55,086 bases of DNA from Dictyobacter arantiisoli. Lineage in GTDB: Bacteria; Chloroflexota; Ktedonobacteria; Ktedonobacterales; Ktedonobacteraceae. Made by a program: the position numbers and the translations under genes. Each line of letters starts with the position of its first letter. Within the stretch, counting starts at the first letter, position 1. The notes under the pieces are model-generated. The model did not search any database. It was given only the letters and a program-made list of their open reading frames with translations, and was not told the origin of the DNA. This document shows, piece after piece, positions 1 to 55,086 of this stretch. The DNA lies in NCBI RefSeq assembly GCF_008326305.1, contig NZ_BIXY01000046.1, forward strand, positions 1 through 55,086, written 5' to 3'.

Positions 1-230
1 GAAAACGATCATCACCCTCCTTTTCGTGGTAGTATATCGCAGAAAGACAGGCTCCTTCTCACCCACCTCTGCAGATACGATGAGGGAAAACAGGGCCGGG
101 TCTCGATGACGGAAAACCATACACCCTGCCTGCTGACGGAGTCTGGGTACGGATCCTGGCGTGCTTGCAAGCGTTTTTTTGGGTGCACTACCATACCGCT
201 TCATGAAGAGGAATGAAGGCGAGAGGAGCC
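1..230. other. Left edge, no gene recognised
   Basis: No reading frame here resembles a protein family. A 60-codon frame on the minus strand has no ribosome site and biased, non-protein-like composition. A short GCTT/AAGC hairpin followed by seven T lies near 163-179 and could be a weak plus-strand terminator for something left of the window. Confidence 0.4.
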
Positions 231-363
231 ATCCGTAGGAACCACCCTTCACGGGTGGAGGGCCACGACGCTCTCGCACTGGCACTCCTTCCCGCCTGCT
301 CTGGTGCGGCTTTGGGGCGTGATGGCAATGCCCCTCCACCCGTGAAGGGTGGCTTCTACGGAT
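231..363. repeat. Inverted-repeat element (MITE-like), 133 bp
   Basis: The outer 32 bases on each side (231-262 and 332-363) are inverted copies with two mismatches, separated by about 69 bases. Each arm also contains its own small palindrome, CCACCC-TTCAC-GGGTGG, so each arm can fold alone and the whole can fold as one long stem. There is no ORF inside. The right arm overlaps the end of the minus-strand ORF at 356-562 and supplies its stop codon. This looks like a non-autonomous mobile element or a strong bidirectional terminator; no flanking target duplication was seen. Confidence 0.7.
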
Positions 364-562
364 GCATCGGCATTCCATGGTAACCATCTTTGTCGCGACT
401 GATCTCAAACTGCGCCGTGCCCGTGCCCGCATTCGGGATGTAGAGGAGCGTGGCAAGCCCCTGGCCGAATTCGAAGGCTGCCGACACTTCGTCGAGATTG
501 GTGAGCGGCGCTGGGGCCTGGCACAGCAACAGGCTGCCGACTGTATTCTCGACATTCATCAT
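356..562 (-). CDS. Small hypothetical protein downstream of jetD (about 68 aa)
   Basis: The family is not recognised. The frame opens one base after the jetD stop at 589, but the better start is the ATG at 562 (a second ATG follows at 559), because AGGAGAAGG lies five bases upstream of it. The product begins MMNVENTVGS, is soluble, has no transmembrane segment and ends GMPMHP. The last codons and the TAG stop (356-358) lie inside the right arm of the inverted-repeat element, so the original C-terminus may have been replaced or cut when the element arrived. Being in line with jetD and having a good ribosome site suggests co-expression with the defence operon. It could be a truncated remnant of a longer gene. 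Function unknown. Confidence 0.45.
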   Translation of the reverse strand: MMNVENTVGSLLLCQAPAPLTNLDEVSAAFEFGQGLATLLYIPNAGTGTAQFEISRDKDGYHGMPMHP

Positions 563-590
563 ACCTTCTCCTACGATGCTTTTTTTCATG

Positions 591-1964
591 CTAGTATCTT
601 GTCCTGATGTCGTTGATTAATAACGTGGTGATACCTTCCTGGTAGGCCCATGTGCCGGTGGCCTGGATGTGGGCGCTCAGGGGCGCAAATGTGCCGCTAA
701 AGTGGCCCAATTTTTGTAGATCGCTGGCACTGGCCTGGATACCACCAGCTTGTAATGCGCTGGTATACGCCTGGATATCCATCTGCCAGAGTTGGCTGCG
801 CTGTGGATGGAGCTCTAACAGATAGCTGGCGATTTGTAGCCCTTTCAGGTCGAAGTCCCCATTATAATAGATGTGTGCGCTGTCAGTATTGGTGACGAGC
901 ATTTTTATGAGTTTGATGGCAGCGAAACTCGGCCAGCCAGCAGTACAGATGATGGTGGGCCAGTGTGTACTGTTTTGTCTGCTTGCTTGCTCGGCAAGGA
1001 GGCTGGCGACCAGTTCTTCAAAGACCTGGGGATTTTCGAGTACAAAGATGGTTGGTTGGGCTGCACGACAGGTTTGCCATTGCGTGAGCTGGCTGAGCGG
1101 CAAAAGCAGGGTACGCGCTCCTGCGGCGCTGATAAGTTGATCCGTTGTCCCGGCTGGATAGGTGGCGCTGGCGAGGTTAAAGACCGCGACAGAGGATGAG
1201 ATGGTGTCGACCAGCAGGTTGGCCTCTTGATAAAGCTGTAGCTCCTGTTCACGGCCCTGTAAGCCAGCGGTCATATTTTGACCATAGAGATCGGACAGGG
1301 CCAGTAAAAAGAGCCGTCCGGCTGGTTGTGGGGCGTCGAGATAATGGGGATTCCCGCTGATGCTCTGGGCAAAGATGGCGAGGCGCATTGGCTGATCGGG
1401 TGTTGGTAGCTGGTTGATAGCTTCGGTGATACTTTTGATGAGCTTGAGTTGCTGCTGTTGTTCGTCGGAGGGGCTGTTTTTGTAGCGTGCGAAGAGCCAT
1501 GGCAGGCCATGCGATCCTTGTTGGAGCCAGCTAGCGCCACGCGTGGTATCCGATAGGGCATGTTGTATCGCCAGTAGTTGTTGATAAAATTGTGCCTGCT
1601 GGTCTGCTCTGGCTGCGCGCTGCTGAGGCCGAGTGATAAGTTCCTGTGCTGGAAAGGCTGCGACGAGCATTTCTGGCAGGGTACAGCTAAAGCCGCTGTT
1701 TTGCAGGGCTGTGTCGATATCGCGGAGCCTGACTTTGATATTGTCTGTATAAGAGGGCGGTCTGGCAAGAAAGCTTGCCAGCTCACGCCGTTCCACCTGG
1801 GTACTTGCTGTTAACACCACCTGACCCCCTACCTGTCCCTGTTCCACATATTTTTGGCGTAGTAGCTCTAGCAAGCGTGCCAGGGCGGCTTGCTGGAAAA
1901 ACGTTGCGGCACGTTCAGCACATGCAATACGCCTGGCCCGTTCGCCTGCTTCGCCAGATATCAA
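591..1964 (-). CDS. jetD: JetD: Wadjet-type nuclease subunit (DUF3323/DUF2399, TIGR02679-like)
   Basis: This is the last of four genes of an SMC-type anti-plasmid system. JetD is the DNA-cleaving subunit, related to topoisomerase VI subunit A. The C-terminal third carries the Toprim signature: Glu310 in the motif LENPQVFEEL, and Asp370 and Asp372 in GDFDLKG, which are the expected metal ligands. The N-terminal part matches the variable DUF3323 region. Length (457 aa) is normal for TIGR02679. The start is TTG at 1964, overlapping the jetC stop as TTGA; GGAGAGGAG sits just upstream inside the jetC 3' end and supports it. Overlap with jetC implies translational coupling. Key catalytic residues look intact. 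Confidence 0.88.
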   Translation of the reverse strand: MISGEAGERARRIACAERAATFFQQAALARLLELLRQKYVEQGQVGGQVVLTASTQVERRELASFLARPPSYTDNIKVRLRDIDTALQNSGFSCTLPEMLVAAFPAQELITRPQQRAARADQQAQFYQQLLAIQHALSDTTRGASWLQQGSHGLPWLFARYKNSPSDEQQQQLKLIKSITEAINQLPTPDQPMRLAIFAQSISGNPHYLDAPQPAGRLFLLALSDLYGQNMTAGLQGREQELQLYQEANLLVDTISSSVAVFNLASATYPAGTTDQLISAAGARTLLLPLSQLTQWQTCRAAQPTIFVLENPQVFEELVASLLAEQASRQNSTHWPTIICTAGWPSFAAIKLIKMLVTNTDSAHIYYNGDFDLKGLQIASYLLELHPQRSQLWQMDIQAYTSALQAGGIQASASDLQKLGHFSGTFAPLSAHIQATGTWAYQEGITTLLINDIRTRY

Positions 1965-4900
1965 TGTTGCTCCTCTCCGGTGGATAGCGCCTGTTGATCC
2001 GCTTGACGATCACTCCAGAAGGAGGCCGAGGCGGTGGCGACGGGTGAACCTTTTTCATGGATCATCAGGTAGCGGGCGCTGGCGGCGATGCGGGAGCCGG
2101 TCCCGCTAACCTGTGGCCCGGTCATGATCCATTGAAAATCCTGCGAGACCAGGAATTCCATGATGCGCCGGGTATTAGCGGCGCTGACCTTGTCAAAGGC
2201 TTCATCCAGGGAGAGCAGGCGAGGTGCGCCTGGGGCGGCATTGCGATAGAGTGCGCCCAGCGCGGCGAAGAGGGGCACATAGAGCGCGAAGAGCTGTTCC
2301 GCGCCACTTCTGGTGCCCGCCACGCGATCAGTCAGGCGCTGGCGCTGTCCGCCAATCGGTGTGACCCAGACATCGAAATGGAACCATTCGCGATAATCGA
2401 AGACTTGCTCAAGGGCCTCCATAAAGTTGGTATCGGGATGTTCCTGTTGTCTGAGGCGTACCGCTTCAATTTCTCTCCTGAAGGCACTCATCAGCGTCTC
2501 AGACTCTTCACGGGTCAGAGTCTGGGCCGACTTGCGGAGCAGGCGATACTGCTGGGCGAGATGGCTACCCAGGCGGGTCATATCATAATCGTGCGGTGGC
2601 TTCCATTGCAGGGAATAGTGCTCTCCAATCATGGGCAGGTTGCTGAGGACTTGATTGATTTCCTGTACCCATTCTTCAGCTTCGAGGATCTGACTGCGGA
2701 TCGTCTCGGCGATCTCCTGTAGCAGGAAATCCTCGAATAGCTGGCGTTCTTCCGCTCCCAGTAGCGTGCGTTGAAGCTCGATACGTTCACTCAGGATCTC
2801 CAGTAGATCAATTGGGCGGCTTCTGTTTTCGTTGAGAAAGTGGACCTGTCCCTGATCATCCATGTCGGGTCCATATTCGAGCAAGATTGATTGTTCGTGA
2901 TTGAAAGTACGCGAGAGCGCGCTGTAGGCTTCACGGTATTCATTTTCGAGGGGGTCTTTGCGTGCGGCGGCCTCGCTCTCGCGCTGGATCTCTCCCAATA
3001 GTTGTTGAGCGGCTTGCATAGAGTTCTTATTTTCATCAGTGATCGCTTGCAGGATGTGCAGCAGTTGTTCGACAGGATACGCGTTCAGGCTGGCTGATAG
3101 ATAGCTTTGTTTCTCCTGACGGCTCTGTTGGGCAAGCTCTAATTGTTCCTCGAACTCGCTGAGCGTGGTAGAGAGATTGTTGAGGCGTTCGTCGATGCGG
3201 GTATGGTTGAGCCGCGCCGTTTCGAGTTCGCTGCTAAGGATGTTGAGGCGTTCACGTAAGCGATGCAGGCGTTCGCTCAGCTCCTCTGCATCAGCGGCAG
3301 CGGCGATCTGTTGGAGTTCGCTCTGTTCCGCCTGGATCTGTAGTGCCTGCGTGCGTACGCGTTCATAGAGGCTGCTGACATTGCTGGCATTGGCCTCGGC
3401 CCGCTCCAGGGCTGCCCGTTCGCTGTGATATTCACGCCAGATGTGCCCGATGGCATTGAGCTGATTGAGGACGGTCTGGGCCTGATTTTTTAAGCGAATC
3501 ATAGCGAGGAGCGCGATCTGGATGCGTCTGGGATCGCTGATTAGCGCATGGTTGCCTTCGCTGCTCTGTTCCAGTTTTACCAGCAGCGCATTGTAGCGTT
3601 GCCGCAACTCTTGCGTTTGTTGGTGGGCTTTTTGATATTTTTCGCGGCTATTTTCCAATGTCAGGCGTGTCTGCGTCAGTTCGGGATAGGATGTTTCCAG
3701 GCCGCTCTGTGAGAAGAGCTTGCGCAGTTGAGATTGTTGGGTCTGGATCTGTTCTATCTGTTGTTCATAGGCGATCAGCCGGGTGATGATCTCGTTTAAA
3801 TCGGCTTCCAGCCGGGCTTTGTGGATATCGAGAGCGGCGATTTCGCGCTGGCGCGCCCGGATACGCGTCGCCTGTCCAATATATTTTGCCAGACCTGGAC
3901 CAGCCTGTCCTTTCAATAAACCGTGCGTCCACTGTCCAGAGTCGTCTAGATGGAAGTTACCCTCCGTGGTTGAACCCGTGGCGTATTGGAGCACTTTGAG
4001 CAGGTGATCGGTAAGCATTTCCCAGTGTGTGATATCGGCGCGGCCGGATAAGGCGGGATCAAGGCGGAGCAATTGCCGCTGATTGCCAGCTGGATGGTTG
4101 TTCTCCGCATATTTGTGTTGGATAGTGAGCAGGTCCAGGCGGCTATCGCTGAGCCCCTCGGCACTTAATAGACTGTCCGCCTGGGATATCTGAGTGGGGG
4201 ATATCACCAACGCATCAAGGAGTCCAGCATCTTCTAATGCTTGCTCGACATGACCGGCATCCACTTCGGACGTTCCGGGAACGAAGTCGAGGAGGGCATA
4301 GAGAGGGATGGCTGTGATGCCGTGCTGACTGAGGCTGGCGCGGGCCTGCTGGCGGCGTTCCGAACTGGTGGGCGTGTATTCTGGTTCAGCCAGCTTTTGC
4401 TGATAGCGTTCCTGGAAGGCAGCGATTTCTTGTTGTTTGCCACCGACCAGCATCTGAAGCTCACTGAGTTCGCCCTGTGCCGTGTCCAGTGCTTCAGCCA
4501 GATCATTTTCGAGCGTCTCAATCAACGTGCGATAGGCTGTCAGGGCAGTGGAAATCTGCGCGACAGCGATCTGTGTGGAGGTCTCTTCTTCATCGCGAGC
4601 CTCTTCGGTCGAGCTATCAATCTCGGCCAGCATTTCGGAGAGTCTCTCGTCAGTGATAAAGGGGATGAGCAGATTATGGAGTGTCTGGCAGGCTGTTTCA
4701 CAGCGATCCCATGCATCCTGGAAGTGCCGTCGGGCCTCATCGAGTTCCTGGAAACGGGTGCCCTCCAGATTGCGGGCGTTTTGGACCTGCGCATCGAGTT
4801 TCTCGCCCTGTTTCTGGAGGTCTTCCAGCCGTTGCAGCCAGTGAATACGCTCCTCCGTGATTTCTCCGCTCAGTGTGTGCAAAGCTCTAGGAATCTCTGG

Positions 4901-6388
4901 CGCATGCTGAGATTCCGCTGTGCAGGCGGCGAGTTGCTGTTGAGCTTCATCTAATTGAAAGACTGCCAGTTCCCACCAGGCTTCATCGCGAGCGATCGTG
5001 GTCAGGGTTTGTAACTGGCGTTGATTATCCATGTTAAGTTGCTCAAAGTGGGTCTGTTGTTGTGCGAGATGCGTGCTGATTTCGCGAATGGATTGTTGCG
5101 CGGCGGCACGATTTTGTTCCTGGAGCTTGAGCTGAATCTCGATTTCCTGGAGACGTTCACGCACCGCTGTCAATTGGGTTGCTACCTGTAATCCTTCGCT
5201 GGCTTCCAGGGCATTGATCTGTCCGCTGACCTGCGATTGTTCAGTTTTTCGCTCCTCGATCAGGTCAGCGGCCTGGGTAAGGTCATTGCTGGCGTTACGT
5301 AGATCGCGACGCAGGCGATTGACACGTTGTAGGATCGCGTCTTCAGCCAGTTGTGCGACTATATATTCGCAGGCCGCCAGACGGGTGCGGGCCAGTGCCA
5401 GTTGTTGACGGCTGCCATGAATACGGTCGGCAGAATTATAGGCTTCTTGAATATGTTCAATCTCATTCTGGATCGCGTCGATGCGTTCGATTGTGCCGAT
5501 GACGCGTGAGGTGGTTTCACCAGGAATCTTGCGCAGCGACATTTTCAAATAGTCATGCACACGTGAAAAGTTCAGTTCAGTACTTAGATTCGGTCGGCGC
5601 AGCACCAGCAACAGATTGATAAGCTTTTCAAAGTCTTTGATATCCTCATAACCAAAGACATAGCGTGCCACCTGTCGTTCATAATCTGCCTGTGAATCGC
5701 AGATAATGCCATGGCCTTCCATAACCTGCTTAAAGCGCAAGTGATCGTACGCACGCTGCTCATGGTGATTCCCGGTTTCATAGACCGTGTCCAGTTCATG
5801 GCCCAGTCGTGAACCGTCCGTGATCAAGAAGCGCAGGGGGCGGATACGTTCTGTCGTATTCGCGTTGCCAGCAATGCTCACCCCGATGGTCAAAAAGCGC
5901 GTCGAGATCCGATCTCCATTTTCCCAGCGCTGGCGTATCTCCGGGGCGATAGGAGGATGTTCATCGTCGCACCATTCAAATTCCAGGGCGATATAGGCAG
6001 TGCGGCGTTCGTGGCTAAAGGGCGTGGCTGATTCGGTACCACCAAGCACATAATATTCGATCCGTCGTTCTCGTCCACCAAAGGTATCCAGACGATTGGG
6101 GCGCAGATCGCCATCCAGGCCAAGGGGCAGGGCGGCTGTCAGGACGGTTGATTTGCCGCTGGCATTTTCGCCAGCCAGAAAGACACGTCCGTGGGGAATC
6201 TCGAATTCCTGTCGCCCATAAAGCCAGAAATTTGTCAGGATGATACGGCGCAGGCGATAGCCCTTCGGGCCGCCATCCAGAGCTTGAAGCATAGTGACGA
6301 AGGTGGTGATTTGCGCCTCGGCGCTGGTAGCCCGGCTGCCATTGCTGCCGGGTGCCTGAGCTACAAAATCCTCAAATGTTTTTTGCAT
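1961..6388 (-). CDS. jetC: JetC: SMC-like ATPase of Wadjet-type system (TIGR02680-like)
   Basis: This is an MksB/SMC-like motor that extrudes DNA loops for the JetABCD complex. Residues 45-81 form the N-terminal ATPase lobe with Walker A GENASGKST (Lys79). Long heptad-rich coiled coils fill most of residues 290-1200, interrupted near 640-870 by a hinge-like globular part. That part carries the GLLKG...YIGQATRIRARQRE stretch typical of TIGR02680. The C-terminal lobe has the signature SGAEQLFALYVPLF and Walker B LLSLDEAF followed by the D-loop. At 1475 aa it is full length. It starts with ATG 71 bases after jetB and overlaps jetD by four bases. All ATPase motifs are present, so it should be active. 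Confidence 0.92.
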   Translation of the reverse strand: MQKTFEDFVAQAPGSNGSRATSAEAQITTFVTMLQALDGGPKGYRLRRIILTNFWLYGRQEFEIPHGRVFLAGENASGKSTVLTAALPLGLDGDLRPNRLDTFGGRERRIEYYVLGGTESATPFSHERRTAYIALEFEWCDDEHPPIAPEIRQRWENGDRISTRFLTIGVSIAGNANTTERIRPLRFLITDGSRLGHELDTVYETGNHHEQRAYDHLRFKQVMEGHGIICDSQADYERQVARYVFGYEDIKDFEKLINLLLVLRRPNLSTELNFSRVHDYLKMSLRKIPGETTSRVIGTIERIDAIQNEIEHIQEAYNSADRIHGSRQQLALARTRLAACEYIVAQLAEDAILQRVNRLRRDLRNASNDLTQAADLIEERKTEQSQVSGQINALEASEGLQVATQLTAVRERLQEIEIQLKLQEQNRAAAQQSIREISTHLAQQQTHFEQLNMDNQRQLQTLTTIARDEAWWELAVFQLDEAQQQLAACTAESQHAPEIPRALHTLSGEITEERIHWLQRLEDLQKQGEKLDAQVQNARNLEGTRFQELDEARRHFQDAWDRCETACQTLHNLLIPFITDERLSEMLAEIDSSTEEARDEEETSTQIAVAQISTALTAYRTLIETLENDLAEALDTAQGELSELQMLVGGKQQEIAAFQERYQQKLAEPEYTPTSSERRQQARASLSQHGITAIPLYALLDFVPGTSEVDAGHVEQALEDAGLLDALVISPTQISQADSLLSAEGLSDSRLDLLTIQHKYAENNHPAGNQRQLLRLDPALSGRADITHWEMLTDHLLKVLQYATGSTTEGNFHLDDSGQWTHGLLKGQAGPGLAKYIGQATRIRARQREIAALDIHKARLEADLNEIITRLIAYEQQIEQIQTQQSQLRKLFSQSGLETSYPELTQTRLTLENSREKYQKAHQQTQELRQRYNALLVKLEQSSEGNHALISDPRRIQIALLAMIRLKNQAQTVLNQLNAIGHIWREYHSERAALERAEANASNVSSLYERVRTQALQIQAEQSELQQIAAAADAEELSERLHRLRERLNILSSELETARLNHTRIDERLNNLSTTLSEFEEQLELAQQSRQEKQSYLSASLNAYPVEQLLHILQAITDENKNSMQAAQQLLGEIQRESEAAARKDPLENEYREAYSALSRTFNHEQSILLEYGPDMDDQGQVHFLNENRSRPIDLLEILSERIELQRTLLGAEERQLFEDFLLQEIAETIRSQILEAEEWVQEINQVLSNLPMIGEHYSLQWKPPHDYDMTRLGSHLAQQYRLLRKSAQTLTREESETLMSAFRREIEAVRLRQQEHPDTNFMEALEQVFDYREWFHFDVWVTPIGGQRQRLTDRVAGTRSGAEQLFALYVPLFAALGALYRNAAPGAPRLLSLDEAFDKVSAANTRRIMEFLVSQDFQWIMTGPQVSGTGSRIAASARYLMIHEKGSPVATASASFWSDRQADQQALSTGEEQH

Positions 6389-6459
6389 CTATCTTATCTA
6401 TCCTTGTCTTATCTCAGTGAAGTATCCCTAAACTACCTATGTGCTATCCGCTTAAAGCT

Positions 6460-7827
6460 CTAATGGGCCTGAGGCGCCTGATCTTTTTTTCGTTTTGTGT
6501 TTGCCTTGTTGCGCGTACGGGGATTACTCTTTTCCTGTTCTTCAAATTTATCGTAGCTGGCTTTAAAGCGAGCCGCCGTTGGGAGGATGAGCAGGTGTCC
6601 ACTGGCATCTGGTCCGCGCATTACGCCAAGCTGACGCATTTTGCGATAGACATCGTTCAGCAGGCTTTGGGCGCTTTTATGGCGCGCCTCATTGCCCCAA
6701 TTTTCTCCATATCGTTCACGTACCGCATCAAAAAGCTGGACCATATCCTCGGTGGCGACGACGACACAACCATAGGAGTCGGGCGTATTCCATGTGCCGC
6801 TGCGAACCTGTTCGCGCAACGCGTTACAGAGCAAGAGAGCGATTTGATCGTTGCTTCCATAGGGTGTGAGCAGGTTTACCGGGCCGCTGGAGCTACCAGC
6901 CGGGCGCACAATACAGGCGTAGTCGCGCTGAAGATCTAAGAGCCAGCCAAAAGTATTCAAGAGTTCTTCTGCGATCTGTGAGCTTTGCTGTTGCAGGGCA
7001 TGAAAGGCTACTGGATCATCAAATTTACAGAAGGCCGGACCAAGCAAGAGGACGCGCCAGGCACGCGCCAGCGGTTGTGTCGTATCATTTTCGGCGATGT
7101 ACGTCGGTTGGATGCTTGTATGTGGATCATTGAGTCGTTGGGCCACTTGCGTCACGCGCCGGGCATCCAACGAGGAAACGAGCGAGCGTGCAATATCAGT
7201 AAATTCATACAGCACATCGGCATCGGGGGATTGTTCCACCCATTCACGCGTCTGTCCATCCACCAGTTGTAGTCCTCCCAACCCTTCAAGATAGTTCAAC
7301 GCCCGCTGAATGCTATAGCGATCCCCGGGGCGGCGAAAATCGAATGGCTCATTGCCTTCCGCCTCCTGAGCCGATTGCTCTTGAATTTGTTCCGCCAGGT
7401 GTGAGAGCAGAAATTGCTGATCATTGCCGCGTCCACTTAGCTGACGCTGTTCGGCATACCAGAGAATCCAGGTCAGGCAGGCAAAGTCACGTGGCTCTTT
7501 GATGCGTTCATAGAGATAGCCCGGCGTGGTTGTGCTCAGAGTGCGAATCAAGCGCATCACCGTGCTGCTACGCTGAATGCGCCAGCCTGTATGTCGATCA
7601 TGCCAGCTTTGCAAACGATGATAATGATGTTGGACCAGGCGAAAATGATCTCCTTGTGTGGAGAGCAAGACCCTGTGTTCCAGCAGCGTCACATGTGCTT
7701 TAATGATATCGCTGCTGGCTGGCTGTGTATTATCCCTGGCAAGCATGGTACGTTGGCTTGTGATTGGTTCCTGCGCTAACTCTTCTTGTTGTATTGCCTG
7801 AACTTCCTGTGGCACTTGTTCGACCAT
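6460..7827 (-). CDS. jetB: JetB: Wadjet-type kite subunit (DUF2398, TIGR02678-like)
   Basis: This small accessory subunit of the Wadjet complex is thought to act like the kite (MksE) subunit bridging the kleisin-like JetA and the SMC arms. The protein (455 aa) has the winged-helix-rich, motif-poor composition of DUF2398. Recognisable stretches include TRHAPTGxx-like basic segments in the middle, and a Lys/Arg-rich C-terminal tail of about 25 residues. The frame is open to a TTG at 7833, but ATG at 7827 is chosen because GAGAGG lies seven bases upstream of it and directly abuts the TTG. It sits between jetA (54-base gap) and jetC (71-base gap). The family call rests on gene order and overall similarity more than on catalytic residues. 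Confidence 0.82.
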   Translation of the reverse strand: MVEQVPQEVQAIQQEELAQEPITSQRTMLARDNTQPASSDIIKAHVTLLEHRVLLSTQGDHFRLVQHHYHRLQSWHDRHTGWRIQRSSTVMRLIRTLSTTTPGYLYERIKEPRDFACLTWILWYAEQRQLSGRGNDQQFLLSHLAEQIQEQSAQEAEGNEPFDFRRPGDRYSIQRALNYLEGLGGLQLVDGQTREWVEQSPDADVLYEFTDIARSLVSSLDARRVTQVAQRLNDPHTSIQPTYIAENDTTQPLARAWRVLLLGPAFCKFDDPVAFHALQQQSSQIAEELLNTFGWLLDLQRDYACIVRPAGSSSGPVNLLTPYGSNDQIALLLCNALREQVRSGTWNTPDSYGCVVVATEDMVQLFDAVRERYGENWGNEARHKSAQSLLNDVYRKMRQLGVMRGPDASGHLLILPTAARFKASYDKFEEQEKSNPRTRNKANTKRKKDQAPQAH

Positions 7828-7880
7828 TCCCAATCCTCTCTACGTCTGTGTCCTGTAACTGTGGAGCTAAATGGCTAAAT

Positions 7881-9509
7881 TTATTCTATCTGCCCGTCTT
7901 GTTCTGGCACATAGCTGTCGGGCCGCGTTGTACCGGCGCGTCGTTCCAGAAGGTAACGCGGCAGAAACACCAGGCCATCAGTGGCCTGGAGGAGCGTATA
8001 GGTGGTTTCACGTGGATTGAGCAGTACCACGACACTGTTATCCGGGGCGCGAAATTGCTGTTCATGATGGCTCAGGCAGCTATCGATCACTTCCAGGAGC
8101 AGATCGCGCATGGCTGGTTCTAGGATGGGCTGTGCGCCGATGTCGAGTTGGGTTGAGGAGAAAAGGCGTGCGAAATATTCGCGTTGTTCCTGGATTTTTT
8201 GTTCATACTGCACAATCAAATGGCGGATAATGGTGCGATTATCAATGATGGGATCTTCATGCGGCAGTTCGTTGCGTCCCGCGCGATTGACTGGTCGCAG
8301 ATAGAGTATTTTACGAGGATCATCCAGCCAGGCCGAGGTTTGATCCTGTTGATAGCTATCGCTGGGTGTTCCGGCCAGCCCTTCTGGGAGATGCATGGGG
8401 AGCTGATTGGCAAAGGCGAGAGCAAAGAGCTGTTGCGCCGTCTCGCCATCCCGGGCGCGCAGGAGTTGATGGGCCAGGGTATTAAGCTGATTGGCATAGT
8501 TGGCATTTGGACGGGCCGCCGCAGCCAGGGCTGCCGCACGCCGAACCACCTTATCCACCTCGGCCAGCGCATTGCGACGGAATGAATCGGCGTTTTTGCC
8601 TGGTGCAAACCAGAGTACCAGCGCATCCATCTGATGGCGAGCATCCTGTTCTATCTCTTCAAGCGGGCGCATCTGTTCCATGTTGAGAGCGGGTGGATCA
8701 AGATGGGCGGCGATGATGCTGATCAGGCGTTCTTGCTGGCCTGAGACATGCCATACGCGTATCTGCTCGCGAATGCGGGGACCATAGTGGGTCAGTGCCT
8801 GTGCGAAACCATGCACATAGGCCACCACAGCCGCTTTATACTGTTGATAGGCCTCAATTTCAGGCTTGCTGAGTTGCGAGGCACTGATCATATTTGCCAG
8901 ATACTGGGCGGCTTCCCGCGCCATCGTATTCCAGATCTCAAAGGCGCGCTGCCATTCCTCTGCCAGCTCTCGCGTCTGAGTGGTTGTCAGGGACGCTGCT
9001 GGCAATTGTAGGGTCTCGTCAACGCGTTGTAAGGCTTGCCAGAGTCGATCCAGATCACCCTGGCGCAGAGAACCACTGGCGGCGTTTGCACGCGCCTGCT
9101 CGGCCAGAAACGTCTCGATAGACATTGCTTCAGGGGTAGCCTGATAGAGCAAGGCAGGCGAAAGGAAACTGGCGATAGAGGTAGCACGACTTGAATCGTA
9201 AATAGTGGTCACATTGCCCCATTCTTTCAGGGCCGTCAGATCATTCTGACATTGTTCAAGTGTATAAGTAGGGTCAAGCTGCTCGCGTACCGCATCCCGC
9301 ACCTCGTGGGCTGTCAACTGGTAGCGATAGAGATTACGATGGCTGTGCCAGAAGGTGCGCATGATATGGCGATACCAGTTGACACGATTCGATGAAACCA
9401 GATAACTGAATATGGGCAATCTGTCGGTAAGATTAAATGCTGTTGTGGATATATTGTTTTCTGCCGTAATATCTATAGTTGACAAATCTCTAAACGCCCT
9501 TTCCACCAT
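7881..9509 (-). CDS. jetA: JetA: Wadjet-type kleisin-like subunit (DUF2397, TIGR02677-like)
   Basis: This is the first gene of the defence operon. JetA is the kleisin-like (MksF) subunit that connects the heads of JetC dimers. The N-terminal 30-60 residues contain the family hallmark LPIFSYLVSSNRVNWYRHIMRTF followed in the family by a helical region; the rest is all-helical with a conserved central segment. Length is 542 aa, slightly longer than usual. The start is ATG at 9509; its ribosome site (TAGG) is weak and very close, so a start a few codons away is possible. A candidate promoter lies about 60 bases upstream. The A-B-C-D order is the standard one for this system. Confidence 0.85.
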   Translation of the reverse strand: MVERAFRDLSTIDITAENNISTTAFNLTDRLPIFSYLVSSNRVNWYRHIMRTFWHSHRNLYRYQLTAHEVRDAVREQLDPTYTLEQCQNDLTALKEWGNVTTIYDSSRATSIASFLSPALLYQATPEAMSIETFLAEQARANAASGSLRQGDLDRLWQALQRVDETLQLPAASLTTTQTRELAEEWQRAFEIWNTMAREAAQYLANMISASQLSKPEIEAYQQYKAAVVAYVHGFAQALTHYGPRIREQIRVWHVSGQQERLISIIAAHLDPPALNMEQMRPLEEIEQDARHQMDALVLWFAPGKNADSFRRNALAEVDKVVRRAAALAAAARPNANYANQLNTLAHQLLRARDGETAQQLFALAFANQLPMHLPEGLAGTPSDSYQQDQTSAWLDDPRKILYLRPVNRAGRNELPHEDPIIDNRTIIRHLIVQYEQKIQEQREYFARLFSSTQLDIGAQPILEPAMRDLLLEVIDSCLSHHEQQFRAPDNSVVVLLNPRETTYTLLQATDGLVFLPRYLLERRAGTTRPDSYVPEQDGQIE

Positions 9510-9566
9510 CCTATATTATTATTGCCGTGCCGCTGTGCTTATCCAGGCTAACCATCTTGAAGCCTT

Positions 9567-9597
9567 ATTATATCATGCTTCCTGAATGGTTTGGCAA
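9567..9597 (-). promoter_or_regulatory. Candidate promoter of the jet operon
   Basis: On the minus strand TTGCCA (9592-9597) is followed by a 19-base spacer and a perfect TATAAT (9567-9572), about 57 bases before the jetA start. The spacer is longer than ideal, so the call is tentative. Confidence 0.35.
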
Positions 9598-9673
9598 TAG
9601 GAATTACTACCTATTTTTGGATTGATCGAGGCGAGCCTACGGATATAGGTTTTTTGGGATGAAACAAGATATG

Positions 9674-9703
9674 CAAAGAAAGCCCGACCGCAAGGGATCG
9701 GGC
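9674..9703 (-). terminator. Rho-independent terminator
   Basis: On the minus strand a stem GCCCGA/TCGGGC (9698-9703 with 9682-9687, ten-base loop) is followed by TTTCTTT. It starts seven bases after the stop of the small ORF at 9710-9820 and so closes the transcription unit that begins at 10790. Confidence 0.7.
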
Positions 9704-9709
9704 CTTCTG

Positions 9710-9820
9710 TTATACCGTACAGCCCTCGATCAGCGCACCTTGACCTTGAATATCAATGGTTCGCCCATCTCTGCCATTGGCTCGCAGATCCCCTATGTAC
9801 ACATCCTGTTCTATTATCAT
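9710..9820 (-). CDS. Candidate 36-aa small protein
   Basis: The frame starts at ATG 9820 and reads MIIEQDVYIGDLRANGRDGR, then continues TIDIQGQGALIEGCTV to a TAA at 9710. The composition is protein-like, with alternating hydrophobic and polar residues suggesting beta strands, and a single Cys near the end. It lies between two hairpins: one at 9838-9873 behind the upstream gene and a terminator at 9674-9703 that begins seven bases after the stop. That tight terminator placement is the main support. No clear Shine-Dalgarno sequence precedes it. It could instead be the tail of a decayed longer gene. Function unknown. Confidence 0.35.
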   Translation of the reverse strand: MIIEQDVYIGDLRANGRDGRTIDIQGQGALIEGCTV

Positions 9821-9837
9821 TAATACATGTGGTAGGG

Positions 9838-9873
9838 AGCCCGTCTATCTGTGATCCTTGCGGATAACGGGCT
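9838..9873 (-). terminator. Hairpin behind the PH-like membrane protein gene
   Basis: AGCCCGT (9838-9844) pairs with ACGGGCT (9867-9873), extended by TATC/GATA after one unpaired base. There is no long U run, so it may be an attenuator or RNA-processing hairpin, not a full terminator. It lies about 40 bases after the stop of the gene at 9912-10790. Confidence 0.45.
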
Positions 9874-9911
9874 TGCGACTGGTGTTTGAACACGTCGTTA
9901 ACGTTAACAGC

Positions 9912-10790
9912 CTATACTGTTTCATTGTGAAGAATAGAGAGCAATTCTTTTAGTATGAGCGCGTTATCTACATCGGCGGTCAACTCTTCAAACCAGGGCG
10001 TAGCGCCTTTCAGCTGTGAGGTGATGCGTGTATAGGTGGGGCCAACCTCAATATGCGCGATTTCATCCCAGGCCAGCATATCCTCCTCCTCGTTATTGGG
10101 GTGGATATGAGTGATGCCTTCCTCATTGAGGATCAGATTGCCGAATTCTAAATCCTCGCCGAGGTTATAGAGTTCAAGCATGCCGGGCCGGCGATAATCG
10201 GTGTAGGCTTGTTCAATCTCATCGCACAGTTGCATACGTTGCTGCACTTTTGGTTCAAAGATGATCACAATATCTTTATCAGTCATAAATGAGAGATTGT
10301 CGCGTGAGACTCGTTGGGGATGTTTGGGGTCCAGTGTCCCACGCATCAGGCTCTCAATCTCGTCCCAGCGTAGCGCATAGGCATGGTTACGTCCCTCCAG
10401 ACACACAAAACCATCCTCAAAGATATGAACCTGTTCACGTTGATGATATTGATATTCACGTAGATTGCGCCATCCCTGTAAAAAGCAGCCAAAGAGTACA
10501 ACCAGACTAATTACTCCGATTGCCCCGATTGAGCGCAATGTTGGTGGATCGCTTAAAGTCGACTGTAATGGAATTTTACGTAGTGCATCAATTAAAAAGA
10601 AGAGCCCCAGCAGGCTCACTGCAAACCAGACAATGGCGTTAACGAGTACACGTGTGCCGCTGGTGGTCGATTGGGCATAAGATGAGCATCGTGGACCCAG
10701 GTTATGATCGCTGGCTAATTGTTGGACTTCCGCATAGAAGGGTGGGGAAGATTCGCTATCGACATTCTGAGTATCTTGCTGTGACTTCAC
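9912..10790 (-). CDS. Membrane protein with PH-like domain (DUF6585-like)
   Basis: A 292-aa protein of unknown function. After about 45 soluble residues there are two transmembrane helices (about 50-75, VLVNAIVWFAVSLLGLFFLI; and about 88-108). The cytosolic part from about residue 118 resembles a bacterial PH-like fold, with VHIFEDGFVCLEGRNHAYAL-type strands and a Trp-Asp-Glu (RWDEIES) motif that recurs as AWDEIAHIEV near residue 245, so there may be two related repeats. This arrangement matches proteins annotated DUF6585 in Actinobacteria and Chloroflexi. The start is GTG at 10790 with GGAGG eleven bases upstream. It appears to be first in its own unit, followed by a hairpin, a 36-codon ORF and a terminator. 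Role not known. Confidence 0.7.
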   Translation of the reverse strand: MKSQQDTQNVDSESSPPFYAEVQQLASDHNLGPRCSSYAQSTTSGTRVLVNAIVWFAVSLLGLFFLIDALRKIPLQSTLSDPPTLRSIGAIGVISLVVLFGCFLQGWRNLREYQYHQREQVHIFEDGFVCLEGRNHAYALRWDEIESLMRGTLDPKHPQRVSRDNLSFMTDKDIVIIFEPKVQQRMQLCDEIEQAYTDYRRPGMLELYNLGEDLEFGNLILNEEGITHIHPNNEEEDMLAWDEIAHIEVGPTYTRITSQLKGATPWFEELTADVDNALILKELLSILHNETV

Positions 10791-10908
10791 GCTTTGCCTA
10801 GCCTCCGTTCGTAAGACCTACCATTTGTCGTATTATAGCACTATCAATCTATTGCATATATGATGGGTATTACTTTGAGTCTGGAAACGAGCTATCTGTT
10901 ATGCGTGT

Positions 10909-10965
10909 AAGCAAGCAAGCGAGGGAGGGAAGGAGGGGCGGGATTGCCGCCCAGCCCTCTTGCTT
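10909..10965 (-). terminator. Strong hairpin downstream of the response regulator gene
   Basis: The core stem GGGCGG/CCGCCC (10936-10941 with 10947-10952) has a five-base loop and is flanked by AAGCAAG and CTTGCTT arms. It lies 30-90 bases after the stop of the response regulator and probably ends that two-gene operon. Confidence 0.55.
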
Positions 10966-10997
10966 TTCAATGGATGATAGGAAGTTGGTCGAGGCGC

Positions 10998-11711
10998 TCA
11001 GGAGGGATTAGTGGCGAATTGGTAGCCAATGCCAGGTTTGGTTATGATGTAGCGCGGATGAGCGGGATCAGGTTCGATCTTGCGGCGCAGGCGGTTGACG
11101 TTGACCTGAAGCATGTGGCTTTCGCCGACATATTCGTTGCCCCAGACATGTTCGAGCAGGAGATCCTGCGTGATGACACGGCCCGCATTTTGGATCAGAT
11201 AGGATAAGATGCGGTATTCCGTTGGGGTGAGGATGATTTCTTGTTCGTGAATGGTGACTTTGCGCTGGGCGTAGTCGATGGTTACATCGCCAATGGTGGT
11301 AATGGTGCGAACGGCATGGGGCTGCTCGGGTGTTAAGAAGTTAGTACGACGTAGCACAGCGCGGACGCGAGCCAGTAATTCTTCGATACTAAACGGCTTC
11401 GTCAAATAATCATCCGCGCCCAGATCGAGTCCCTTGACTTTATCGCTATCCTGACCGCGTGCGGTAATAATGATGATCGGCACAGCAGAGAACTCGCGTA
11501 CCTGCTGGCACACGGTCAGCCCATCCATTTTAGGCATCATGACATCCAGCAGGACGAGATCAGGATGGCTCTGCTCAATCTGTGTCAATGCCTCCTGTCC
11601 ATCCCTGGCTGAGATCACATCGTAGCCATCGAATTCCAGGTTACGCGAAACGAGGCGTAACAACTGTGGATCGTCATCGGCTGTTAAAATAGTGGTTTTT
11701 TTTGAGGTCAT
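10998..11711 (-). CDS. OmpR/PhoB-family response regulator
   Basis: Cytosolic DNA-binding regulator of 237 aa. Residues 6-120 are a receiver domain with the acidic pair Asp12-Asp14, phosphoacceptor Asp56 in LVLLDVMMPKMDG, the Thr of IIITARG, and Lys in the YLTKPF motif. Residues 138-235 are the OmpR winged helix, recognisable from ILTPTEYRILSYLIQNAGRV and the RLRRKIEPDPAHPRYI segment. The frame is open to TTG 11720, but the ATG at 11711 is preferred: AAGGA lies nine bases before it, while it would abut the TTG. It follows the histidine kinase gene with a five-base gap, so the two form one operon and a cognate pair. All phosphorylation residues are present. Confidence 0.92.
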   Translation of the reverse strand: MTSKKTTILTADDDPQLLRLVSRNLEFDGYDVISARDGQEALTQIEQSHPDLVLLDVMMPKMDGLTVCQQVREFSAVPIIIITARGQDSDKVKGLDLGADDYLTKPFSIEELLARVRAVLRRTNFLTPEQPHAVRTITTIGDVTIDYAQRKVTIHEQEIILTPTEYRILSYLIQNAGRVITQDLLLEHVWGNEYVGESHMLQVNVNRLRRKIEPDPAHPRYIITKPGIGYQFATNPS

Positions 11712-11716
11712 CGAAC

Positions 11717-12604
11717 TCAATCCTTTACTGTATTGTGTATTAAGTATGTGTTTTGGGCCAGCGTTGTCTCTGTGGTGCGTGGTAAAATCACAGAGAAGGT
11801 GCTTCCGCTTCCCAATGTGCTTTCCGCCCAGATCGTACCGTGATGCAATTCTATAATATGTTTACTGATCGTTAAGCCCAGACCCAGCCCATGTATCTCA
11901 TGGATCAGATTCATCTCGATCCGATGCAGGCGTTCAAAAATACGTTCCAACTGGTCAGGAGGAATGCCGTTGCCATAATCGCGAATGGTTACGGAAAGCA
12001 GTTCAGAAGTGTCTGCGCGGCCATTTAGTGATGGCTTCAAGTGCTTGCTCACTTGCTCCCTCTGTACAGGCATGATGGTAATATCGATAGGACTGCCAGT
12101 CGGTGAATATTTAAATGCATTATCCAGCAGGTTCTTAAAGGCTGTATGCAGGCGTGGCTGTTCGGCCAGGACCAGATAATCTTCAGCCGTTGTCGTGCCA
12201 TCCGCCTGTATTTGCCGCAGGTTCACGGCATGCTCACGTTGCAGGATAGCTTGTTCCTGTTCAACCTCTTCTGTTACTGTCCGCAAGAGCTGGAACAGGT
12301 CTACCAGGGCCGGTCGTATGATCACTGATCCATTTTCCAGTTGCGTCAGTTCCAGGATACGATCAATTGTTTGAGCCAGACGGTCGCTACCCTCATTGAT
12401 GCTGTGCAGGAAGTCGAGACGTTCCTCTGGTGTGATCATCTGGTCATACAGTAAGAGGGAGGTAACATATCCTTTAATGATCGCCAGGGGACTGCGTAGC
12501 TCGTGGCTGAGAGTGGCGAGCAGTTCCGTCGGCAAAAAGACATCAGGACTGTTGATTGGGAGTGTGGTTCCTTCCTGCGCTGCTTCTTCCTGATGCTGTG
12601 TCAT
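11717..12604 (-). CDS. Soluble sensor histidine kinase
   Basis: This 295-aa kinase consists of little more than the catalytic core. HisKA begins near residue 28 with the phosphoacceptor in LATLSHELRSPLAIIKGY. The HATPase domain follows, with the N-box (FKNLLDNAFKYSPTG), G1 (VTIRDYGNGIPPD), F-box and G2 (HGLGLGLTISKHII) motifs all visible. There is no transmembrane or sensory domain, so the input must come from a partner or from the short N-terminus. ATG at 12604 is preceded by a G-rich, purine stretch. It is immediately upstream of the response regulator, which it presumably phosphorylates. The divergent larger kinase at 12877 may feed the same pathway, but that is inference. Confidence 0.9.
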   Translation of the reverse strand: MTQHQEEAAQEGTTLPINSPDVFLPTELLATLSHELRSPLAIIKGYVTSLLLYDQMITPEERLDFLHSINEGSDRLAQTIDRILELTQLENGSVIIRPALVDLFQLLRTVTEEVEQEQAILQREHAVNLRQIQADGTTTAEDYLVLAEQPRLHTAFKNLLDNAFKYSPTGSPIDITIMPVQREQVSKHLKPSLNGRADTSELLSVTIRDYGNGIPPDQLERIFERLHRIEMNLIHEIHGLGLGLTISKHIIELHHGTIWAESTLGSGSTFSVILPRTTETTLAQNTYLIHNTVKD

Positions 12605-12876
12605 ATTTTTTCCCCCAGCATTGTCTGTGGCTTGCAGATGTTTGACGCTGGTTATAAGCTATTGAGCGTGATGATGTCAAAAAGAATTGCCAGTCCGACA
12701 TCTCCATGCTCAGGTTCAAAAAGCCAGCGTGATGGGCAGAAAGAGGTACAAACCCCTTGTCATGTCATACGCTTGTGCTCTACTATAGATTATAGATGGC
12801 TACACTGCAAAGGGGAAGTGCAAAATGGCTTTGTTGCGTCACAATGTAATCACAATGCCTGGAAAAGAGAAGTTTT

Positions 12877-15111
12877 ATGGGACAATTCAAGCAGAAGACT
12901 GCTTCTTCCGAGGCGGATCGTTTTGAAGCTTTAAGCCGTATCAGTATCGCTTTGATGAGTGAGCGCGATGAGGCCAGTCTTCTCCATCTTATTGCTCAGA
13001 CAGCGGTTGACTTAACTGGAGCGACCTATGCTGCCTTTACGTTGCGTCCTACCAACGAGCAAGGTGAGATCACCGCACCTTCTGAAGGCAGCCTCTTTTA
13101 TCTGGCTGCTATTGTAGGGGTCACCGAGGAGGAAAATGAGTATTTCCGCCATTTGCGCCTCGGGGGAGAAGGATTACTGGGTCCCATTTTCAGGCATGGT
13201 GTTGCAGTGCGAATCGGGAATATTCCACGCCTGATGCATGAGAGTACGACAGAATATGGTGTCAGGCGGAATGAGGCGCGGGCGGCGGCCTTTGAGTTTG
13301 CCCATGGGCAGGTGCCAGCGGATGGATTACGAACGATTGGCATGCCTCATGGTCATCCGACGATGTGTAGTTTTCTGGGTGTGCCACTGTTGAATCGGGA
13401 TCAAGTCGTACTGGGCGGGCTGTTGTTGGGACATCCCGAGCCGGAGCAGTTTACCGAAAATGATGAGCGTTTACTGGTCGGCATGGCGGCTCAGGCAGCG
13501 GTGGCTCTGGAAAATACGCGCCTCTATCAGGCGACCTATATGCAGGCGCAAGAGGTGAATGCGGTCTTTCAAGAGATTGCTGATGGTGTGACGCTGGTCG
13601 ACCAGAATAGTTGCATTGTGCGCGAGAATGCCCGTGCCCGGCACATGCGTGAGCGTCTCCTGAAGGATGGTCATACGCAGGCGCTGGAAGAGATGTTGTA
13701 TGCCCCGGCGGCCAGAGCATTAGCGGGACAGCCTGCTAATACTCTCTCGGTGCAGGTTCCTGATGATCATCAGGAGAAGCGTGAATATGTTGTCAGAGCA
13801 ACCCCGCTCCACTTTCCAGAATTTACACGCCGTTCGGCTCCTCTGGGTAATTTGTCCCAGAAGCAGCGTACCAAGCTATTCCCACAGGCCGTTGTAGTAT
13901 GGCATGATGTGACGGAAGCACAGCGTCTCATGCTAGAACAACGCATTCATGCGGAGACCGAGGCACAACGCTCATTGTTACAGACGATATTGGATGAACT
14001 GCCCAGTAGCGTCTATCTGGTGCGTGGGAAAGATGCCCGCCTGGTCCTGGCAAACCAGGCGGCTAAAACCGTCTGGGGAGCGGAATGGCCGCGCGATAAG
14101 CCAATGCAAGAGTTCTTAGACGAGAATCAGATCAGCATTTTTATGGATGATGGCCGTCCTTTGCCGTTTGCACAACTAGCAACCTTGCGGGCCGTGCAAA
14201 AGCGCGAAACCATCTATCAGCACCAGGAAGTCATTCATTATGCGGATGGGACAACCCTCCCCGTCCTGGTCAATGCGATTGCTCTGGCGGAGGGTAAGCT
14301 CACTATCAACCATCATGCCAGCCCTGCTGATAGATCAGGCGTTAGCGAAGACGAAATTGCAGCGATTGTCGTTCATCAGGATGTCTCGGCATTAAAAGAA
14401 GCAGAACGTCTGAAGGATGACTTCATTGGGATTGCGGCTCACGAGTTGCGTACACCGCTGGCGATCCTGCGGGGAGCCGCGCAGATGCTGGTTGTACAGA
14501 CCTTGCGTGGCAATGGATCGACGTTAGAGGCCTGGCAAATGGAATCCTTACAAGATATTGACCAATCCACAATGCGTCTGGTCGAGCTAACTGAAGATCT
14601 ATTGGATGTCACACGCTTACATGCTGGACGTCTGGAACTCCACCTGGAACCCTCCGATATGGTCGCGCTTACACGGCGCGTGTTGAAGCGTATTCAGGCA
14701 AGCACGCAACATCATCAATTACAGATGACCAGTCTGACCGATTATCTGATTGCCAATGCTGATCAGCGCCGTATCGAGCAGGTATTGGCCAACATTATTA
14801 ATAATGCGATTAAATATAGCCCCGCTGGTGGTCTCATTGAAATTGAGATTACGCAAGATGCCGCGCAACAGGTAGGATATATAGCTATCAAAGATCATGG
14901 AATTGGGATTCCACTTCAGCAGCAGGCGCACATCTTTGGACGTTTTGTGCGTGCTGATAACGCTCGTAATATCAGTGGTACAGGACTGGGATTATATCTT
15001 TGTCGGGAGCTGATCGAGCGGCATGAAGGGCGAATCTGGTTTGAGTCGCGAGAAAACCAGGGAAGCACCTTCCATATTGCATTACCGTTGCTTGTGGATC
15101 TTGACAGGTAA
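12877..15111 (+). CDS. GAF-PAS sensor histidine kinase (soluble)
   Basis: A 744-aa cytosolic kinase. A GAF domain spans roughly residues 15-215 (FEALSRISIALMSERDEASL near the start). PAS-like domains follow at about 225-350 and 365-500; the second ends in an IVVHQDVSALKEAERLKDDF linker. The HisKA box IGIAAHELRTPLAILRG is near residue 520, and the HATPase domain has NIINNAIKYSPAGG (N), IKDHGIGIP (G1), FGRFVRAD (F) and GTGLGLYLCREL (G2). No transmembrane segment is seen, so it senses an internal signal such as redox state or a small ligand. It is transcribed divergently from the two-component pair at 10998-12604 across 272 bases and has no response regulator of its own in the window. Confidence 0.9.
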   Translation: MGQFKQKTASSEADRFEALSRISIALMSERDEASLLHLIAQTAVDLTGATYAAFTLRPTNEQGEITAPSEGSLFYLAAIVGVTEEENEYFRHLRLGGEGLLGPIFRHGVAVRIGNIPRLMHESTTEYGVRRNEARAAAFEFAHGQVPADGLRTIGMPHGHPTMCSFLGVPLLNRDQVVLGGLLLGHPEPEQFTENDERLLVGMAAQAAVALENTRLYQATYMQAQEVNAVFQEIADGVTLVDQNSCIVRENARARHMRERLLKDGHTQALEEMLYAPAARALAGQPANTLSVQVPDDHQEKREYVVRATPLHFPEFTRRSAPLGNLSQKQRTKLFPQAVVVWHDVTEAQRLMLEQRIHAETEAQRSLLQTILDELPSSVYLVRGKDARLVLANQAAKTVWGAEWPRDKPMQEFLDENQISIFMDDGRPLPFAQLATLRAVQKRETIYQHQEVIHYADGTTLPVLVNAIALAEGKLTINHHASPADRSGVSEDEIAAIVVHQDVSALKEAERLKDDFIGIAAHELRTPLAILRGAAQMLVVQTLRGNGSTLEAWQMESLQDIDQSTMRLVELTEDLLDVTRLHAGRLELHLEPSDMVALTRRVLKRIQASTQHHQLQMTSLTDYLIANADQRRIEQVLANIINNAIKYSPAGGLIEIEITQDAAQQVGYIAIKDHGIGIPLQQQAHIFGRFVRADNARNISGTGLGLYLCRELIERHEGRIWFESRENQGSTFHIALPLLVDLDR

Positions 15112-15576
15112 GCATATGTTGGGGTACTGGAAATGGGTGTGATATGGGTATGAACACGACGCGGATGCTCGTCTCGTACGGCCAAGCGCACCCGTAGGCT
15201 CAGATCCCATCATGTCAGCGCGTTGGGGCGAGAGGGTGGTACGTGAACGGGAAAGCGCACCTCGGTTGCGACCTCGGCACGCACCTACATCGCTCCCATT
15301 TCATGGTTCAGGGTGCTCCTATAGGAGCATGGCTTATTGAAGCGTATTGCCCTCTTCCCTCCTGCCTACCAGCGAGCATTGCTGACAATGGCGTCAGTAT
15401 ATGCTATATCAGGAGAATGCTTAGTTATAGTGTAGGGATCAGCTTGACTGTGAATCATCAATAGTGTACTACTTATATGCTTAGTAGTGTGTCGATTGAT
15501 AAAAGTACCTGAGCTTTTTAGGGATGGTATCCTTTGTTTGTTTCCTTATTCTGAGACTTCTTAGGATGACGATACT
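15112..15576. other. 465-base intergenic region with one doubtful ORF
   Basis: No known gene. A plus-strand frame starts with GTG at 15243, has GAGAGG six bases upstream and runs 73 codons to 15464. It encodes four cysteines and a hydrophobic middle (GAPIGAWLIEAYCPLP). Lying just upstream of a C39 exporter, it is worth noting as a possible peptide gene, but it lacks a double-glycine leader and could be chance. The imperfect repeat TAGTGTACTACTTA/TTAGTAGTGT near 15461-15491 may be part of the exporter promoter region. Confidence 0.3.
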
Positions 15577-16161
15577 ATGACACAACACAATAGACGCCCT
15601 TTGTTTCGCGAACATGCCCTACAACACTACATGCAAAGGCGCGAAGAAGATGTCCTGCCACGCATTGTGTCTCCACCTGTCTTTCTCATTGTCTGGATTC
15701 TTTTTGCGCTGGTGATCGCAGGTGGTGTGATTTCCTGGCTCGCGCGTGTGCCTGTCTATGTGAATGGGACTGGTATTGTGCAGTCAGGTGAGCAGAGGGT
15801 GAATGCACAACAGAGCGTTGTGAATGTGCTGATCTTTGTACCGGTCGATGCCAGTAACCATGTGCGAGCCGGGATACCTGGAAAAGCACAATTTAGCTCA
15901 TCCGGACAACATTATGATGGCACTATCACAAGCATAGAGCCATTGGTGTTGAGCCCGGAAGCTATTCAGACGCATTATAAATTGGGATGTAGCGTGGCGC
16001 AAATGGTAACCGAGCCGTCGGTTGCAGCCCATATGCGTGTGCTTGTGCCAGCCAATGATCGTTTGTTTTCCGGCACCCCTCTTCAGGCGCAATTGCAGAC
16101 CGGCACACAACGCTTGCTCTCTTTATTGCCTGTTTTTGATGGTTTGATGGGAGGTTCCTAA
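15577..16161 (+). CDS. Short HlyD-like membrane fusion protein of the C39 exporter
   Basis: A 194-aa protein with one transmembrane helix at about residues 32-55 (VFLIVWILFALVIAGGVISW), preceded by a charged cytosolic tail. The extracytoplasmic part starts with the biotinyl-lipoyl-like strand VYVNGTGIVQSGEQ and continues with the second half of that barrel and a short beta domain (GIPGKAQFSSSGQHYDGTIT). The long coiled-coil hairpin of true HlyD/NHLM secretion proteins (about 400 aa) is missing, as expected if there is no outer-membrane channel to reach. It ends directly against the ABC exporter start, so both are co-translated. Role as exporter accessory protein is inferred from context and fold. 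Confidence 0.75.
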   Translation: MTQHNRRPLFREHALQHYMQRREEDVLPRIVSPPVFLIVWILFALVIAGGVISWLARVPVYVNGTGIVQSGEQRVNAQQSVVNVLIFVPVDASNHVRAGIPGKAQFSSSGQHYDGTITSIEPLVLSPEAIQTHYKLGCSVAQMVTEPSVAAHMRVLVPANDRLFSGTPLQAQLQTGTQRLLSLLPVFDGLMGGS

Positions 16162-18483
16162 ATGCAACCTATGGCAGAACAAAACGGCGCTTCACAGGAG
16201 CCTCGAGGTCCTAGAGATGAGCAGGCACAATCAAATAAGGCTGTCCGGACGCGTGCTCGGGGCATTTTGGCCCTTTTCCCTCATCCAGGCGATTGGGAAG
16301 AACGCTTCAGGTTCTTGCGCCAGAAAAAAGTTCCTGTAATTACACAGATGAATATTGTTGAGTGTGGGGCGGCCTGTCTGGCGATGCTGCTTTGCTATTA
16401 TGGCCGCAAAACGAGCGTCAATGATATTCGCAGACAATATGACATCGGGCGAGATGGGCTTTCCGCCCGCGTGATCGTCCAGGCAGCCCGCAACTATGGC
16501 TTACGGGTGCGTGCTATCTCTATCCAACAAAACGATTTCCGCTTCGTGACCTTGCCAGCGATTGTGCATTGGGAATTCAATCATTTTATTGTGGTCGAGC
16601 GTTGGACTCCCCAATACGTGGACGTGATAGATCCTTCCTCGGGACGCAAGCGCCTGACCGCTGAACAGTTCAATGATGGTTTCACTGGCGTTATCCTGAT
16701 GATGGAGCCTGGCACTAATTTTTCTCACCAGGGGGACAAACGCACGTTTACCCTGCGTTCGTATGGTGCTCAATATATCAAACGCGCTCCCGGCGTGCTG
16801 ATACAGGTCTTCCTGGCTTCCTTATTGCTTCAGGGTTTTGGTCTGGTCGTGCCATTATTGACCAAAGTAATTATTGATCAGATCTTACCACTGCATCTTA
16901 CCACCGTGATGCCCATTCTGGGACTGGGTATGATTGTATTGATCATTGGGGAAAGTCTGGTTCTCTTCTTACGCGCTTTACTGGTCATTTACTTGCAGAA
17001 TCGTATTGATACCAAGATGTTGCCCAATTTTTTTGAGCATCTGCTGCATCTGCCACTGGACTTTTTCCAGCAACGTTCCAGTGGAGATATGATGACACGT
17101 GTTTCCAGTAATAGTGTGGTACGTCAGCTGATCAGTACTCAATTAGTTGCCAGCCTGTTGGATGGCGCACTGGTGATTGTCTATATGTTTGTGCTTTTCT
17201 GGCAGTCCTGGTCGTTTGGGGTGCTGGTACTGGCGATTGGTTTTATTCAGATTATTCTCATGCTGGCGTCTAATCGGACGATTCTCCGTTTTTCCAAGCA
17301 AGAATTGGAGGCGGCCGGTAAAGCTCAGGGATATGTGACAGAGCTACTGATGAGCGTTGAAACTGTCAAATCTGCTGGTTATGAAATGCAAGCCTTTCAG
17401 CAATGGGCTAACAATTTCTATAATCAATTGAATATTGCTAATCGTCTTAACACCTATACCTCGATTGTGGATTCTTTTATGTCGTTATTACAAATTCTCT
17501 CACCGCTCTTGCTGCTCTGGCTGGGGACTATCCAGGTATTGAATGGAACGATGCAATTAGGTACTATGCTGGCGCTCAATGTGCTGGCGGCGACCTTCCT
17601 GGCTCCTTTGACCGCGCTGGTGGAAAGCATGAGCCATGTACAGATTGCGCGTACCCATATCGAGCGTATCGGAGATGTCTATGACGCGAAGACTGAGCAG
17701 GATATCCTGTCCGTCGAGCCGCCTCCCAGGTTGACCGGACATATTGAGCTTGATCATACGAGTTTTCGCTATAATCCACAACTTCCGCAAGTATTGAGCG
17801 ATTTATCGTTAGTGATCGAGCCGGGACAACGGGTCGCGCTTGTGGGACAGACTGGATCAGGCAAGAGTACACTGGGAAAATTACTGCTCGGTTTGTATGA
17901 ACCGACCAGCGGCGAGATTCGCTTTGATGATATTCCACTCCAGAAAATGAACTATCAGGCGGTGCGTGAGCAAATGGGTGTCGTGATCCAGGATGCCGCT
18001 ATCTTCAGTGGCTCGATTCGTCAGAATATTACGTTTGCACATCCTGATGTGACGCTGGAAGAAGTCATGGAGGCAGCTCGCCTGGCCTGTTTACATGATG
18101 ATATTGACGTGATGCCAATGCGCTATGAGACATTTGTGGCGGAGGGTGGGAATGCATTGTCAGGTGGACAGCGCCAGCGCCTGGCCCTGGCACGTGCTCT
18201 TGTTCATCGTCCGCGCATTCTCCTGCTGGATGAAGCGACCAGCTCACTGGATGTAGTCACCGAGCGTACCGTGGAGCAGAATCTTGCGCAACTTGCCTGT
18301 ACCCAGATCATCATCGCGCATCGCCTGAGTACTGTTCGTCATGCCGACCTGATCCTGGTGTTGGACAGAGGACGCATCGTCGAGCGCGGTACTCATCATG
18401 AACTGTTGCGCCAGGATGGCTATTATGCCGAACTGGTGTATAGCCAGATGGAGGAGAACGAAGAGGAAGAGCAACCTTTTTAA
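16162..18483 (+). CDS. C39-peptidase ABC exporter (bacteriocin/RiPP type, NHLM-like)
   Basis: A 773-aa membrane transporter that cleaves leader peptides and exports the core. The C39 peptidase at about residues 56-185 has a complete catalytic set: Cys68 in NIVECGAACL, His141 in HWEFNHF and Asp157 in VDVIDPSSG. The six-helix transmembrane domain covers about 205-505. The ATPase has Walker A VGQTGSGKST, signature LSGGQRQRLALARAL, Walker B ILLLDEATSSLD and the H-loop IIIAHRLS. ATG 16162 follows the previous stop directly, with GGGAGG seven bases before it. The intact peptidase implies a double-glycine-type substrate, but none was recognised next to the gene. An NHLM-family exporter is the best comparison. 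Confidence 0.92.
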   Translation: MQPMAEQNGASQEPRGPRDEQAQSNKAVRTRARGILALFPHPGDWEERFRFLRQKKVPVITQMNIVECGAACLAMLLCYYGRKTSVNDIRRQYDIGRDGLSARVIVQAARNYGLRVRAISIQQNDFRFVTLPAIVHWEFNHFIVVERWTPQYVDVIDPSSGRKRLTAEQFNDGFTGVILMMEPGTNFSHQGDKRTFTLRSYGAQYIKRAPGVLIQVFLASLLLQGFGLVVPLLTKVIIDQILPLHLTTVMPILGLGMIVLIIGESLVLFLRALLVIYLQNRIDTKMLPNFFEHLLHLPLDFFQQRSSGDMMTRVSSNSVVRQLISTQLVASLLDGALVIVYMFVLFWQSWSFGVLVLAIGFIQIILMLASNRTILRFSKQELEAAGKAQGYVTELLMSVETVKSAGYEMQAFQQWANNFYNQLNIANRLNTYTSIVDSFMSLLQILSPLLLLWLGTIQVLNGTMQLGTMLALNVLAATFLAPLTALVESMSHVQIARTHIERIGDVYDAKTEQDILSVEPPPRLTGHIELDHTSFRYNPQLPQVLSDLSLVIEPGQRVALVGQTGSGKSTLGKLLLGLYEPTSGEIRFDDIPLQKMNYQAVREQMGVVIQDAAIFSGSIRQNITFAHPDVTLEEVMEAARLACLHDDIDVMPMRYETFVAEGGNALSGGQRQRLALARALVHRPRILLLDEATSSLDVVTERTVEQNLAQLACTQIIIAHRLSTVRHADLILVLDRGRIVERGTHHELLRQDGYYAELVYSQMEENEEEEQPF

Positions 18484-18578
18484 GCTTGATACGTAGTTGG
18501 GATTAGAATTATTTTCATCTCAAGTACGCTCCGCACTTATCTTTTAAGAGCGCGACAGGCCATGAAAAGGAATGAGCT

Positions 18579-19682
18579 ATGAATGGACAGGAATCCATCT
18601 TACAGCCTCAAAAGCAGGCAGCGGATCCGCTGCCCGCAGAGGCATATAAGCCGCGGCAATCCCGCATCACGCGTAAGTTACCTGCCGATGTATCCGAACA
18701 GAATTTTCAACAGTTCCCCAATCAGATACCCATTCCTCCGGCTTCCCGAGAAGCTACCGTGGCAGCAGCGCCGCCGCCCTACGAGTCGCAGTATGAGACC
18801 GGCTATCGGGACAATCCAGTATTCAGCCATCCACAAAGTGAGAAAATCCGTCCAACCGTGAATGGTCCACGCGAAAAGTGGTTCTATCTGTTGGCAGGCA
18901 TTGTCATTGGCATCATCTGTACCCTGGTATTCTCAGGTATGAGTGATGTTTTTGTGTTTATCGTGATAACCGCACTGGCTGCGCTGGCTATCTGGACCTT
19001 TACTGGCAGCAAACCGATGCTTGAAGAGGCTCCTCGCACTTTTCCAGTTCAGGGAATGGCAACCCTGAATATCCATAATGCGGTTGGATCTGTTACTGTT
19101 CATCGTGGCGAGACAAATCATATCGTAGTCAAGGCGCGTAAGAAGGCCAGTGGGCGTTTCTCCCAGTTAGAAAATGTCACGCTTTCTTACTTGCAGCAAG
19201 GCGATCAGCTTACGATCAAGCAGGAGCAACTGTTGACGAGCAATCTTGCGCAACTCACACCAGTCCAGTTTGAACTGGATATACAGGTCCCGCAGCAATG
19301 TAACCTTGCTGTACAGCAGGATATCGGCAAAGTCATCGTGGAAGGTGTGGATGGTCAGCATCAGCTTAAAGTCGGGATTGGCTCGATTCTTATGCGCGCC
19401 GTTCATGCTCAACAACAAACAAGCTGTGTAACAGAAATAGGCTCCATCGACGTATCAGTCATCCTCGATCCACAGGGACATTACAGCTATCACACGTACA
19501 TAGGGAGCGTCAAAGTCACCATGCCCTTTACAACCGCCTTTGAAGTGCGCGCCAAAACTGGCATTGGCTCCTTTGACAATCAATTTGGGACCATCATGGC
19601 TGGCAACGCGCCGCGCGCCAATCTAGAGTTACAATCTGACATCGGCTCAATTAACCTTCACATGAGCCGGGATCAGATATGA
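18579..19682 (+). CDS. Membrane protein with C-terminal toast-rack (DUF4097/LiaF-like) domain
   Basis: The first 105 of 367 residues are Pro/Gln-rich and disordered. Two transmembrane helices follow at about 106-126 and 128-145 (VFVFIVITALAALAIWTF). From about residue 160 the protein is built of short repeating beta strands with recurring Gly-Ser/Gly-Lys turns (NAVGSVTV, DIGKVIV, GIGSILM, EIGSIDV, YIGSVKV, GIGSFDN, DIGSINL), a toast-rack/DUF4097 fold. LiaF-like proteins of this design act in cell-envelope stress sensing. It lies 95 bases behind the peptide exporter on the same strand, so a link to export or self-protection is possible but inferred. A perfect hairpin follows its stop. Confidence 0.75.
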   Translation: MNGQESILQPQKQAADPLPAEAYKPRQSRITRKLPADVSEQNFQQFPNQIPIPPASREATVAAAPPPYESQYETGYRDNPVFSHPQSEKIRPTVNGPREKWFYLLAGIVIGIICTLVFSGMSDVFVFIVITALAALAIWTFTGSKPMLEEAPRTFPVQGMATLNIHNAVGSVTVHRGETNHIVVKARKKASGRFSQLENVTLSYLQQGDQLTIKQEQLLTSNLAQLTPVQFELDIQVPQQCNLAVQQDIGKVIVEGVDGQHQLKVGIGSILMRAVHAQQQTSCVTEIGSIDVSVILDPQGHYSYHTYIGSVKVTMPFTTAFEVRAKTGIGSFDNQFGTIMAGNAPRANLELQSDIGSINLHMSRDQI

Positions 19683-19684
19683 GA

Positions 19685-19723
19685 ATGACGGCAGGCAAGA
19701 TATTTCATCCTGCCTGCCGTCAT
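19685..19723. terminator. Bidirectional hairpin between convergent genes
   Basis: ATGACGGCAGGCA (19685-19697) and TGCCTGCCGTCAT (19711-19723) form a perfect 13-bp stem with a 13-base loop. It sits three bases after the toast-rack gene and 25 bases from the end of the RND gene on the other strand, so it can serve both. No strong U run follows on either side. Confidence 0.7.
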
Positions 19724-19747
19724 CCTTGTCTGGACTGATGATAGCTC

Positions 19748-22700
19748 TTAGAGAGCGGGAACGGAGACTTCGGTCGCCTCGGTCTCAGTTGGTGTACTGG
19801 ATTGGGTTGGCAGCGTGCCTGAGCGGCGGCGAATACCCTCCACAATCACATACAGCGTGGGTACCAGCAGCAGAGTCAGAACGGTGGAGGAGGTCAAACC
19901 ACCGATCACAACAATTGCCAGCGGTTGCGAAATGAAGCCACCACTTGAGCCACCGATGCCCAATGCCATTGGCATCAGAGCCAGGATTGTCGCAATTGCA
20001 GTCATCAGGATAGGGCGCAGACGATGGCGTCCACCAGCGATCACGGCTGTACGTGCATCCATGCCCTGAGTGCGATATTGTCGTACCAGGTCAAGCAAGA
20101 CGATGGCATTGGTCACTACGATACCCACCAGCATCAGGAAGCCAATCAAGGCTGCCGCGCCGAGGGGGATACGGGTGATCAGCAGGAGGACGAACGAGCC
20201 GGTAGCCGCGAATGGGATGGAGATCAGCAGGATGATCGGCTGCAGCAGGCTGCGGAAGGTTGCGACCATGATACAGTAGACCAGCACAATTGCCACGGCC
20301 AGGGCCAGGAACAGGCTGCTAAAGGTATCCGATTGCTGTGAGGTGACACCGCCCAGTGAGTAGCTGGCACCATCTGGCAATTTCAACTTCGAGAGCTGGC
20401 TCTGTACTTTTGTGCTGACCGCACCCACATTGGTATCCGTAATTGTGGCTGTAATCGAGGCGGTACGGGTACCGTTGATATGGGTCACCTGGGTTGGTCC
20501 AGGAGTATCTGTCACATTTGCCAGATCGCTTACTTTCGCACTTCCCAGGGTCGTTGGAATGGTTAGATTTTTGATTTTAGCAATCGTTGTGACAGGGGTA
20601 CCATAGTAGAGGTTAACATTCAACTGGCTATTGTTGATTGTCACCGACGTGACATTGGATGTACCACTATAGATTGAGCGCAGGTTGAGCGCTACCTGCG
20701 AGGCTGTCATGCCATATTTCGCAGCCTTTTGAGGATCGACGTTCACCTCGATCTGTGGAGCGGCGGTAGCCAGATTACTGGCGACATCACGTAAGCCAGA
20801 GATCTTCCCAACTTCATTTTTGACCTGATCAGCGGCGCTACTCAAGGTATTCGCATCATTTGCCTTCACATCAACTTCCAGATTGGAAGAGCTGAAGCCC
20901 GCCGAACCGCTGGAGAACATGATCGTACCAGCATCTTTGACATTCGCCAGTTGATCACGGACCGTCTTCTCAAAATTGGTCTGATTGACCCCATCTTTGG
21001 TCGTCAGAGCGATGGTGGCTGAGTTCGTGCCGCCTCCGCCTGTAAAGCTGGAGAAGCCGCCACCAGAGCCGACTACTGTCTGTCGTGTCTGGATACCAGA
21101 GATGCCAGTCAGGACATTTTCAACCTTTTTGGCTGCATCATCCGTGGTGCTCAAACTGGTGGCCGGAGGCAGCGTAATACTGATTGAATAGGTGTTGGAT
21201 GAGGATGATCCAAAGAGATTGGTTTGCAGGCGGCTGGTAAGTCCGAAGGTCACAATCAGTACCGCCAGTGCCACAACCAGGGTGGTTGCACGTTGCCAGT
21301 TGCGCCCAGTAACCCAGCCCACCAGGCGAGTATAGCCACGCTCCAGGAATGTCTCTTTCTCTTCTTTGACTTCATGGCCGGGCTTCGGCGATTTCAGGAA
21401 CCAGTATGCCAGCACCGGAATAATCGTCAGAGCCACGAAGAGCGAGGCCAGGAGCGAGATGGTAACTGCTACTGAGAAGGAGTTGAACATTTCACCGACA
21501 ATACCGCTGGTAAAGGCGATAGGCAGGAAAACTGCCACCGTCGTGAGGGTGGATGCTGTAACCGCGCCCGCAACCTCACGCACTGCGGCTGGAATGGCTT
21601 TATCCTTTGGCTCACCTTGCTGCAAGTGTCGATAGATATTTTCCAATACTACAATCGAGTCGTCGACCACACGTCCAATCGCGATAGTCAGACCACCCAG
21701 GGTCAGGATATTCAGGGTATAGTTGCCGAGATAGATACCAATCAAGGCGATAACGATTGAGAGTGGTAGTGAGATAGCTGTCACCAGCGTCGAGCGAATC
21801 GACAGCAGGAAGAGCAGGATGACGATGATCGCGAAGACCGCGCCAATCAAACCTTCACGTACCAGATCATTGATGGATTGTGTGATCGAAGGAGCCTGAT
21901 CTGAAATGATCGAGACGTTGGCATTATGCCCTAATTTTGTTTGTAGATCCTTAACTTGATCACGAACTGCATGTGAGATAGTAACGGTATTGCCACTGGA
22001 TGTCTTGACAATGGAGAGACCCAGGCTAGGCTTGCCATTGGTCCGTGTCAGCGAAGTTGACGGAGCCACTACCTCTGCCACCGTAGCCACATCTTTCAAG
22101 CGAACTGGTGTAACTGCAGCACCAGCACCCGCACCGGCCGCGCCAGCACCCGCGCCAGCACCCGCGCCAGCACCCGCGCCAGCCGCGCCGGCACCCGCGC
22201 CAGGAAAGCCACTTGCGCCAGCCGCACCGGCACCCGCGCCAGCTGCTCCTGTCATGCCTGCGCTGCTTGTTGAGATGTTTGATTTTGATCCTACGATGAG
22301 GTTTTTAAGATCATCTAACGAGGTGAAGGTATTGCCAACCTTAATCGGCACAGTCTTGCCATTGGCAGTCACATCACCGGCGGGCAAGGTCATATTGTTG
22401 GCCTGCAACGCGCCTGAAACTGCTGTCGCACTGATGCCGGCCGCCTTGAGCTTGTCGGGGTCCAACGTAATGTTCACAACTTCATTGTGTACACCCGTCA
22501 CATTTACCGTACCCACGCCATTAATCTTCTCAAGGCTTGGCACGATATCCTGTTTTAACTGTGTCGCCAGCGTCTGTGCGTCTGCATCGGAGGTCACTGC
22601 CAGTTGGATGATTGGCAATGAAGAGATGCTGAACGCTTGTACCGAAGGAGTCACATTGGTTGGGAGGGTGGATTGAGATTGTGAAATGCGTTGATTTAAT

Positions 22701-23023
22701 GTCTGAGTCGCTTTGTCAATATCGGTTCCATAGTTAAAAGAGACCTCGATAATTGAGGTGCTTTCATTTGAATAAGAAGTGATCGTCTGAACACCATCAA
22801 TGCCCTGAAAGTTCTGTTCGAGTGGATCAGTGACCGCACTTTCTACAATTGATGGAGATGCACCTGCATAGACTGAAACCACTGATACCGTTGGAAACGA
22901 TATCGAGGGAAACAGCTCTTCCTTAAGAGACGGTATAATAATACCACCAAAGATTAAGATAGCGATTGTTGCCAGGGCAACAATGCTCTTATTTGCCAGG
23001 CTGATCCTTGATAAGAAGGACAT
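19748..23023 (-). CDS. RND-family efflux permease (HAE1/SwrC-like)
   Basis: This 1091-aa proton-driven drug or lipid exporter has the usual twofold design: one N-terminal transmembrane helix (about 12-32), a large extracellular loop, five further helices (about 385-560), then the same pattern again (helix near 585, loop, helices about 905-1065). The porter loops carry the FPSISFPTVSVVSVYAGASP start typical of the family. The TM4 region has the LTLGGLTIAIGRVVDDSIV motif with paired Asp. Residues about 257-305 are an unusual Gly-Ala low-complexity insert. ATG 23023 has AAGGAG eleven bases upstream. No membrane-fusion partner is adjacent, as for SwrC-type pumps in monoderms. A TetR gene lies directly upstream, with an operator between them. 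Confidence 0.92.
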   Translation of the reverse strand: MSFLSRISLANKSIVALATIAILIFGGIIIPSLKEELFPSISFPTVSVVSVYAGASPSIVESAVTDPLEQNFQGIDGVQTITSYSNESTSIIEVSFNYGTDIDKATQTLNQRISQSQSTLPTNVTPSVQAFSISSLPIIQLAVTSDADAQTLATQLKQDIVPSLEKINGVGTVNVTGVHNEVVNITLDPDKLKAAGISATAVSGALQANNMTLPAGDVTANGKTVPIKVGNTFTSLDDLKNLIVGSKSNISTSSAGMTGAAGAGAGAAGASGFPGAGAGAAGAGAGAGAGAGAGAAGAGAGAAVTPVRLKDVATVAEVVAPSTSLTRTNGKPSLGLSIVKTSSGNTVTISHAVRDQVKDLQTKLGHNANVSIISDQAPSITQSINDLVREGLIGAVFAIIVILLFLLSIRSTLVTAISLPLSIVIALIGIYLGNYTLNILTLGGLTIAIGRVVDDSIVVLENIYRHLQQGEPKDKAIPAAVREVAGAVTASTLTTVAVFLPIAFTSGIVGEMFNSFSVAVTISLLASLFVALTIIPVLAYWFLKSPKPGHEVKEEKETFLERGYTRLVGWVTGRNWQRATTLVVALAVLIVTFGLTSRLQTNLFGSSSSNTYSISITLPPATSLSTTDDAAKKVENVLTGISGIQTRQTVVGSGGGFSSFTGGGGTNSATIALTTKDGVNQTNFEKTVRDQLANVKDAGTIMFSSGSAGFSSSNLEVDVKANDANTLSSAADQVKNEVGKISGLRDVASNLATAAPQIEVNVDPQKAAKYGMTASQVALNLRSIYSGTSNVTSVTINNSQLNVNLYYGTPVTTIAKIKNLTIPTTLGSAKVSDLANVTDTPGPTQVTHINGTRTASITATITDTNVGAVSTKVQSQLSKLKLPDGASYSLGGVTSQQSDTFSSLFLALAVAIVLVYCIMVATFRSLLQPIILLISIPFAATGSFVLLLITRIPLGAAALIGFLMLVGIVVTNAIVLLDLVRQYRTQGMDARTAVIAGGRHRLRPILMTAIATILALMPMALGIGGSSGGFISQPLAIVVIGGLTSSTVLTLLLVPTLYVIVEGIRRRSGTLPTQSSTPTETEATEVSVPAL
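22111..22250 (-). repeat. GC-rich 12-bp-type tandem repeat inside the RND gene
   Basis: The plus strand reads GCCAGCACCCGC repeated several times with small variations (GCCGCGCCAGCACCCGC and similar). It encodes the Gly-Ala run of the pump at about residues 257-305. The frame stays open, so copy-number change in steps of three bases would alter linker length without breaking the gene. Confidence 0.85.
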
Positions 23024-23066
23024 AGTGCTTCGGGCTCCTTTTGGATCTCTGTTTTTATTTTTATTT

Positions 23067-23088
23067 ACTTAATAAACGTTTAGTAAGT
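23067..23088. promoter_or_regulatory. TetR operator 1, in front of the RND gene
   Basis: The site (ACTTAATAAACG + TTTAGTAAGT) is a 22-base near-palindrome centred on AACGTT. It lies 44 bases upstream of the RND start and differs at three positions from operator 2 upstream of tetR. Confidence 0.75.
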
Positions 23089-23151
23089 TGTCTTCCCAGA
23101 AGACGTTATTGTTGAGCTAACCAGGTTATCTATGTGCAATATGTGCCATAT

Positions 23152-23784
23152 TTATGTATCATTACTTCTTGTGCTGATACCATCGAGCAGGCAATGGACA
23201 ATCATCGTGGCTGTCGCCGTAGTCGACATTGGAGCAGCTTCTTGCTGCTGCTGACCTTTGCGAATATGTCGTCCTACCTGAATTCCCATAACCATGCCAA
23301 AAAAGATTTCTGCATAGTTTGAAGCCTGCAAATCCAAGGAGATTTCACCCGTATCAATAGCCTGCTGAAAGATCTCAGTCAGATAGAGTTGTTGGCGCAG
23401 AGCTTTTTGAAAAGGTTTTCTATCTTTTGGTTTTTCGCCGCCGTACTCCTCATAATCCCTCAACAACGTAAATGCATTACTAATTTGAAAGGACGAAAAA
23501 GCTTCTGCTATGTAGATAAGTTTCTGGCGTAATTTGGGGATAGCTGTGGCCCCATGAAAGATTTGATCGGTCCAGTTCATCATCGAATGTTCAATGACAT
23601 TCAGAAACAACTCTTGCTTTCCTTTGGGAAAGTAATAATAGAGTGCGGCCGCCGTAACTTTAACTTCCTCGGCGATATCCTTCATGGATACCCCTTTAAA
23701 GCCCCGGGCGAGAAAGAGCCGTTCCGCGACGTCCAGAATGCGACGTTGTGTTTCTGGATCTCGCTGTACCTGTCGCTTTTCCAT
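23152..23784 (-). CDS. TetR-family repressor of the RND pump
   Basis: A DNA-binding regulator of about 210 aa. The N-terminal helix-turn-helix (about residues 12-58) has the standard TetR pattern: RRILDVAERLFLARGFKGVS, MKDIAEEVKVTAAALYYYFP, GKQELF. The C-terminal helical ligand domain is less conserved. The frame also opens at TTG 23805; ATG 23784 is taken here because the homologous region starts just after it, but neither has a strong ribosome site. A near-consensus promoter with an operator just downstream controls this gene, and a second operator lies between it and the RND gene, so it probably represses both. The inducing compound is unknown. Confidence 0.9.
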   Translation of the reverse strand: MEKRQVQRDPETQRRILDVAERLFLARGFKGVSMKDIAEEVKVTAAALYYYFPKGKQELFLNVIEHSMMNWTDQIFHGATAIPKLRQKLIYIAEAFSSFQISNAFTLLRDYEEYGGEKPKDRKPFQKALRQQLYLTEIFQQAIDTGEISLDLQASNYAEIFFGMVMGIQVGRHIRKGQQQQEAAPMSTTATATMIVHCLLDGISTRSNDT

Positions 23785-23901
23785 CCTGGCACTTTCTAGT
23801 TTCAAATTACACTCGTTTCTCTGCTTGCTGACTTTACACTTTTCAGCAAACGCGCATCGGCGCGGCTTGCTGCATTCATCTGACCGAATGGCACAATCAC
23901 A

Positions 23902-23922
23902 ACTTAATGAACGTTAAGTAAG
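23902..23922. promoter_or_regulatory. TetR operator 2, in front of tetR
   Basis: The site ACTTAATGAACG + TTAAGTAAG matches operator 1 in 18 of 21 positions and has the same AACGTT centre. It lies directly after the predicted transcription start of tetR, the classical position for autorepression. Confidence 0.75.
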
Positions 23923-23931
23923 CCATTTATT

Positions 23932-23961
23932 ACTATACGCGTGCCTCATCCTCTTTGTCAA
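23932..23961 (-). promoter_or_regulatory. Sigma-70-type promoter of tetR
   Basis: On the minus strand TTGACA (23956-23961), an 18-base spacer and TATAGT (23932-23937) are found. Transcription should start near 23925, placing operator 2 at about +3 to +23. The leader to the ATG is about 140 bases. Confidence 0.7.
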
Positions 23962-24178
23962 TATGCTTAGACATTTTTCCAGAGCATTTCAATGCTCATG
24001 CGCAGGGCAGGACACCTGATCCAACGTCTATGAGAGGAACATAAAGTGTTTTTTCTATCCTGGAGGTGTTGTCATAGCAATGAGTTTTATCCTGCACAAG
24101 AAATTTTGTAGAATATATTCTTATTCAAAATGGAGTTACTATTACAGTATGTTTTGTGTTATACTATCATTGAATATA

Positions 24179-24350
24179 GGCGTAACACTCCAATTGTTGG
24201 GGCGTTACGGGGTCTCTGTCCTTTAGGGTGAAAGCGGGGTACAGGGCGACAGCCCCAGACGGAGCGCGCTGGCATGCATGCCAGGGGCATGACAGTCCTC
24301 GCCATTATTTCCTTCCCCCATCACCCGGAAGGATAAAGAGGCGCGTTACG
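24179..24350 (-). repeat. Dispersed repeat, copy A (inverted)
   Basis: The core at 24209-24340, read on the minus strand, matches copy B (26531-26870) over GAGGACTGTCATGCCC, GCATGC, GCGCTCCGTC and GGGGCTG. It matches copy C over GCGCTCCGTC, GGGCTG, ACCCCGCTTTCACCC and AAGGAC-GAGA. Outside the core GGCGTAAC (24179-24186) and GCGTTACG (24343-24350) are near-inverted ends. The left end also forms a 13-bp hairpin with two G-U pairs. No coding content. Confidence 0.75.
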
Positions 24351-24386
24351 TTTATGATATACAGTGCATGATGGAGGAGGAATGAG

Positions 24387-25424
24387 ATGGCAGCGAATGA
24401 ACCTGGTGCAATATGGATGCCGAACGGCAATGCCTTTCTGGGGCGTACCGGCTTGCAACCACGCTATGTAATTTTACATGGGACGGCCGGTGGAGTCAGT
24501 GCACAGAATATTGCCACCTACTTTGCCTCAACCCAGGGAAGTGATAATCCAGTCAGCAGTCATTATGTAATCGGGCAAGACGGTACAGTAGTTCAATGCA
24601 TTTCGGAGTCAGACGGTGCATGGGCTAATGGAGTCTTGTCAACCGGCCATGCAGCTTTTTGGGACCCCTCGATTAATCCCAACAACCTGACCATTTCTAT
24701 TGAACACTGCAAACCCTCCCTCGATAATTCAGATGCCTTAACCCCTCAGCAGCAGGCAGCCAGTTTTAAATTAATCTATGACATTTGCCAGCGCTGGCAA
24801 ATTCCCTTGCATAATGCCAATGCATCAGGAGGCATTACAGGACATTTTTCAATAGATCCTGTAAATCGTAGTAATTGCCCGGGGCCTTATCCCTGGAACG
24901 CTTTGTGGGCGTATCTGGATGCGCAAGGAGCACAGACTGTGAATATTGATCTCAACACACCAGGCGTGGAAGGCTTTTTTGTCGCGGCTTCCAATGGGCG
25001 TTGGCTCTGTAGCCCGAATGGTCATTATATTGGTGGCGCGATTTTGTCGTTTTATCGACGTTTTGGCAATGGCGGCCTATGTGGTATTACCTATCTTGGC
25101 TTGCCATTGACGAATGAAATTGCGGTCAGCGGTCATCCCGGTGTGGTTTATCAGCGGTTTGAGCGTGGAGCGCTGGCGTATGATCCCAAACATGTGCTCG
25201 ACTCTCCTCCTGGCGCTGGGGATGTCTATTGTATGCATGTTGATAAAGGTATTGGCATGTTTCCTGCGCCAAAATCAGTGCAAACTTCAGCCGTGACCGC
25301 CACCGATTCCACTTCCATTCCAATCCCTGTCACGGCAGGCACAAAGTTCCCTGCACAGGTAACGGCGCAACCCCACGCGAACGGACAGGATGCTAGCGGT
25401 ACACATGATGCCAACGTAGGATAA
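24387..25424 (+). CDS. N-acetylmuramoyl-L-alanine amidase with LGFP-like C-terminus
   Basis: A peptidoglycan-cutting enzyme of 345 aa. The Amidase_2/PGRP domain covers about residues 20-175. Likely zinc ligands are His31 (VILHGTAGG), the His of GITGHFSIDP and the Cys of RSNCPGPYPW; the SSHYVIGQDGTVVQ strand pair is typical. Residues about 195-300 form an LGFP-like segment (ITYLGLPLTNEIAVSGHPGV and YQRFERGALAYDP), probably a cell-wall-binding or substrate module. The last 45 residues are a Ser/Thr/Pro-rich tail. No signal peptide is visible, so release may need lysis or another route. GGAGGAGG lies just before the ATG. A prophage endolysin is possible, but no phage genes surround it. Confidence 0.85.
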   Translation: MAANEPGAIWMPNGNAFLGRTGLQPRYVILHGTAGGVSAQNIATYFASTQGSDNPVSSHYVIGQDGTVVQCISESDGAWANGVLSTGHAAFWDPSINPNNLTISIEHCKPSLDNSDALTPQQQAASFKLIYDICQRWQIPLHNANASGGITGHFSIDPVNRSNCPGPYPWNALWAYLDAQGAQTVNIDLNTPGVEGFFVAASNGRWLCSPNGHYIGGAILSFYRRFGNGGLCGITYLGLPLTNEIAVSGHPGVVYQRFERGALAYDPKHVLDSPPGAGDVYCMHVDKGIGMFPAPKSVQTSAVTATDSTSIPIPVTAGTKFPAQVTAQPHANGQDASGTHDANVG

Positions 25425-25737
25425 TCCAGCTTTTCCACATTTATAAGGAACAGAAGAGGACGGGAATAATGCATGCTCTCTCCCTGTCCTCTCTCCTGTC
25501 ATTCCCTGGTAGGTGGGATGGGCAGTATATAGCCACTGTTGCAAATAAGATAGGAACATGAGAAACTATAATTATGCATTTTTAGTCGCATTGCTGTATG
25601 AGTGCTGAGAAAAATAGGCAGGCATACGGCATATTTGATGCAGGTGGTAATTTGTCGTCTAACATAACGAATACATAAAAAAGGAGAGCAGATCATCGTG
25701 GACTGCTCATCCATCTCGATACAGGGGAGCAGTTGTC
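25425..25737. other. Intergenic region, 313 bases
   Basis: No gene seen. A hairpin AGAGGAC/GTCCTCT (25455-25492) about 30 bases after the amidase stop may act as its terminator, although no U tract follows. The rest is AT-rich and probably contains the promoter of the small membrane protein. Confidence 0.4.
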
Positions 25738-26046
25738 ATGGATAACATCGGTATTATTCTGATTGGGTTTGTAGCTTTACTACTTGTTATTGTCGTGATT
25801 AATATCATTTATAGTATGTCAGGTGCTGGCCCCCTTAAAAGCCAATCCCGCAAGAAGCGCACGAATTATAATTATTCGCGCAATGATGCGCGCCCAAAAT
25901 CGCGCAACGACTATCATCATGAGCATGAGAATGCGCGCATGCGTCGTCCAAACGAAGCCCCCGCGCAGCGCCATTATCAAACGAGTCGCCAGCCTGAGCG
26001 TGCACAATCCCATCCTGAGCACCATACAGCCAACCGGAGTCGCTAA
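25738..26046 (+). CDS. Small single-pass membrane protein with basic tail
   Basis: The 102-aa product begins MDNIGIILIGFVALLLVIVV, a single transmembrane helix (about residues 5-27). After it comes a hydrophilic tail rich in Arg, Asn, His and Lys (KKRTNYNYSRNDARPKSRND) with no Cys and low complexity, probably disordered and cytosolic. AGGGGAG sits eight bases before the ATG, which supports the start. The family is not recognised. The positive tail could bind nucleic acid or acidic lipid, but this is speculation. It stands alone between the amidase gene and the repeat cluster. Confidence 0.65.
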   Translation: MDNIGIILIGFVALLLVIVVINIIYSMSGAGPLKSQSRKKRTNYNYSRNDARPKSRNDYHHEHENARMRRPNEAPAQRHYQTSRQPERAQSHPEHHTANRSR

Positions 26047-26530
26047 CTGGCGGGAATTATTGGGGTATCACTTGTGTACTGGGATATTTGGATAAAAGCT
26101 TGAGTTTGCTATTCGCATCCCTTATACTATCTTCATGGTATAAAATACATGTATCCGCTTTATCGATGCGTGAATATAGCCTTACTATATTTATGTATTT
26201 TTCTGTCTGGTTGCGCCTATGCAGCTTTTCTCGCTAGATGTCGCCAGTTGTGTACAGTCTGGCACATTTCTGGTTACTGGCATATGCAGAGGCGAGAACT
26301 GGCCTATCTGATCCCGGCGCTAAGATTTTTCACACTGTGTGCGGTTTCGTTGTTGTTGAGGAGAAGGGTTTGTGGATATCTTTCGGAACTCCGTTTGCAT
26401 CTTATTCCTGAATGCATGCCTCATTGTACCTCCCTGGGCCGTAAGGCAGACGCTTGCTCATCTTTATTATCCAGTGTTGTTCATCTGCGCTGCTATACTA
26501 GATATAGCAGATAGGTGTACATGCTCATGG

Positions 26531-26870
26531 CTATCCATCCTTCCGGATGGTGGTGGAAGAGGGAAGGTGGAAGGACTGTCATGCCCCCGGCATGCCTGCC
26601 ATCGCGCTCCGTCAGGGGCTGCCGTCCCCATAGGTGCGAACAGAAGCGGGATTGTTAAGGGTTGCACCCTTAATCTGGGGCCCGATCTCTTCCCTCCCTC
26701 TCGCCGCCGCGTGCGGCGGCGAAGAAAAGAAGAAAAAGGGGTATTTTGGGGACACCCCAAACCCCGGCAAAGGGCTGGCCGCCCTTTGCAATCCCGCTTG
26801 AAAAGCCTTATCTTCGCACCTATGGGCTACCGTCCCTGCACCCTGCTTTCTACTCTAAAGGATGGAGACC
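26531..26870 (+). repeat. Dispersed repeat, copy B, split by an inserted element
   Basis: Left half 26531-26628 and right half 26824-26870 together match copies A and C. The left half starts with the hairpin CCATCCTTCCGGATGG and includes AGGACTGTCATGCCCCC and GCGCTCCGTCAGGGGCTG. The right half continues CCGTCCCTGCACCCTGCTTT, then CTCTAAAGGATGGAGACCC. The interruption is the element at 26627-26826. A 13-base sequence is present on both sides of the insert (26616-26628 and 26824-26836, one mismatch) but only once in copies A and C. Confidence 0.75.
26627..26826. mobile_element. 200-bp hairpin-rich element inserted in repeat copy B
   Basis: The ends are perfect 14-bp inverted repeats, CCCATAGGTGCGAA (26627-26640) and its complement (26813-26826), with a second inner pair AAGCGGGATTG (26644-26654 and 26789-26799). 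Inside lie four perfect hairpins: 26655-26673 (7 bp), 26701-26722 (10 bp, GC only), 26745-26761 (7 bp) and 26767-26789 (9 bp). There is no ORF of note, so this is a non-autonomous, MITE-like element or a structured RNA gene. An imperfect 13-base duplication flanks it. Confidence 0.7.
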
Positions 26871-26950
26871 CATACTCATATATAGCACAGAGAAAGGAAG
26901 CGCGCTTCCTCCCCATGCAAGCTGGCAGGGGGTTCTGCGCGATTGTAGCT

Positions 26951-27211
26951 ATGAAACCGAGTAAACGTCCTTGTACATATTGTCGACGGCTAACAGCCCT
27001 GAGTTGTCCTGAATGTAGCGTGTCTTGTTGTCCGGCATGCGGGGCCAACCTCTGCCCATTATGTGTGCGTATCACCCTGGTGCAGATTGAGCAAACATTA
27101 AGGAAGCGCCTGGTCCCCTGGCAGTACGTCGATGTGACCATGATGCCTATTCGCCGCATGATCGTGGTCAGCGTCGAAGACCATCCCCAACGCTGTTCCA
27201 TTCCGCTTTAG
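26951..27211 (+). CDS. Small Cys-rich (zinc-ribbon-like) protein
   Basis: An 86-aa product with four close Cys pairs: CTYC, CPEC, CCPAC and CPLC within residues 8-39. This resembles two zinc-binding knuckles followed by a 45-residue tail containing WQYVDVTMMPIRRMIVV. The family is not recognised. The frame extends upstream through the repeat region, but that part is repeat sequence, so the ATG at 26951 is taken; no strong ribosome site precedes it. A perfect 20-bp terminator hairpin follows about 45 bases after the stop and supports a real gene end. It could bind nucleic acid or protein; nothing more can be said. Confidence 0.5.
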   Translation: MKPSKRPCTYCRRLTALSCPECSVSCCPACGANLCPLCVRITLVQIEQTLRKRLVPWQYVDVTMMPIRRMIVVSVEDHPQRCSIPL

Positions 27212-27257
27212 CTATTATTCTATTTATCATATATACGATGTATTATTCTGACGATTC

Positions 27258-27303
27258 CAACAAAAAAGGATTGTATCGATGCAGATACAATCCTTTTTTG
27301 TTG
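27258..27303. terminator. Bidirectional rho-independent terminator
   Basis: A perfect 20-bp stem (27258-27277 with 27284-27303) has a six-base loop. The arms carry AAAAAA and TTTTTT, so it works in both directions. It separates the Cys-rich ORF (plus) from the phosphoketolase gene (minus). Confidence 0.9.
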
Positions 27304-27313
27304 AGATGAGTGC

Positions 27314-29695
27314 TTAGTCGCTCCACTTCCAGTCGCGCACTTCAGGCATATCCTGAAGATTCTCACGTACATAGTCGTGGTGTTTGTTCAGGATATCTTC
27401 GCATTCCGCAATTAAGGCCGGTGCGAGATTCTTGACGCGTGGGGCACGCTTCAACGCCTCGATACAGAGATGATAGCGGCTCATGCCGTTTTTGACGACC
27501 ATATCAAATGGGGTCGTGGTTGTGCCTTCTTCCATAAAGCCACGCACATGGAAGCGCGAGACATTGGTGCGACCATGGATGACCTCGTGAATCGCACGCT
27601 GGTAGCCGTGGAAGGCGAAGACGACTGGTTTATCTTCGGTGAAGTTTTCCACAAACGCGGTTTCATCGATACCGTGAGGATGGAAGAAGGGTGGATAGAG
27701 CGCCATGAGATCGATGACATTGACGACACGGACCTTGAGCTCTGGAATATGATGGCGCAGCCACCAGGTAGCCGCGATGGTTTCCTGGGTCGGAATATCC
27801 CCGGCGCAGGCCAGTACGACATCTGGTTCGAGTTGCTCATCATTACTGGCCCACTGCCAGATTGACATTCCACGCTCACAGTGCTCGATGGCCTCATCCA
27901 GGCTCATATATTGCAATTGTGGCTGCTTGTCAATCACTATCAGATTGACATGGCTTTTGCTCTGAAAGCAATGCCGGGCAATCGCAAGCAGGCTGTTGGC
28001 ATCGGGTGGTAGATAGATACGGGCGATCGAGCCTTTCTTGGAGAGGACGGTATCAATCAGGCCAGGACCTTGATGACTGAAGCCGTTGTGGTCGTTACGC
28101 CAGCAGGTTGAGGTCAACAGGATATTAAGGGATGAAATGGGTGAACGCCAGGGAAGTTTGATCCCTTCCTGCAACCATTTGGTGTGCTGTACTGTCATCG
28201 AGTCAGAAACCATGGCGAAGGCTTCGTAGGTCGCGAATAGTCCATGGCGGCCAGTCAGTAGATAGCCCTCAAGCCAGCCCTGACAGAGGTGCTCGCTCAA
28301 TACTTCCATGACACGCCCATCGGGAGAGATATGATCGTCGTCGCTGACAATCTTTCCAACCGAGCAGCGATTTTCCACTTCAAAGACATCCCCCAGGCGG
28401 TTTGAGTTGGTTTCATCGGGACAGAAGAGGCGGAAGTTCTTTTGCTCTGCGTTCCGCGTAAAGATGTCCCGCATGTATTTGCCAAGCTGGCGCGTAGATT
28501 CCGCGAAGGTTGTGGCTGGCTGCTGCACGGTGAGCGCGTAGTCCTTTATTTCAGGCAAAGCGAGTTCTACAAGCATTTTTCCACCGTTGGCATGTGGATT
28601 AGCACCCATGCGTCGCTCCCCTTTGGGAGCCAGCTCAGCCAGTTCAGGTACTAAGCGTCCATTCGCGTCGAATAACTCTTCGGGGTGATAGCTACGCAGC
28701 CAGTTCTCCAGAATCTTCAGATGCTCGGGATTTTTCTGGACATCAGAGACCGGGACCTGATGGGCGCGGAAGGTGCCTTCAATCTGTTTGTCATCCACAA
28801 CTTTGGGTCCGGTCCAACCCTTGGGGGTACGCATGATGATTGCAGGCCATTTGGGGCGGTTGCTGAAACCATTTTGACGTGCATCTTGCTGATAAGCGCG
28901 AATTTTTGTGTAACAGGTATCCAGTGTCTCAGCCATGATCTGATGGACTGCGTTAGGATCATCGCCCTCGACGATAAAAACTTCATAGCCATGGGCTGTG
29001 AGCAGATCCTTTACATCTTCAATATCTTCCCGACCCAGGACCGTCGGTCCTGAAATCTTATATCCATTGAGATGCAGGATGGGCAAAACGGCCCCATCGC
29101 GAGCGGGATTCAGGAATTTTATGCCCTTCCAGGCACCCTCCAGAGGACCAGTTTCGGCTTCGCCATCTCCTACTACTGCGATAGCCAGCAAGTCAGGATT
29201 ATCAAAGACCGCGCCAAAGGCATGAGAGAGTACATAACCCAGTTCACCGCCTTCATGGATTGAGCCCGGCGTTGGCACGCTTACATGGCTGGGAACACCG
29301 CCTGGAGACGAAAACTGGCGGAACAGCTTCCGCATCCCTTGTGCATCCTCAGTAATCTGAGGATAAATCTCGCTATACGTGCCTTCGAGGTACACATTAG
29401 CCAGTAGAGCTGGCCCACCATGTCCCGGGCCTGCCAGATAAATTGCATTGGCATCGTGTTCTCTAATTAATCTGTTTGCATGCACATATATAAAATTAAG
29501 CCCTGGCGAGGTGCCCCAGTGTCCCAGTAATCTGGGCTTAATATGATCAGGGCGGAGTTCCTCGCGCAAAAGCGGATTTTCCTTTAGATAGATCTGTCCA
29601 ATGGTGAGGTAATTGGCTGCCTGCCAGTATTTATTCATGCGCTCAAGTATCTCAGGTTCGAGATATTGTTTGACAGCTTCCACCTGGTTAGCCAT
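27314..29695 (-). CDS. xfp: Xylulose-5-P/fructose-6-P phosphoketolase
   Basis: This thiamine-diphosphate enzyme splits xylulose 5-phosphate (or fructose 6-phosphate) with phosphate into acetyl phosphate and glyceraldehyde 3-phosphate (or erythrose 4-phosphate). The full-length product is 793 aa. Family landmarks in order: GHWGTSPGLNFIYVHANRLI, GPGHGGPALLANVYLEGTYS, the thiamine-binding GDGEAETGPLEGAW with HLNGYKISGPTVLGRE, the catalytic SEHLCQGWLEGYLLTGRHGL region, and SSLNILLTSTCWRNDHNGFS with the conserved HQGPG. ATG 29695 has AGGAGGATAA just before it. It is monocistronic, ending at the strong hairpin at 27258-27303. Acetate kinase or phosphotransacetylase, needed to use acetyl phosphate, are not in the window. 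Confidence 0.97.
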   Translation of the reverse strand: MANQVEAVKQYLEPEILERMNKYWQAANYLTIGQIYLKENPLLREELRPDHIKPRLLGHWGTSPGLNFIYVHANRLIREHDANAIYLAGPGHGGPALLANVYLEGTYSEIYPQITEDAQGMRKLFRQFSSPGGVPSHVSVPTPGSIHEGGELGYVLSHAFGAVFDNPDLLAIAVVGDGEAETGPLEGAWKGIKFLNPARDGAVLPILHLNGYKISGPTVLGREDIEDVKDLLTAHGYEVFIVEGDDPNAVHQIMAETLDTCYTKIRAYQQDARQNGFSNRPKWPAIIMRTPKGWTGPKVVDDKQIEGTFRAHQVPVSDVQKNPEHLKILENWLRSYHPEELFDANGRLVPELAELAPKGERRMGANPHANGGKMLVELALPEIKDYALTVQQPATTFAESTRQLGKYMRDIFTRNAEQKNFRLFCPDETNSNRLGDVFEVENRCSVGKIVSDDDHISPDGRVMEVLSEHLCQGWLEGYLLTGRHGLFATYEAFAMVSDSMTVQHTKWLQEGIKLPWRSPISSLNILLTSTCWRNDHNGFSHQGPGLIDTVLSKKGSIARIYLPPDANSLLAIARHCFQSKSHVNLIVIDKQPQLQYMSLDEAIEHCERGMSIWQWASNDEQLEPDVVLACAGDIPTQETIAATWWLRHHIPELKVRVVNVIDLMALYPPFFHPHGIDETAFVENFTEDKPVVFAFHGYQRAIHEVIHGRTNVSRFHVRGFMEEGTTTTPFDMVVKNGMSRYHLCIEALKRAPRVKNLAPALIAECEDILNKHHDYVRENLQDMPEVRDWKWSD

Positions 29696-29911
29696 AATAG
29701 TTATCCTCCTATCGAAATTTCTTTGATTAATTTGCTTTATCCTTTTTCGCTTGATTGGACCTACATGTAAGATACTCTTGTGTCATCACATTAGTGTCAC
29801 AGCGCATCACAGACCCGTCACAAATATCTCACAAAGGCTTAAATTGCGAAAAAAAGGTTTTTCCAGAGAAAATAGCACAATATACTTTCTTCAGAGAGTG
29901 TCAGAGGCTTT

Positions 29912-30018
29912 CTATCCTTTCGGGGGATTGAGAGGAGGGGGAGTTTGCGAGGACACCTCGCGCTCCGTCATGGGCTGCCGCCCCTGCACCCCGCTTTCAC
30001 CCACAAGGACGGAGAGCC
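29912..30018 (+). repeat. Dispersed repeat, copy C
   Basis: It matches copies A and B in the same order: CTATCCTTTCGGGGG, GCGAGGACA, CGCGCTCCGTCATGGGCTG, CCCCTGCACCCCGCTTTCAC and AAGGACGGAGA. It is uninterrupted at the point where copy B carries its insert. It ends 20 bases before the long palindrome. Confidence 0.75.
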
Positions 30019-30037
30019 GTGTCAGCTTCCCGTGGCC

Positions 30038-30192
30038 TCCACGGTTTCTGTGCATGAGTTTTCGCACCTGCGGTGCTCAAACATCTTTTTAGTGTGTGGT
30101 GCAGGAAAGGTGCTGTGCACCTTTCCTGCACTACACAATAAAAAGATGTTTGAGCATCGCAGGTGCGAAAACTCATGCACAGAGACCGTGGA
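30038..30192. repeat. 155-bp near-perfect palindrome
   Basis: Two arms of 76 bases (30038-30113 and 30117-30192) are inverted copies with only a few mismatches around a three-base loop. The transcript would form a single very long hairpin in either direction. It contains the string AGGTGCGAA, which is also at the ends of the element nested in copy B. It lies between the phosphoketolase promoter side and the gene at 30256 and has no coding function. MITE-like. Confidence 0.85.
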
Positions 30193-30255
30193 GAGCAGGG
30201 AAGTCCGACACACTCTTAGAGCTGGCATAAGCAAACGAAGAGAAAGGAAATATAA

Positions 30256-31074
30256 GTGGATAAATATGTAGCAGCTAAAGAAAATCTTTCAACTATACAA
30301 CAACAACAAATTCGAGAGCAGTTTAACTCAATCGTACAAACTCTTTATCCAGATCTTGGTAGTGATGTGTTCCGTGTTTTTGAAGAGCCCGGCACATTAT
30401 TATGCCCTCGCCCAACTACACACATAGAAAAAGGATGGAGCGCTCCGGTCAATATCTGGTCGTGGCTCCCATTGACCATCGCTGAGTCAATAAATCCTGA
30501 TTTAGCTCCCGAGTATCTGGTGAATGTAGCACTGGCAGTCGAATTTTTTGTGGCCGCGTTTGATCTCTTACAAACAATTGAGGAAAAGAGATCGACTCTA
30601 TTCTTAATAGAAAGAGGGCCATTTTTACTTTTTAATGTAGTAACTGCGTTATTGGCACTATCACAACAAACTCTTCTCTTAGTCACCCCCCATGTACCAC
30701 AAGCGGCCGCCCTATTATCCCTCCTGCAACTCATACAGAACGGCACCAGCGCTGCCACCACTTATTTTTATCAAGTATCTAATCAAGCTGATCCTCTATT
30801 TGATAATAGTATCCACTCCTCATATGAGACATTTCTAAGCCTGGCTTGCCACATCGGTGCCATATCTGCCAATGCCACCTCAAAACTCTGTTCGGACTTT
30901 ACACAGCTAGGAGTATTACTTGGTACGCTCCTAACAATAGAGGAGGAGAACCAGCAAGTAGATCACGATACACGCAGCAAGATCCAGTCATTACTCGCTG
31001 AGATAGAAGAGCACATCGCGTTTTCACCTTCATTGCGTCTGGTACTTCAGGATATACTACAAAGTCAGCTTTAA
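30256..31074 (+). CDS. Polyprenyl-synthase-fold protein without Asp-rich motifs (ComQ-like or pseudo-enzyme)
   Basis: A 272-aa all-helical protein. The pattern ..VEFFVAAFDLLQTIEE.. (about 95-110) aligns with the first aspartate-rich region of isoprenyl diphosphate synthases, and SSYETFLSLACHIGAISANA (about 188-207) with the KTAALF-type helix. The GVLLGTLLTIEEE stretch (219-231) aligns with the AFQIxDD region. In each place the canonical DDxxD is replaced: only Asp103 and Glu109/110 remain in the first, Glu229-231 in the second. So it may be a non-catalytic relative, or use an altered motif as ComQ-type transferases do. The start is GTG 30256 with AAAGGA upstream. The gene stands alone, converging on the importer operon. 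This assignment rests on pattern, not a search. Confidence 0.5.
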   Translation: MDKYVAAKENLSTIQQQQIREQFNSIVQTLYPDLGSDVFRVFEEPGTLLCPRPTTHIEKGWSAPVNIWSWLPLTIAESINPDLAPEYLVNVALAVEFFVAAFDLLQTIEEKRSTLFLIERGPFLLFNVVTALLALSQQTLLLVTPHVPQAAALLSLLQLIQNGTSAATTYFYQVSNQADPLFDNSIHSSYETFLSLACHIGAISANATSKLCSDFTQLGVLLGTLLTIEEENQQVDHDTRSKIQSLLAEIEEHIAFSPSLRLVLQDILQSQL

Positions 31075-31115
31075 ATTTTGCTATCACTATTCATCAGCAA
31101 ATATTCCTACTGTGA

Positions 31116-32492
31116 TTAATGAGACACGACGACATGCTTTTTTACTTCATTAAGAGAAGAGGCAACAGAGGTAGTAACAATAGCACCGGCTTGCAATAAT
31201 GCTTCAATACATTGAAATCCCAATCCGCCTGTATAATCACGAGCCTTAAATGCTGCCAATTCACCAACAGATAAGGATGGCAAGGTAGAAATATCAGAAA
31301 CACAGTCGGTCTGTGAGGGTTCAGTGACTAAAATTACAGCTAAACCGCGCCGCGCTGCTTGCACTGCTTCCTGGAGTAAGCCAAGGTTTCCAGGCCCAAT
31401 AGCAGTAGGACATACAATTAAAAGCGAGACTTGCTGTAGTCGATCATGGACTTGTTGTAATATCTCTGGAGAGATGGGAGCATAAGGCTGCTCAGTGAGC
31501 ACTTCTCGTGCGAGACGCAAGGCCAGTGCATGATCACTATCCCCAATGTGTAAAGCCCCAGCACTAAAAGGGATTTGCGCATCGGCCAGCGCACGCATCA
31601 TTAACGCGCCAGAGCCACCACCTGCGATTACATGCACCATAGGGAACGGCTCATGTTCCAATGTCACCGGCACATCAACCAGGGTAGGTGGCAATACACT
31701 GAGATGTTCAGAGCCTCGTAAAATACCTACCCGTACCTGAATACCATAGACACGACTCAATAAATCAGGCTCTAGCACTTCTGCCGGGCTGGCATCAGCG
31801 ACCACACCGCGTTGAAATAGCAAGAGGCGCGGAAAATAGCGAGCTGCCAGATTCAAATCGTGCATTGCGGCAAGCACCGTTACTCCACGTTCACGATTCA
31901 GTCGCTGTACCAGTTCTAATGTCTCAATCTGATACTTGATATCCAGATGAGAAGTCGGCTCATCTAGCAGCAACGCCAATGGTTGCTGGGCCAGCGCCAT
32001 GGCTATCGTTACACGCTGACGCTCACCACCACTCAACTCATTAAAAACCCGTCCCGCCAGAGAGGAAACACCGGTTACCTGCATAGCATCCTGTATAATA
32101 GCTTGATCCTGGGACTGGCGTGAACCCCAAAATGAGGAGATAAATGGTGTCCTCCCAAGGCTTACCATATGCTCAACCGTAAAATCGAATGGCATATGCA
32201 ATTCCTGTGGCACGACCGCGACACGTCGAGCCACCTGACGCTGCTTCCATTGAGAGAGTGCCCGACCCTCAAGTAAGACCTGGCCCTGCTGAGGCGTTAA
32301 AACACCGCTCAGGAGACGCAACAACGTCGTTTTTCCCGAACCATTAGGTCCCAGCAGTCCAATAAATTCTCCCGCCAGCACCTGCATTGAGACATCATAG
32401 AGTAACACCTGCTGCTGCGTATAACCAAATGTCACATGCTGCACCTGGAGCAAAGGGGATTGGCCCCAAGTTGCGATCAACTTTTCTACCAT
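31116..32492 (-). CDS. ABC importer ATPase, BtuD/FecE type, with extra C-terminal domain
   Basis: A 458-aa protein. Residues 1-255 are a typical iron-siderophore/vitamin B12 ATPase: Walker A LLGPNGSGKTTLL, Q-loop VVPQELHMPFDF, signature LSGGERQR, Walker B LALLLDEPTSHLD, H-loop AMHDLNL. Residues about 270-458 form an additional domain beginning VHVIAGGGSGALMMRAL, with alternating strands and helices, a Rossmann-like look and a SLSVGELAAF motif. Such extensions occur on some BtuD proteins but the function of this part is not recognised. The start codon lies inside the permease stop (7-base overlap), so the pair is co-translated. No substrate-binding protein is adjacent. Confidence 0.85.
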   Translation of the reverse strand: MVEKLIATWGQSPLLQVQHVTFGYTQQQVLLYDVSMQVLAGEFIGLLGPNGSGKTTLLRLLSGVLTPQQGQVLLEGRALSQWKQRQVARRVAVVPQELHMPFDFTVEHMVSLGRTPFISSFWGSRQSQDQAIIQDAMQVTGVSSLAGRVFNELSGGERQRVTIAMALAQQPLALLLDEPTSHLDIKYQIETLELVQRLNRERGVTVLAAMHDLNLAARYFPRLLLFQRGVVADASPAEVLEPDLLSRVYGIQVRVGILRGSEHLSVLPPTLVDVPVTLEHEPFPMVHVIAGGGSGALMMRALADAQIPFSAGALHIGDSDHALALRLAREVLTEQPYAPISPEILQQVHDRLQQVSLLIVCPTAIGPGNLGLLQEAVQAARRGLAVILVTEPSQTDCVSDISTLPSLSVGELAAFKARDYTGGLGFQCIEALLQAGAIVTTSVASSLNEVKKHVVVSH

Positions 32493-33556
32493 TTATATTC
32501 CCGCTTATTGTTTCGTAAGAGGAAGAGAAAAAAAGGACCTCCTACCAGGGCCGTAAAAATACCGACAGGGAGCACCGTTGGAGCCAGTACACTGCGGGCC
32601 AGAAGATCCGCCAGTATCATAAAAATAGCCCCGGCCAGCGCGGAAGCTGGTATCAAAATACGATGGCGCGGTCCAAGTAAGAGTCTCATGAGATGTGGTG
32701 TCACCAGGCCAACAAAGCCGATTAAACCGCTAATTGAGACGGCTGCTGCAGTTAATAAAGAAGCAACTATCACAATCAGAAACTTTGATAGTTCAACAGG
32801 TAAGCCTAAATGGGCAGCCGCCTCTTCTCCTAATGCGAAAACGTCCAATACTCTTCCCAGAGCCATTGCGCCACAAAGAGAGAGGAGAACTATCACAGCT
32901 ACCAGACCCAACGGTCCCCAACCCACCAGGGCAATACCACCGGAAAGCCAGTTAAATAAGCCTAAAATACGTCCAAAATTATCGGAGGGCCAGAGATTTA
33001 AGATTAGCGTCTGACATGCCGTCAAAAGTGCATTTACTACTACACCAGCCAATAATAACATTACTACTGGTGTCTGTTGATTAGAACGAGCCAGAGCATA
33101 CACCAGCAGGACTGTTAGCAAAGCGCCTATAAACGCCAGAACAGGAGTCAAAGAAAAGAAGGTGCCATAGACGGTATCAAAAGGCAAGACAAAGGCAATC
33201 GTCGCGCCAAGCGCGGCGCCGGAAGAGGTGCCGATCAAATAAGGATCGGCCAGAGGATTTCGTAGCATACCTTGAAACAAGGCACCGGCAACTGCAAGAG
33301 CTGCACCAACCAGAGCAGCACCCAGTACTACAGGTAAACGCACCTGGAGCAGGATAATCGCCAAAACTGGATCCCAATACGCAAAAAAATGAAATATTCC
33401 AGTATTATTTAATACAATTTGTATAATTGTCAAAAAAGGAATAGAGACAGAACCAAAACTGATTGCAACCAGCATTGTCACCAGAAGCGCGACAATTAAA
33501 AATACAAATACAACCGGCGTGGCAAGACGACGTGCAGGCCTGATTACCATCTTCAT
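32486..33556 (-). CDS. ABC importer permease, FecCD/BtuC family
   Basis: A polytopic inner-membrane permease of 356 aa, with about ten transmembrane helices. Family marks are RLPVVLGAALVGAALAVAGA, FQGMLRNPLADPYLIGTSSGAALGA near the start and SISGLIGFVGLVTPHLMRLL in the second half. These are the motifs of cobalamin and ferric-siderophore importers, which cannot be told apart by sequence alone. ATG 33556 begins the operon; the ATPase gene follows with overlap. No cobalamin box or T-box was seen in the leader, so regulation is unclear. The substrate-binding lipoprotein expected upstream is missing. Confidence 0.92.
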   Translation of the reverse strand: MKMVIRPARRLATPVVFVFLIVALLVTMLVAISFGSVSIPFLTIIQIVLNNTGIFHFFAYWDPVLAIILLQVRLPVVLGAALVGAALAVAGALFQGMLRNPLADPYLIGTSSGAALGATIAFVLPFDTVYGTFFSLTPVLAFIGALLTVLLVYALARSNQQTPVVMLLLAGVVVNALLTACQTLILNLWPSDNFGRILGLFNWLSGGIALVGWGPLGLVAVIVLLSLCGAMALGRVLDVFALGEEAAAHLGLPVELSKFLIVIVASLLTAAAVSISGLIGFVGLVTPHLMRLLLGPRHRILIPASALAGAIFMILADLLARSVLAPTVLPVGIFTALVGGPFFLFLLRNNKREYKW

Positions 33557-33985
33557 ATACAGAAACGCTCACTTTATAATTCAAAAGCGCGAAGGAAGGT
33601 GAGCCCTTCATCCTTCCCTATTCTGCCCACTCAAAGCGGGTCAACAGATGAAGACGCTATTAACTTTAAACTTTACCAGAGTATATCGGCACTCATACAT
33701 AAAGTCAAGAAAAGAGAGTAGCGGAAGCGCCTGCTTAGCGCTCAGACCCAATAGAGAGAGGCTATCAACCAGTGTAGCCCAATTGGCAGAGATAATCACC
33801 ACCTGAACCTGTACAGAAGGCCAGTTGACACTGATACAAGAAAGGATGATACTTTTATTATTGAGTAGTCGCCCTGGCATACTATGATGTGTGAGCAGCA
33901 GGGGGATGGAACCAGCCACAGCGTTCACAGGGGAGCCAATGGCGTTTCTACGTTTTCCTATCTTCCACGTGAAGGATTATATACT
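33557..33985. other. Divergent intergenic region, 429 bases
   Basis: It holds the promoters of the importer (minus) and the flavin reductase (plus). A minus-strand frame of 95 codons (33641-33928, GTG start) has no family resemblance and no ribosome site. A plus-strand extension of the flavin reductase frame back to 33884 is also not supported. No riboswitch motif recognised. Confidence 0.4.
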
Positions 33986-34612
33986 ATGGCAATTGAAAAA
34001 GCACTTTTTCGGCAAGTGATGGGCCGCTTTACTACTGGCGTGACGGTTGTTACGACGAGCAGTCAAGGGGTTCTCGCTGGACTTACCGTGAATTCATTCT
34101 GTTCTGTTTCTCTTAATCCACCACTTGTTCTTATCTGTATTGATACAAGGAGTACCACCCTTCCTCTTTTCCGTGAGAGTAATATCTTCGCAGTCAATAT
34201 ACTGACAGCCCAACAGGAACAATGGTCTCGCGGCTTCGCAACCAACAGCTCCGAACGTTTTGAGCATTTCTGCCATGCCCCATATCATACAGCCTCAACT
34301 GGCGCACCAGTAATTGATGATGTGTTGGCATTTGTCGATGCTCGTATTGTGGCAGAATATCCAGCCGGAGATCATGTGATTTTCATCGGCCAGGTTGAAG
34401 CAATCGGCATGGCTGATCAAGCAGCATTTGTAGATGACCATGGGCAAGCAGGCGAGGAAATTCCTGGTTTTAATGGCCCTATTGGACAAGAAGATGATAA
34501 TCCTCTGCTCTATTACGCAGGGCAATATCGCCATTTAGAATCCCAATTTCATGAACCCAGCCTGGAAGAAAACCAGGAGAAACATGTTGAAGAGCCAGCC
34601 AGAGGCCGGTAA
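33986..34612 (+). CDS. Flavin reductase family protein (FMN-binding)
   Basis: The product (208 aa) has the split-barrel flavin reductase fold. It begins with RQVMGRFTTGVTVVTTSSQG and AGLTVNSFCSVSLNPPLVLICI, the FMN-binding start of HpaC/ActVB-like reductases. The central FAVNILTAQQEQWSRGFA and C-terminal DHVIFIGQVEAIG, LLYYAGQYRHL are also standard. It supplies reduced flavin to a monooxygenase or other partner, none of which is in the window. The frame is open to 33884, but ATG 33986 is preferred because the family homology begins right there and GAAGGA lies nine bases upstream. The glycosylase gene overlaps its last 29 bases, so the two are probably co-translated. Confidence 0.88.
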   Translation: MAIEKALFRQVMGRFTTGVTVVTTSSQGVLAGLTVNSFCSVSLNPPLVLICIDTRSTTLPLFRESNIFAVNILTAQQEQWSRGFATNSSERFEHFCHAPYHTASTGAPVIDDVLAFVDARIVAEYPAGDHVIFIGQVEAIGMADQAAFVDDHGQAGEEIPGFNGPIGQEDDNPLLYYAGQYRHLESQFHEPSLEENQEKHVEEPARGR

Positions 34613-35210
34613 AACGCGCTCCTTACATAAATTACAACAACGCATTCGCACATGCCAACTTTGCCAGCAACAGGGATATATACCCGTCGCACATCCAATT
34701 GTAAGTGGACAAGCTACCAACCGCATAATGGTAATCGGACAGGCACCTGGACATCGTTCAGTTGAGCAAGATTTGCCATTCAGTGGACCAGCTGGACGTA
34801 TCTTACAAACGTGGTTAGAGATGGCGGGATTCCCGGCTGGCTATCTGCATGAGCACACCTACTTAAGTTCACTCACTCGTTGTGACCCTGGTCCCAATAT
34901 CCGTGGCAATGGAGACCGCAAGCCATCCCCTGCTGAAATGGCTCTTTGCCGTCCCTATCTTGATGCAGAACTGCTCCTACTGCATCCCCAAATAGTACTG
35001 CTGGTTGGGACTATGGCCATCGAAGCATTTTTAGGCAAAACAACCCTCGAACATTGCGTTGGCACCTATCAAAAGCGCCAGGATACCTATTACTTACCTC
35101 TGCCACATCCCTCAGGGGTTAGCCGCTGGCTCAATGATCCCGAACACAAAAAATTGCACCAGCAGGCATTACATATCCTTGCTCACTGGCGCAATCGCTA
35201 CAATTTATGA
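34584..35210 (+). CDS. Uracil-DNA glycosylase, Fe-S family 4/5-like
   Basis: A DNA repair enzyme of about 208 aa that removes uracil from DNA. Motif GQAPGHRSVEQDLPFSGPAG (active-site loop) and the C-terminal PHPSG loop are present. Four cysteines suited to a [4Fe-4S] cluster are visible: the CQLC pair near residues 24-27, then LTRC and ALCRPYL about 20 residues apart. ATG 34584 is chosen, with AGGAG four bases upstream; the frame is open 11 codons further. It overlaps the flavin reductase stop. In the alignment the glutamate often seen as GEAPG is Gln here, so family 4 versus related classes is uncertain. Confidence 0.85.
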   Translation: MLKSQPEAGKTRSLHKLQQRIRTCQLCQQQGYIPVAHPIVSGQATNRIMVIGQAPGHRSVEQDLPFSGPAGRILQTWLEMAGFPAGYLHEHTYLSSLTRCDPGPNIRGNGDRKPSPAEMALCRPYLDAELLLLHPQIVLLVGTMAIEAFLGKTTLEHCVGTYQKRQDTYYLPLPHPSGVSRWLNDPEHKKLHQQALHILAHWRNRYNL

Positions 35211-35302
35211 TGAAATACCATTAACGCGGCTTCCAGGATGCACATGCACTAGCAGAGGATCAACATGTCATCCGCATTAAAGATGTCTGTTAGAAGAATA
35301 GA

Positions 35303-35726
35303 TTAATGCTGATGGGTATCAGAATAATCAGCATTATCAGCACGCTGGCGCATATCATATTCATGGACGCCCTTCTTCAGAGTGCCCAATGCCAGAGTCG
35401 CACAGGTAGGACGTGTCATCACTACTTCGCGCCCAAGCTGGTTCATGAGATCCTCAAAGGTGATATTCTCAATCTCTGCCGGGCTTAATCCCTGGACCAT
35501 TTCAGTAACATATGAAGCTGCAGCCCGACTGATAGTACAACCCTCACCATCCCAGGCGATTTCAGCGAGCTTACCATCTTCTCCGAAGCGAGCCTGCATA
35601 GAAATAACATCCGCGCAACCGGGATTGCCACCATTCAAATTAACATCGGGATGTTCAATTTCTCCCTGATTGCGTGGATTCTCATAATGATCCAACAGAA
35701 AATCAATAGCTTCTTGGCGATTCATA
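35303..35726 (-). CDS. sufU: SufU-type Fe-S assembly/sulfur acceptor protein
   Basis: A 140-aa protein of the IscU/NifU N-terminal family. Three conserved cysteines are in place: GGNPGCADV, GEGCTISRAA and RPTCATLALGT, as in Bacillus SufU, where zinc is bound and sulfur is accepted from SufS. The long loop between the second and third Cys (about 60 residues) is SufU-like. ATG 35726 is chosen because AAGGGGAGA precedes it; a longer frame to 35764 has no such support. The last residues are His-rich (SDTHQH). It stands alone, without sufCDSB genes nearby, so it would act with a suf locus elsewhere. Confidence 0.9.
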
Positions 35727-35955
35727 TTCTCTCCCCTTTGGAGGATGTAGTAATAAGGGCTCAAATGACGTGCGCCCCACTCCGTCCCACATTATAGCAT
35801 GTGACTCATTCGATCGACGTAGCTTCTGGTTTTTGCCAATATCCAGACATCGCTACTGCTCATAATCAGTCAGATATACTACATCATACTTTACCTACTA
35901 AGTAAACACGCTACATGCATTGGCTTATTCCATAGCTGATCATTAAACACTCCAT

Positions 35956-38265
35956 TTAACCAGGCAACTGTACTGTGGCATGCCCAATTTGTATGAGTCG
36001 TTCCGCCAATCCGGTATTGCGCCAGGCCACACGATCATTCTGTATCGCATATTCTAACGCAGCAGGTTGACCAACCAGCACGCAAAAGCGTTTGGCACGC
36101 GTAATTGCTGTGTAGAGCAAATTACGCTGCAGTAACATATGATGCTCACGCACCAACGGTAAAACTACCGCCGGATATTCACTCCCCTGGCTCTTATGAA
36201 CAGTGACAGCGTATGCCAGCACCAATTCATCCAGTTCATGAAAGGCATATTCGACCAGCAAGGGTCCAGCCTCTTCAGCAAACTCGACATTGACGATGAG
36301 ATTCTCTTTGTCAATGCGACGAATAAAACCGACATCCCCATTGAAGACACCCTTATCATAATTGTTCTTCGTCTGCATGACCTTGTCTCCAATACAGAAA
36401 AGACGGTCGGCCCACTCAACTCGCGCCACTGCATTGGGATTGAGCTGAGCCTGCAAACACTGATTCAAAAGCTCCACACCGACCGCCCCCTTATACATTG
36501 GAGCCAGCACCTGAATATCTGAGATCGCATTAAAATGATATCTCGCTGGTAAGCGTTTTTGTACCAGATCGACAATCAATTGCTGGGCACGATAGGGATC
36601 ATCCTCACGCATAAAAAAGAAATCGCTGCTGGCTGCACTCTTTAAACCAGGCACAATACCACTATTAATTTGATGCGCGGTAACAATGATTTGACTTTGC
36701 CTGGCCTGACGAAAAAGATCCATCAAGCGCACGGCTGGCAGGGCTTCGCTTCGCAACAGATCCCGTAAAACATTTCCAGGTCCCACGGATGGCAGTTGAT
36801 CGGCATCGCCCACAAGCAAGATATGTGCAGTATGCGGCAGCGCTTTGAGCAAGTTATAAAACAGCAAAATATCCACCATCGAAAACTCATCCACAATCAC
36901 AAATTGATAGGGCAAAGGATTATCTTCGTTGCGTTGATAGCTATTATCATGGGGAGCATATTCTAATAAACGATGCAGTGTTTTTGCCTGTACTCCGGTA
37001 GCTTCGGTCATACGTTTGGCGGCCCGACCAGTAGGGGCTGCCAGGGCAAAATCCACTTTGCGCGTCCGCAATAACATCAACAAGGCACGTAAGGAGGTAG
37101 ATTTACCCGTACCGGGGCCACCCGTGAGGATCGAAACCTTCTGCTGATAAGCAACCTGTACAGCCTCACGTTGGCGATCAGTCAATTCCATATGGCGGAG
37201 TTCTTTGAGACGATTGAAAACGATCTCCCATTGCTTCTGAGACGTGGGAGGCAAACTGCTTGGCGAGCGTTGCAAAATACGCAGAAGGCGCATTGATCCA
37301 TTCTCGGCATACCAGAAAGGGCCATAATAAATGCGCAATTGCTGCCTGGAAGCCGGAGTATCTCCCATTCCTTGATCATGTACCTCTACTGCAGGAGTAA
37401 GATCGGCAGGGCCAATCTGAGCAGCCGAAATCGATGAAGGGACTGGCTCAATAAACACATCCTGTTCTGAATGCAATTGCTCCATCGCTGCTTGCAGGGT
37501 CTCCTGTGGTACCTGAAGGATATGCGAGGCACGCTGAAGCAAATCATCTTCCAACAGAAAACAATGTCCATCGTCGTTTGCCGCTCGCGTGAGCACATAT
37601 TTTAATCCGCTCGCCAGGCGCGGTATGCTATCGTGGGGCAAGCCTAATTTCACCGCAATATCATCAGCCGTGCGGAAGCCAATCCCTTGTACCTCCTGGG
37701 CCAGTTGATAGGGATTTTCACGAACAACTCGAATGGATTCGCGGCCATATTGTTTGTATACACGTGTTGCTACATTTACCGATACATCATGAGACTGCAA
37801 GAAAAGATGGAGTTCTTTGATATCTGACTGCTCTAACCAGGCTTTCTCAATGCGCTCGCTATCTTTCGAGCTAATCCCCTTCACCTGACGTAACATTTCA
37901 GGTTGCTGCTCAATAATAGCTAATGTCTGCTCGCCGAAGTGATCAACAATCGCCTGAGCCTTCTTTGGCCCGATACCTTTGATCAAACCAGAACCTAAAT
38001 AGCGGATCATACCATCCGTCGAGGCTGGGAGGCGCTGCACAAAGCTCTCCACACGCAACTGGCGACCGTAACGCGAATCACTCTCCCACTCACCTTCTAC
38101 CGACAACAACTCTCCCGGATGCACCCCTGGCAAGACACCAACAATAGTGGTTAAATCATCACGAAAAAGACGCCCTCGATCATTCAAACGAAAGCGAGCA
38201 ACCGTATACTGATTTTCTTCATTGTGAAAAACGATATTTTCAACTGAACCTTCAAGCTTTGGCAT
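35956..38265 (-). CDS. recD2: RecD2 family ATP-dependent DNA helicase
   Basis: A superfamily 1B 5'-3' helicase without RecBC, of about 769 aa. The N-terminus has the OB-like start GSVENIVFHNEENQYTVARF. Helix-hairpin-helix repeats follow at about residues 85-190 (GLIKGIGPKKAQAIVDHFG and GIGFRTADDIAVKLGL). The helicase core has motif I TGGPGTGKST, motif II VIVDEFSMVD, motif III LLVGDADQLPSVGPGNVL and the C-terminal AVTVHKSQGSEYPAVVLP and YTAITRAKR. Length matches the family. The frame is open to a TTG at 38289, but ATG 38265 fits the family start. It acts in replication fork and mismatch-related repair. Monocistronic. Confidence 0.95.
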   Translation of the reverse strand: MPKLEGSVENIVFHNEENQYTVARFRLNDRGRLFRDDLTTIVGVLPGVHPGELLSVEGEWESDSRYGRQLRVESFVQRLPASTDGMIRYLGSGLIKGIGPKKAQAIVDHFGEQTLAIIEQQPEMLRQVKGISSKDSERIEKAWLEQSDIKELHLFLQSHDVSVNVATRVYKQYGRESIRVVRENPYQLAQEVQGIGFRTADDIAVKLGLPHDSIPRLASGLKYVLTRAANDDGHCFLLEDDLLQRASHILQVPQETLQAAMEQLHSEQDVFIEPVPSSISAAQIGPADLTPAVEVHDQGMGDTPASRQQLRIYYGPFWYAENGSMRLLRILQRSPSSLPPTSQKQWEIVFNRLKELRHMELTDRQREAVQVAYQQKVSILTGGPGTGKSTSLRALLMLLRTRKVDFALAAPTGRAAKRMTEATGVQAKTLHRLLEYAPHDNSYQRNEDNPLPYQFVIVDEFSMVDILLFYNLLKALPHTAHILLVGDADQLPSVGPGNVLRDLLRSEALPAVRLMDLFRQARQSQIIVTAHQINSGIVPGLKSAASSDFFFMREDDPYRAQQLIVDLVQKRLPARYHFNAISDIQVLAPMYKGAVGVELLNQCLQAQLNPNAVARVEWADRLFCIGDKVMQTKNNYDKGVFNGDVGFIRRIDKENLIVNVEFAEEAGPLLVEYAFHELDELVLAYAVTVHKSQGSEYPAVVLPLVREHHMLLQRNLLYTAITRAKRFCVLVGQPAALEYAIQNDRVAWRNTGLAERLIQIGHATVQLPG

Positions 38266-38431
38266 ATAACAGCATTCCACACAAAACAAATCAAGGGAAT
38301 AAATAATACCCGTCTATCATAACATAGGACAGCTAGCGCCGTCGAACTCACCATCCGGCCCTTCCGGCCTGCGAAACAGCCAGGAGAAAAGGCGGGCTCC
38401 AATCTGGAACCTGCCTCTATGATTTTTATGT

Positions 38432-39517
38432 TTAGCTTCTTTTGTTGAGAACAACCACATCCTTTGATACATCGGGAAGGATATCGGAAGTTAATTCTGT
38501 CGCAGCTTTTTGGTCGGCCGCCTGTTGTGCAGCAATCTTATTCGACTCGATACGTGGACGCCAGCTACGCTGATATTCAGCCATAACATATGAGCCGATC
38601 ACAGCAATTGCTGCAATGGCCTGAGCAATTAAAGACTCAACATTGGGGAATACCGCGAACCATAATCCCATCCAGCCTGGAATAGGAACATTTATTGGAG
38701 TCGTGGAAATCCAGTGGGCCAACTGCATCTCCTGGATGCTTTCACCAACCATCACGATCAAGACAACGCCCAGCATCACGCCAGTCAGCACAAGCATCTT
38801 TTTATAGGGCAACTTGTGATGCGCCATAAACGTCAGGATACCAACAATGGCCGTGAAGAATAAACCAACGGCGACACCCTCTAACACCACCTGCGATCCA
38901 ACCTGCAAGCGCAGGCTCTGCAAGAAAAGAACGACCTCAAAGCCTTCACGATACATCGCTGAAAAACCGAGCAGCGCCAATCCAAAGGTAGTGCCCGAAC
39001 GATCTTCATTAGCATTCTGCATCAAGGAGCGGCGGCGCTTGTTATGCATTGAAATCCAACCGGTCCAATAAAATTTATGGAAGAACCAGTTCATAACAAC
39101 AAGCAACACAACAATCGCTAAGAGACCCGTCGCAGCCTGAATATCTAATGCCGGTGCACTGACAGCACTTAAAATGGCAATCGCGATAAACCAGGTGGCA
39201 ATCGTCGCAAGAAATCCAATCCCTGATCCCGCCGCAATTGGCTTGCGGTACTCAGTATTCGCTTTAACGAGGCTTGCAGTAAGGGCGGACAAAACCAGGA
39301 TAGCTTCAAGCCCTTCACGAAATACGAGAATACCCGTATTGACAATCACTGCGTTTCGATCCAAATGAGGAGTCAACGGATCAGGATTCCCAGACGCGAC
39401 AATTCCTTGCCAGACAAGGACGCCGACCACAATCAGTCCAGCCACACACAGGAGAATCTTCAAAATACTGAGCCATGTGCTCTTCTTTGATGGCTGCTTC
39501 AGAGGGCTGCTCGCCAT
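38432..39517 (-). CDS. FTR1-family iron permease
   Basis: An inner-membrane protein of 361 aa with about seven transmembrane helices. It contains the two iron-exchange motifs of the FTR1/EfeU family: FREGLEAILVL near residue 70 and YREGFEVVLFL near 195. The first helix is preceded by a Lys-rich cytosolic end and the C-terminus is a 60-residue charged tail. ATG 39517 has AGAGGAAT upstream. Partner genes of EfeUOB systems (periplasmic EfeO, peroxidase EfeB) are absent, so either it acts alone, as in some lineages, or the partners are elsewhere. Iron regulation is expected but no clear Fur or DtxR box was recognised. Confidence 0.92.
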   Translation of the reverse strand: MASSPLKQPSKKSTWLSILKILLCVAGLIVVGVLVWQGIVASGNPDPLTPHLDRNAVIVNTGILVFREGLEAILVLSALTASLVKANTEYRKPIAAGSGIGFLATIATWFIAIAILSAVSAPALDIQAATGLLAIVVLLVVMNWFFHKFYWTGWISMHNKRRRSLMQNANEDRSGTTFGLALLGFSAMYREGFEVVLFLQSLRLQVGSQVVLEGVAVGLFFTAIVGILTFMAHHKLPYKKMLVLTGVMLGVVLIVMVGESIQEMQLAHWISTTPINVPIPGWMGLWFAVFPNVESLIAQAIAAIAVIGSYVMAEYQRSWRPRIESNKIAAQQAADQKAATELTSDILPDVSKDVVVLNKRS

Positions 39518-39694
39518 ATCAATCTATTCCTCTCAACCAAATTAATCCTCGACGTAACACATGCTATAGATTTATAACCTGCTACATCCTCTATGCAAAT
39601 AGGCCTATCCAAAGGATAGAGTTTATTCAGTTTGTGCTAATATACCTACCTACAAAACTGGTAGCATTCCACCCAGCACCACTATTAGGCACTA

Positions 39695-39725
39695 CTAATA
39701 TCCTAGTACTCTACTAGGATATTAG
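39695..39725. promoter_or_regulatory. Perfect 13-bp palindrome upstream of the FTR1 gene
   Basis: CTAATATCCTAGT (39695-39707) and ACTAGGATATTAG (39713-39725) are exact inverted copies with a five-base loop. It lies 178 bases before the FTR1 start and 240 before the plus-strand regulator. It could be an operator or a cruciform/terminator; the regulator is unknown. The 447-base space from 39518 to 39964 holds nothing else except the promoter at 39868-39896. Confidence 0.6.
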
Positions 39726-39867
39726 CATGCTGTGCCATAGATAGTCAAGATCATAGAGGGGAAAATTCAGTCGACATTTAGCGTTGTATTCCTCTGGATT
39801 GGATGTCATTTTGGTTAAAACACGTCCTGCAATATAGTATACTTTCTAGAGTAGATGGGTCAGGCTA

Positions 39868-39896
39868 TTGTAGCCACTAAAAGACTAGGTTATAAT
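39868..39896 (+). promoter_or_regulatory. Sigma-70-type promoter of the large regulator gene
   Basis: TTGTAG (39868-39873) is followed by exactly 17 bases and TATAAT (39891-39896). The predicted start is about 60 bases before the ATG at 39965. Confidence 0.6.
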
Positions 39897-39964
39897 GTGA
39901 AAGATCACCATTTACACTTTCTTCTTATGTAGGATTTGTCTCAATAAGGCAGATAGGCAAAAAT

Positions 39965-42900
39965 ATGATTGGAAAAGTTACCTATCGCCAGCAATTTACA
40001 CGCTGCGGAAAACAACGCTGCCGTAAATGTAAAGAAGGCTCCGGACATGGGCCATACTGGTACGCGTACTGGAGTGAAAATGGACGTACTGTTAGTAAGT
40101 ACATCGGCATTCAATTACCTGAAAATGCACAAAAAGACCAATCTTTAACACTTAATACAGCAACGCTTTCTCCACAAGATGTAACTCCTGTGCTCCGTGT
40201 CTACCTTCTCGGTCAGTTCCGCATTGAGCGAAAAAGCACGTCTGAAGAATGGCAGGGGGTCGATGGTCGGCTCTGGCATCGCCGTCGCGCACGCGCCCTT
40301 CTTGGTTGTCTGCTCAGTAGTCCGAATAGGCGTCTGGGCCGCGAACAGGTCATGAATCTGCTCTGGCCCGACCTGGATGTCGATATTGCGGCCAATCGGC
40401 TTAATGGTGCTGTCCACGAACTAAGACAAATGCTGGAACCAGATCTCACACGTCCCGCCAATTCACAATTGCTACGCCTGGAACGCGATGTGCTTGAACT
40501 TGCCAATGCGAACCAGATCTGGGTCGATGCAGAAGCATTTGAGCTATTAATCAAGGAAGCAGATACCTCAACGGATCCAGTGCGCAGCCGGCAATTACAG
40601 GAGGAGGCTGCAGCGCTTTACCGTGGCAGCTATTTTCTTGAAGAGCTCTATGCAGAATGGGCCACTATACGTCGCGACGCCTTACATCGAGCCTGGGTAG
40701 GCCTCTTACTCAATCTGGCACAGAGTCAGGCCCATCATGAAGAATACGCCAGCGCCATTGAAACGCTGGATCGCCTGCGTGCTGCTGATTCTACCAACGA
40801 AACAGCTCTCCAACATTTGATGATGCTCCTGACACAACGTGACCGCCGTGGTGAAGCACTACAGGTCTATCGTCAATATGAGGCAATGCTTGCGCGCGAA
40901 GAAGAGAGTGAGCCATTACCAGAAACGACAGAACTATATGAAAAGCTACGCCGAGGGCACATACCAGCCCTTTATACCCACACTCCTCCCAAAAGTGAAC
41001 CTTTAAAGATTGAAACATTCAAAGATGAAACGGCCCAGAGAGCATCCCCCACTCCGCTACAAGATGTTCACGCTCAGCCAGAACTCTCTTTTACCAGACC
41101 GATATTTCAATTAGGACGCCATAATCAAAGTCCTCTTATTGGGCGTGAACATGAATTCCAGACGCTTCTTCAGGTCATGCACGATTTAGAAAAATATACA
41201 CATGCAATGGAAAGCGCATATCCCATCGCTAAAGCAAAAGATCCATTTGTATCTCAAAACGTCCAGGCTGCCTCAACATCACGGCCGCGCCATACACACT
41301 TTGTCTTACTGCGTGGTGAATCAGGCATAGGAAAGACCAGACTGGCAGAAGAGCTGAGCCTTGAAGCCTATAAGCTTGGTTGGACCGTAGCCTGGAGCCG
41401 CTCCTATGAACAGGAAAGTTCCATCCCCTATCATCCCTGGACCGACCTGTTACGTACCCTTTTTAAGAGTACTGCAGCCTTCAAGGAACTGGTCAATCAT
41501 CCTAGAGAGGACACGATACTTCAGGAACTGACAAAATCTTCACTCAAGCTGGACCGTTTAAGTGCCTTTCTGCCGGATCTCGAGATTATCAATCAGGCCG
41601 GGACAAATACGAAATCACCACTTGCCATTTCCCATGAACAGGAACGCATTCATCTCTGGGAGGCCGCACTTGGACTCATCAGTACATTTAGTAAGCAACG
41701 CCCACTATTATTAGTACTTGATGATCTGCATTGGGCGGATGATAGCAGTATTGATCTACTGACCTATCTCATTCATCATCTCCAGGATCACTGCATTTTG
41801 CTTATTGGAACGTGTCGTGAAGGCGAGCTTGCCCCACAACATAAACTTCGTTCATTGATCTCAGATCTACAACGCGAACAGGCGATTACCATCGTTCCAG
41901 TGTTGCCTCTTACCCATACTCAGATTGGGACGATGGTCTCCTATTTGCCACAGGATATTGTCCAAAGTATTCAATCACAGGCATCTGGTAATCCTTTTTT
42001 TGCTGAAGAACTTGCTCGCTACATTGGGTCCTCTTATCCAGAAGAGACTGATCAAACAGAAGCAGTTGAGAAAAGGGTGCCTGGCAGTTCGCTTTATAGC
42101 AGCACATCTCCCACTTCCTATCCCCATTCGCGACAGAATGATGTTGCAAACCAGACAGATCGCGACTATGTCGATCCCACCATATCGCTCCCAGAGGGCA
42201 TCGCAGCTGTGCTGGAACGTCGCCTGGGTAGACTGAGCAGTGGATGCCAACAATTGCTAGGGAAAGTCGCCGTGATTGGTGGCTCATTCGAACTACGCCA
42301 GCTACTCCCTCTGGCAACCGAGTATGATGAAGATACCGTCCTCGATTTGCTAGAAGAGGCGCTTAACGCGGGCCTGCTTATCGAAGAAGGAACAGGAGCG
42401 AATATTCACTATCATTTCTGGCATCCACTCATTATTAGCCACCTCTATAGCCGACTCTCGGCGGCGCGTCGGGCCCAACTCCATCGGCGGATTGCTGAAA
42501 CTATCAAAACAACCACGATCAATCAACCAGAGAAAAAAGCGGCGATGATTGTCTACCATCTAAACAAAGGTGGTGGTGATGCCGCTACATTGGCATACTA
42601 TGCCGAATTGGCCGGGAATCAAGCTTATACCCTGGCAGCGTATACAGAAGCACAACAATATTATGTACAAGTCTTTCAAGCACTGACCAATGACGAACAG
42701 CTCTATACCTCCACACATCCAGATGTACATCAAGATATTCAGCATATCATCAAACGTGATGTTGACCAGTTGCCCTTCACAGCGCCCTTGAAGCTCTGCC
42801 ACATACTGGAGCTGGTTGCTGAATGTGGCACTATTCTGGGTGATTTTGCGTTAGGCCGGCAGGTCTATGAATATATCCTTGCTTTACGCACCAGTAACCG

Positions 42901-44473
42901 TTTCCAGCAACATATCTATGCATCCCTTCCAGTTAACGCAAGAGAAGATTTGAGAAAAAAAGAAGCCCAGATTCAAAGTTTGCTCTGGCGGGAAATTGGC
43001 AATACCTGGACCTTTACCAGTGAATATGAACAGGCGTATCTCTGTTATGAACGAGGAAAAGAAGCCATGGTGCAGGCAGGTATATCCAATGGTGCCGCCT
43101 GGGCCTGTCTCCATCTCCAATATGGAGCTCTGCTCCGTTTGGAAGGCGATTACCATCAAGCTCGCCGCTATTTACAAGAAGCCCTCATCATGCTTGAAGG
43201 TATTGTCCATACCCCGTTGACTTCCTCCCTGGAAGGGAATAAAAACTATGCGAAACAGAAACAGATATCCCATCATCAAAACATCTTGACGCCACATGCT
43301 GAACAACCTGCCGATTATCCACTCTCACGTATTGAGCGGGCTTTAACCGGAAATCCACTTGAAATCGGCTATGCCCACGAACGCCTGGGTATTGTCGCCG
43401 CCAGTCTGGGTGAAGTAAATAGCGCGCTGGAACATCTACATACAGCGCTGGCTATTTATGAGCAGAGTGAGCTCATTTCAGAAATGGCTCGCCTCTGTGG
43501 CAACCTTGGAGCCGTCAACATCCTGAAAGGGGCCCACGATGCCGCACGGACCTATATGAAACGCTCATTAGAATTAGCGGAACGGAGCAGCGATATACCC
43601 AATATAACTTTTGTCACCCACAATTTAGGAGATGTGGCTCAACGCTCAGGAGCCTTACAGGAAGCAGAAACCTGGTTTACACAAAGCCTGAGTCTGGCCA
43701 AGCGTATCAATGATCGTGAACGCATCAGTTGGAGTAACATTGCATTGGCCTCTGTGCAAACAGATATGGGAAAAATACCAGAAGCGGTAAATAGTATCCT
43801 GCACGCCTTAAACATCAGCCGTGCCATTAAGAACCAACGCTGCATCCGCTATGCCTTGATTGGTCTGGCAGACCTACGCATTACTCAATGTTTCGCTACG
43901 CAACGGATAACGGATGAAAACGAACGCCATCAATACCAACAGAGACTACTGACACGCGCCAAAACAACGCTGCAGCGTTCGATTGCATTGGACGGCATCG
44001 AGATAGAAAACCTTATCGATGGAAAACATCTACTTGCCCTCGTGCATTTCCTGTTAGGAGATCTCGACCGTGCACAGGAGATTGCACAGCAGACGCTCAA
44101 AGATGCACAGGGACACGAGACAACTCGTATTATTGAGCGAGCTTACCGCCTGCTTGGGCGCATCTATATGGCCCAGGAGCACCCCCAACAGGCCAGCTAT
44201 TACTTTCAGGAAGCAATCCAGATCTGCCAGCAACATGGCCTAAAACTTGATTACGCGCGTACGCTTCACTACTATGGTGCCTTATTGTTGCAACAGAATA
44301 CACACGGACAAAACAACAGGACCGGGTATACTACCAATTATCAACAGGGCTTACGCTACCTACACGATGCGCGCCTAATTTTCAAAGAATGCCATGCAAC
44401 TATTGATCTGGCTACAACAGAGCAGTTGCTGGCAAGTTACAGTAATTCATATACAGCACAAGTAATCTCTTGA
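39965..44473 (+). CDS. Giant BTAD/AAA/TPR transcriptional regulator with N-terminal Cys-rich module
   Basis: A 1502-aa protein combining four parts. Residues 1-50 carry a Cys-rich motif RCGKQRCRKCKEGSGHGPYWYAY, as in small DUF6788-type proteins. Residues about 75-325 are a SARP-like winged helix plus BTAD domain (AANRLNGAVHELRQMLEPDL; GSYFLEELYAEWATIRRDAL). Residues about 390-790 are an AAA/STAND ATPase with Walker A LRGESGIGKTRLAEEL near 450 and Walker B LLLVLDDLHWADD near 580. From about 830 to the end are TPR-like repeats. Such regulators switch on gene sets when a ligand or partner binds the TPR part. The promoter at 39868 fits. The target and ligand are unknown. ATG 39965 has a weak ribosome site. 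Confidence 0.9.
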   Translation: MIGKVTYRQQFTRCGKQRCRKCKEGSGHGPYWYAYWSENGRTVSKYIGIQLPENAQKDQSLTLNTATLSPQDVTPVLRVYLLGQFRIERKSTSEEWQGVDGRLWHRRRARALLGCLLSSPNRRLGREQVMNLLWPDLDVDIAANRLNGAVHELRQMLEPDLTRPANSQLLRLERDVLELANANQIWVDAEAFELLIKEADTSTDPVRSRQLQEEAAALYRGSYFLEELYAEWATIRRDALHRAWVGLLLNLAQSQAHHEEYASAIETLDRLRAADSTNETALQHLMMLLTQRDRRGEALQVYRQYEAMLAREEESEPLPETTELYEKLRRGHIPALYTHTPPKSEPLKIETFKDETAQRASPTPLQDVHAQPELSFTRPIFQLGRHNQSPLIGREHEFQTLLQVMHDLEKYTHAMESAYPIAKAKDPFVSQNVQAASTSRPRHTHFVLLRGESGIGKTRLAEELSLEAYKLGWTVAWSRSYEQESSIPYHPWTDLLRTLFKSTAAFKELVNHPREDTILQELTKSSLKLDRLSAFLPDLEIINQAGTNTKSPLAISHEQERIHLWEAALGLISTFSKQRPLLLVLDDLHWADDSSIDLLTYLIHHLQDHCILLIGTCREGELAPQHKLRSLISDLQREQAITIVPVLPLTHTQIGTMVSYLPQDIVQSIQSQASGNPFFAEELARYIGSSYPEETDQTEAVEKRVPGSSLYSSTSPTSYPHSRQNDVANQTDRDYVDPTISLPEGIAAVLERRLGRLSSGCQQLLGKVAVIGGSFELRQLLPLATEYDEDTVLDLLEEALNAGLLIEEGTGANIHYHFWHPLIISHLYSRLSAARRAQLHRRIAETIKTTTINQPEKKAAMIVYHLNKGGGDAATLAYYAELAGNQAYTLAAYTEAQQYYVQVFQALTNDEQLYTSTHPDVHQDIQHIIKRDVDQLPFTAPLKLCHILELVAECGTILGDFALGRQVYEYILALRTSNRFQQHIYASLPVNAREDLRKKEAQIQSLLWREIGNTWTFTSEYEQAYLCYERGKEAMVQAGISNGAAWACLHLQYGALLRLEGDYHQARRYLQEALIMLEGIVHTPLTSSLEGNKNYAKQKQISHHQNILTPHAEQPADYPLSRIERALTGNPLEIGYAHERLGIVAASLGEVNSALEHLHTALAIYEQSELISEMARLCGNLGAVNILKGAHDAARTYMKRSLELAERSSDIPNITFVTHNLGDVAQRSGALQEAETWFTQSLSLAKRINDRERISWSNIALASVQTDMGKIPEAVNSILHALNISRAIKNQRCIRYALIGLADLRITQCFATQRITDENERHQYQQRLLTRAKTTLQRSIALDGIEIENLIDGKHLLALVHFLLGDLDRAQEIAQQTLKDAQGHETTRIIERAYRLLGRIYMAQEHPQQASYYFQEAIQICQQHGLKLDYARTLHYYGALLLQQNTHGQNNRTGYTTNYQQGLRYLHDARLIFKECHATIDLATTEQLLASYSNSYTAQVIS

Positions 44474-44547
44474 ACCTGTGTTGCAAGGAATAGTGGACGA
44501 GATATATAAACAATAGACAGCACTGTGAGCAAGGTCAGCACAGCGGC

Positions 44548-46152
44548 TCAAGCAGCCAGTTTATCCCATCCAATCAATTGAACAAAACCCTGCCCGGGGG
44601 CAATAGAAAACACACGACGTGTCTTCGTAGAGAGGTCAACAGACCAGAGCTGATAGGTATGTCCTGCGCTCATCCCACCAACCACCATGCCAGTGCCAGT
44701 TGGGGACAATGCAATACTATCATCACAAACAGATCCAATGATCATTGTGCCATAGCAAAGCTCCTGTGTACCATCATCTACAATAGCTTCAAGTACTGGC
44801 TGCTTTGAAGAGGCCTTTTTAATAGTGAAGCGAGCAGTATCCTCCTCCCAGTCAACATACAGTAATGACCACATATTTGACGCCTCTTTTGTATATCCGA
44901 TTGGCGTTCCATCCAGATGCAAGGAAAAATCTTGTACAGGATATTTATAAGACTGGTGTACATACACTTTTTTGTGGACACCGATACCTTTGACATAATA
45001 GATATTTTCAGAAACCGGATCCATCCAAAAGGTCATGGATGAGGCATTAAAGACAATGGCTTCTACCTGGCTTCCGACAATATCAACATTGATACGATAT
45101 AAAGTTTTCTGGTACACATAATACAGAAAATGGTTACGGTAAAAAGCCAATTTATCAATTCTGATAGCACCGAAATGTTTGATCTGAGAAGCATGCTGAT
45201 CTTTCACATTCACTTTCCAGAGTAAGCCATCTTCCCTTGCCACAAAAAGACTTGTATCATCAGTTGACCAGATTGCATTGAGGCCACGACCTGGAAAAGA
45301 ATAACGTGAACCGGAAAGCAAGACATAGATTGTCTGCTGGCGCACTTGATCATATGCGTGATACACAAAATCATCCCCTGCGTGTGACACTCCGTCCACG
45401 ACGGTAGTGGGTGAAGAGGACAAGAGTTGCGTCGATTTCCTGGCTGATAGATTGTAGTTATCCACAATCAACCGTTTTCCATCCATCGAATGATACGCCA
45501 TCAGGACAGAAGACCAATTTTTATCCTTATGTAACGATGTAGTTGTACGTACCGATGCCGATAGGGCTGTTGCAGCCACCGGTCGCTTTGCCACATTACT
45601 GGATGGATTTTGGGTAAAGGCGATATTTTCCGCATGAGTGAAAATTTGCAATGAAGCAATTACGAGTACCACTGCTACTGTCAGCGCTGAAATGACACTC
45701 CATTTGGAGTGCCCATACATTGGAGCAGTACCTTCCTCACGCAAATTCTTTTCCCATATATCAGTATGCAGAGGAGTATGAATAGCAGGAAACACTTTGT
45801 GAGGTGTGAATGCATCTGGCAGTGGCTCAGCACGCAGCGACTCCAGAATTGAGGAAGTTGTCGAAGGTACGCTGACTTCATCTTCAATCAGAACATTGTG
45901 CAATATATGCCGTTGCCAATCTTGTGTCTTACGGGCGACAGCCAGCGCCTTCTGGCAGGTTGGACAAAAATGCACATGTTCTGCCAGTTGCATGATTTGT
46001 TTACTATCTTGCGAATTCTCATTATAATTTCCAGATATCCCACCTGAAGCATATTGCAAAGCATCAAGTTCAGCAAGCATTTGGATGCATCTGGCACTCT
46101 GCGCGCATAATGGAAAACTAGAACTATAGAGGTCAGGATACCTATCCTTCAT
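44548..46152 (-). CDS. Anti-sigma factor with membrane anchor and propeller-like sensor
   Basis: The product (534 aa) begins with a zinc-finger anti-sigma domain: HVHFCPTCQKAL gives the His-x3-Cys-x2-Cys motif near residue 68. A transmembrane helix follows at about 150-170 (VISALTVAVVLVIASLQIF). The outer part, residues about 210-534, is made of repeating 40-residue beta units (for example LWSVDLSTKTRRVFSI, LLWKVNVKDQHASQIK, YRINVDIVGSQVEA), resembling a TolB/WD-type propeller. It likely binds the sigma factor inside and a signal outside. ATG 46152 overlaps the sigma stop by one base (TGATG); the frame's TTG start one codon earlier is less likely. Confidence 0.85.
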   Translation of the reverse strand: MKDRYPDLYSSSFPLCAQSARCIQMLAELDALQYASGGISGNYNENSQDSKQIMQLAEHVHFCPTCQKALAVARKTQDWQRHILHNVLIEDEVSVPSTTSSILESLRAEPLPDAFTPHKVFPAIHTPLHTDIWEKNLREEGTAPMYGHSKWSVISALTVAVVLVIASLQIFTHAENIAFTQNPSSNVAKRPVAATALSASVRTTTSLHKDKNWSSVLMAYHSMDGKRLIVDNYNLSARKSTQLLSSSPTTVVDGVSHAGDDFVYHAYDQVRQQTIYVLLSGSRYSFPGRGLNAIWSTDDTSLFVAREDGLLWKVNVKDQHASQIKHFGAIRIDKLAFYRNHFLYYVYQKTLYRINVDIVGSQVEAIVFNASSMTFWMDPVSENIYYVKGIGVHKKVYVHQSYKYPVQDFSLHLDGTPIGYTKEASNMWSLLYVDWEEDTARFTIKKASSKQPVLEAIVDDGTQELCYGTMIIGSVCDDSIALSPTGTGMVVGGMSAGHTYQLWSVDLSTKTRRVFSIAPGQGFVQLIGWDKLAA

Positions 46153-46739
46153 CAACTTCCTTCCTGATCGAGACGATTGTATATGCGTTGAAACGCGTGC
46201 CGGGCACGCGATAGCCGGCTGCGCACAGCAGACAGTGAATCTTGGAGCGTTTCCGCAATTTCATTGTATGAGAAACCTTCAGCATCTAGCAACAAACAGG
46301 TAACAGAAGACTCCGGCAATTGTGCCAGGACACGGCGTACCAGTTCACGCTGAACAACGCCCTCTTCAAATTGCTCATCGCTGACCAGGAAATCTTCCCC
46401 CTGCTCATCAAAGGCAGTATCATCATTTCCCTGTGGCGTGGGGAATGGGACCATCTTGATATGTTTGTGGTGTCGCCATTCACTACGCACCAGATTAAGC
46501 GCAATACGGTAAAGCCAGGGAGCAAAACGCAATTCTTTTCCCTCCATACGAGGTAAAGCCCGATACGCTGCCAGGAAAGTATCCTGACAAATATCTTGCG
46601 TTAATTGGACATCCTGAGTCATACCATAAATCATGCGCCTGATGCGCGGCTCATACAACTTGACCAGAGACTCAAAAGCTGTCAGTGAGCCATGGCAAGC
46701 CTCGCTCACTAGCTGGGCCTCATTTTCCACTACATTCAT
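46152..46739 (-). CDS. ECF-type RNA polymerase sigma factor
   Basis: A 195-aa sigma-70 family factor. Region 2 lies at residues about 22-92 (LVKLYEPRIRRMIYGMTQDV, DICQDTFLAAYRALP, FAPWLYRIALNLVRSEWR), and region 4 at about 135-185 (VLAQLPESSVTCLLLDAEGFSYNEIAETL, then SAVRSRLSRARHAFQR). No extra C-terminal domain. ATG 46739 follows AGGATTAA. The next gene overlaps its stop by one base and encodes a zinc-type anti-sigma factor, so this factor is likely held inactive at the membrane and released by an envelope or extracellular signal. Its target promoters cannot be told from this window. Confidence 0.95.
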   Translation of the reverse strand: MNVVENEAQLVSEACHGSLTAFESLVKLYEPRIRRMIYGMTQDVQLTQDICQDTFLAAYRALPRMEGKELRFAPWLYRIALNLVRSEWRHHKHIKMVPFPTPQGNDDTAFDEQGEDFLVSDEQFEEGVVQRELVRRVLAQLPESSVTCLLLDAEGFSYNEIAETLQDSLSAVRSRLSRARHAFQRIYNRLDQEGS

Positions 46740-46917
46740 TTAATCCTGTTGCCCACGTAGAGTTGCTGAATTCAGTCCCCTACAAAGAATAATACAAAAC
46801 TCACAGTTTTTGTCTCATCAGAAAGGTCTTTTTTTATAACAATAAGCACATATATCTCTTAGTATGTACTTTTTTTTACAATAAAAATATGAAATAGTTC
46901 ACATTTTTATTGATTAA

Positions 46918-47841
46918 TCACAAATCTGGCTGGTTGCTTTCACGTTCTACTACACTTTGTACACTATCATACATCTGTAATAAGAAAGTAACAAGGTTTT
47001 GCTTTTTTACTGACAGAGGCGCATCTCCTGACCGTCTTAATAAGGTTGATCCAACGTGCTCCGCGTTGGCTGTCTGTGAGCTGGCACTCACACTAATCAA
47101 ATCATCACCCATGCGCCAGAAGGCATCCAGATAGGTATCCAGGTCCAGAGGAGCAGTTTCAGCGAGTGAAACTGCTCCCTCAAGAGACTGAGCTTCATCC
47201 TGATGCGCAGGCTCGGCCTTCTCAATACGCCTGGCACGTAAGTCCTGCAACACCTGCTCTTTTGTATGACCCCGCAGGGTAAAGAGCACAAAGGGATCAT
47301 CATCAAACTGCTCGGCCATAATGTAATAGACGGCTGCAATGTGTTTACAAGGATTGGCCCAATCAGGACACGAACAACTGGTTCTCAGATCCTGTTGCGC
47401 GGTAGGAAATAATGGCAGGTTCACCACTTGAAAAATCGACTCAATATCCTGAGGCATCTCTCCTGCCAACAACCGGGCGGCAAAGATAGCCTGTGAGGCC
47501 AGTTCAGTTGTTACCCTGGACCACTGTGCTTCAGTAAATGGGGTCAGGCGTATTTCGATCTTATAAGGGGTACGCAGCGATCCCTGCACGCGAGCATGCA
47601 CACTACCTGACTGCACATCGATAGAGAGAACTTGTCCCTGACGAGCATAACTCCGTCCGCGAGTCAGACGTGTTCCCATGCCAAGAGCTTCCAGCGAGGC
47701 TAACCAACGCCTGGACCACCATGTTGATCCAATCGCCCCACGTTCGTTCCTAGTTTTTATGCCACCGGCGACTTTCCTTGGCTTCCCATAAGAATAATAA
47801 TCCCAATTGACGCCATCATGTGTATCGTAATCATCACCCAT
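46918..47841 (-). CDS. SWIM zinc-finger protein, partner of the SNF2 helicase
   Basis: A 307-aa protein that begins with STWWSRRWLASLEALGMGTR and LTRGRSYARQGQV, a conserved N-terminal block in this family. The SWIM finger is at about residues 150-170: CSCPDWANPCKHIAAVYYIM (CxCx...CxH). The C-terminal third is variable. The SWIM finger binds DNA or protein. It lies three bases behind the SNF2 gene and is translated from the same transcript. Such SWIM/SNF2 pairs occur widely in bacteria, with the role not settled; DNA repair or chromatin-like remodelling have been suggested for similar proteins. Ends at 46918. Confidence 0.85.
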   Translation of the reverse strand: MGDDYDTHDGVNWDYYSYGKPRKVAGGIKTRNERGAIGSTWWSRRWLASLEALGMGTRLTRGRSYARQGQVLSIDVQSGSVHARVQGSLRTPYKIEIRLTPFTEAQWSRVTTELASQAIFAARLLAGEMPQDIESIFQVVNLPLFPTAQQDLRTSCSCPDWANPCKHIAAVYYIMAEQFDDDPFVLFTLRGHTKEQVLQDLRARRIEKAEPAHQDEAQSLEGAVSLAETAPLDLDTYLDAFWRMGDDLISVSASSQTANAEHVGSTLLRRSGDAPLSVKKQNLVTFLLQMYDSVQSVVERESNQPDL

Positions 47842-47844
47842 AAT

Positions 47845-50800
47845 CTACTCCACAATTGCAGCCCGATCCAGAGTAAACAACTCCACTAACTGATCAGTAG
47901 ATAATTCAGTTAACCAATTTTCTCCACTACCGACAATTTGCTCTGCCAGAGCGCGTTTTTGTTCTATCAATTGATCAATACGCTCTTCCATGGTGCCCTG
48001 ACAGATAAATTTATGGACCTGAACGTTTTTTTGCTGTCCGATACGAAAAGCTCGATCCGTTGCCTGGTTCTCAACAGCGGGATTCCACCAGCGGTCAAAA
48101 TGGAACACATGGTTGGCAGCCGTCAGATTCAATCCGACACCACCAGCCTTCAACGAGAGAATAAAGAGCGGCACACCACGCCGTTCTTCCTGAAAACGTT
48201 GTACCAGTTGATCGCGTTGTTTCTTCGTTGTCCCTCCATGTAAGAAAAGCGTCTCAACCCCTAACGTTTCCTGCAAATATTGTCGTAATAAACCACCCAT
48301 CTCGGCATATTGTGTAAAGATTAACGCCTTATCTCCCTCAGACAACACCTCCTCTAGCATCTCACGCAGACGTTCCAACTTCCCTGAGCGAGCAACCAGA
48401 CGGCTATGATCGCTCAAATACTGAGCCGGATGATTACAAACCTGCTTCAATCTGGTCAGGGTTGCCAGAATAAGACCTTTACGCTCTATCCCATCCGCAT
48501 GCTCAATTTTCTCCATCATATCCTGGACGACCGCTTCATACAAAGATGCCTGTTCGCGAGTGAGATTACAGTACACCTTCATCTCCATTTTCTCTGGCAA
48601 ATCTTGAATGATATCTTTATCAGTCTTCAGGCGGCGCAGCACAAACGGTTGAATTAAACGTCGCAGAGCAGCCGACCGCTCAGGATCATGTGAACGCTCA
48701 ATCGGCCAGGCAAATTGCTTACGGAAAGCAGTATTTGATCCCAGATAGCCAGGATTCAAAAAATCCATAATGGACCAGAGTTCAGACAAACGATTCTCGA
48801 CTGGCGTCCCCGTAAGGGCAACGCGATGGTTCCCACGCAAAGCCTTAATGGCCTGTGTCTGTCTGGCTCCTTCATTTTTAATATTTTGTGCCTCATCCAG
48901 AATTATGCTATCCCACTGAATTTCTGATAACTGTTCCTGATCACGCAATGCCAGTGCATAGGTTGTAATCACCAGAGTATGCTTGCGCACCTCGTCTGCA
49001 AAATCCGAGCCAGTAAAACGCTCAAGCCCATGGTGTACCATCACCGATAGTGAAGGGGCAAAACGCTGCACTTCATGTTGCCAGTTTCCTACTACTGACA
49101 TCGGACAAATAATTAAAGCCGGTTGTCGGGAGGAACTATCGGCTCCTTCACGTTCGTGCAACAGGCTGGCGATAATTTGAATGGTCTTGCCCATCCCCAT
49201 ATCATCGGCCAGACATCCACCAAATCCGCACTGCCGCAAAAAGGTCAACCACGAAACACCCTTCTCTTGATAACATCGTAATTTTCCCGAAAATGTGACA
49301 GGAACAGGAATATTGGCTAAAGGAATACGCTGTTCCAGGCGTTCAAGCACATCGTTGATCCATCCCTGGGCCTCAACCTCCTCTGCCAGGCCACCAGATA
49401 GTGTATGCTCATCGGCCAGACGAGCATGCAGGATATCATTCAAAGATATTTCCCGCTGCCTACCATTTTTATCAAAAAGCGTCAGCGCTTTTTTGATATC
49501 ATCAGGATTAAACTCAACCCATTCCCCACGGACATTGATCAGAGGCAACTTTAAATTGACGAGTTGTTGGAAAGCAGTTAAGGAGAGAGTCTGCTCGCCA
49601 ATAGCAATTTGCCAATCGTAATTCATGATACTTTCCATGCCCATCAGACCCGAAGAGATCGTTGCGCCAGATGGTGATTGAATGCGCAGACGTGCTTTGA
49701 TGCGACCACGCTTTTGCCACCAGGATGGCACCAGGACCCCAAAGCCGCGTTCCTCCAACAGAGGAGCGCTCTCACACAAAAAATGATAAGCCTGTTCTGT
49801 ATTCAATAAGAGCGCAGTAGGGCGGGCTTGTTTCATACCCTGCTCCAGCAAGGGAAATAAACGTACTGCACGCCCCAAATCTTCGAGCAAGAGCTCCTGG
49901 GGCAATTGAATGGCATGCTTTGAGAGGGTAAGTTTGGAGGAACGTTCGCGCCAGACTTGCTCGGCTGCGACTAACAGGCTGGGATCATCTCGTGACTGTA
50001 AATAAAAATGCAGCGTCCAGGTATCCTTCAAGGAAGGATTATTCTCAGGAGGGGTTTCTAATTTAAAGCAGGTACGGAAAGAGGCATTGGATGAAAAAAC
50101 ACGCTCTGGTTCCAGCCAGCGCTGTAGCTGTTCAGCAAAAGGAACAAGCACGTCTGCTTGAGCCTCAAGCGTGGATTGGGAGGAAACCAACGCTGCCAGC
50201 CAGCGTTGAGCCAGCTGAGTACTTGCAGAGGATAACAATTGTGCCAGACGTTTGTCAGCACTTAATGCTTTGCGTACATAAGCATTTACACAGTGATTGA
50301 GAAAAGCAAGAATGAGATTCTGTATGAGCCCGGCATCATACGTCCCTGGTGGCAAAAACGACCAGCACACTGGTGGCATAGCCTTTGTCAGAAGATGGAG
50401 TCGCGCAGTCTCGGCCTGTCCCAGATGTATACGCCAACAAGCTTTCCCATGGTCCCGGCTGGGACTTAACTGAAAACCTGGCACATAGCATTCCCGCGTG
50501 ATCAAATCAAAGGCAAAATAGGAAACTTCTTGCCAGAAGCGCAGCGAACTGCCAGGCAGTACACCAGCAAGCTGAGCCTGTGGATAAGCAAGCAGCAAAT
50601 TGAAAGCCTGTCCCACAGTATAAGTCAGTGTATCGATCTGCCAGGACTGTAATGTTACCGCAGATGAAGGTGCTAATGGTTCATCTAATAGTAACTCCGG
50701 CGACGAAAGCGGGCCGGTTTTCCCAGTGGGTAATCGGAGCGTCGCACGAGCAGGCTCACCGCTATCCAGAATACCAGGAAGCAGTGCTTTTAAATCAGCA

Positions 50801-50955
50801 GAAGAAAGTGTAAAAGGATGGGAAGGAAGTTCAACAGTATTCTGTCGTTTTCGTGAGGTACGTGATCTCGCGGCAGCCATTGCAGACGACTCTGCCCAGA
50901 GATGAATGCGCCCCTCTTCTTCCAACGTATCCCAAAAAGCATGCACAACAAACAT
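47845..50955 (-). CDS. SNF2-family DEAD/DEAH-like helicase (HepA/RapA-like)
   Basis: A large ATP-driven DNA translocase of about 1036 aa. The N-terminal half (to about residue 560) is a family-specific region. The SNF2 core then shows motif I (ADDMGMGKTIQII), Ia (ALIICPMSVVGNW), II (IILDEAQNIKN), III (ALTGTPVENRLSELWSI), and the C-terminal QRVHRIGQ-equivalent (NQATDRAFRIGQQKNVQVHK) with SLKAGGVGLNLT. Walker residues are intact. The frame is open to TTG 50994, but ATG 50955 (product starts MFVVHAFWDTL) fits the family start. It is followed by the SWIM gene in the same operon. DNA repair or transcription recycling roles are known for related proteins. Confidence 0.92.
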   Translation of the reverse strand: MFVVHAFWDTLEEEGRIHLWAESSAMAAARSRTSRKRQNTVELPSHPFTLSSADLKALLPGILDSGEPARATLRLPTGKTGPLSSPELLLDEPLAPSSAVTLQSWQIDTLTYTVGQAFNLLLAYPQAQLAGVLPGSSLRFWQEVSYFAFDLITRECYVPGFQLSPSRDHGKACWRIHLGQAETARLHLLTKAMPPVCWSFLPPGTYDAGLIQNLILAFLNHCVNAYVRKALSADKRLAQLLSSASTQLAQRWLAALVSSQSTLEAQADVLVPFAEQLQRWLEPERVFSSNASFRTCFKLETPPENNPSLKDTWTLHFYLQSRDDPSLLVAAEQVWRERSSKLTLSKHAIQLPQELLLEDLGRAVRLFPLLEQGMKQARPTALLLNTEQAYHFLCESAPLLEERGFGVLVPSWWQKRGRIKARLRIQSPSGATISSGLMGMESIMNYDWQIAIGEQTLSLTAFQQLVNLKLPLINVRGEWVEFNPDDIKKALTLFDKNGRQREISLNDILHARLADEHTLSGGLAEEVEAQGWINDVLERLEQRIPLANIPVPVTFSGKLRCYQEKGVSWLTFLRQCGFGGCLADDMGMGKTIQIIASLLHEREGADSSSRQPALIICPMSVVGNWQHEVQRFAPSLSVMVHHGLERFTGSDFADEVRKHTLVITTYALALRDQEQLSEIQWDSIILDEAQNIKNEGARQTQAIKALRGNHRVALTGTPVENRLSELWSIMDFLNPGYLGSNTAFRKQFAWPIERSHDPERSAALRRLIQPFVLRRLKTDKDIIQDLPEKMEMKVYCNLTREQASLYEAVVQDMMEKIEHADGIERKGLILATLTRLKQVCNHPAQYLSDHSRLVARSGKLERLREMLEEVLSEGDKALIFTQYAEMGGLLRQYLQETLGVETLFLHGGTTKKQRDQLVQRFQEERRGVPLFILSLKAGGVGLNLTAANHVFHFDRWWNPAVENQATDRAFRIGQQKNVQVHKFICQGTMEERIDQLIEQKRALAEQIVGSGENWLTELSTDQLVELFTLDRAAIVE

Positions 50956-51093
50956 TTTTATCACTTTGTCATCTGTAAATGGTGAGTAAGACAATGCCTC
51001 TCATTACTTGATCGGATATTCTTTTTGTTTGCATATCACATCCTATCCTTTCTCGCTCACAATCAGCGGCATCCAAAAGGATGGGGGCTGACA

Positions 51094-51126
51094 ACAAAAA
51101 ACGTCAACCCACTATAGCTGACGTTT
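51094..51126 (-). terminator. Rho-independent terminator of the 51-aa ORF
   Basis: On the minus strand AACGTCA (51119-51125) pairs with TGACGTT (51100-51106) around a 12-base loop and is followed by TTTTTG. It starts about 30 bases behind the stop at 51156. A second hairpin, CATCC-AAAA-GGATG with flanking pairs (51063-51091), lies just beyond it. Confidence 0.7.
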
Positions 51127-51155
51127 CTTGATGGCCAATTCGTTCTTCGTGCTTA

Positions 51156-51311
51156 TCAATGTCCAAAGATAAGGTGGAGGGCAAGAGCGAATCCAGCAGA
51201 AGAAAGGAGAGAAAGTAACATATAAAGACGATATTTAGCGTGTATAGCTTTCTCATCGATTGCGATAGCTTTTGCACCACTTGATCTGCGATCTTGGTAG
51301 GATCTTTGCAT
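51156..51311 (-). CDS. Small single-pass membrane protein (51 aa)
   Basis: The frame runs from ATG 51311 to TGA 51156 and encodes MQRSYQDRRSSGAKAIAIDE, KAIHAKYRLYMLLSLLSSAG, FALALHLIFGH. Residues about 29-49 form one hydrophobic helix at the C-terminus, and the first 28 residues are charged, an arrangement like small tail-anchored regulators. GGGGGAAGGA lies two to eleven bases before the ATG, a strong ribosome site. A rho-independent terminator follows, so the ORF has a complete transcription unit. No homology recognised. It lies in the 570-base space between the SNF2 and ChrB-N-like genes; the rest of that space (51312-51526) is AT-rich with no gene seen. Confidence 0.65.
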   Translation of the reverse strand: MQRSYQDRRSSGAKAIAIDEKAIHAKYRLYMLLSLLSSAGFALALHLIFGH

Positions 51312-51526
51312 TGTCCTTCCCCCTGATATGATAAAGTAGGAGGGTGACCTACTTACACAACATTTATAACTACAGTATATACGGTTTGAAGAAGTTTCTA
51401 GTTGTAGTTATTTTGAGTGTACACTATCAAGGCACAAAATACCAGGAATCAGCCAGCAGAATCATACCAAATGACTATATCCTTACATTTTCTTGATAAA
51501 AGTAACACTCCATATAACCAGACAAG

Positions 51527-52201
51527 CTACGAATGCGCCAGATGAGGAGATTCAGCCTCATCTGACAACTGAGTCCGCTCTTCACAGGGAGAGGAGGTTT
51601 CATCAACTTCTTTCGGAAGATAGACCCATTCGTAATTCATGTCTAACAATCTGCGTGTCTTCACAAACTCTCGCCCCTGTAAGAGGCGCACGGCTTGCTC
51701 ACAGAGGGCGATGGCCTCGGCTGCTGAAGCGCGTGCAATGGCAGTGTAGGAGCCTAACACATCGTGTCGTTTCGCGGTGCGGAAAGAGGTATGAACTTTT
51801 TCTAGCGTCTCCGAAAACTCAATATGCAGTTCCTCATTCCACTCCTGCTGCTCAACCAGTGTCACAGCCTTACTTAAGAGACGAGCACAGGCATCCACAG
51901 CTTTATTGTAATCAGCATTCCGACAATCCAGTAGCGCCTTGAGGATGCGTTGCTCATCCTCCACATCCAGCGCAACCACCGAAAAAATACTCGCTTCACC
52001 GCCCATTTCATGAATATCATTAGCCAGCTGGCGAAAATGCTTTTCGACCTCATCGGAATGTGGCAATAAATACACGGAATTCTGCAAAGCATAGGCACCA
52101 AGATTTTGTAGCCGTCGCCAGACCCATACGCGTTTTTGAGACGGTTCGCTCGGTACTCGATAAGTTAATTGTAGCCAACGCATCACTCCATGCTCTTGCA
52201 T
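51527..52201 (-). CDS. ChrB N-terminal-like protein
   Basis: A 224-aa soluble protein. The first 90 residues, MRWLQLTYRVPSEPSQKRVW, VWRRLQNLGAYALQNSVYLLP, match the N-terminal winged-helix domain of ChrB (the chromate-responsive regulator). The C-terminal half is helical and Ala/Glu-rich. The second ChrB domain, which has the rhodanese-like/chromate-sensing part, is missing, and no chrA transporter is in the window. Stand-alone ChrB-N proteins are common in soil bacteria and their role is not established. ATG 52201 has GGGAG nine bases upstream. No coupling with neighbours is seen. Confidence 0.7.
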   Translation of the reverse strand: MQEHGVMRWLQLTYRVPSEPSQKRVWVWRRLQNLGAYALQNSVYLLPHSDEVEKHFRQLANDIHEMGGEASIFSVVALDVEDEQRILKALLDCRNADYNKAVDACARLLSKAVTLVEQQEWNEELHIEFSETLEKVHTSFRTAKRHDVLGSYTAIARASAAEAIALCEQAVRLLQGREFVKTRRLLDMNYEWVYLPKEVDETSSPCEERTQLSDEAESPHLAHS

Positions 52202-52972
52202 ACGTGTTTACTCCCACTAGAAACAAACGTATAGTCTCTGTATCAAGCGTTACTAATCACTGCTATCGTACTCTAAAGAAAGAAGCGAAGTCAAGCGTTC
52301 CTGGAGCTCGCTTCAGATCAAAGATCATACCCAGCAACTACTCAGAACAGAAGGTCATCTGAGCTGTTCAACCGCTCATGTAGCTCTATCATAGCAACTG
52401 GTTAACTGCGAAGGATAACTTTTTTTTCGTACAAAAAAGTATATTATCCATATCCTGAAATGGAAGGAAAAGATGACGAAAAAATGCAACAGCAGTTGCA
52501 AAGCATGAGCAAAACATGCTAGTTCTATAAATCTCCTGCACATCCTTTCTGACACTCATACTATACCATGTGCTACACTCAGCTTTTTTGAAATTTCACA
52601 TGAATATTTCGTATTTTAATGGTAGCCATGGTAGCCATGGTAGCTATGGAACGCGGCAACGACCTCTTTATAAAAGAGACGGCTCAAAAGACCGCAATAT
52701 AAGATGAGATTCTAAACTTTCTTAGCATAACAGCTAAATTCATCACCAAAACCCTTTCTAAAGCCTGCTTCATTTCATATAATTAGAGTGGACAATATTA
52801 GATGGCAAACAAAATCAAAAATATGAAAAGTAAGTAGATACTTCATCCCCCCGTAGATAACAAATCTATAGCGGACATGGACATTGAAACTGTAATGCCA
52901 CTGTTCTACAATGAAGTAGTTGGCCCGGAAAGTCTCCACACAGTCCATTTGTATTGAGGAGGATATATCGGC
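52202..52972. other. 770-base intergenic region before acs
   Basis: No gene seen. It contains the triple repeat at 52621-52647 and, just after it, a stretch (52653-52695) in which GCGG/CCGC enclose a CTCTTT-ATA-AAAGAG hairpin. This could be a structured leader element or a terminator. It matches no riboswitch consensus that I recognise. The remainder is AT-rich and likely holds the acs promoter. Confidence 0.4.
52621..52647. repeat. Three tandem 9-base repeats (GGTAGCCAT)
   Basis: GGTAGCCAT occurs twice exactly and a third time as GGTAGCTAT. CCATGG palindromes form at the junctions. It lies about 330 bases before acs. It may be slippage-prone or a protein-binding site. Confidence 0.8.
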
Positions 52973-54913
52973 ATGAGTAATAATCTTTTCCAAGACACGG
53001 ATTCAATTCTATCTGAAGAACGTATTTTTCCCCCTACCCCAGAGATGGTTGCCAACGCAAATATCACCGCATACATGAAAAGCAAGGGATTCGAAGACTA
53101 CGAGGCATTTTACAAGTGGTCATTGGATAATCGCTTTGAGTTCTGGGATGATATGGCAAAAGAGCTGCACTGGTTTGAACCATGGCAGACAACATTTGAG
53201 TGGACGACGAAACCATTCTTCAAATGGTTTGTCGGTGGCAAATTTAATATTGTCTACAACTGCCTCGACCGCTATATGGATACTCCCATACGCCACAAAG
53301 TAGCCTTCCATTGGGAGGGGGATAATGGCGATACACGCAGCATTACGTATGAGCAGTTGTATATCGAAACGAACCGCATGGCAAAGGGTCTACAAAATAT
53401 TGGGGTGCAGAAGGGTGATCGCGTCGCTATTTACATGCCAGCAGTGTTAGAGCAGATCGTTGCGGTACTCGCGGTAGCTCGTCTGGGAGCTGTTCATACG
53501 GTGGTTTTCGGCGGTTTTGCTGCCAGTGCCTTACGCGATCGCATTATTGATGCCGAAGCAAAAGTGGTGATTACAGCGGATGGCAACTATCGTGGCGGGA
53601 AACTCATCCAACTGAAACACATTGCAGATGAGGCAGTGTCTGAGACCCCGACAATTGAAAAAGTGGTTGTTTTCAATCACCAGAACCTCGATGTGCCCAT
53701 GCAAAAGGGACGTGATATTTACTGGCATGATCTCCTGACTGACGTACCAGTGGACACCGTGGTGCCTTGTGAGCCAATGGATAGCGAGGACCCTCTCTAT
53801 ATCCTCTACACCAGTGGCAGTACTGGTAAACCAAAGGGCATCGTCCATGTCCAGGCCGGTTACGCGGTCGGCACCTATGCCACTACAAAGTTCGTCTTCG
53901 ATATTAAGGATGACGATGTGTATTGGTGTACCGCTGATGTAGGCTGGGTCACCGGGCATAGCTATATCATTTATGGCCCATTGATGAATGGCGTCACAAG
54001 TGTCCTCTTTGAAGGGACACCATCCTATCCAAAACCTGATCGTTGGTGGGGTGTCGCAGAACGCTTCAACGTTTCAATTCTCTATACCTCTCCGACGGGT
54101 ATTCGTGGTCTGATGCGCTTTGGAGAAGAATGGCCAGCAAAACACGATCTTTCTCATTTACGTCTCCTGGGTTCAGTCGGCGAGCCGATCAATCCAGAAG
54201 CCTGGATGTGGTATCGCCATAATATTGGACACGATACACTGCCTATCATGGATACCTGGTGGCAGACCGAGACAGGTTCAATACTGATCAGTCCAACCAT
54301 CATTCAGCCCTTAAAACCGGGGAGCGCCACACGGCCGTTACCTACGATTGAAGCCGATGTGGTCGATAAAAATGGCAACTCCGTTGGATTGGGCAAAGGT
54401 GGTTTCCTGGTTATCCGCCATCCATGGCCGAGTCTGATGCGTACTATTTATAAAGATCCCGCACGTTATCAGACCTACTGGGATACGTTACCAAACGTCT
54501 ATTTCGCCGGAGATGCAGCGACAATCGATAACCATGGCTATATTCGCGTGCAGGGCCGCGTAGATGATGTCATTAAAGTCAGTGGACATCGCCTGGGATC
54601 AATGGAAATCGAATCCAGTCTGGTTAGCCATCCAGCGGTTGCTGAAGTGGCAGCCATTGGCAAGCCAGATGAGCTCAAAGGTGAGCATGTTAAGGTCTTC
54701 GTCATTCTCAAGAATGGCATTGAACCATCCGAGGAACTGGCAAAAGAACTCAAATTACATGTTCGTACGACCGTTGGCGCGCTGGCGGTACCCGAAGAAC
54801 TAGAGTTTACTCCCAGTCTCCCGAAGACACGCTCTGGTAAAATTATGCGCCGCGTCATTCGAGCACGTGAACTGGGTGAACCCATCGGCGATATCAGTAC
54901 CCTGGATTCTTAA
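52973..54913 (+). CDS. acs: Acetyl-CoA synthetase (AMP-forming)
   Basis: This 646-aa enzyme activates acetate to acetyl-CoA through acetyl-AMP. Landmarks: the phosphate-binding loop YILYTSGSTGKPKGIVHVQAG at about residue 282, the WCTADVGWVTGHSYIIYGPL block, the TWWQTETGS motif, the hinge GRVDDVIKVSGHRLGSMEIE and the catalytic lysine in PKTRSGKIMRRV near 625, which is also the usual acetylation control site. Full length. GAGGAGG lies ten bases before ATG 52973. It lies 23 kb from the phosphoketolase gene and is monocistronic here. Regulation by lysine acetylation is known for the family, but no acetyltransferase gene is next to it. Confidence 0.96.
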   Translation: MSNNLFQDTDSILSEERIFPPTPEMVANANITAYMKSKGFEDYEAFYKWSLDNRFEFWDDMAKELHWFEPWQTTFEWTTKPFFKWFVGGKFNIVYNCLDRYMDTPIRHKVAFHWEGDNGDTRSITYEQLYIETNRMAKGLQNIGVQKGDRVAIYMPAVLEQIVAVLAVARLGAVHTVVFGGFAASALRDRIIDAEAKVVITADGNYRGGKLIQLKHIADEAVSETPTIEKVVVFNHQNLDVPMQKGRDIYWHDLLTDVPVDTVVPCEPMDSEDPLYILYTSGSTGKPKGIVHVQAGYAVGTYATTKFVFDIKDDDVYWCTADVGWVTGHSYIIYGPLMNGVTSVLFEGTPSYPKPDRWWGVAERFNVSILYTSPTGIRGLMRFGEEWPAKHDLSHLRLLGSVGEPINPEAWMWYRHNIGHDTLPIMDTWWQTETGSILISPTIIQPLKPGSATRPLPTIEADVVDKNGNSVGLGKGGFLVIRHPWPSLMRTIYKDPARYQTYWDTLPNVYFAGDAATIDNHGYIRVQGRVDDVIKVSGHRLGSMEIESSLVSHPAVAEVAAIGKPDELKGEHVKVFVILKNGIEPSEELAKELKLHVRTTVGALAVPEELEFTPSLPKTRSGKIMRRVIRARELGEPIGDISTLDS

Positions 54914-55086
54914 TCCTGGCCGGGAAACTTTCACCTGAGCACAAAGCGGGCTGACAGAAACTGCTGTCTGTTACCCACATATTTCTATTCAAGTGTGAGT
55001 TCAGAAGCCAGGTGAATTCCTTCTACAAGCGTTTGGATGTATAGCCAACCTTTCCAGAGGGTTTTCCAGCCTGGCTCTCCGTCTCC
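54914..55086. other. Right edge, no gene seen
   Basis: The sequence after the acs stop has no recognisable gene. A short CTGACAGAAACTGCTGTCTG hairpin-like stretch near 54950-54969 may be the acs terminator. Confidence 0.3.

Follow-up and report, generated by a model that had tools for sequence, protein, structure and literature searches.

The window analyzed here, by which we mean the whole 55,086-nt stretch of Dictyobacter arantiisoli contig NZ_BIXY01000046.1, contains three copies (A, B, and C) of a dispersed repeat, and copy B is split by a hairpin-rich inner element. The host assembly comprises 7.21 Mb in 256 contigs, and the organism, a soil bacterium, belongs to the same genus as Dictyobacter vulcani. 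The relevant features are as follows.

24210..24342, minus strand: copy A of the outer MITE, uninterrupted, with an 8/8 duplication GCGTTACG
26521..26528, plus strand: left 8-bp duplication of outer copy B, ATGCTCAT
26529..26871, plus strand: outer MITE, copy B, with ISL3-type ends GGCT..., split by the inner element
26617..26628, plus strand: left copy of the 12-bp target duplication, GGCTGCCGTCCC
26629..26824, plus strand: inner element, 196 bp (other full copies are 208 bp), very probably a nonautonomous IS4-type MITE
26629..26640, plus strand: left terminal inverted repeat CATAGGTGCGAA, with an imperfect extension to 18 bp
26644..26654, plus strand: left arm of the inner inverted repeat, AAGCGGGATTG, 11 bp, conserved in the family alignment
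26655..26673, no strand: hairpin H1, TTAAGGGTTGCACCCTTAA
26702..26721, no strand: hairpin H3, CGCCGCCGCGTGCGGCGGCG
26745..26761, no strand: hairpin H4, TTTGGGGACACCCCAAA
26767..26789, no strand: hairpin H5, GCAAAGGGCTGGCCGCCCTTTGC, used in other copies for self-insertion
26789..26799, minus strand: right arm of the inner inverted repeat, CAATCCCGCTT, 11 bp, conserved in the family alignment
26813..26824, minus strand: right terminal inverted repeat TTCGCACCTATG
26825..26836, plus strand: right copy of the 12-bp target duplication, GGCTACCGTCCC, with one mismatch
26872..26879, plus strand: right 8-bp duplication of outer copy B, ATACTCAT, with one mismatch
about 29906..30018, plus strand: copy C of the outer MITE (locus L183), uninterrupted, an empty site with an 8-bp duplication GTGTCAGA/GTGTCAGC

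Two other kinds of repeat were encountered in the same window. A third dispersed family is represented at 30019-30211 by a 190-bp near-perfect palindrome whose 95-nt arms are 88% complementary. Its members are found at about 50 genomic locations, frequently at contig ends, and its core has TTCGCACCT in common with the end of the inner element. At 22105-22252, Gly/Ala-rich direct repeats lie inside the coding sequence of a long minus-strand ORF (19748-23023), which, judged by eye from the sequence alone, resembles an RND-type transporter.

The boundaries of the inner element (CATAGG...CCTATG, 26629-26824) were corrected by comparison with other copies. The sequence-only reading of this DNA had described 14-bp terminal inverted repeats, and CCCATAGGTGCGAA is indeed found at 26627-26640 with its complement at 26813-26826, but the outermost CC/GG are target bases and lie outside the element. 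No further example of CCCATAGGTGCGAA occurs in the whole window when up to two mismatches are allowed. The 11-bp inverted repeats and the four internal perfect hairpins reported in that reading are all present at the positions listed above. Alignment with other family members indicates that these four are what the window copy retains of five family hairpins, the fifth (GGGGCTGTGCCCC, kept in full-length 208-bp copies) having been lost through a 13-bp deletion. The accompanying statement that the stretch contains no ORF requires qualification, because a 279-aa frame passes through it. Nothing suggests that this frame is coding, as indels differ among copies and no coding signal is seen.

Copies with the same ends, which had been proposed as something to search for, occur at about 40 loci in the D. 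arantiisoli genome, and the possibility that the ends would be private to this locus is thereby removed. The family comprises 67 DNA matches, and perfect 12-bp ends number 63 in the genome. Family members are 196-212 bp in length, with shorter derivatives of 83 and 159 bp, and an alignment of 17 full copies yields a 208-bp consensus with five hairpins. Four copies are identical across all 208 bp and five others are only 1-4 bases away, suggesting a burst of recent activity. With 24-34 alignment differences relative to the other copies, the window copy is an older family member.

Some copies also show more elaborate rearrangements. Hairpin loops are found in both orientations among otherwise similar copies (TGCAA or TTGCA in H1, and CTGGCC or GGCGAG in H5), suggesting loop inversion at the inverted repeats. 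Two loci (L030 at C91:11250 and L154 at C21:77688) are apparent chimeras, half resident hairpin repeat and half inner element, suggesting recombination between families.

An element so densely packed with hairpins might be a structured noncoding RNA or a regulatory hairpin cluster, such as a terminator or mRNA stabilizer, that was dispersed for its usefulness and whose mobility is incidental. The predicted folding of the inner element is very strong (z of -8.9 with RNA parameters and -9.6 with DNA parameters, with 0 of 200 shuffles as good), and the hairpins are conserved across copies, with 98-100% of cells paired, or 95% for H2. However, across 17 copies, which show little variation among themselves, none of the five hairpins contains a compensatory change, and no Rfam family matches at its threshold. 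Rfam microRNA matches fell below the gathering score and were attributed to chance resemblance to long palindromes. The flanks carry target duplications and correspond to empty sites elsewhere, and nested and truncated copies occur as in transposon decay. An RNA function is without positive support, although the low variation limits what the lack of compensatory changes can say, and we consider it very unlikely as the explanation for this family. Since the palindromes are alike on both strands, nothing singles out either strand as the transcript.

A 13-base sequence with one mismatch had been described on both sides of the inner element, and both the mismatch and the placement hold; the length is 12 bp, the thirteenth base being an ambiguous G. 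Copies A and C had been said to carry this sequence once, and both are in fact uninterrupted with a single target, as are the other uninterrupted host copies, which hold the target once rather than as a duplication. Insertion with a long target duplication, as originally suggested, agrees with what is found elsewhere in the family, where the duplication is 12 bp long and locus-specific. Of the 20 copies for which both ends were found, 11 have flanking 12-mers that match each other at 11-12 of 12 positions, whereas permutation of right flanks among copies reached a maximum match of 6 of 12 in 20,000 trials. In the other nine two-ended copies no 12-mer matches; the duplication is about 11 bp at L003 and L053 and absent from the rest. 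One of these nine (L053, C30:8245-8327) is an 83-bp short derivative with the 11-bp duplication GGGACTCACCC. The four copies that are identical over 208 bp are each flanked by a different 12-mer (GGCTGCCGCCCC, GGGCTGCCGCCC, GGGCGGCGAGCC, and GGGCGGCAGCCC), and they therefore arose by insertion, that is, by transposition, and not by co-duplication.

Multicopy, palindromic, and hairpin-rich sequences of this kind call to mind REP/REPIN-type repeats, which are moved by a RAYT (HUH/Y1) transposase. The inner element, however, has 12-bp duplications, and its terminal inverted repeats are shared with an IS that encodes a DDE transposase; Y1-type transposition is not known to give staggered-cut duplications. 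We assign a REPIN origin a negligible probability.

The repeat that surrounds the inner element proved to be a transposon derivative in its own right. Uninterrupted members of this outer family are 109-135 bp long, with ends GGCTCTC... and 8-bp duplications, and there are 44 matches in the genome. These characteristics, GGCTCTCC... ends together with 8-bp duplications, are the same as those of ISL3-family MITEs, the outer repeat here serving as host of the inner element. A probable parent of the outer family is an ISL3-type IS in the same genome (L253 on C39), which has an open 429-aa frame between ends at about 1443 and about 2870; its ends (GGTTCTCCGTCCTT..AAGGACGGAGAGCC, with the 8-bp duplication CAATTTTT) match those of the outer repeat. 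Because copies A, B, and C represent a second MITE family, the arrangement in the window is a MITE inside a MITE, in which the younger insertion landed in a hairpin of the older ISL3-type element.

Inner and outer repeats could also have spread together as one composite, or through recombination between repeats, so that the flanking 12-mer was inherited rather than created by insertion. Several copies do share their host repeat, the hairpin at which they sit, and their relative orientation. This scenario is very unlikely in our estimation because left and right duplications co-vary between copies and occur in different registers, identical copies lie in unrelated repeats with different 12-mers, and eight or more outer copies are free of any interruption and keep their 8-bp duplications intact, providing natural empty sites.

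An autonomous relative encoding a transposase had been named, along with copies sharing the same ends, as the evidence that would establish a mobile element, and one was found in the sister species. When public genomes were scanned for exact matches to the end CATAGGTGCGAACNNAAG, seven inverted pairs with a spacing of 1,516 bp emerged, every one of them in D. vulcani W12. These correspond to seven identical copies of a 1,516-bp IS whose 19-bp ends are the same as those of the MITE, and exact 12-bp duplications flank all seven. The inner element end reads CATAGGTGCGAA(CGTAAG), and the left end of the window copy is identical to the ends of this IS. Other end-scan matches in public genomes were single and unpaired only, among them one solo end in a hairpin context in D. 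aurantiacus (L141).

The D. vulcani IS encodes a single transposase of 450 aa, which matches Pfam DDE_Tnp_1 with an E value of 4.7e-18, above that model's cut-off score. Its best NCBIfam model is IS4_1, with an E value of 1.4e-27 and a score of 96.7 bits, below the curated cut-off of 115. The single ORF retains an intact Y(2)R(3)E(6)K motif (YRARWQIELLFKRIK, residues 319-333), and candidate catalytic residues D134, D189, and E326, assigned by eye, have 54 and 136 residues between them, the first spacing being just below the range D(60~110)D(100~150)E. For the IS231 subgroup, the published ends are CAT-------AA--TAA--- and duplications measure 10-12 bp (PMC2266710, Table 1); the D. vulcani end CATAGGTGCGAACGTAAGC matches this consensus position by position. 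The element thus resembles the IS231 subgroup (PMC2266710) in its CAT-7-AA-2-TAA ends, 1.5-kb length, single ORF, YREK motif, and 12-bp duplications, but differs in a D-D spacing of 54 rather than 60-110, in a score below the NCBIfam IS4_1 cut-off, and in targets that are hairpins of host repeats. We call it an IS4-type, IS231-like element, a designation that rests on ends, duplications, motif, and profile matches rather than tree placement; for this reason, and because one of its spacings falls slightly short of the published values, we do not name it as a subgroup member.

Within the assembled D. arantiisoli genome there is no intact IS with these ends, and its PF01609 transposases were rejected as partners because they are without them. 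A fossil of the IS is nevertheless present as a 193-bp segment (C93:7910-8102) that is 85% identical and preserves a perfect end and the start of the transposase gene. Contig ends truncate two related transposases, one on C28 (38% identical) and one on C58 (55% over 64 aa), and an intact parent IS is possibly hidden in an assembly gap. Searches with the transposase gave no match among viral contigs or PDB sequences, and relatives in plasmids are only about 30% identical.

Together, about 40 loci with shared ends, 12-bp duplications, and a transposase-encoding relative bear out the original proposal of a mobile element. The inner element is very probably a MITE, a nonautonomous DNA transposon mobilized by the DDE transposase of an IS4-family, IS231-like insertion sequence acting in trans. 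From what is known of the IS4 family, binding of the enzyme to the 18-19-bp ends (CATAGGTGCGAACGTAAG) would be followed by cut-and-paste excision of the MITE and its joining to a target through 12-bp staggered cuts that become the 12-bp duplication. Short G/C hairpins of roughly GGG-N5/6-CCC are the preferred targets, and the interspersed palindromic repeats of Dictyobacter offer them in abundance.

The sites actually occupied are small G/C hairpins in several different interspersed palindromic repeats, as well as hairpins of the MITE itself. Reconstructed empty sites contain perfect stems of 4-10 bp (mean 6.8) centered on the duplication, compared with a background mean of 2.3. One of the targets is a hairpin-rich repeat of at least 136 bp, found beside locus L011 (C47:39213-39348) and in about 15 other places, with most copies 90-98% identical. 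The GGG..CCC type of target resembles the IS231A target consensus. The transposase may read the hairpin rather than the GGG..CCC sequence. Self-insertions are located in H2 on C45 (L020), C34 (L059), and C118 (L173), copies in H2-like and H4 contexts occur on C52 (L167), and ladders of left ends lie inside H5 on C30 and C29. In these ladders (L158, C30:35907-36156; L026, C29:66873-67163), 52-bp units follow one another, each consisting of a MITE left end that meets the following unit at the latter's GGGCGGCCAGCC hairpin, as might result from either repeated self-insertion or tandem duplication.

The interior G/C hairpins are of the same kind as the chosen targets, which raises the tentative and in our judgment somewhat doubtful idea that the MITE carries its own landing sites, its cargo being target DNA. 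If true, every insertion would supply new preferred targets and the family would expand as self-nesting clusters or ladders, as on C30, C29, C45, C34, C52, and C118. Only about 18 terminal bp are common to the MITE and the D. vulcani IS, so the MITE is not a simple internal deletion of that IS. In its interior it is similar to resident hairpin repeats, which its own and related genomes also contain without these ends, and a likely origin is the placement of two IS ends around resident repeat sequence. The internal hairpins are then probably acquired repeat sequence, with no demonstrated function except as further landing sites.

The window element is a mobile element of an ordinary, known type that tends to insert in hairpins, including its own, and for which the chain of evidence is unusually complete. 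The closest parallels are the MIC231 and IS231-type mobile insertion cassettes and MITEs of the Bacillus cereus group, which are likewise nonautonomous, have IS231-type ends, and are inferred to depend for their movement on an IS4-family transposase supplied in trans. A passenger gene is present in MIC231, unlike in the element described here, which is about 200 bp, noncoding, filled with hairpins, and found in Chloroflexota. IS elements are known to insert into palindromic repeats, and the IS4-family element ISRm22 likewise inserts near the axis of interspersed palindromes, the REP palindromes of Sinorhizobium meliloti (PMC1525189). It differs in making 6-bp duplications, and no MITE derivative is described in the sections of that report drawn on here. 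Our literature search found no paper joining the terms “Ktedonobacter” and “miniature inverted-repeat.”

The analysis explains a puzzling structured repeat as one MITE nested in another and ties it to a transposase of a sister species, and it adds a case from Chloroflexota of an IS4-type element inserting into short hairpins. With many independent insertions, several of them recent as judged from identical copies, the family is well suited for testing how DDE transposases choose hairpins as targets. The analysis also shows the repeats of the genus Dictyobacter to be layered mobile elements.
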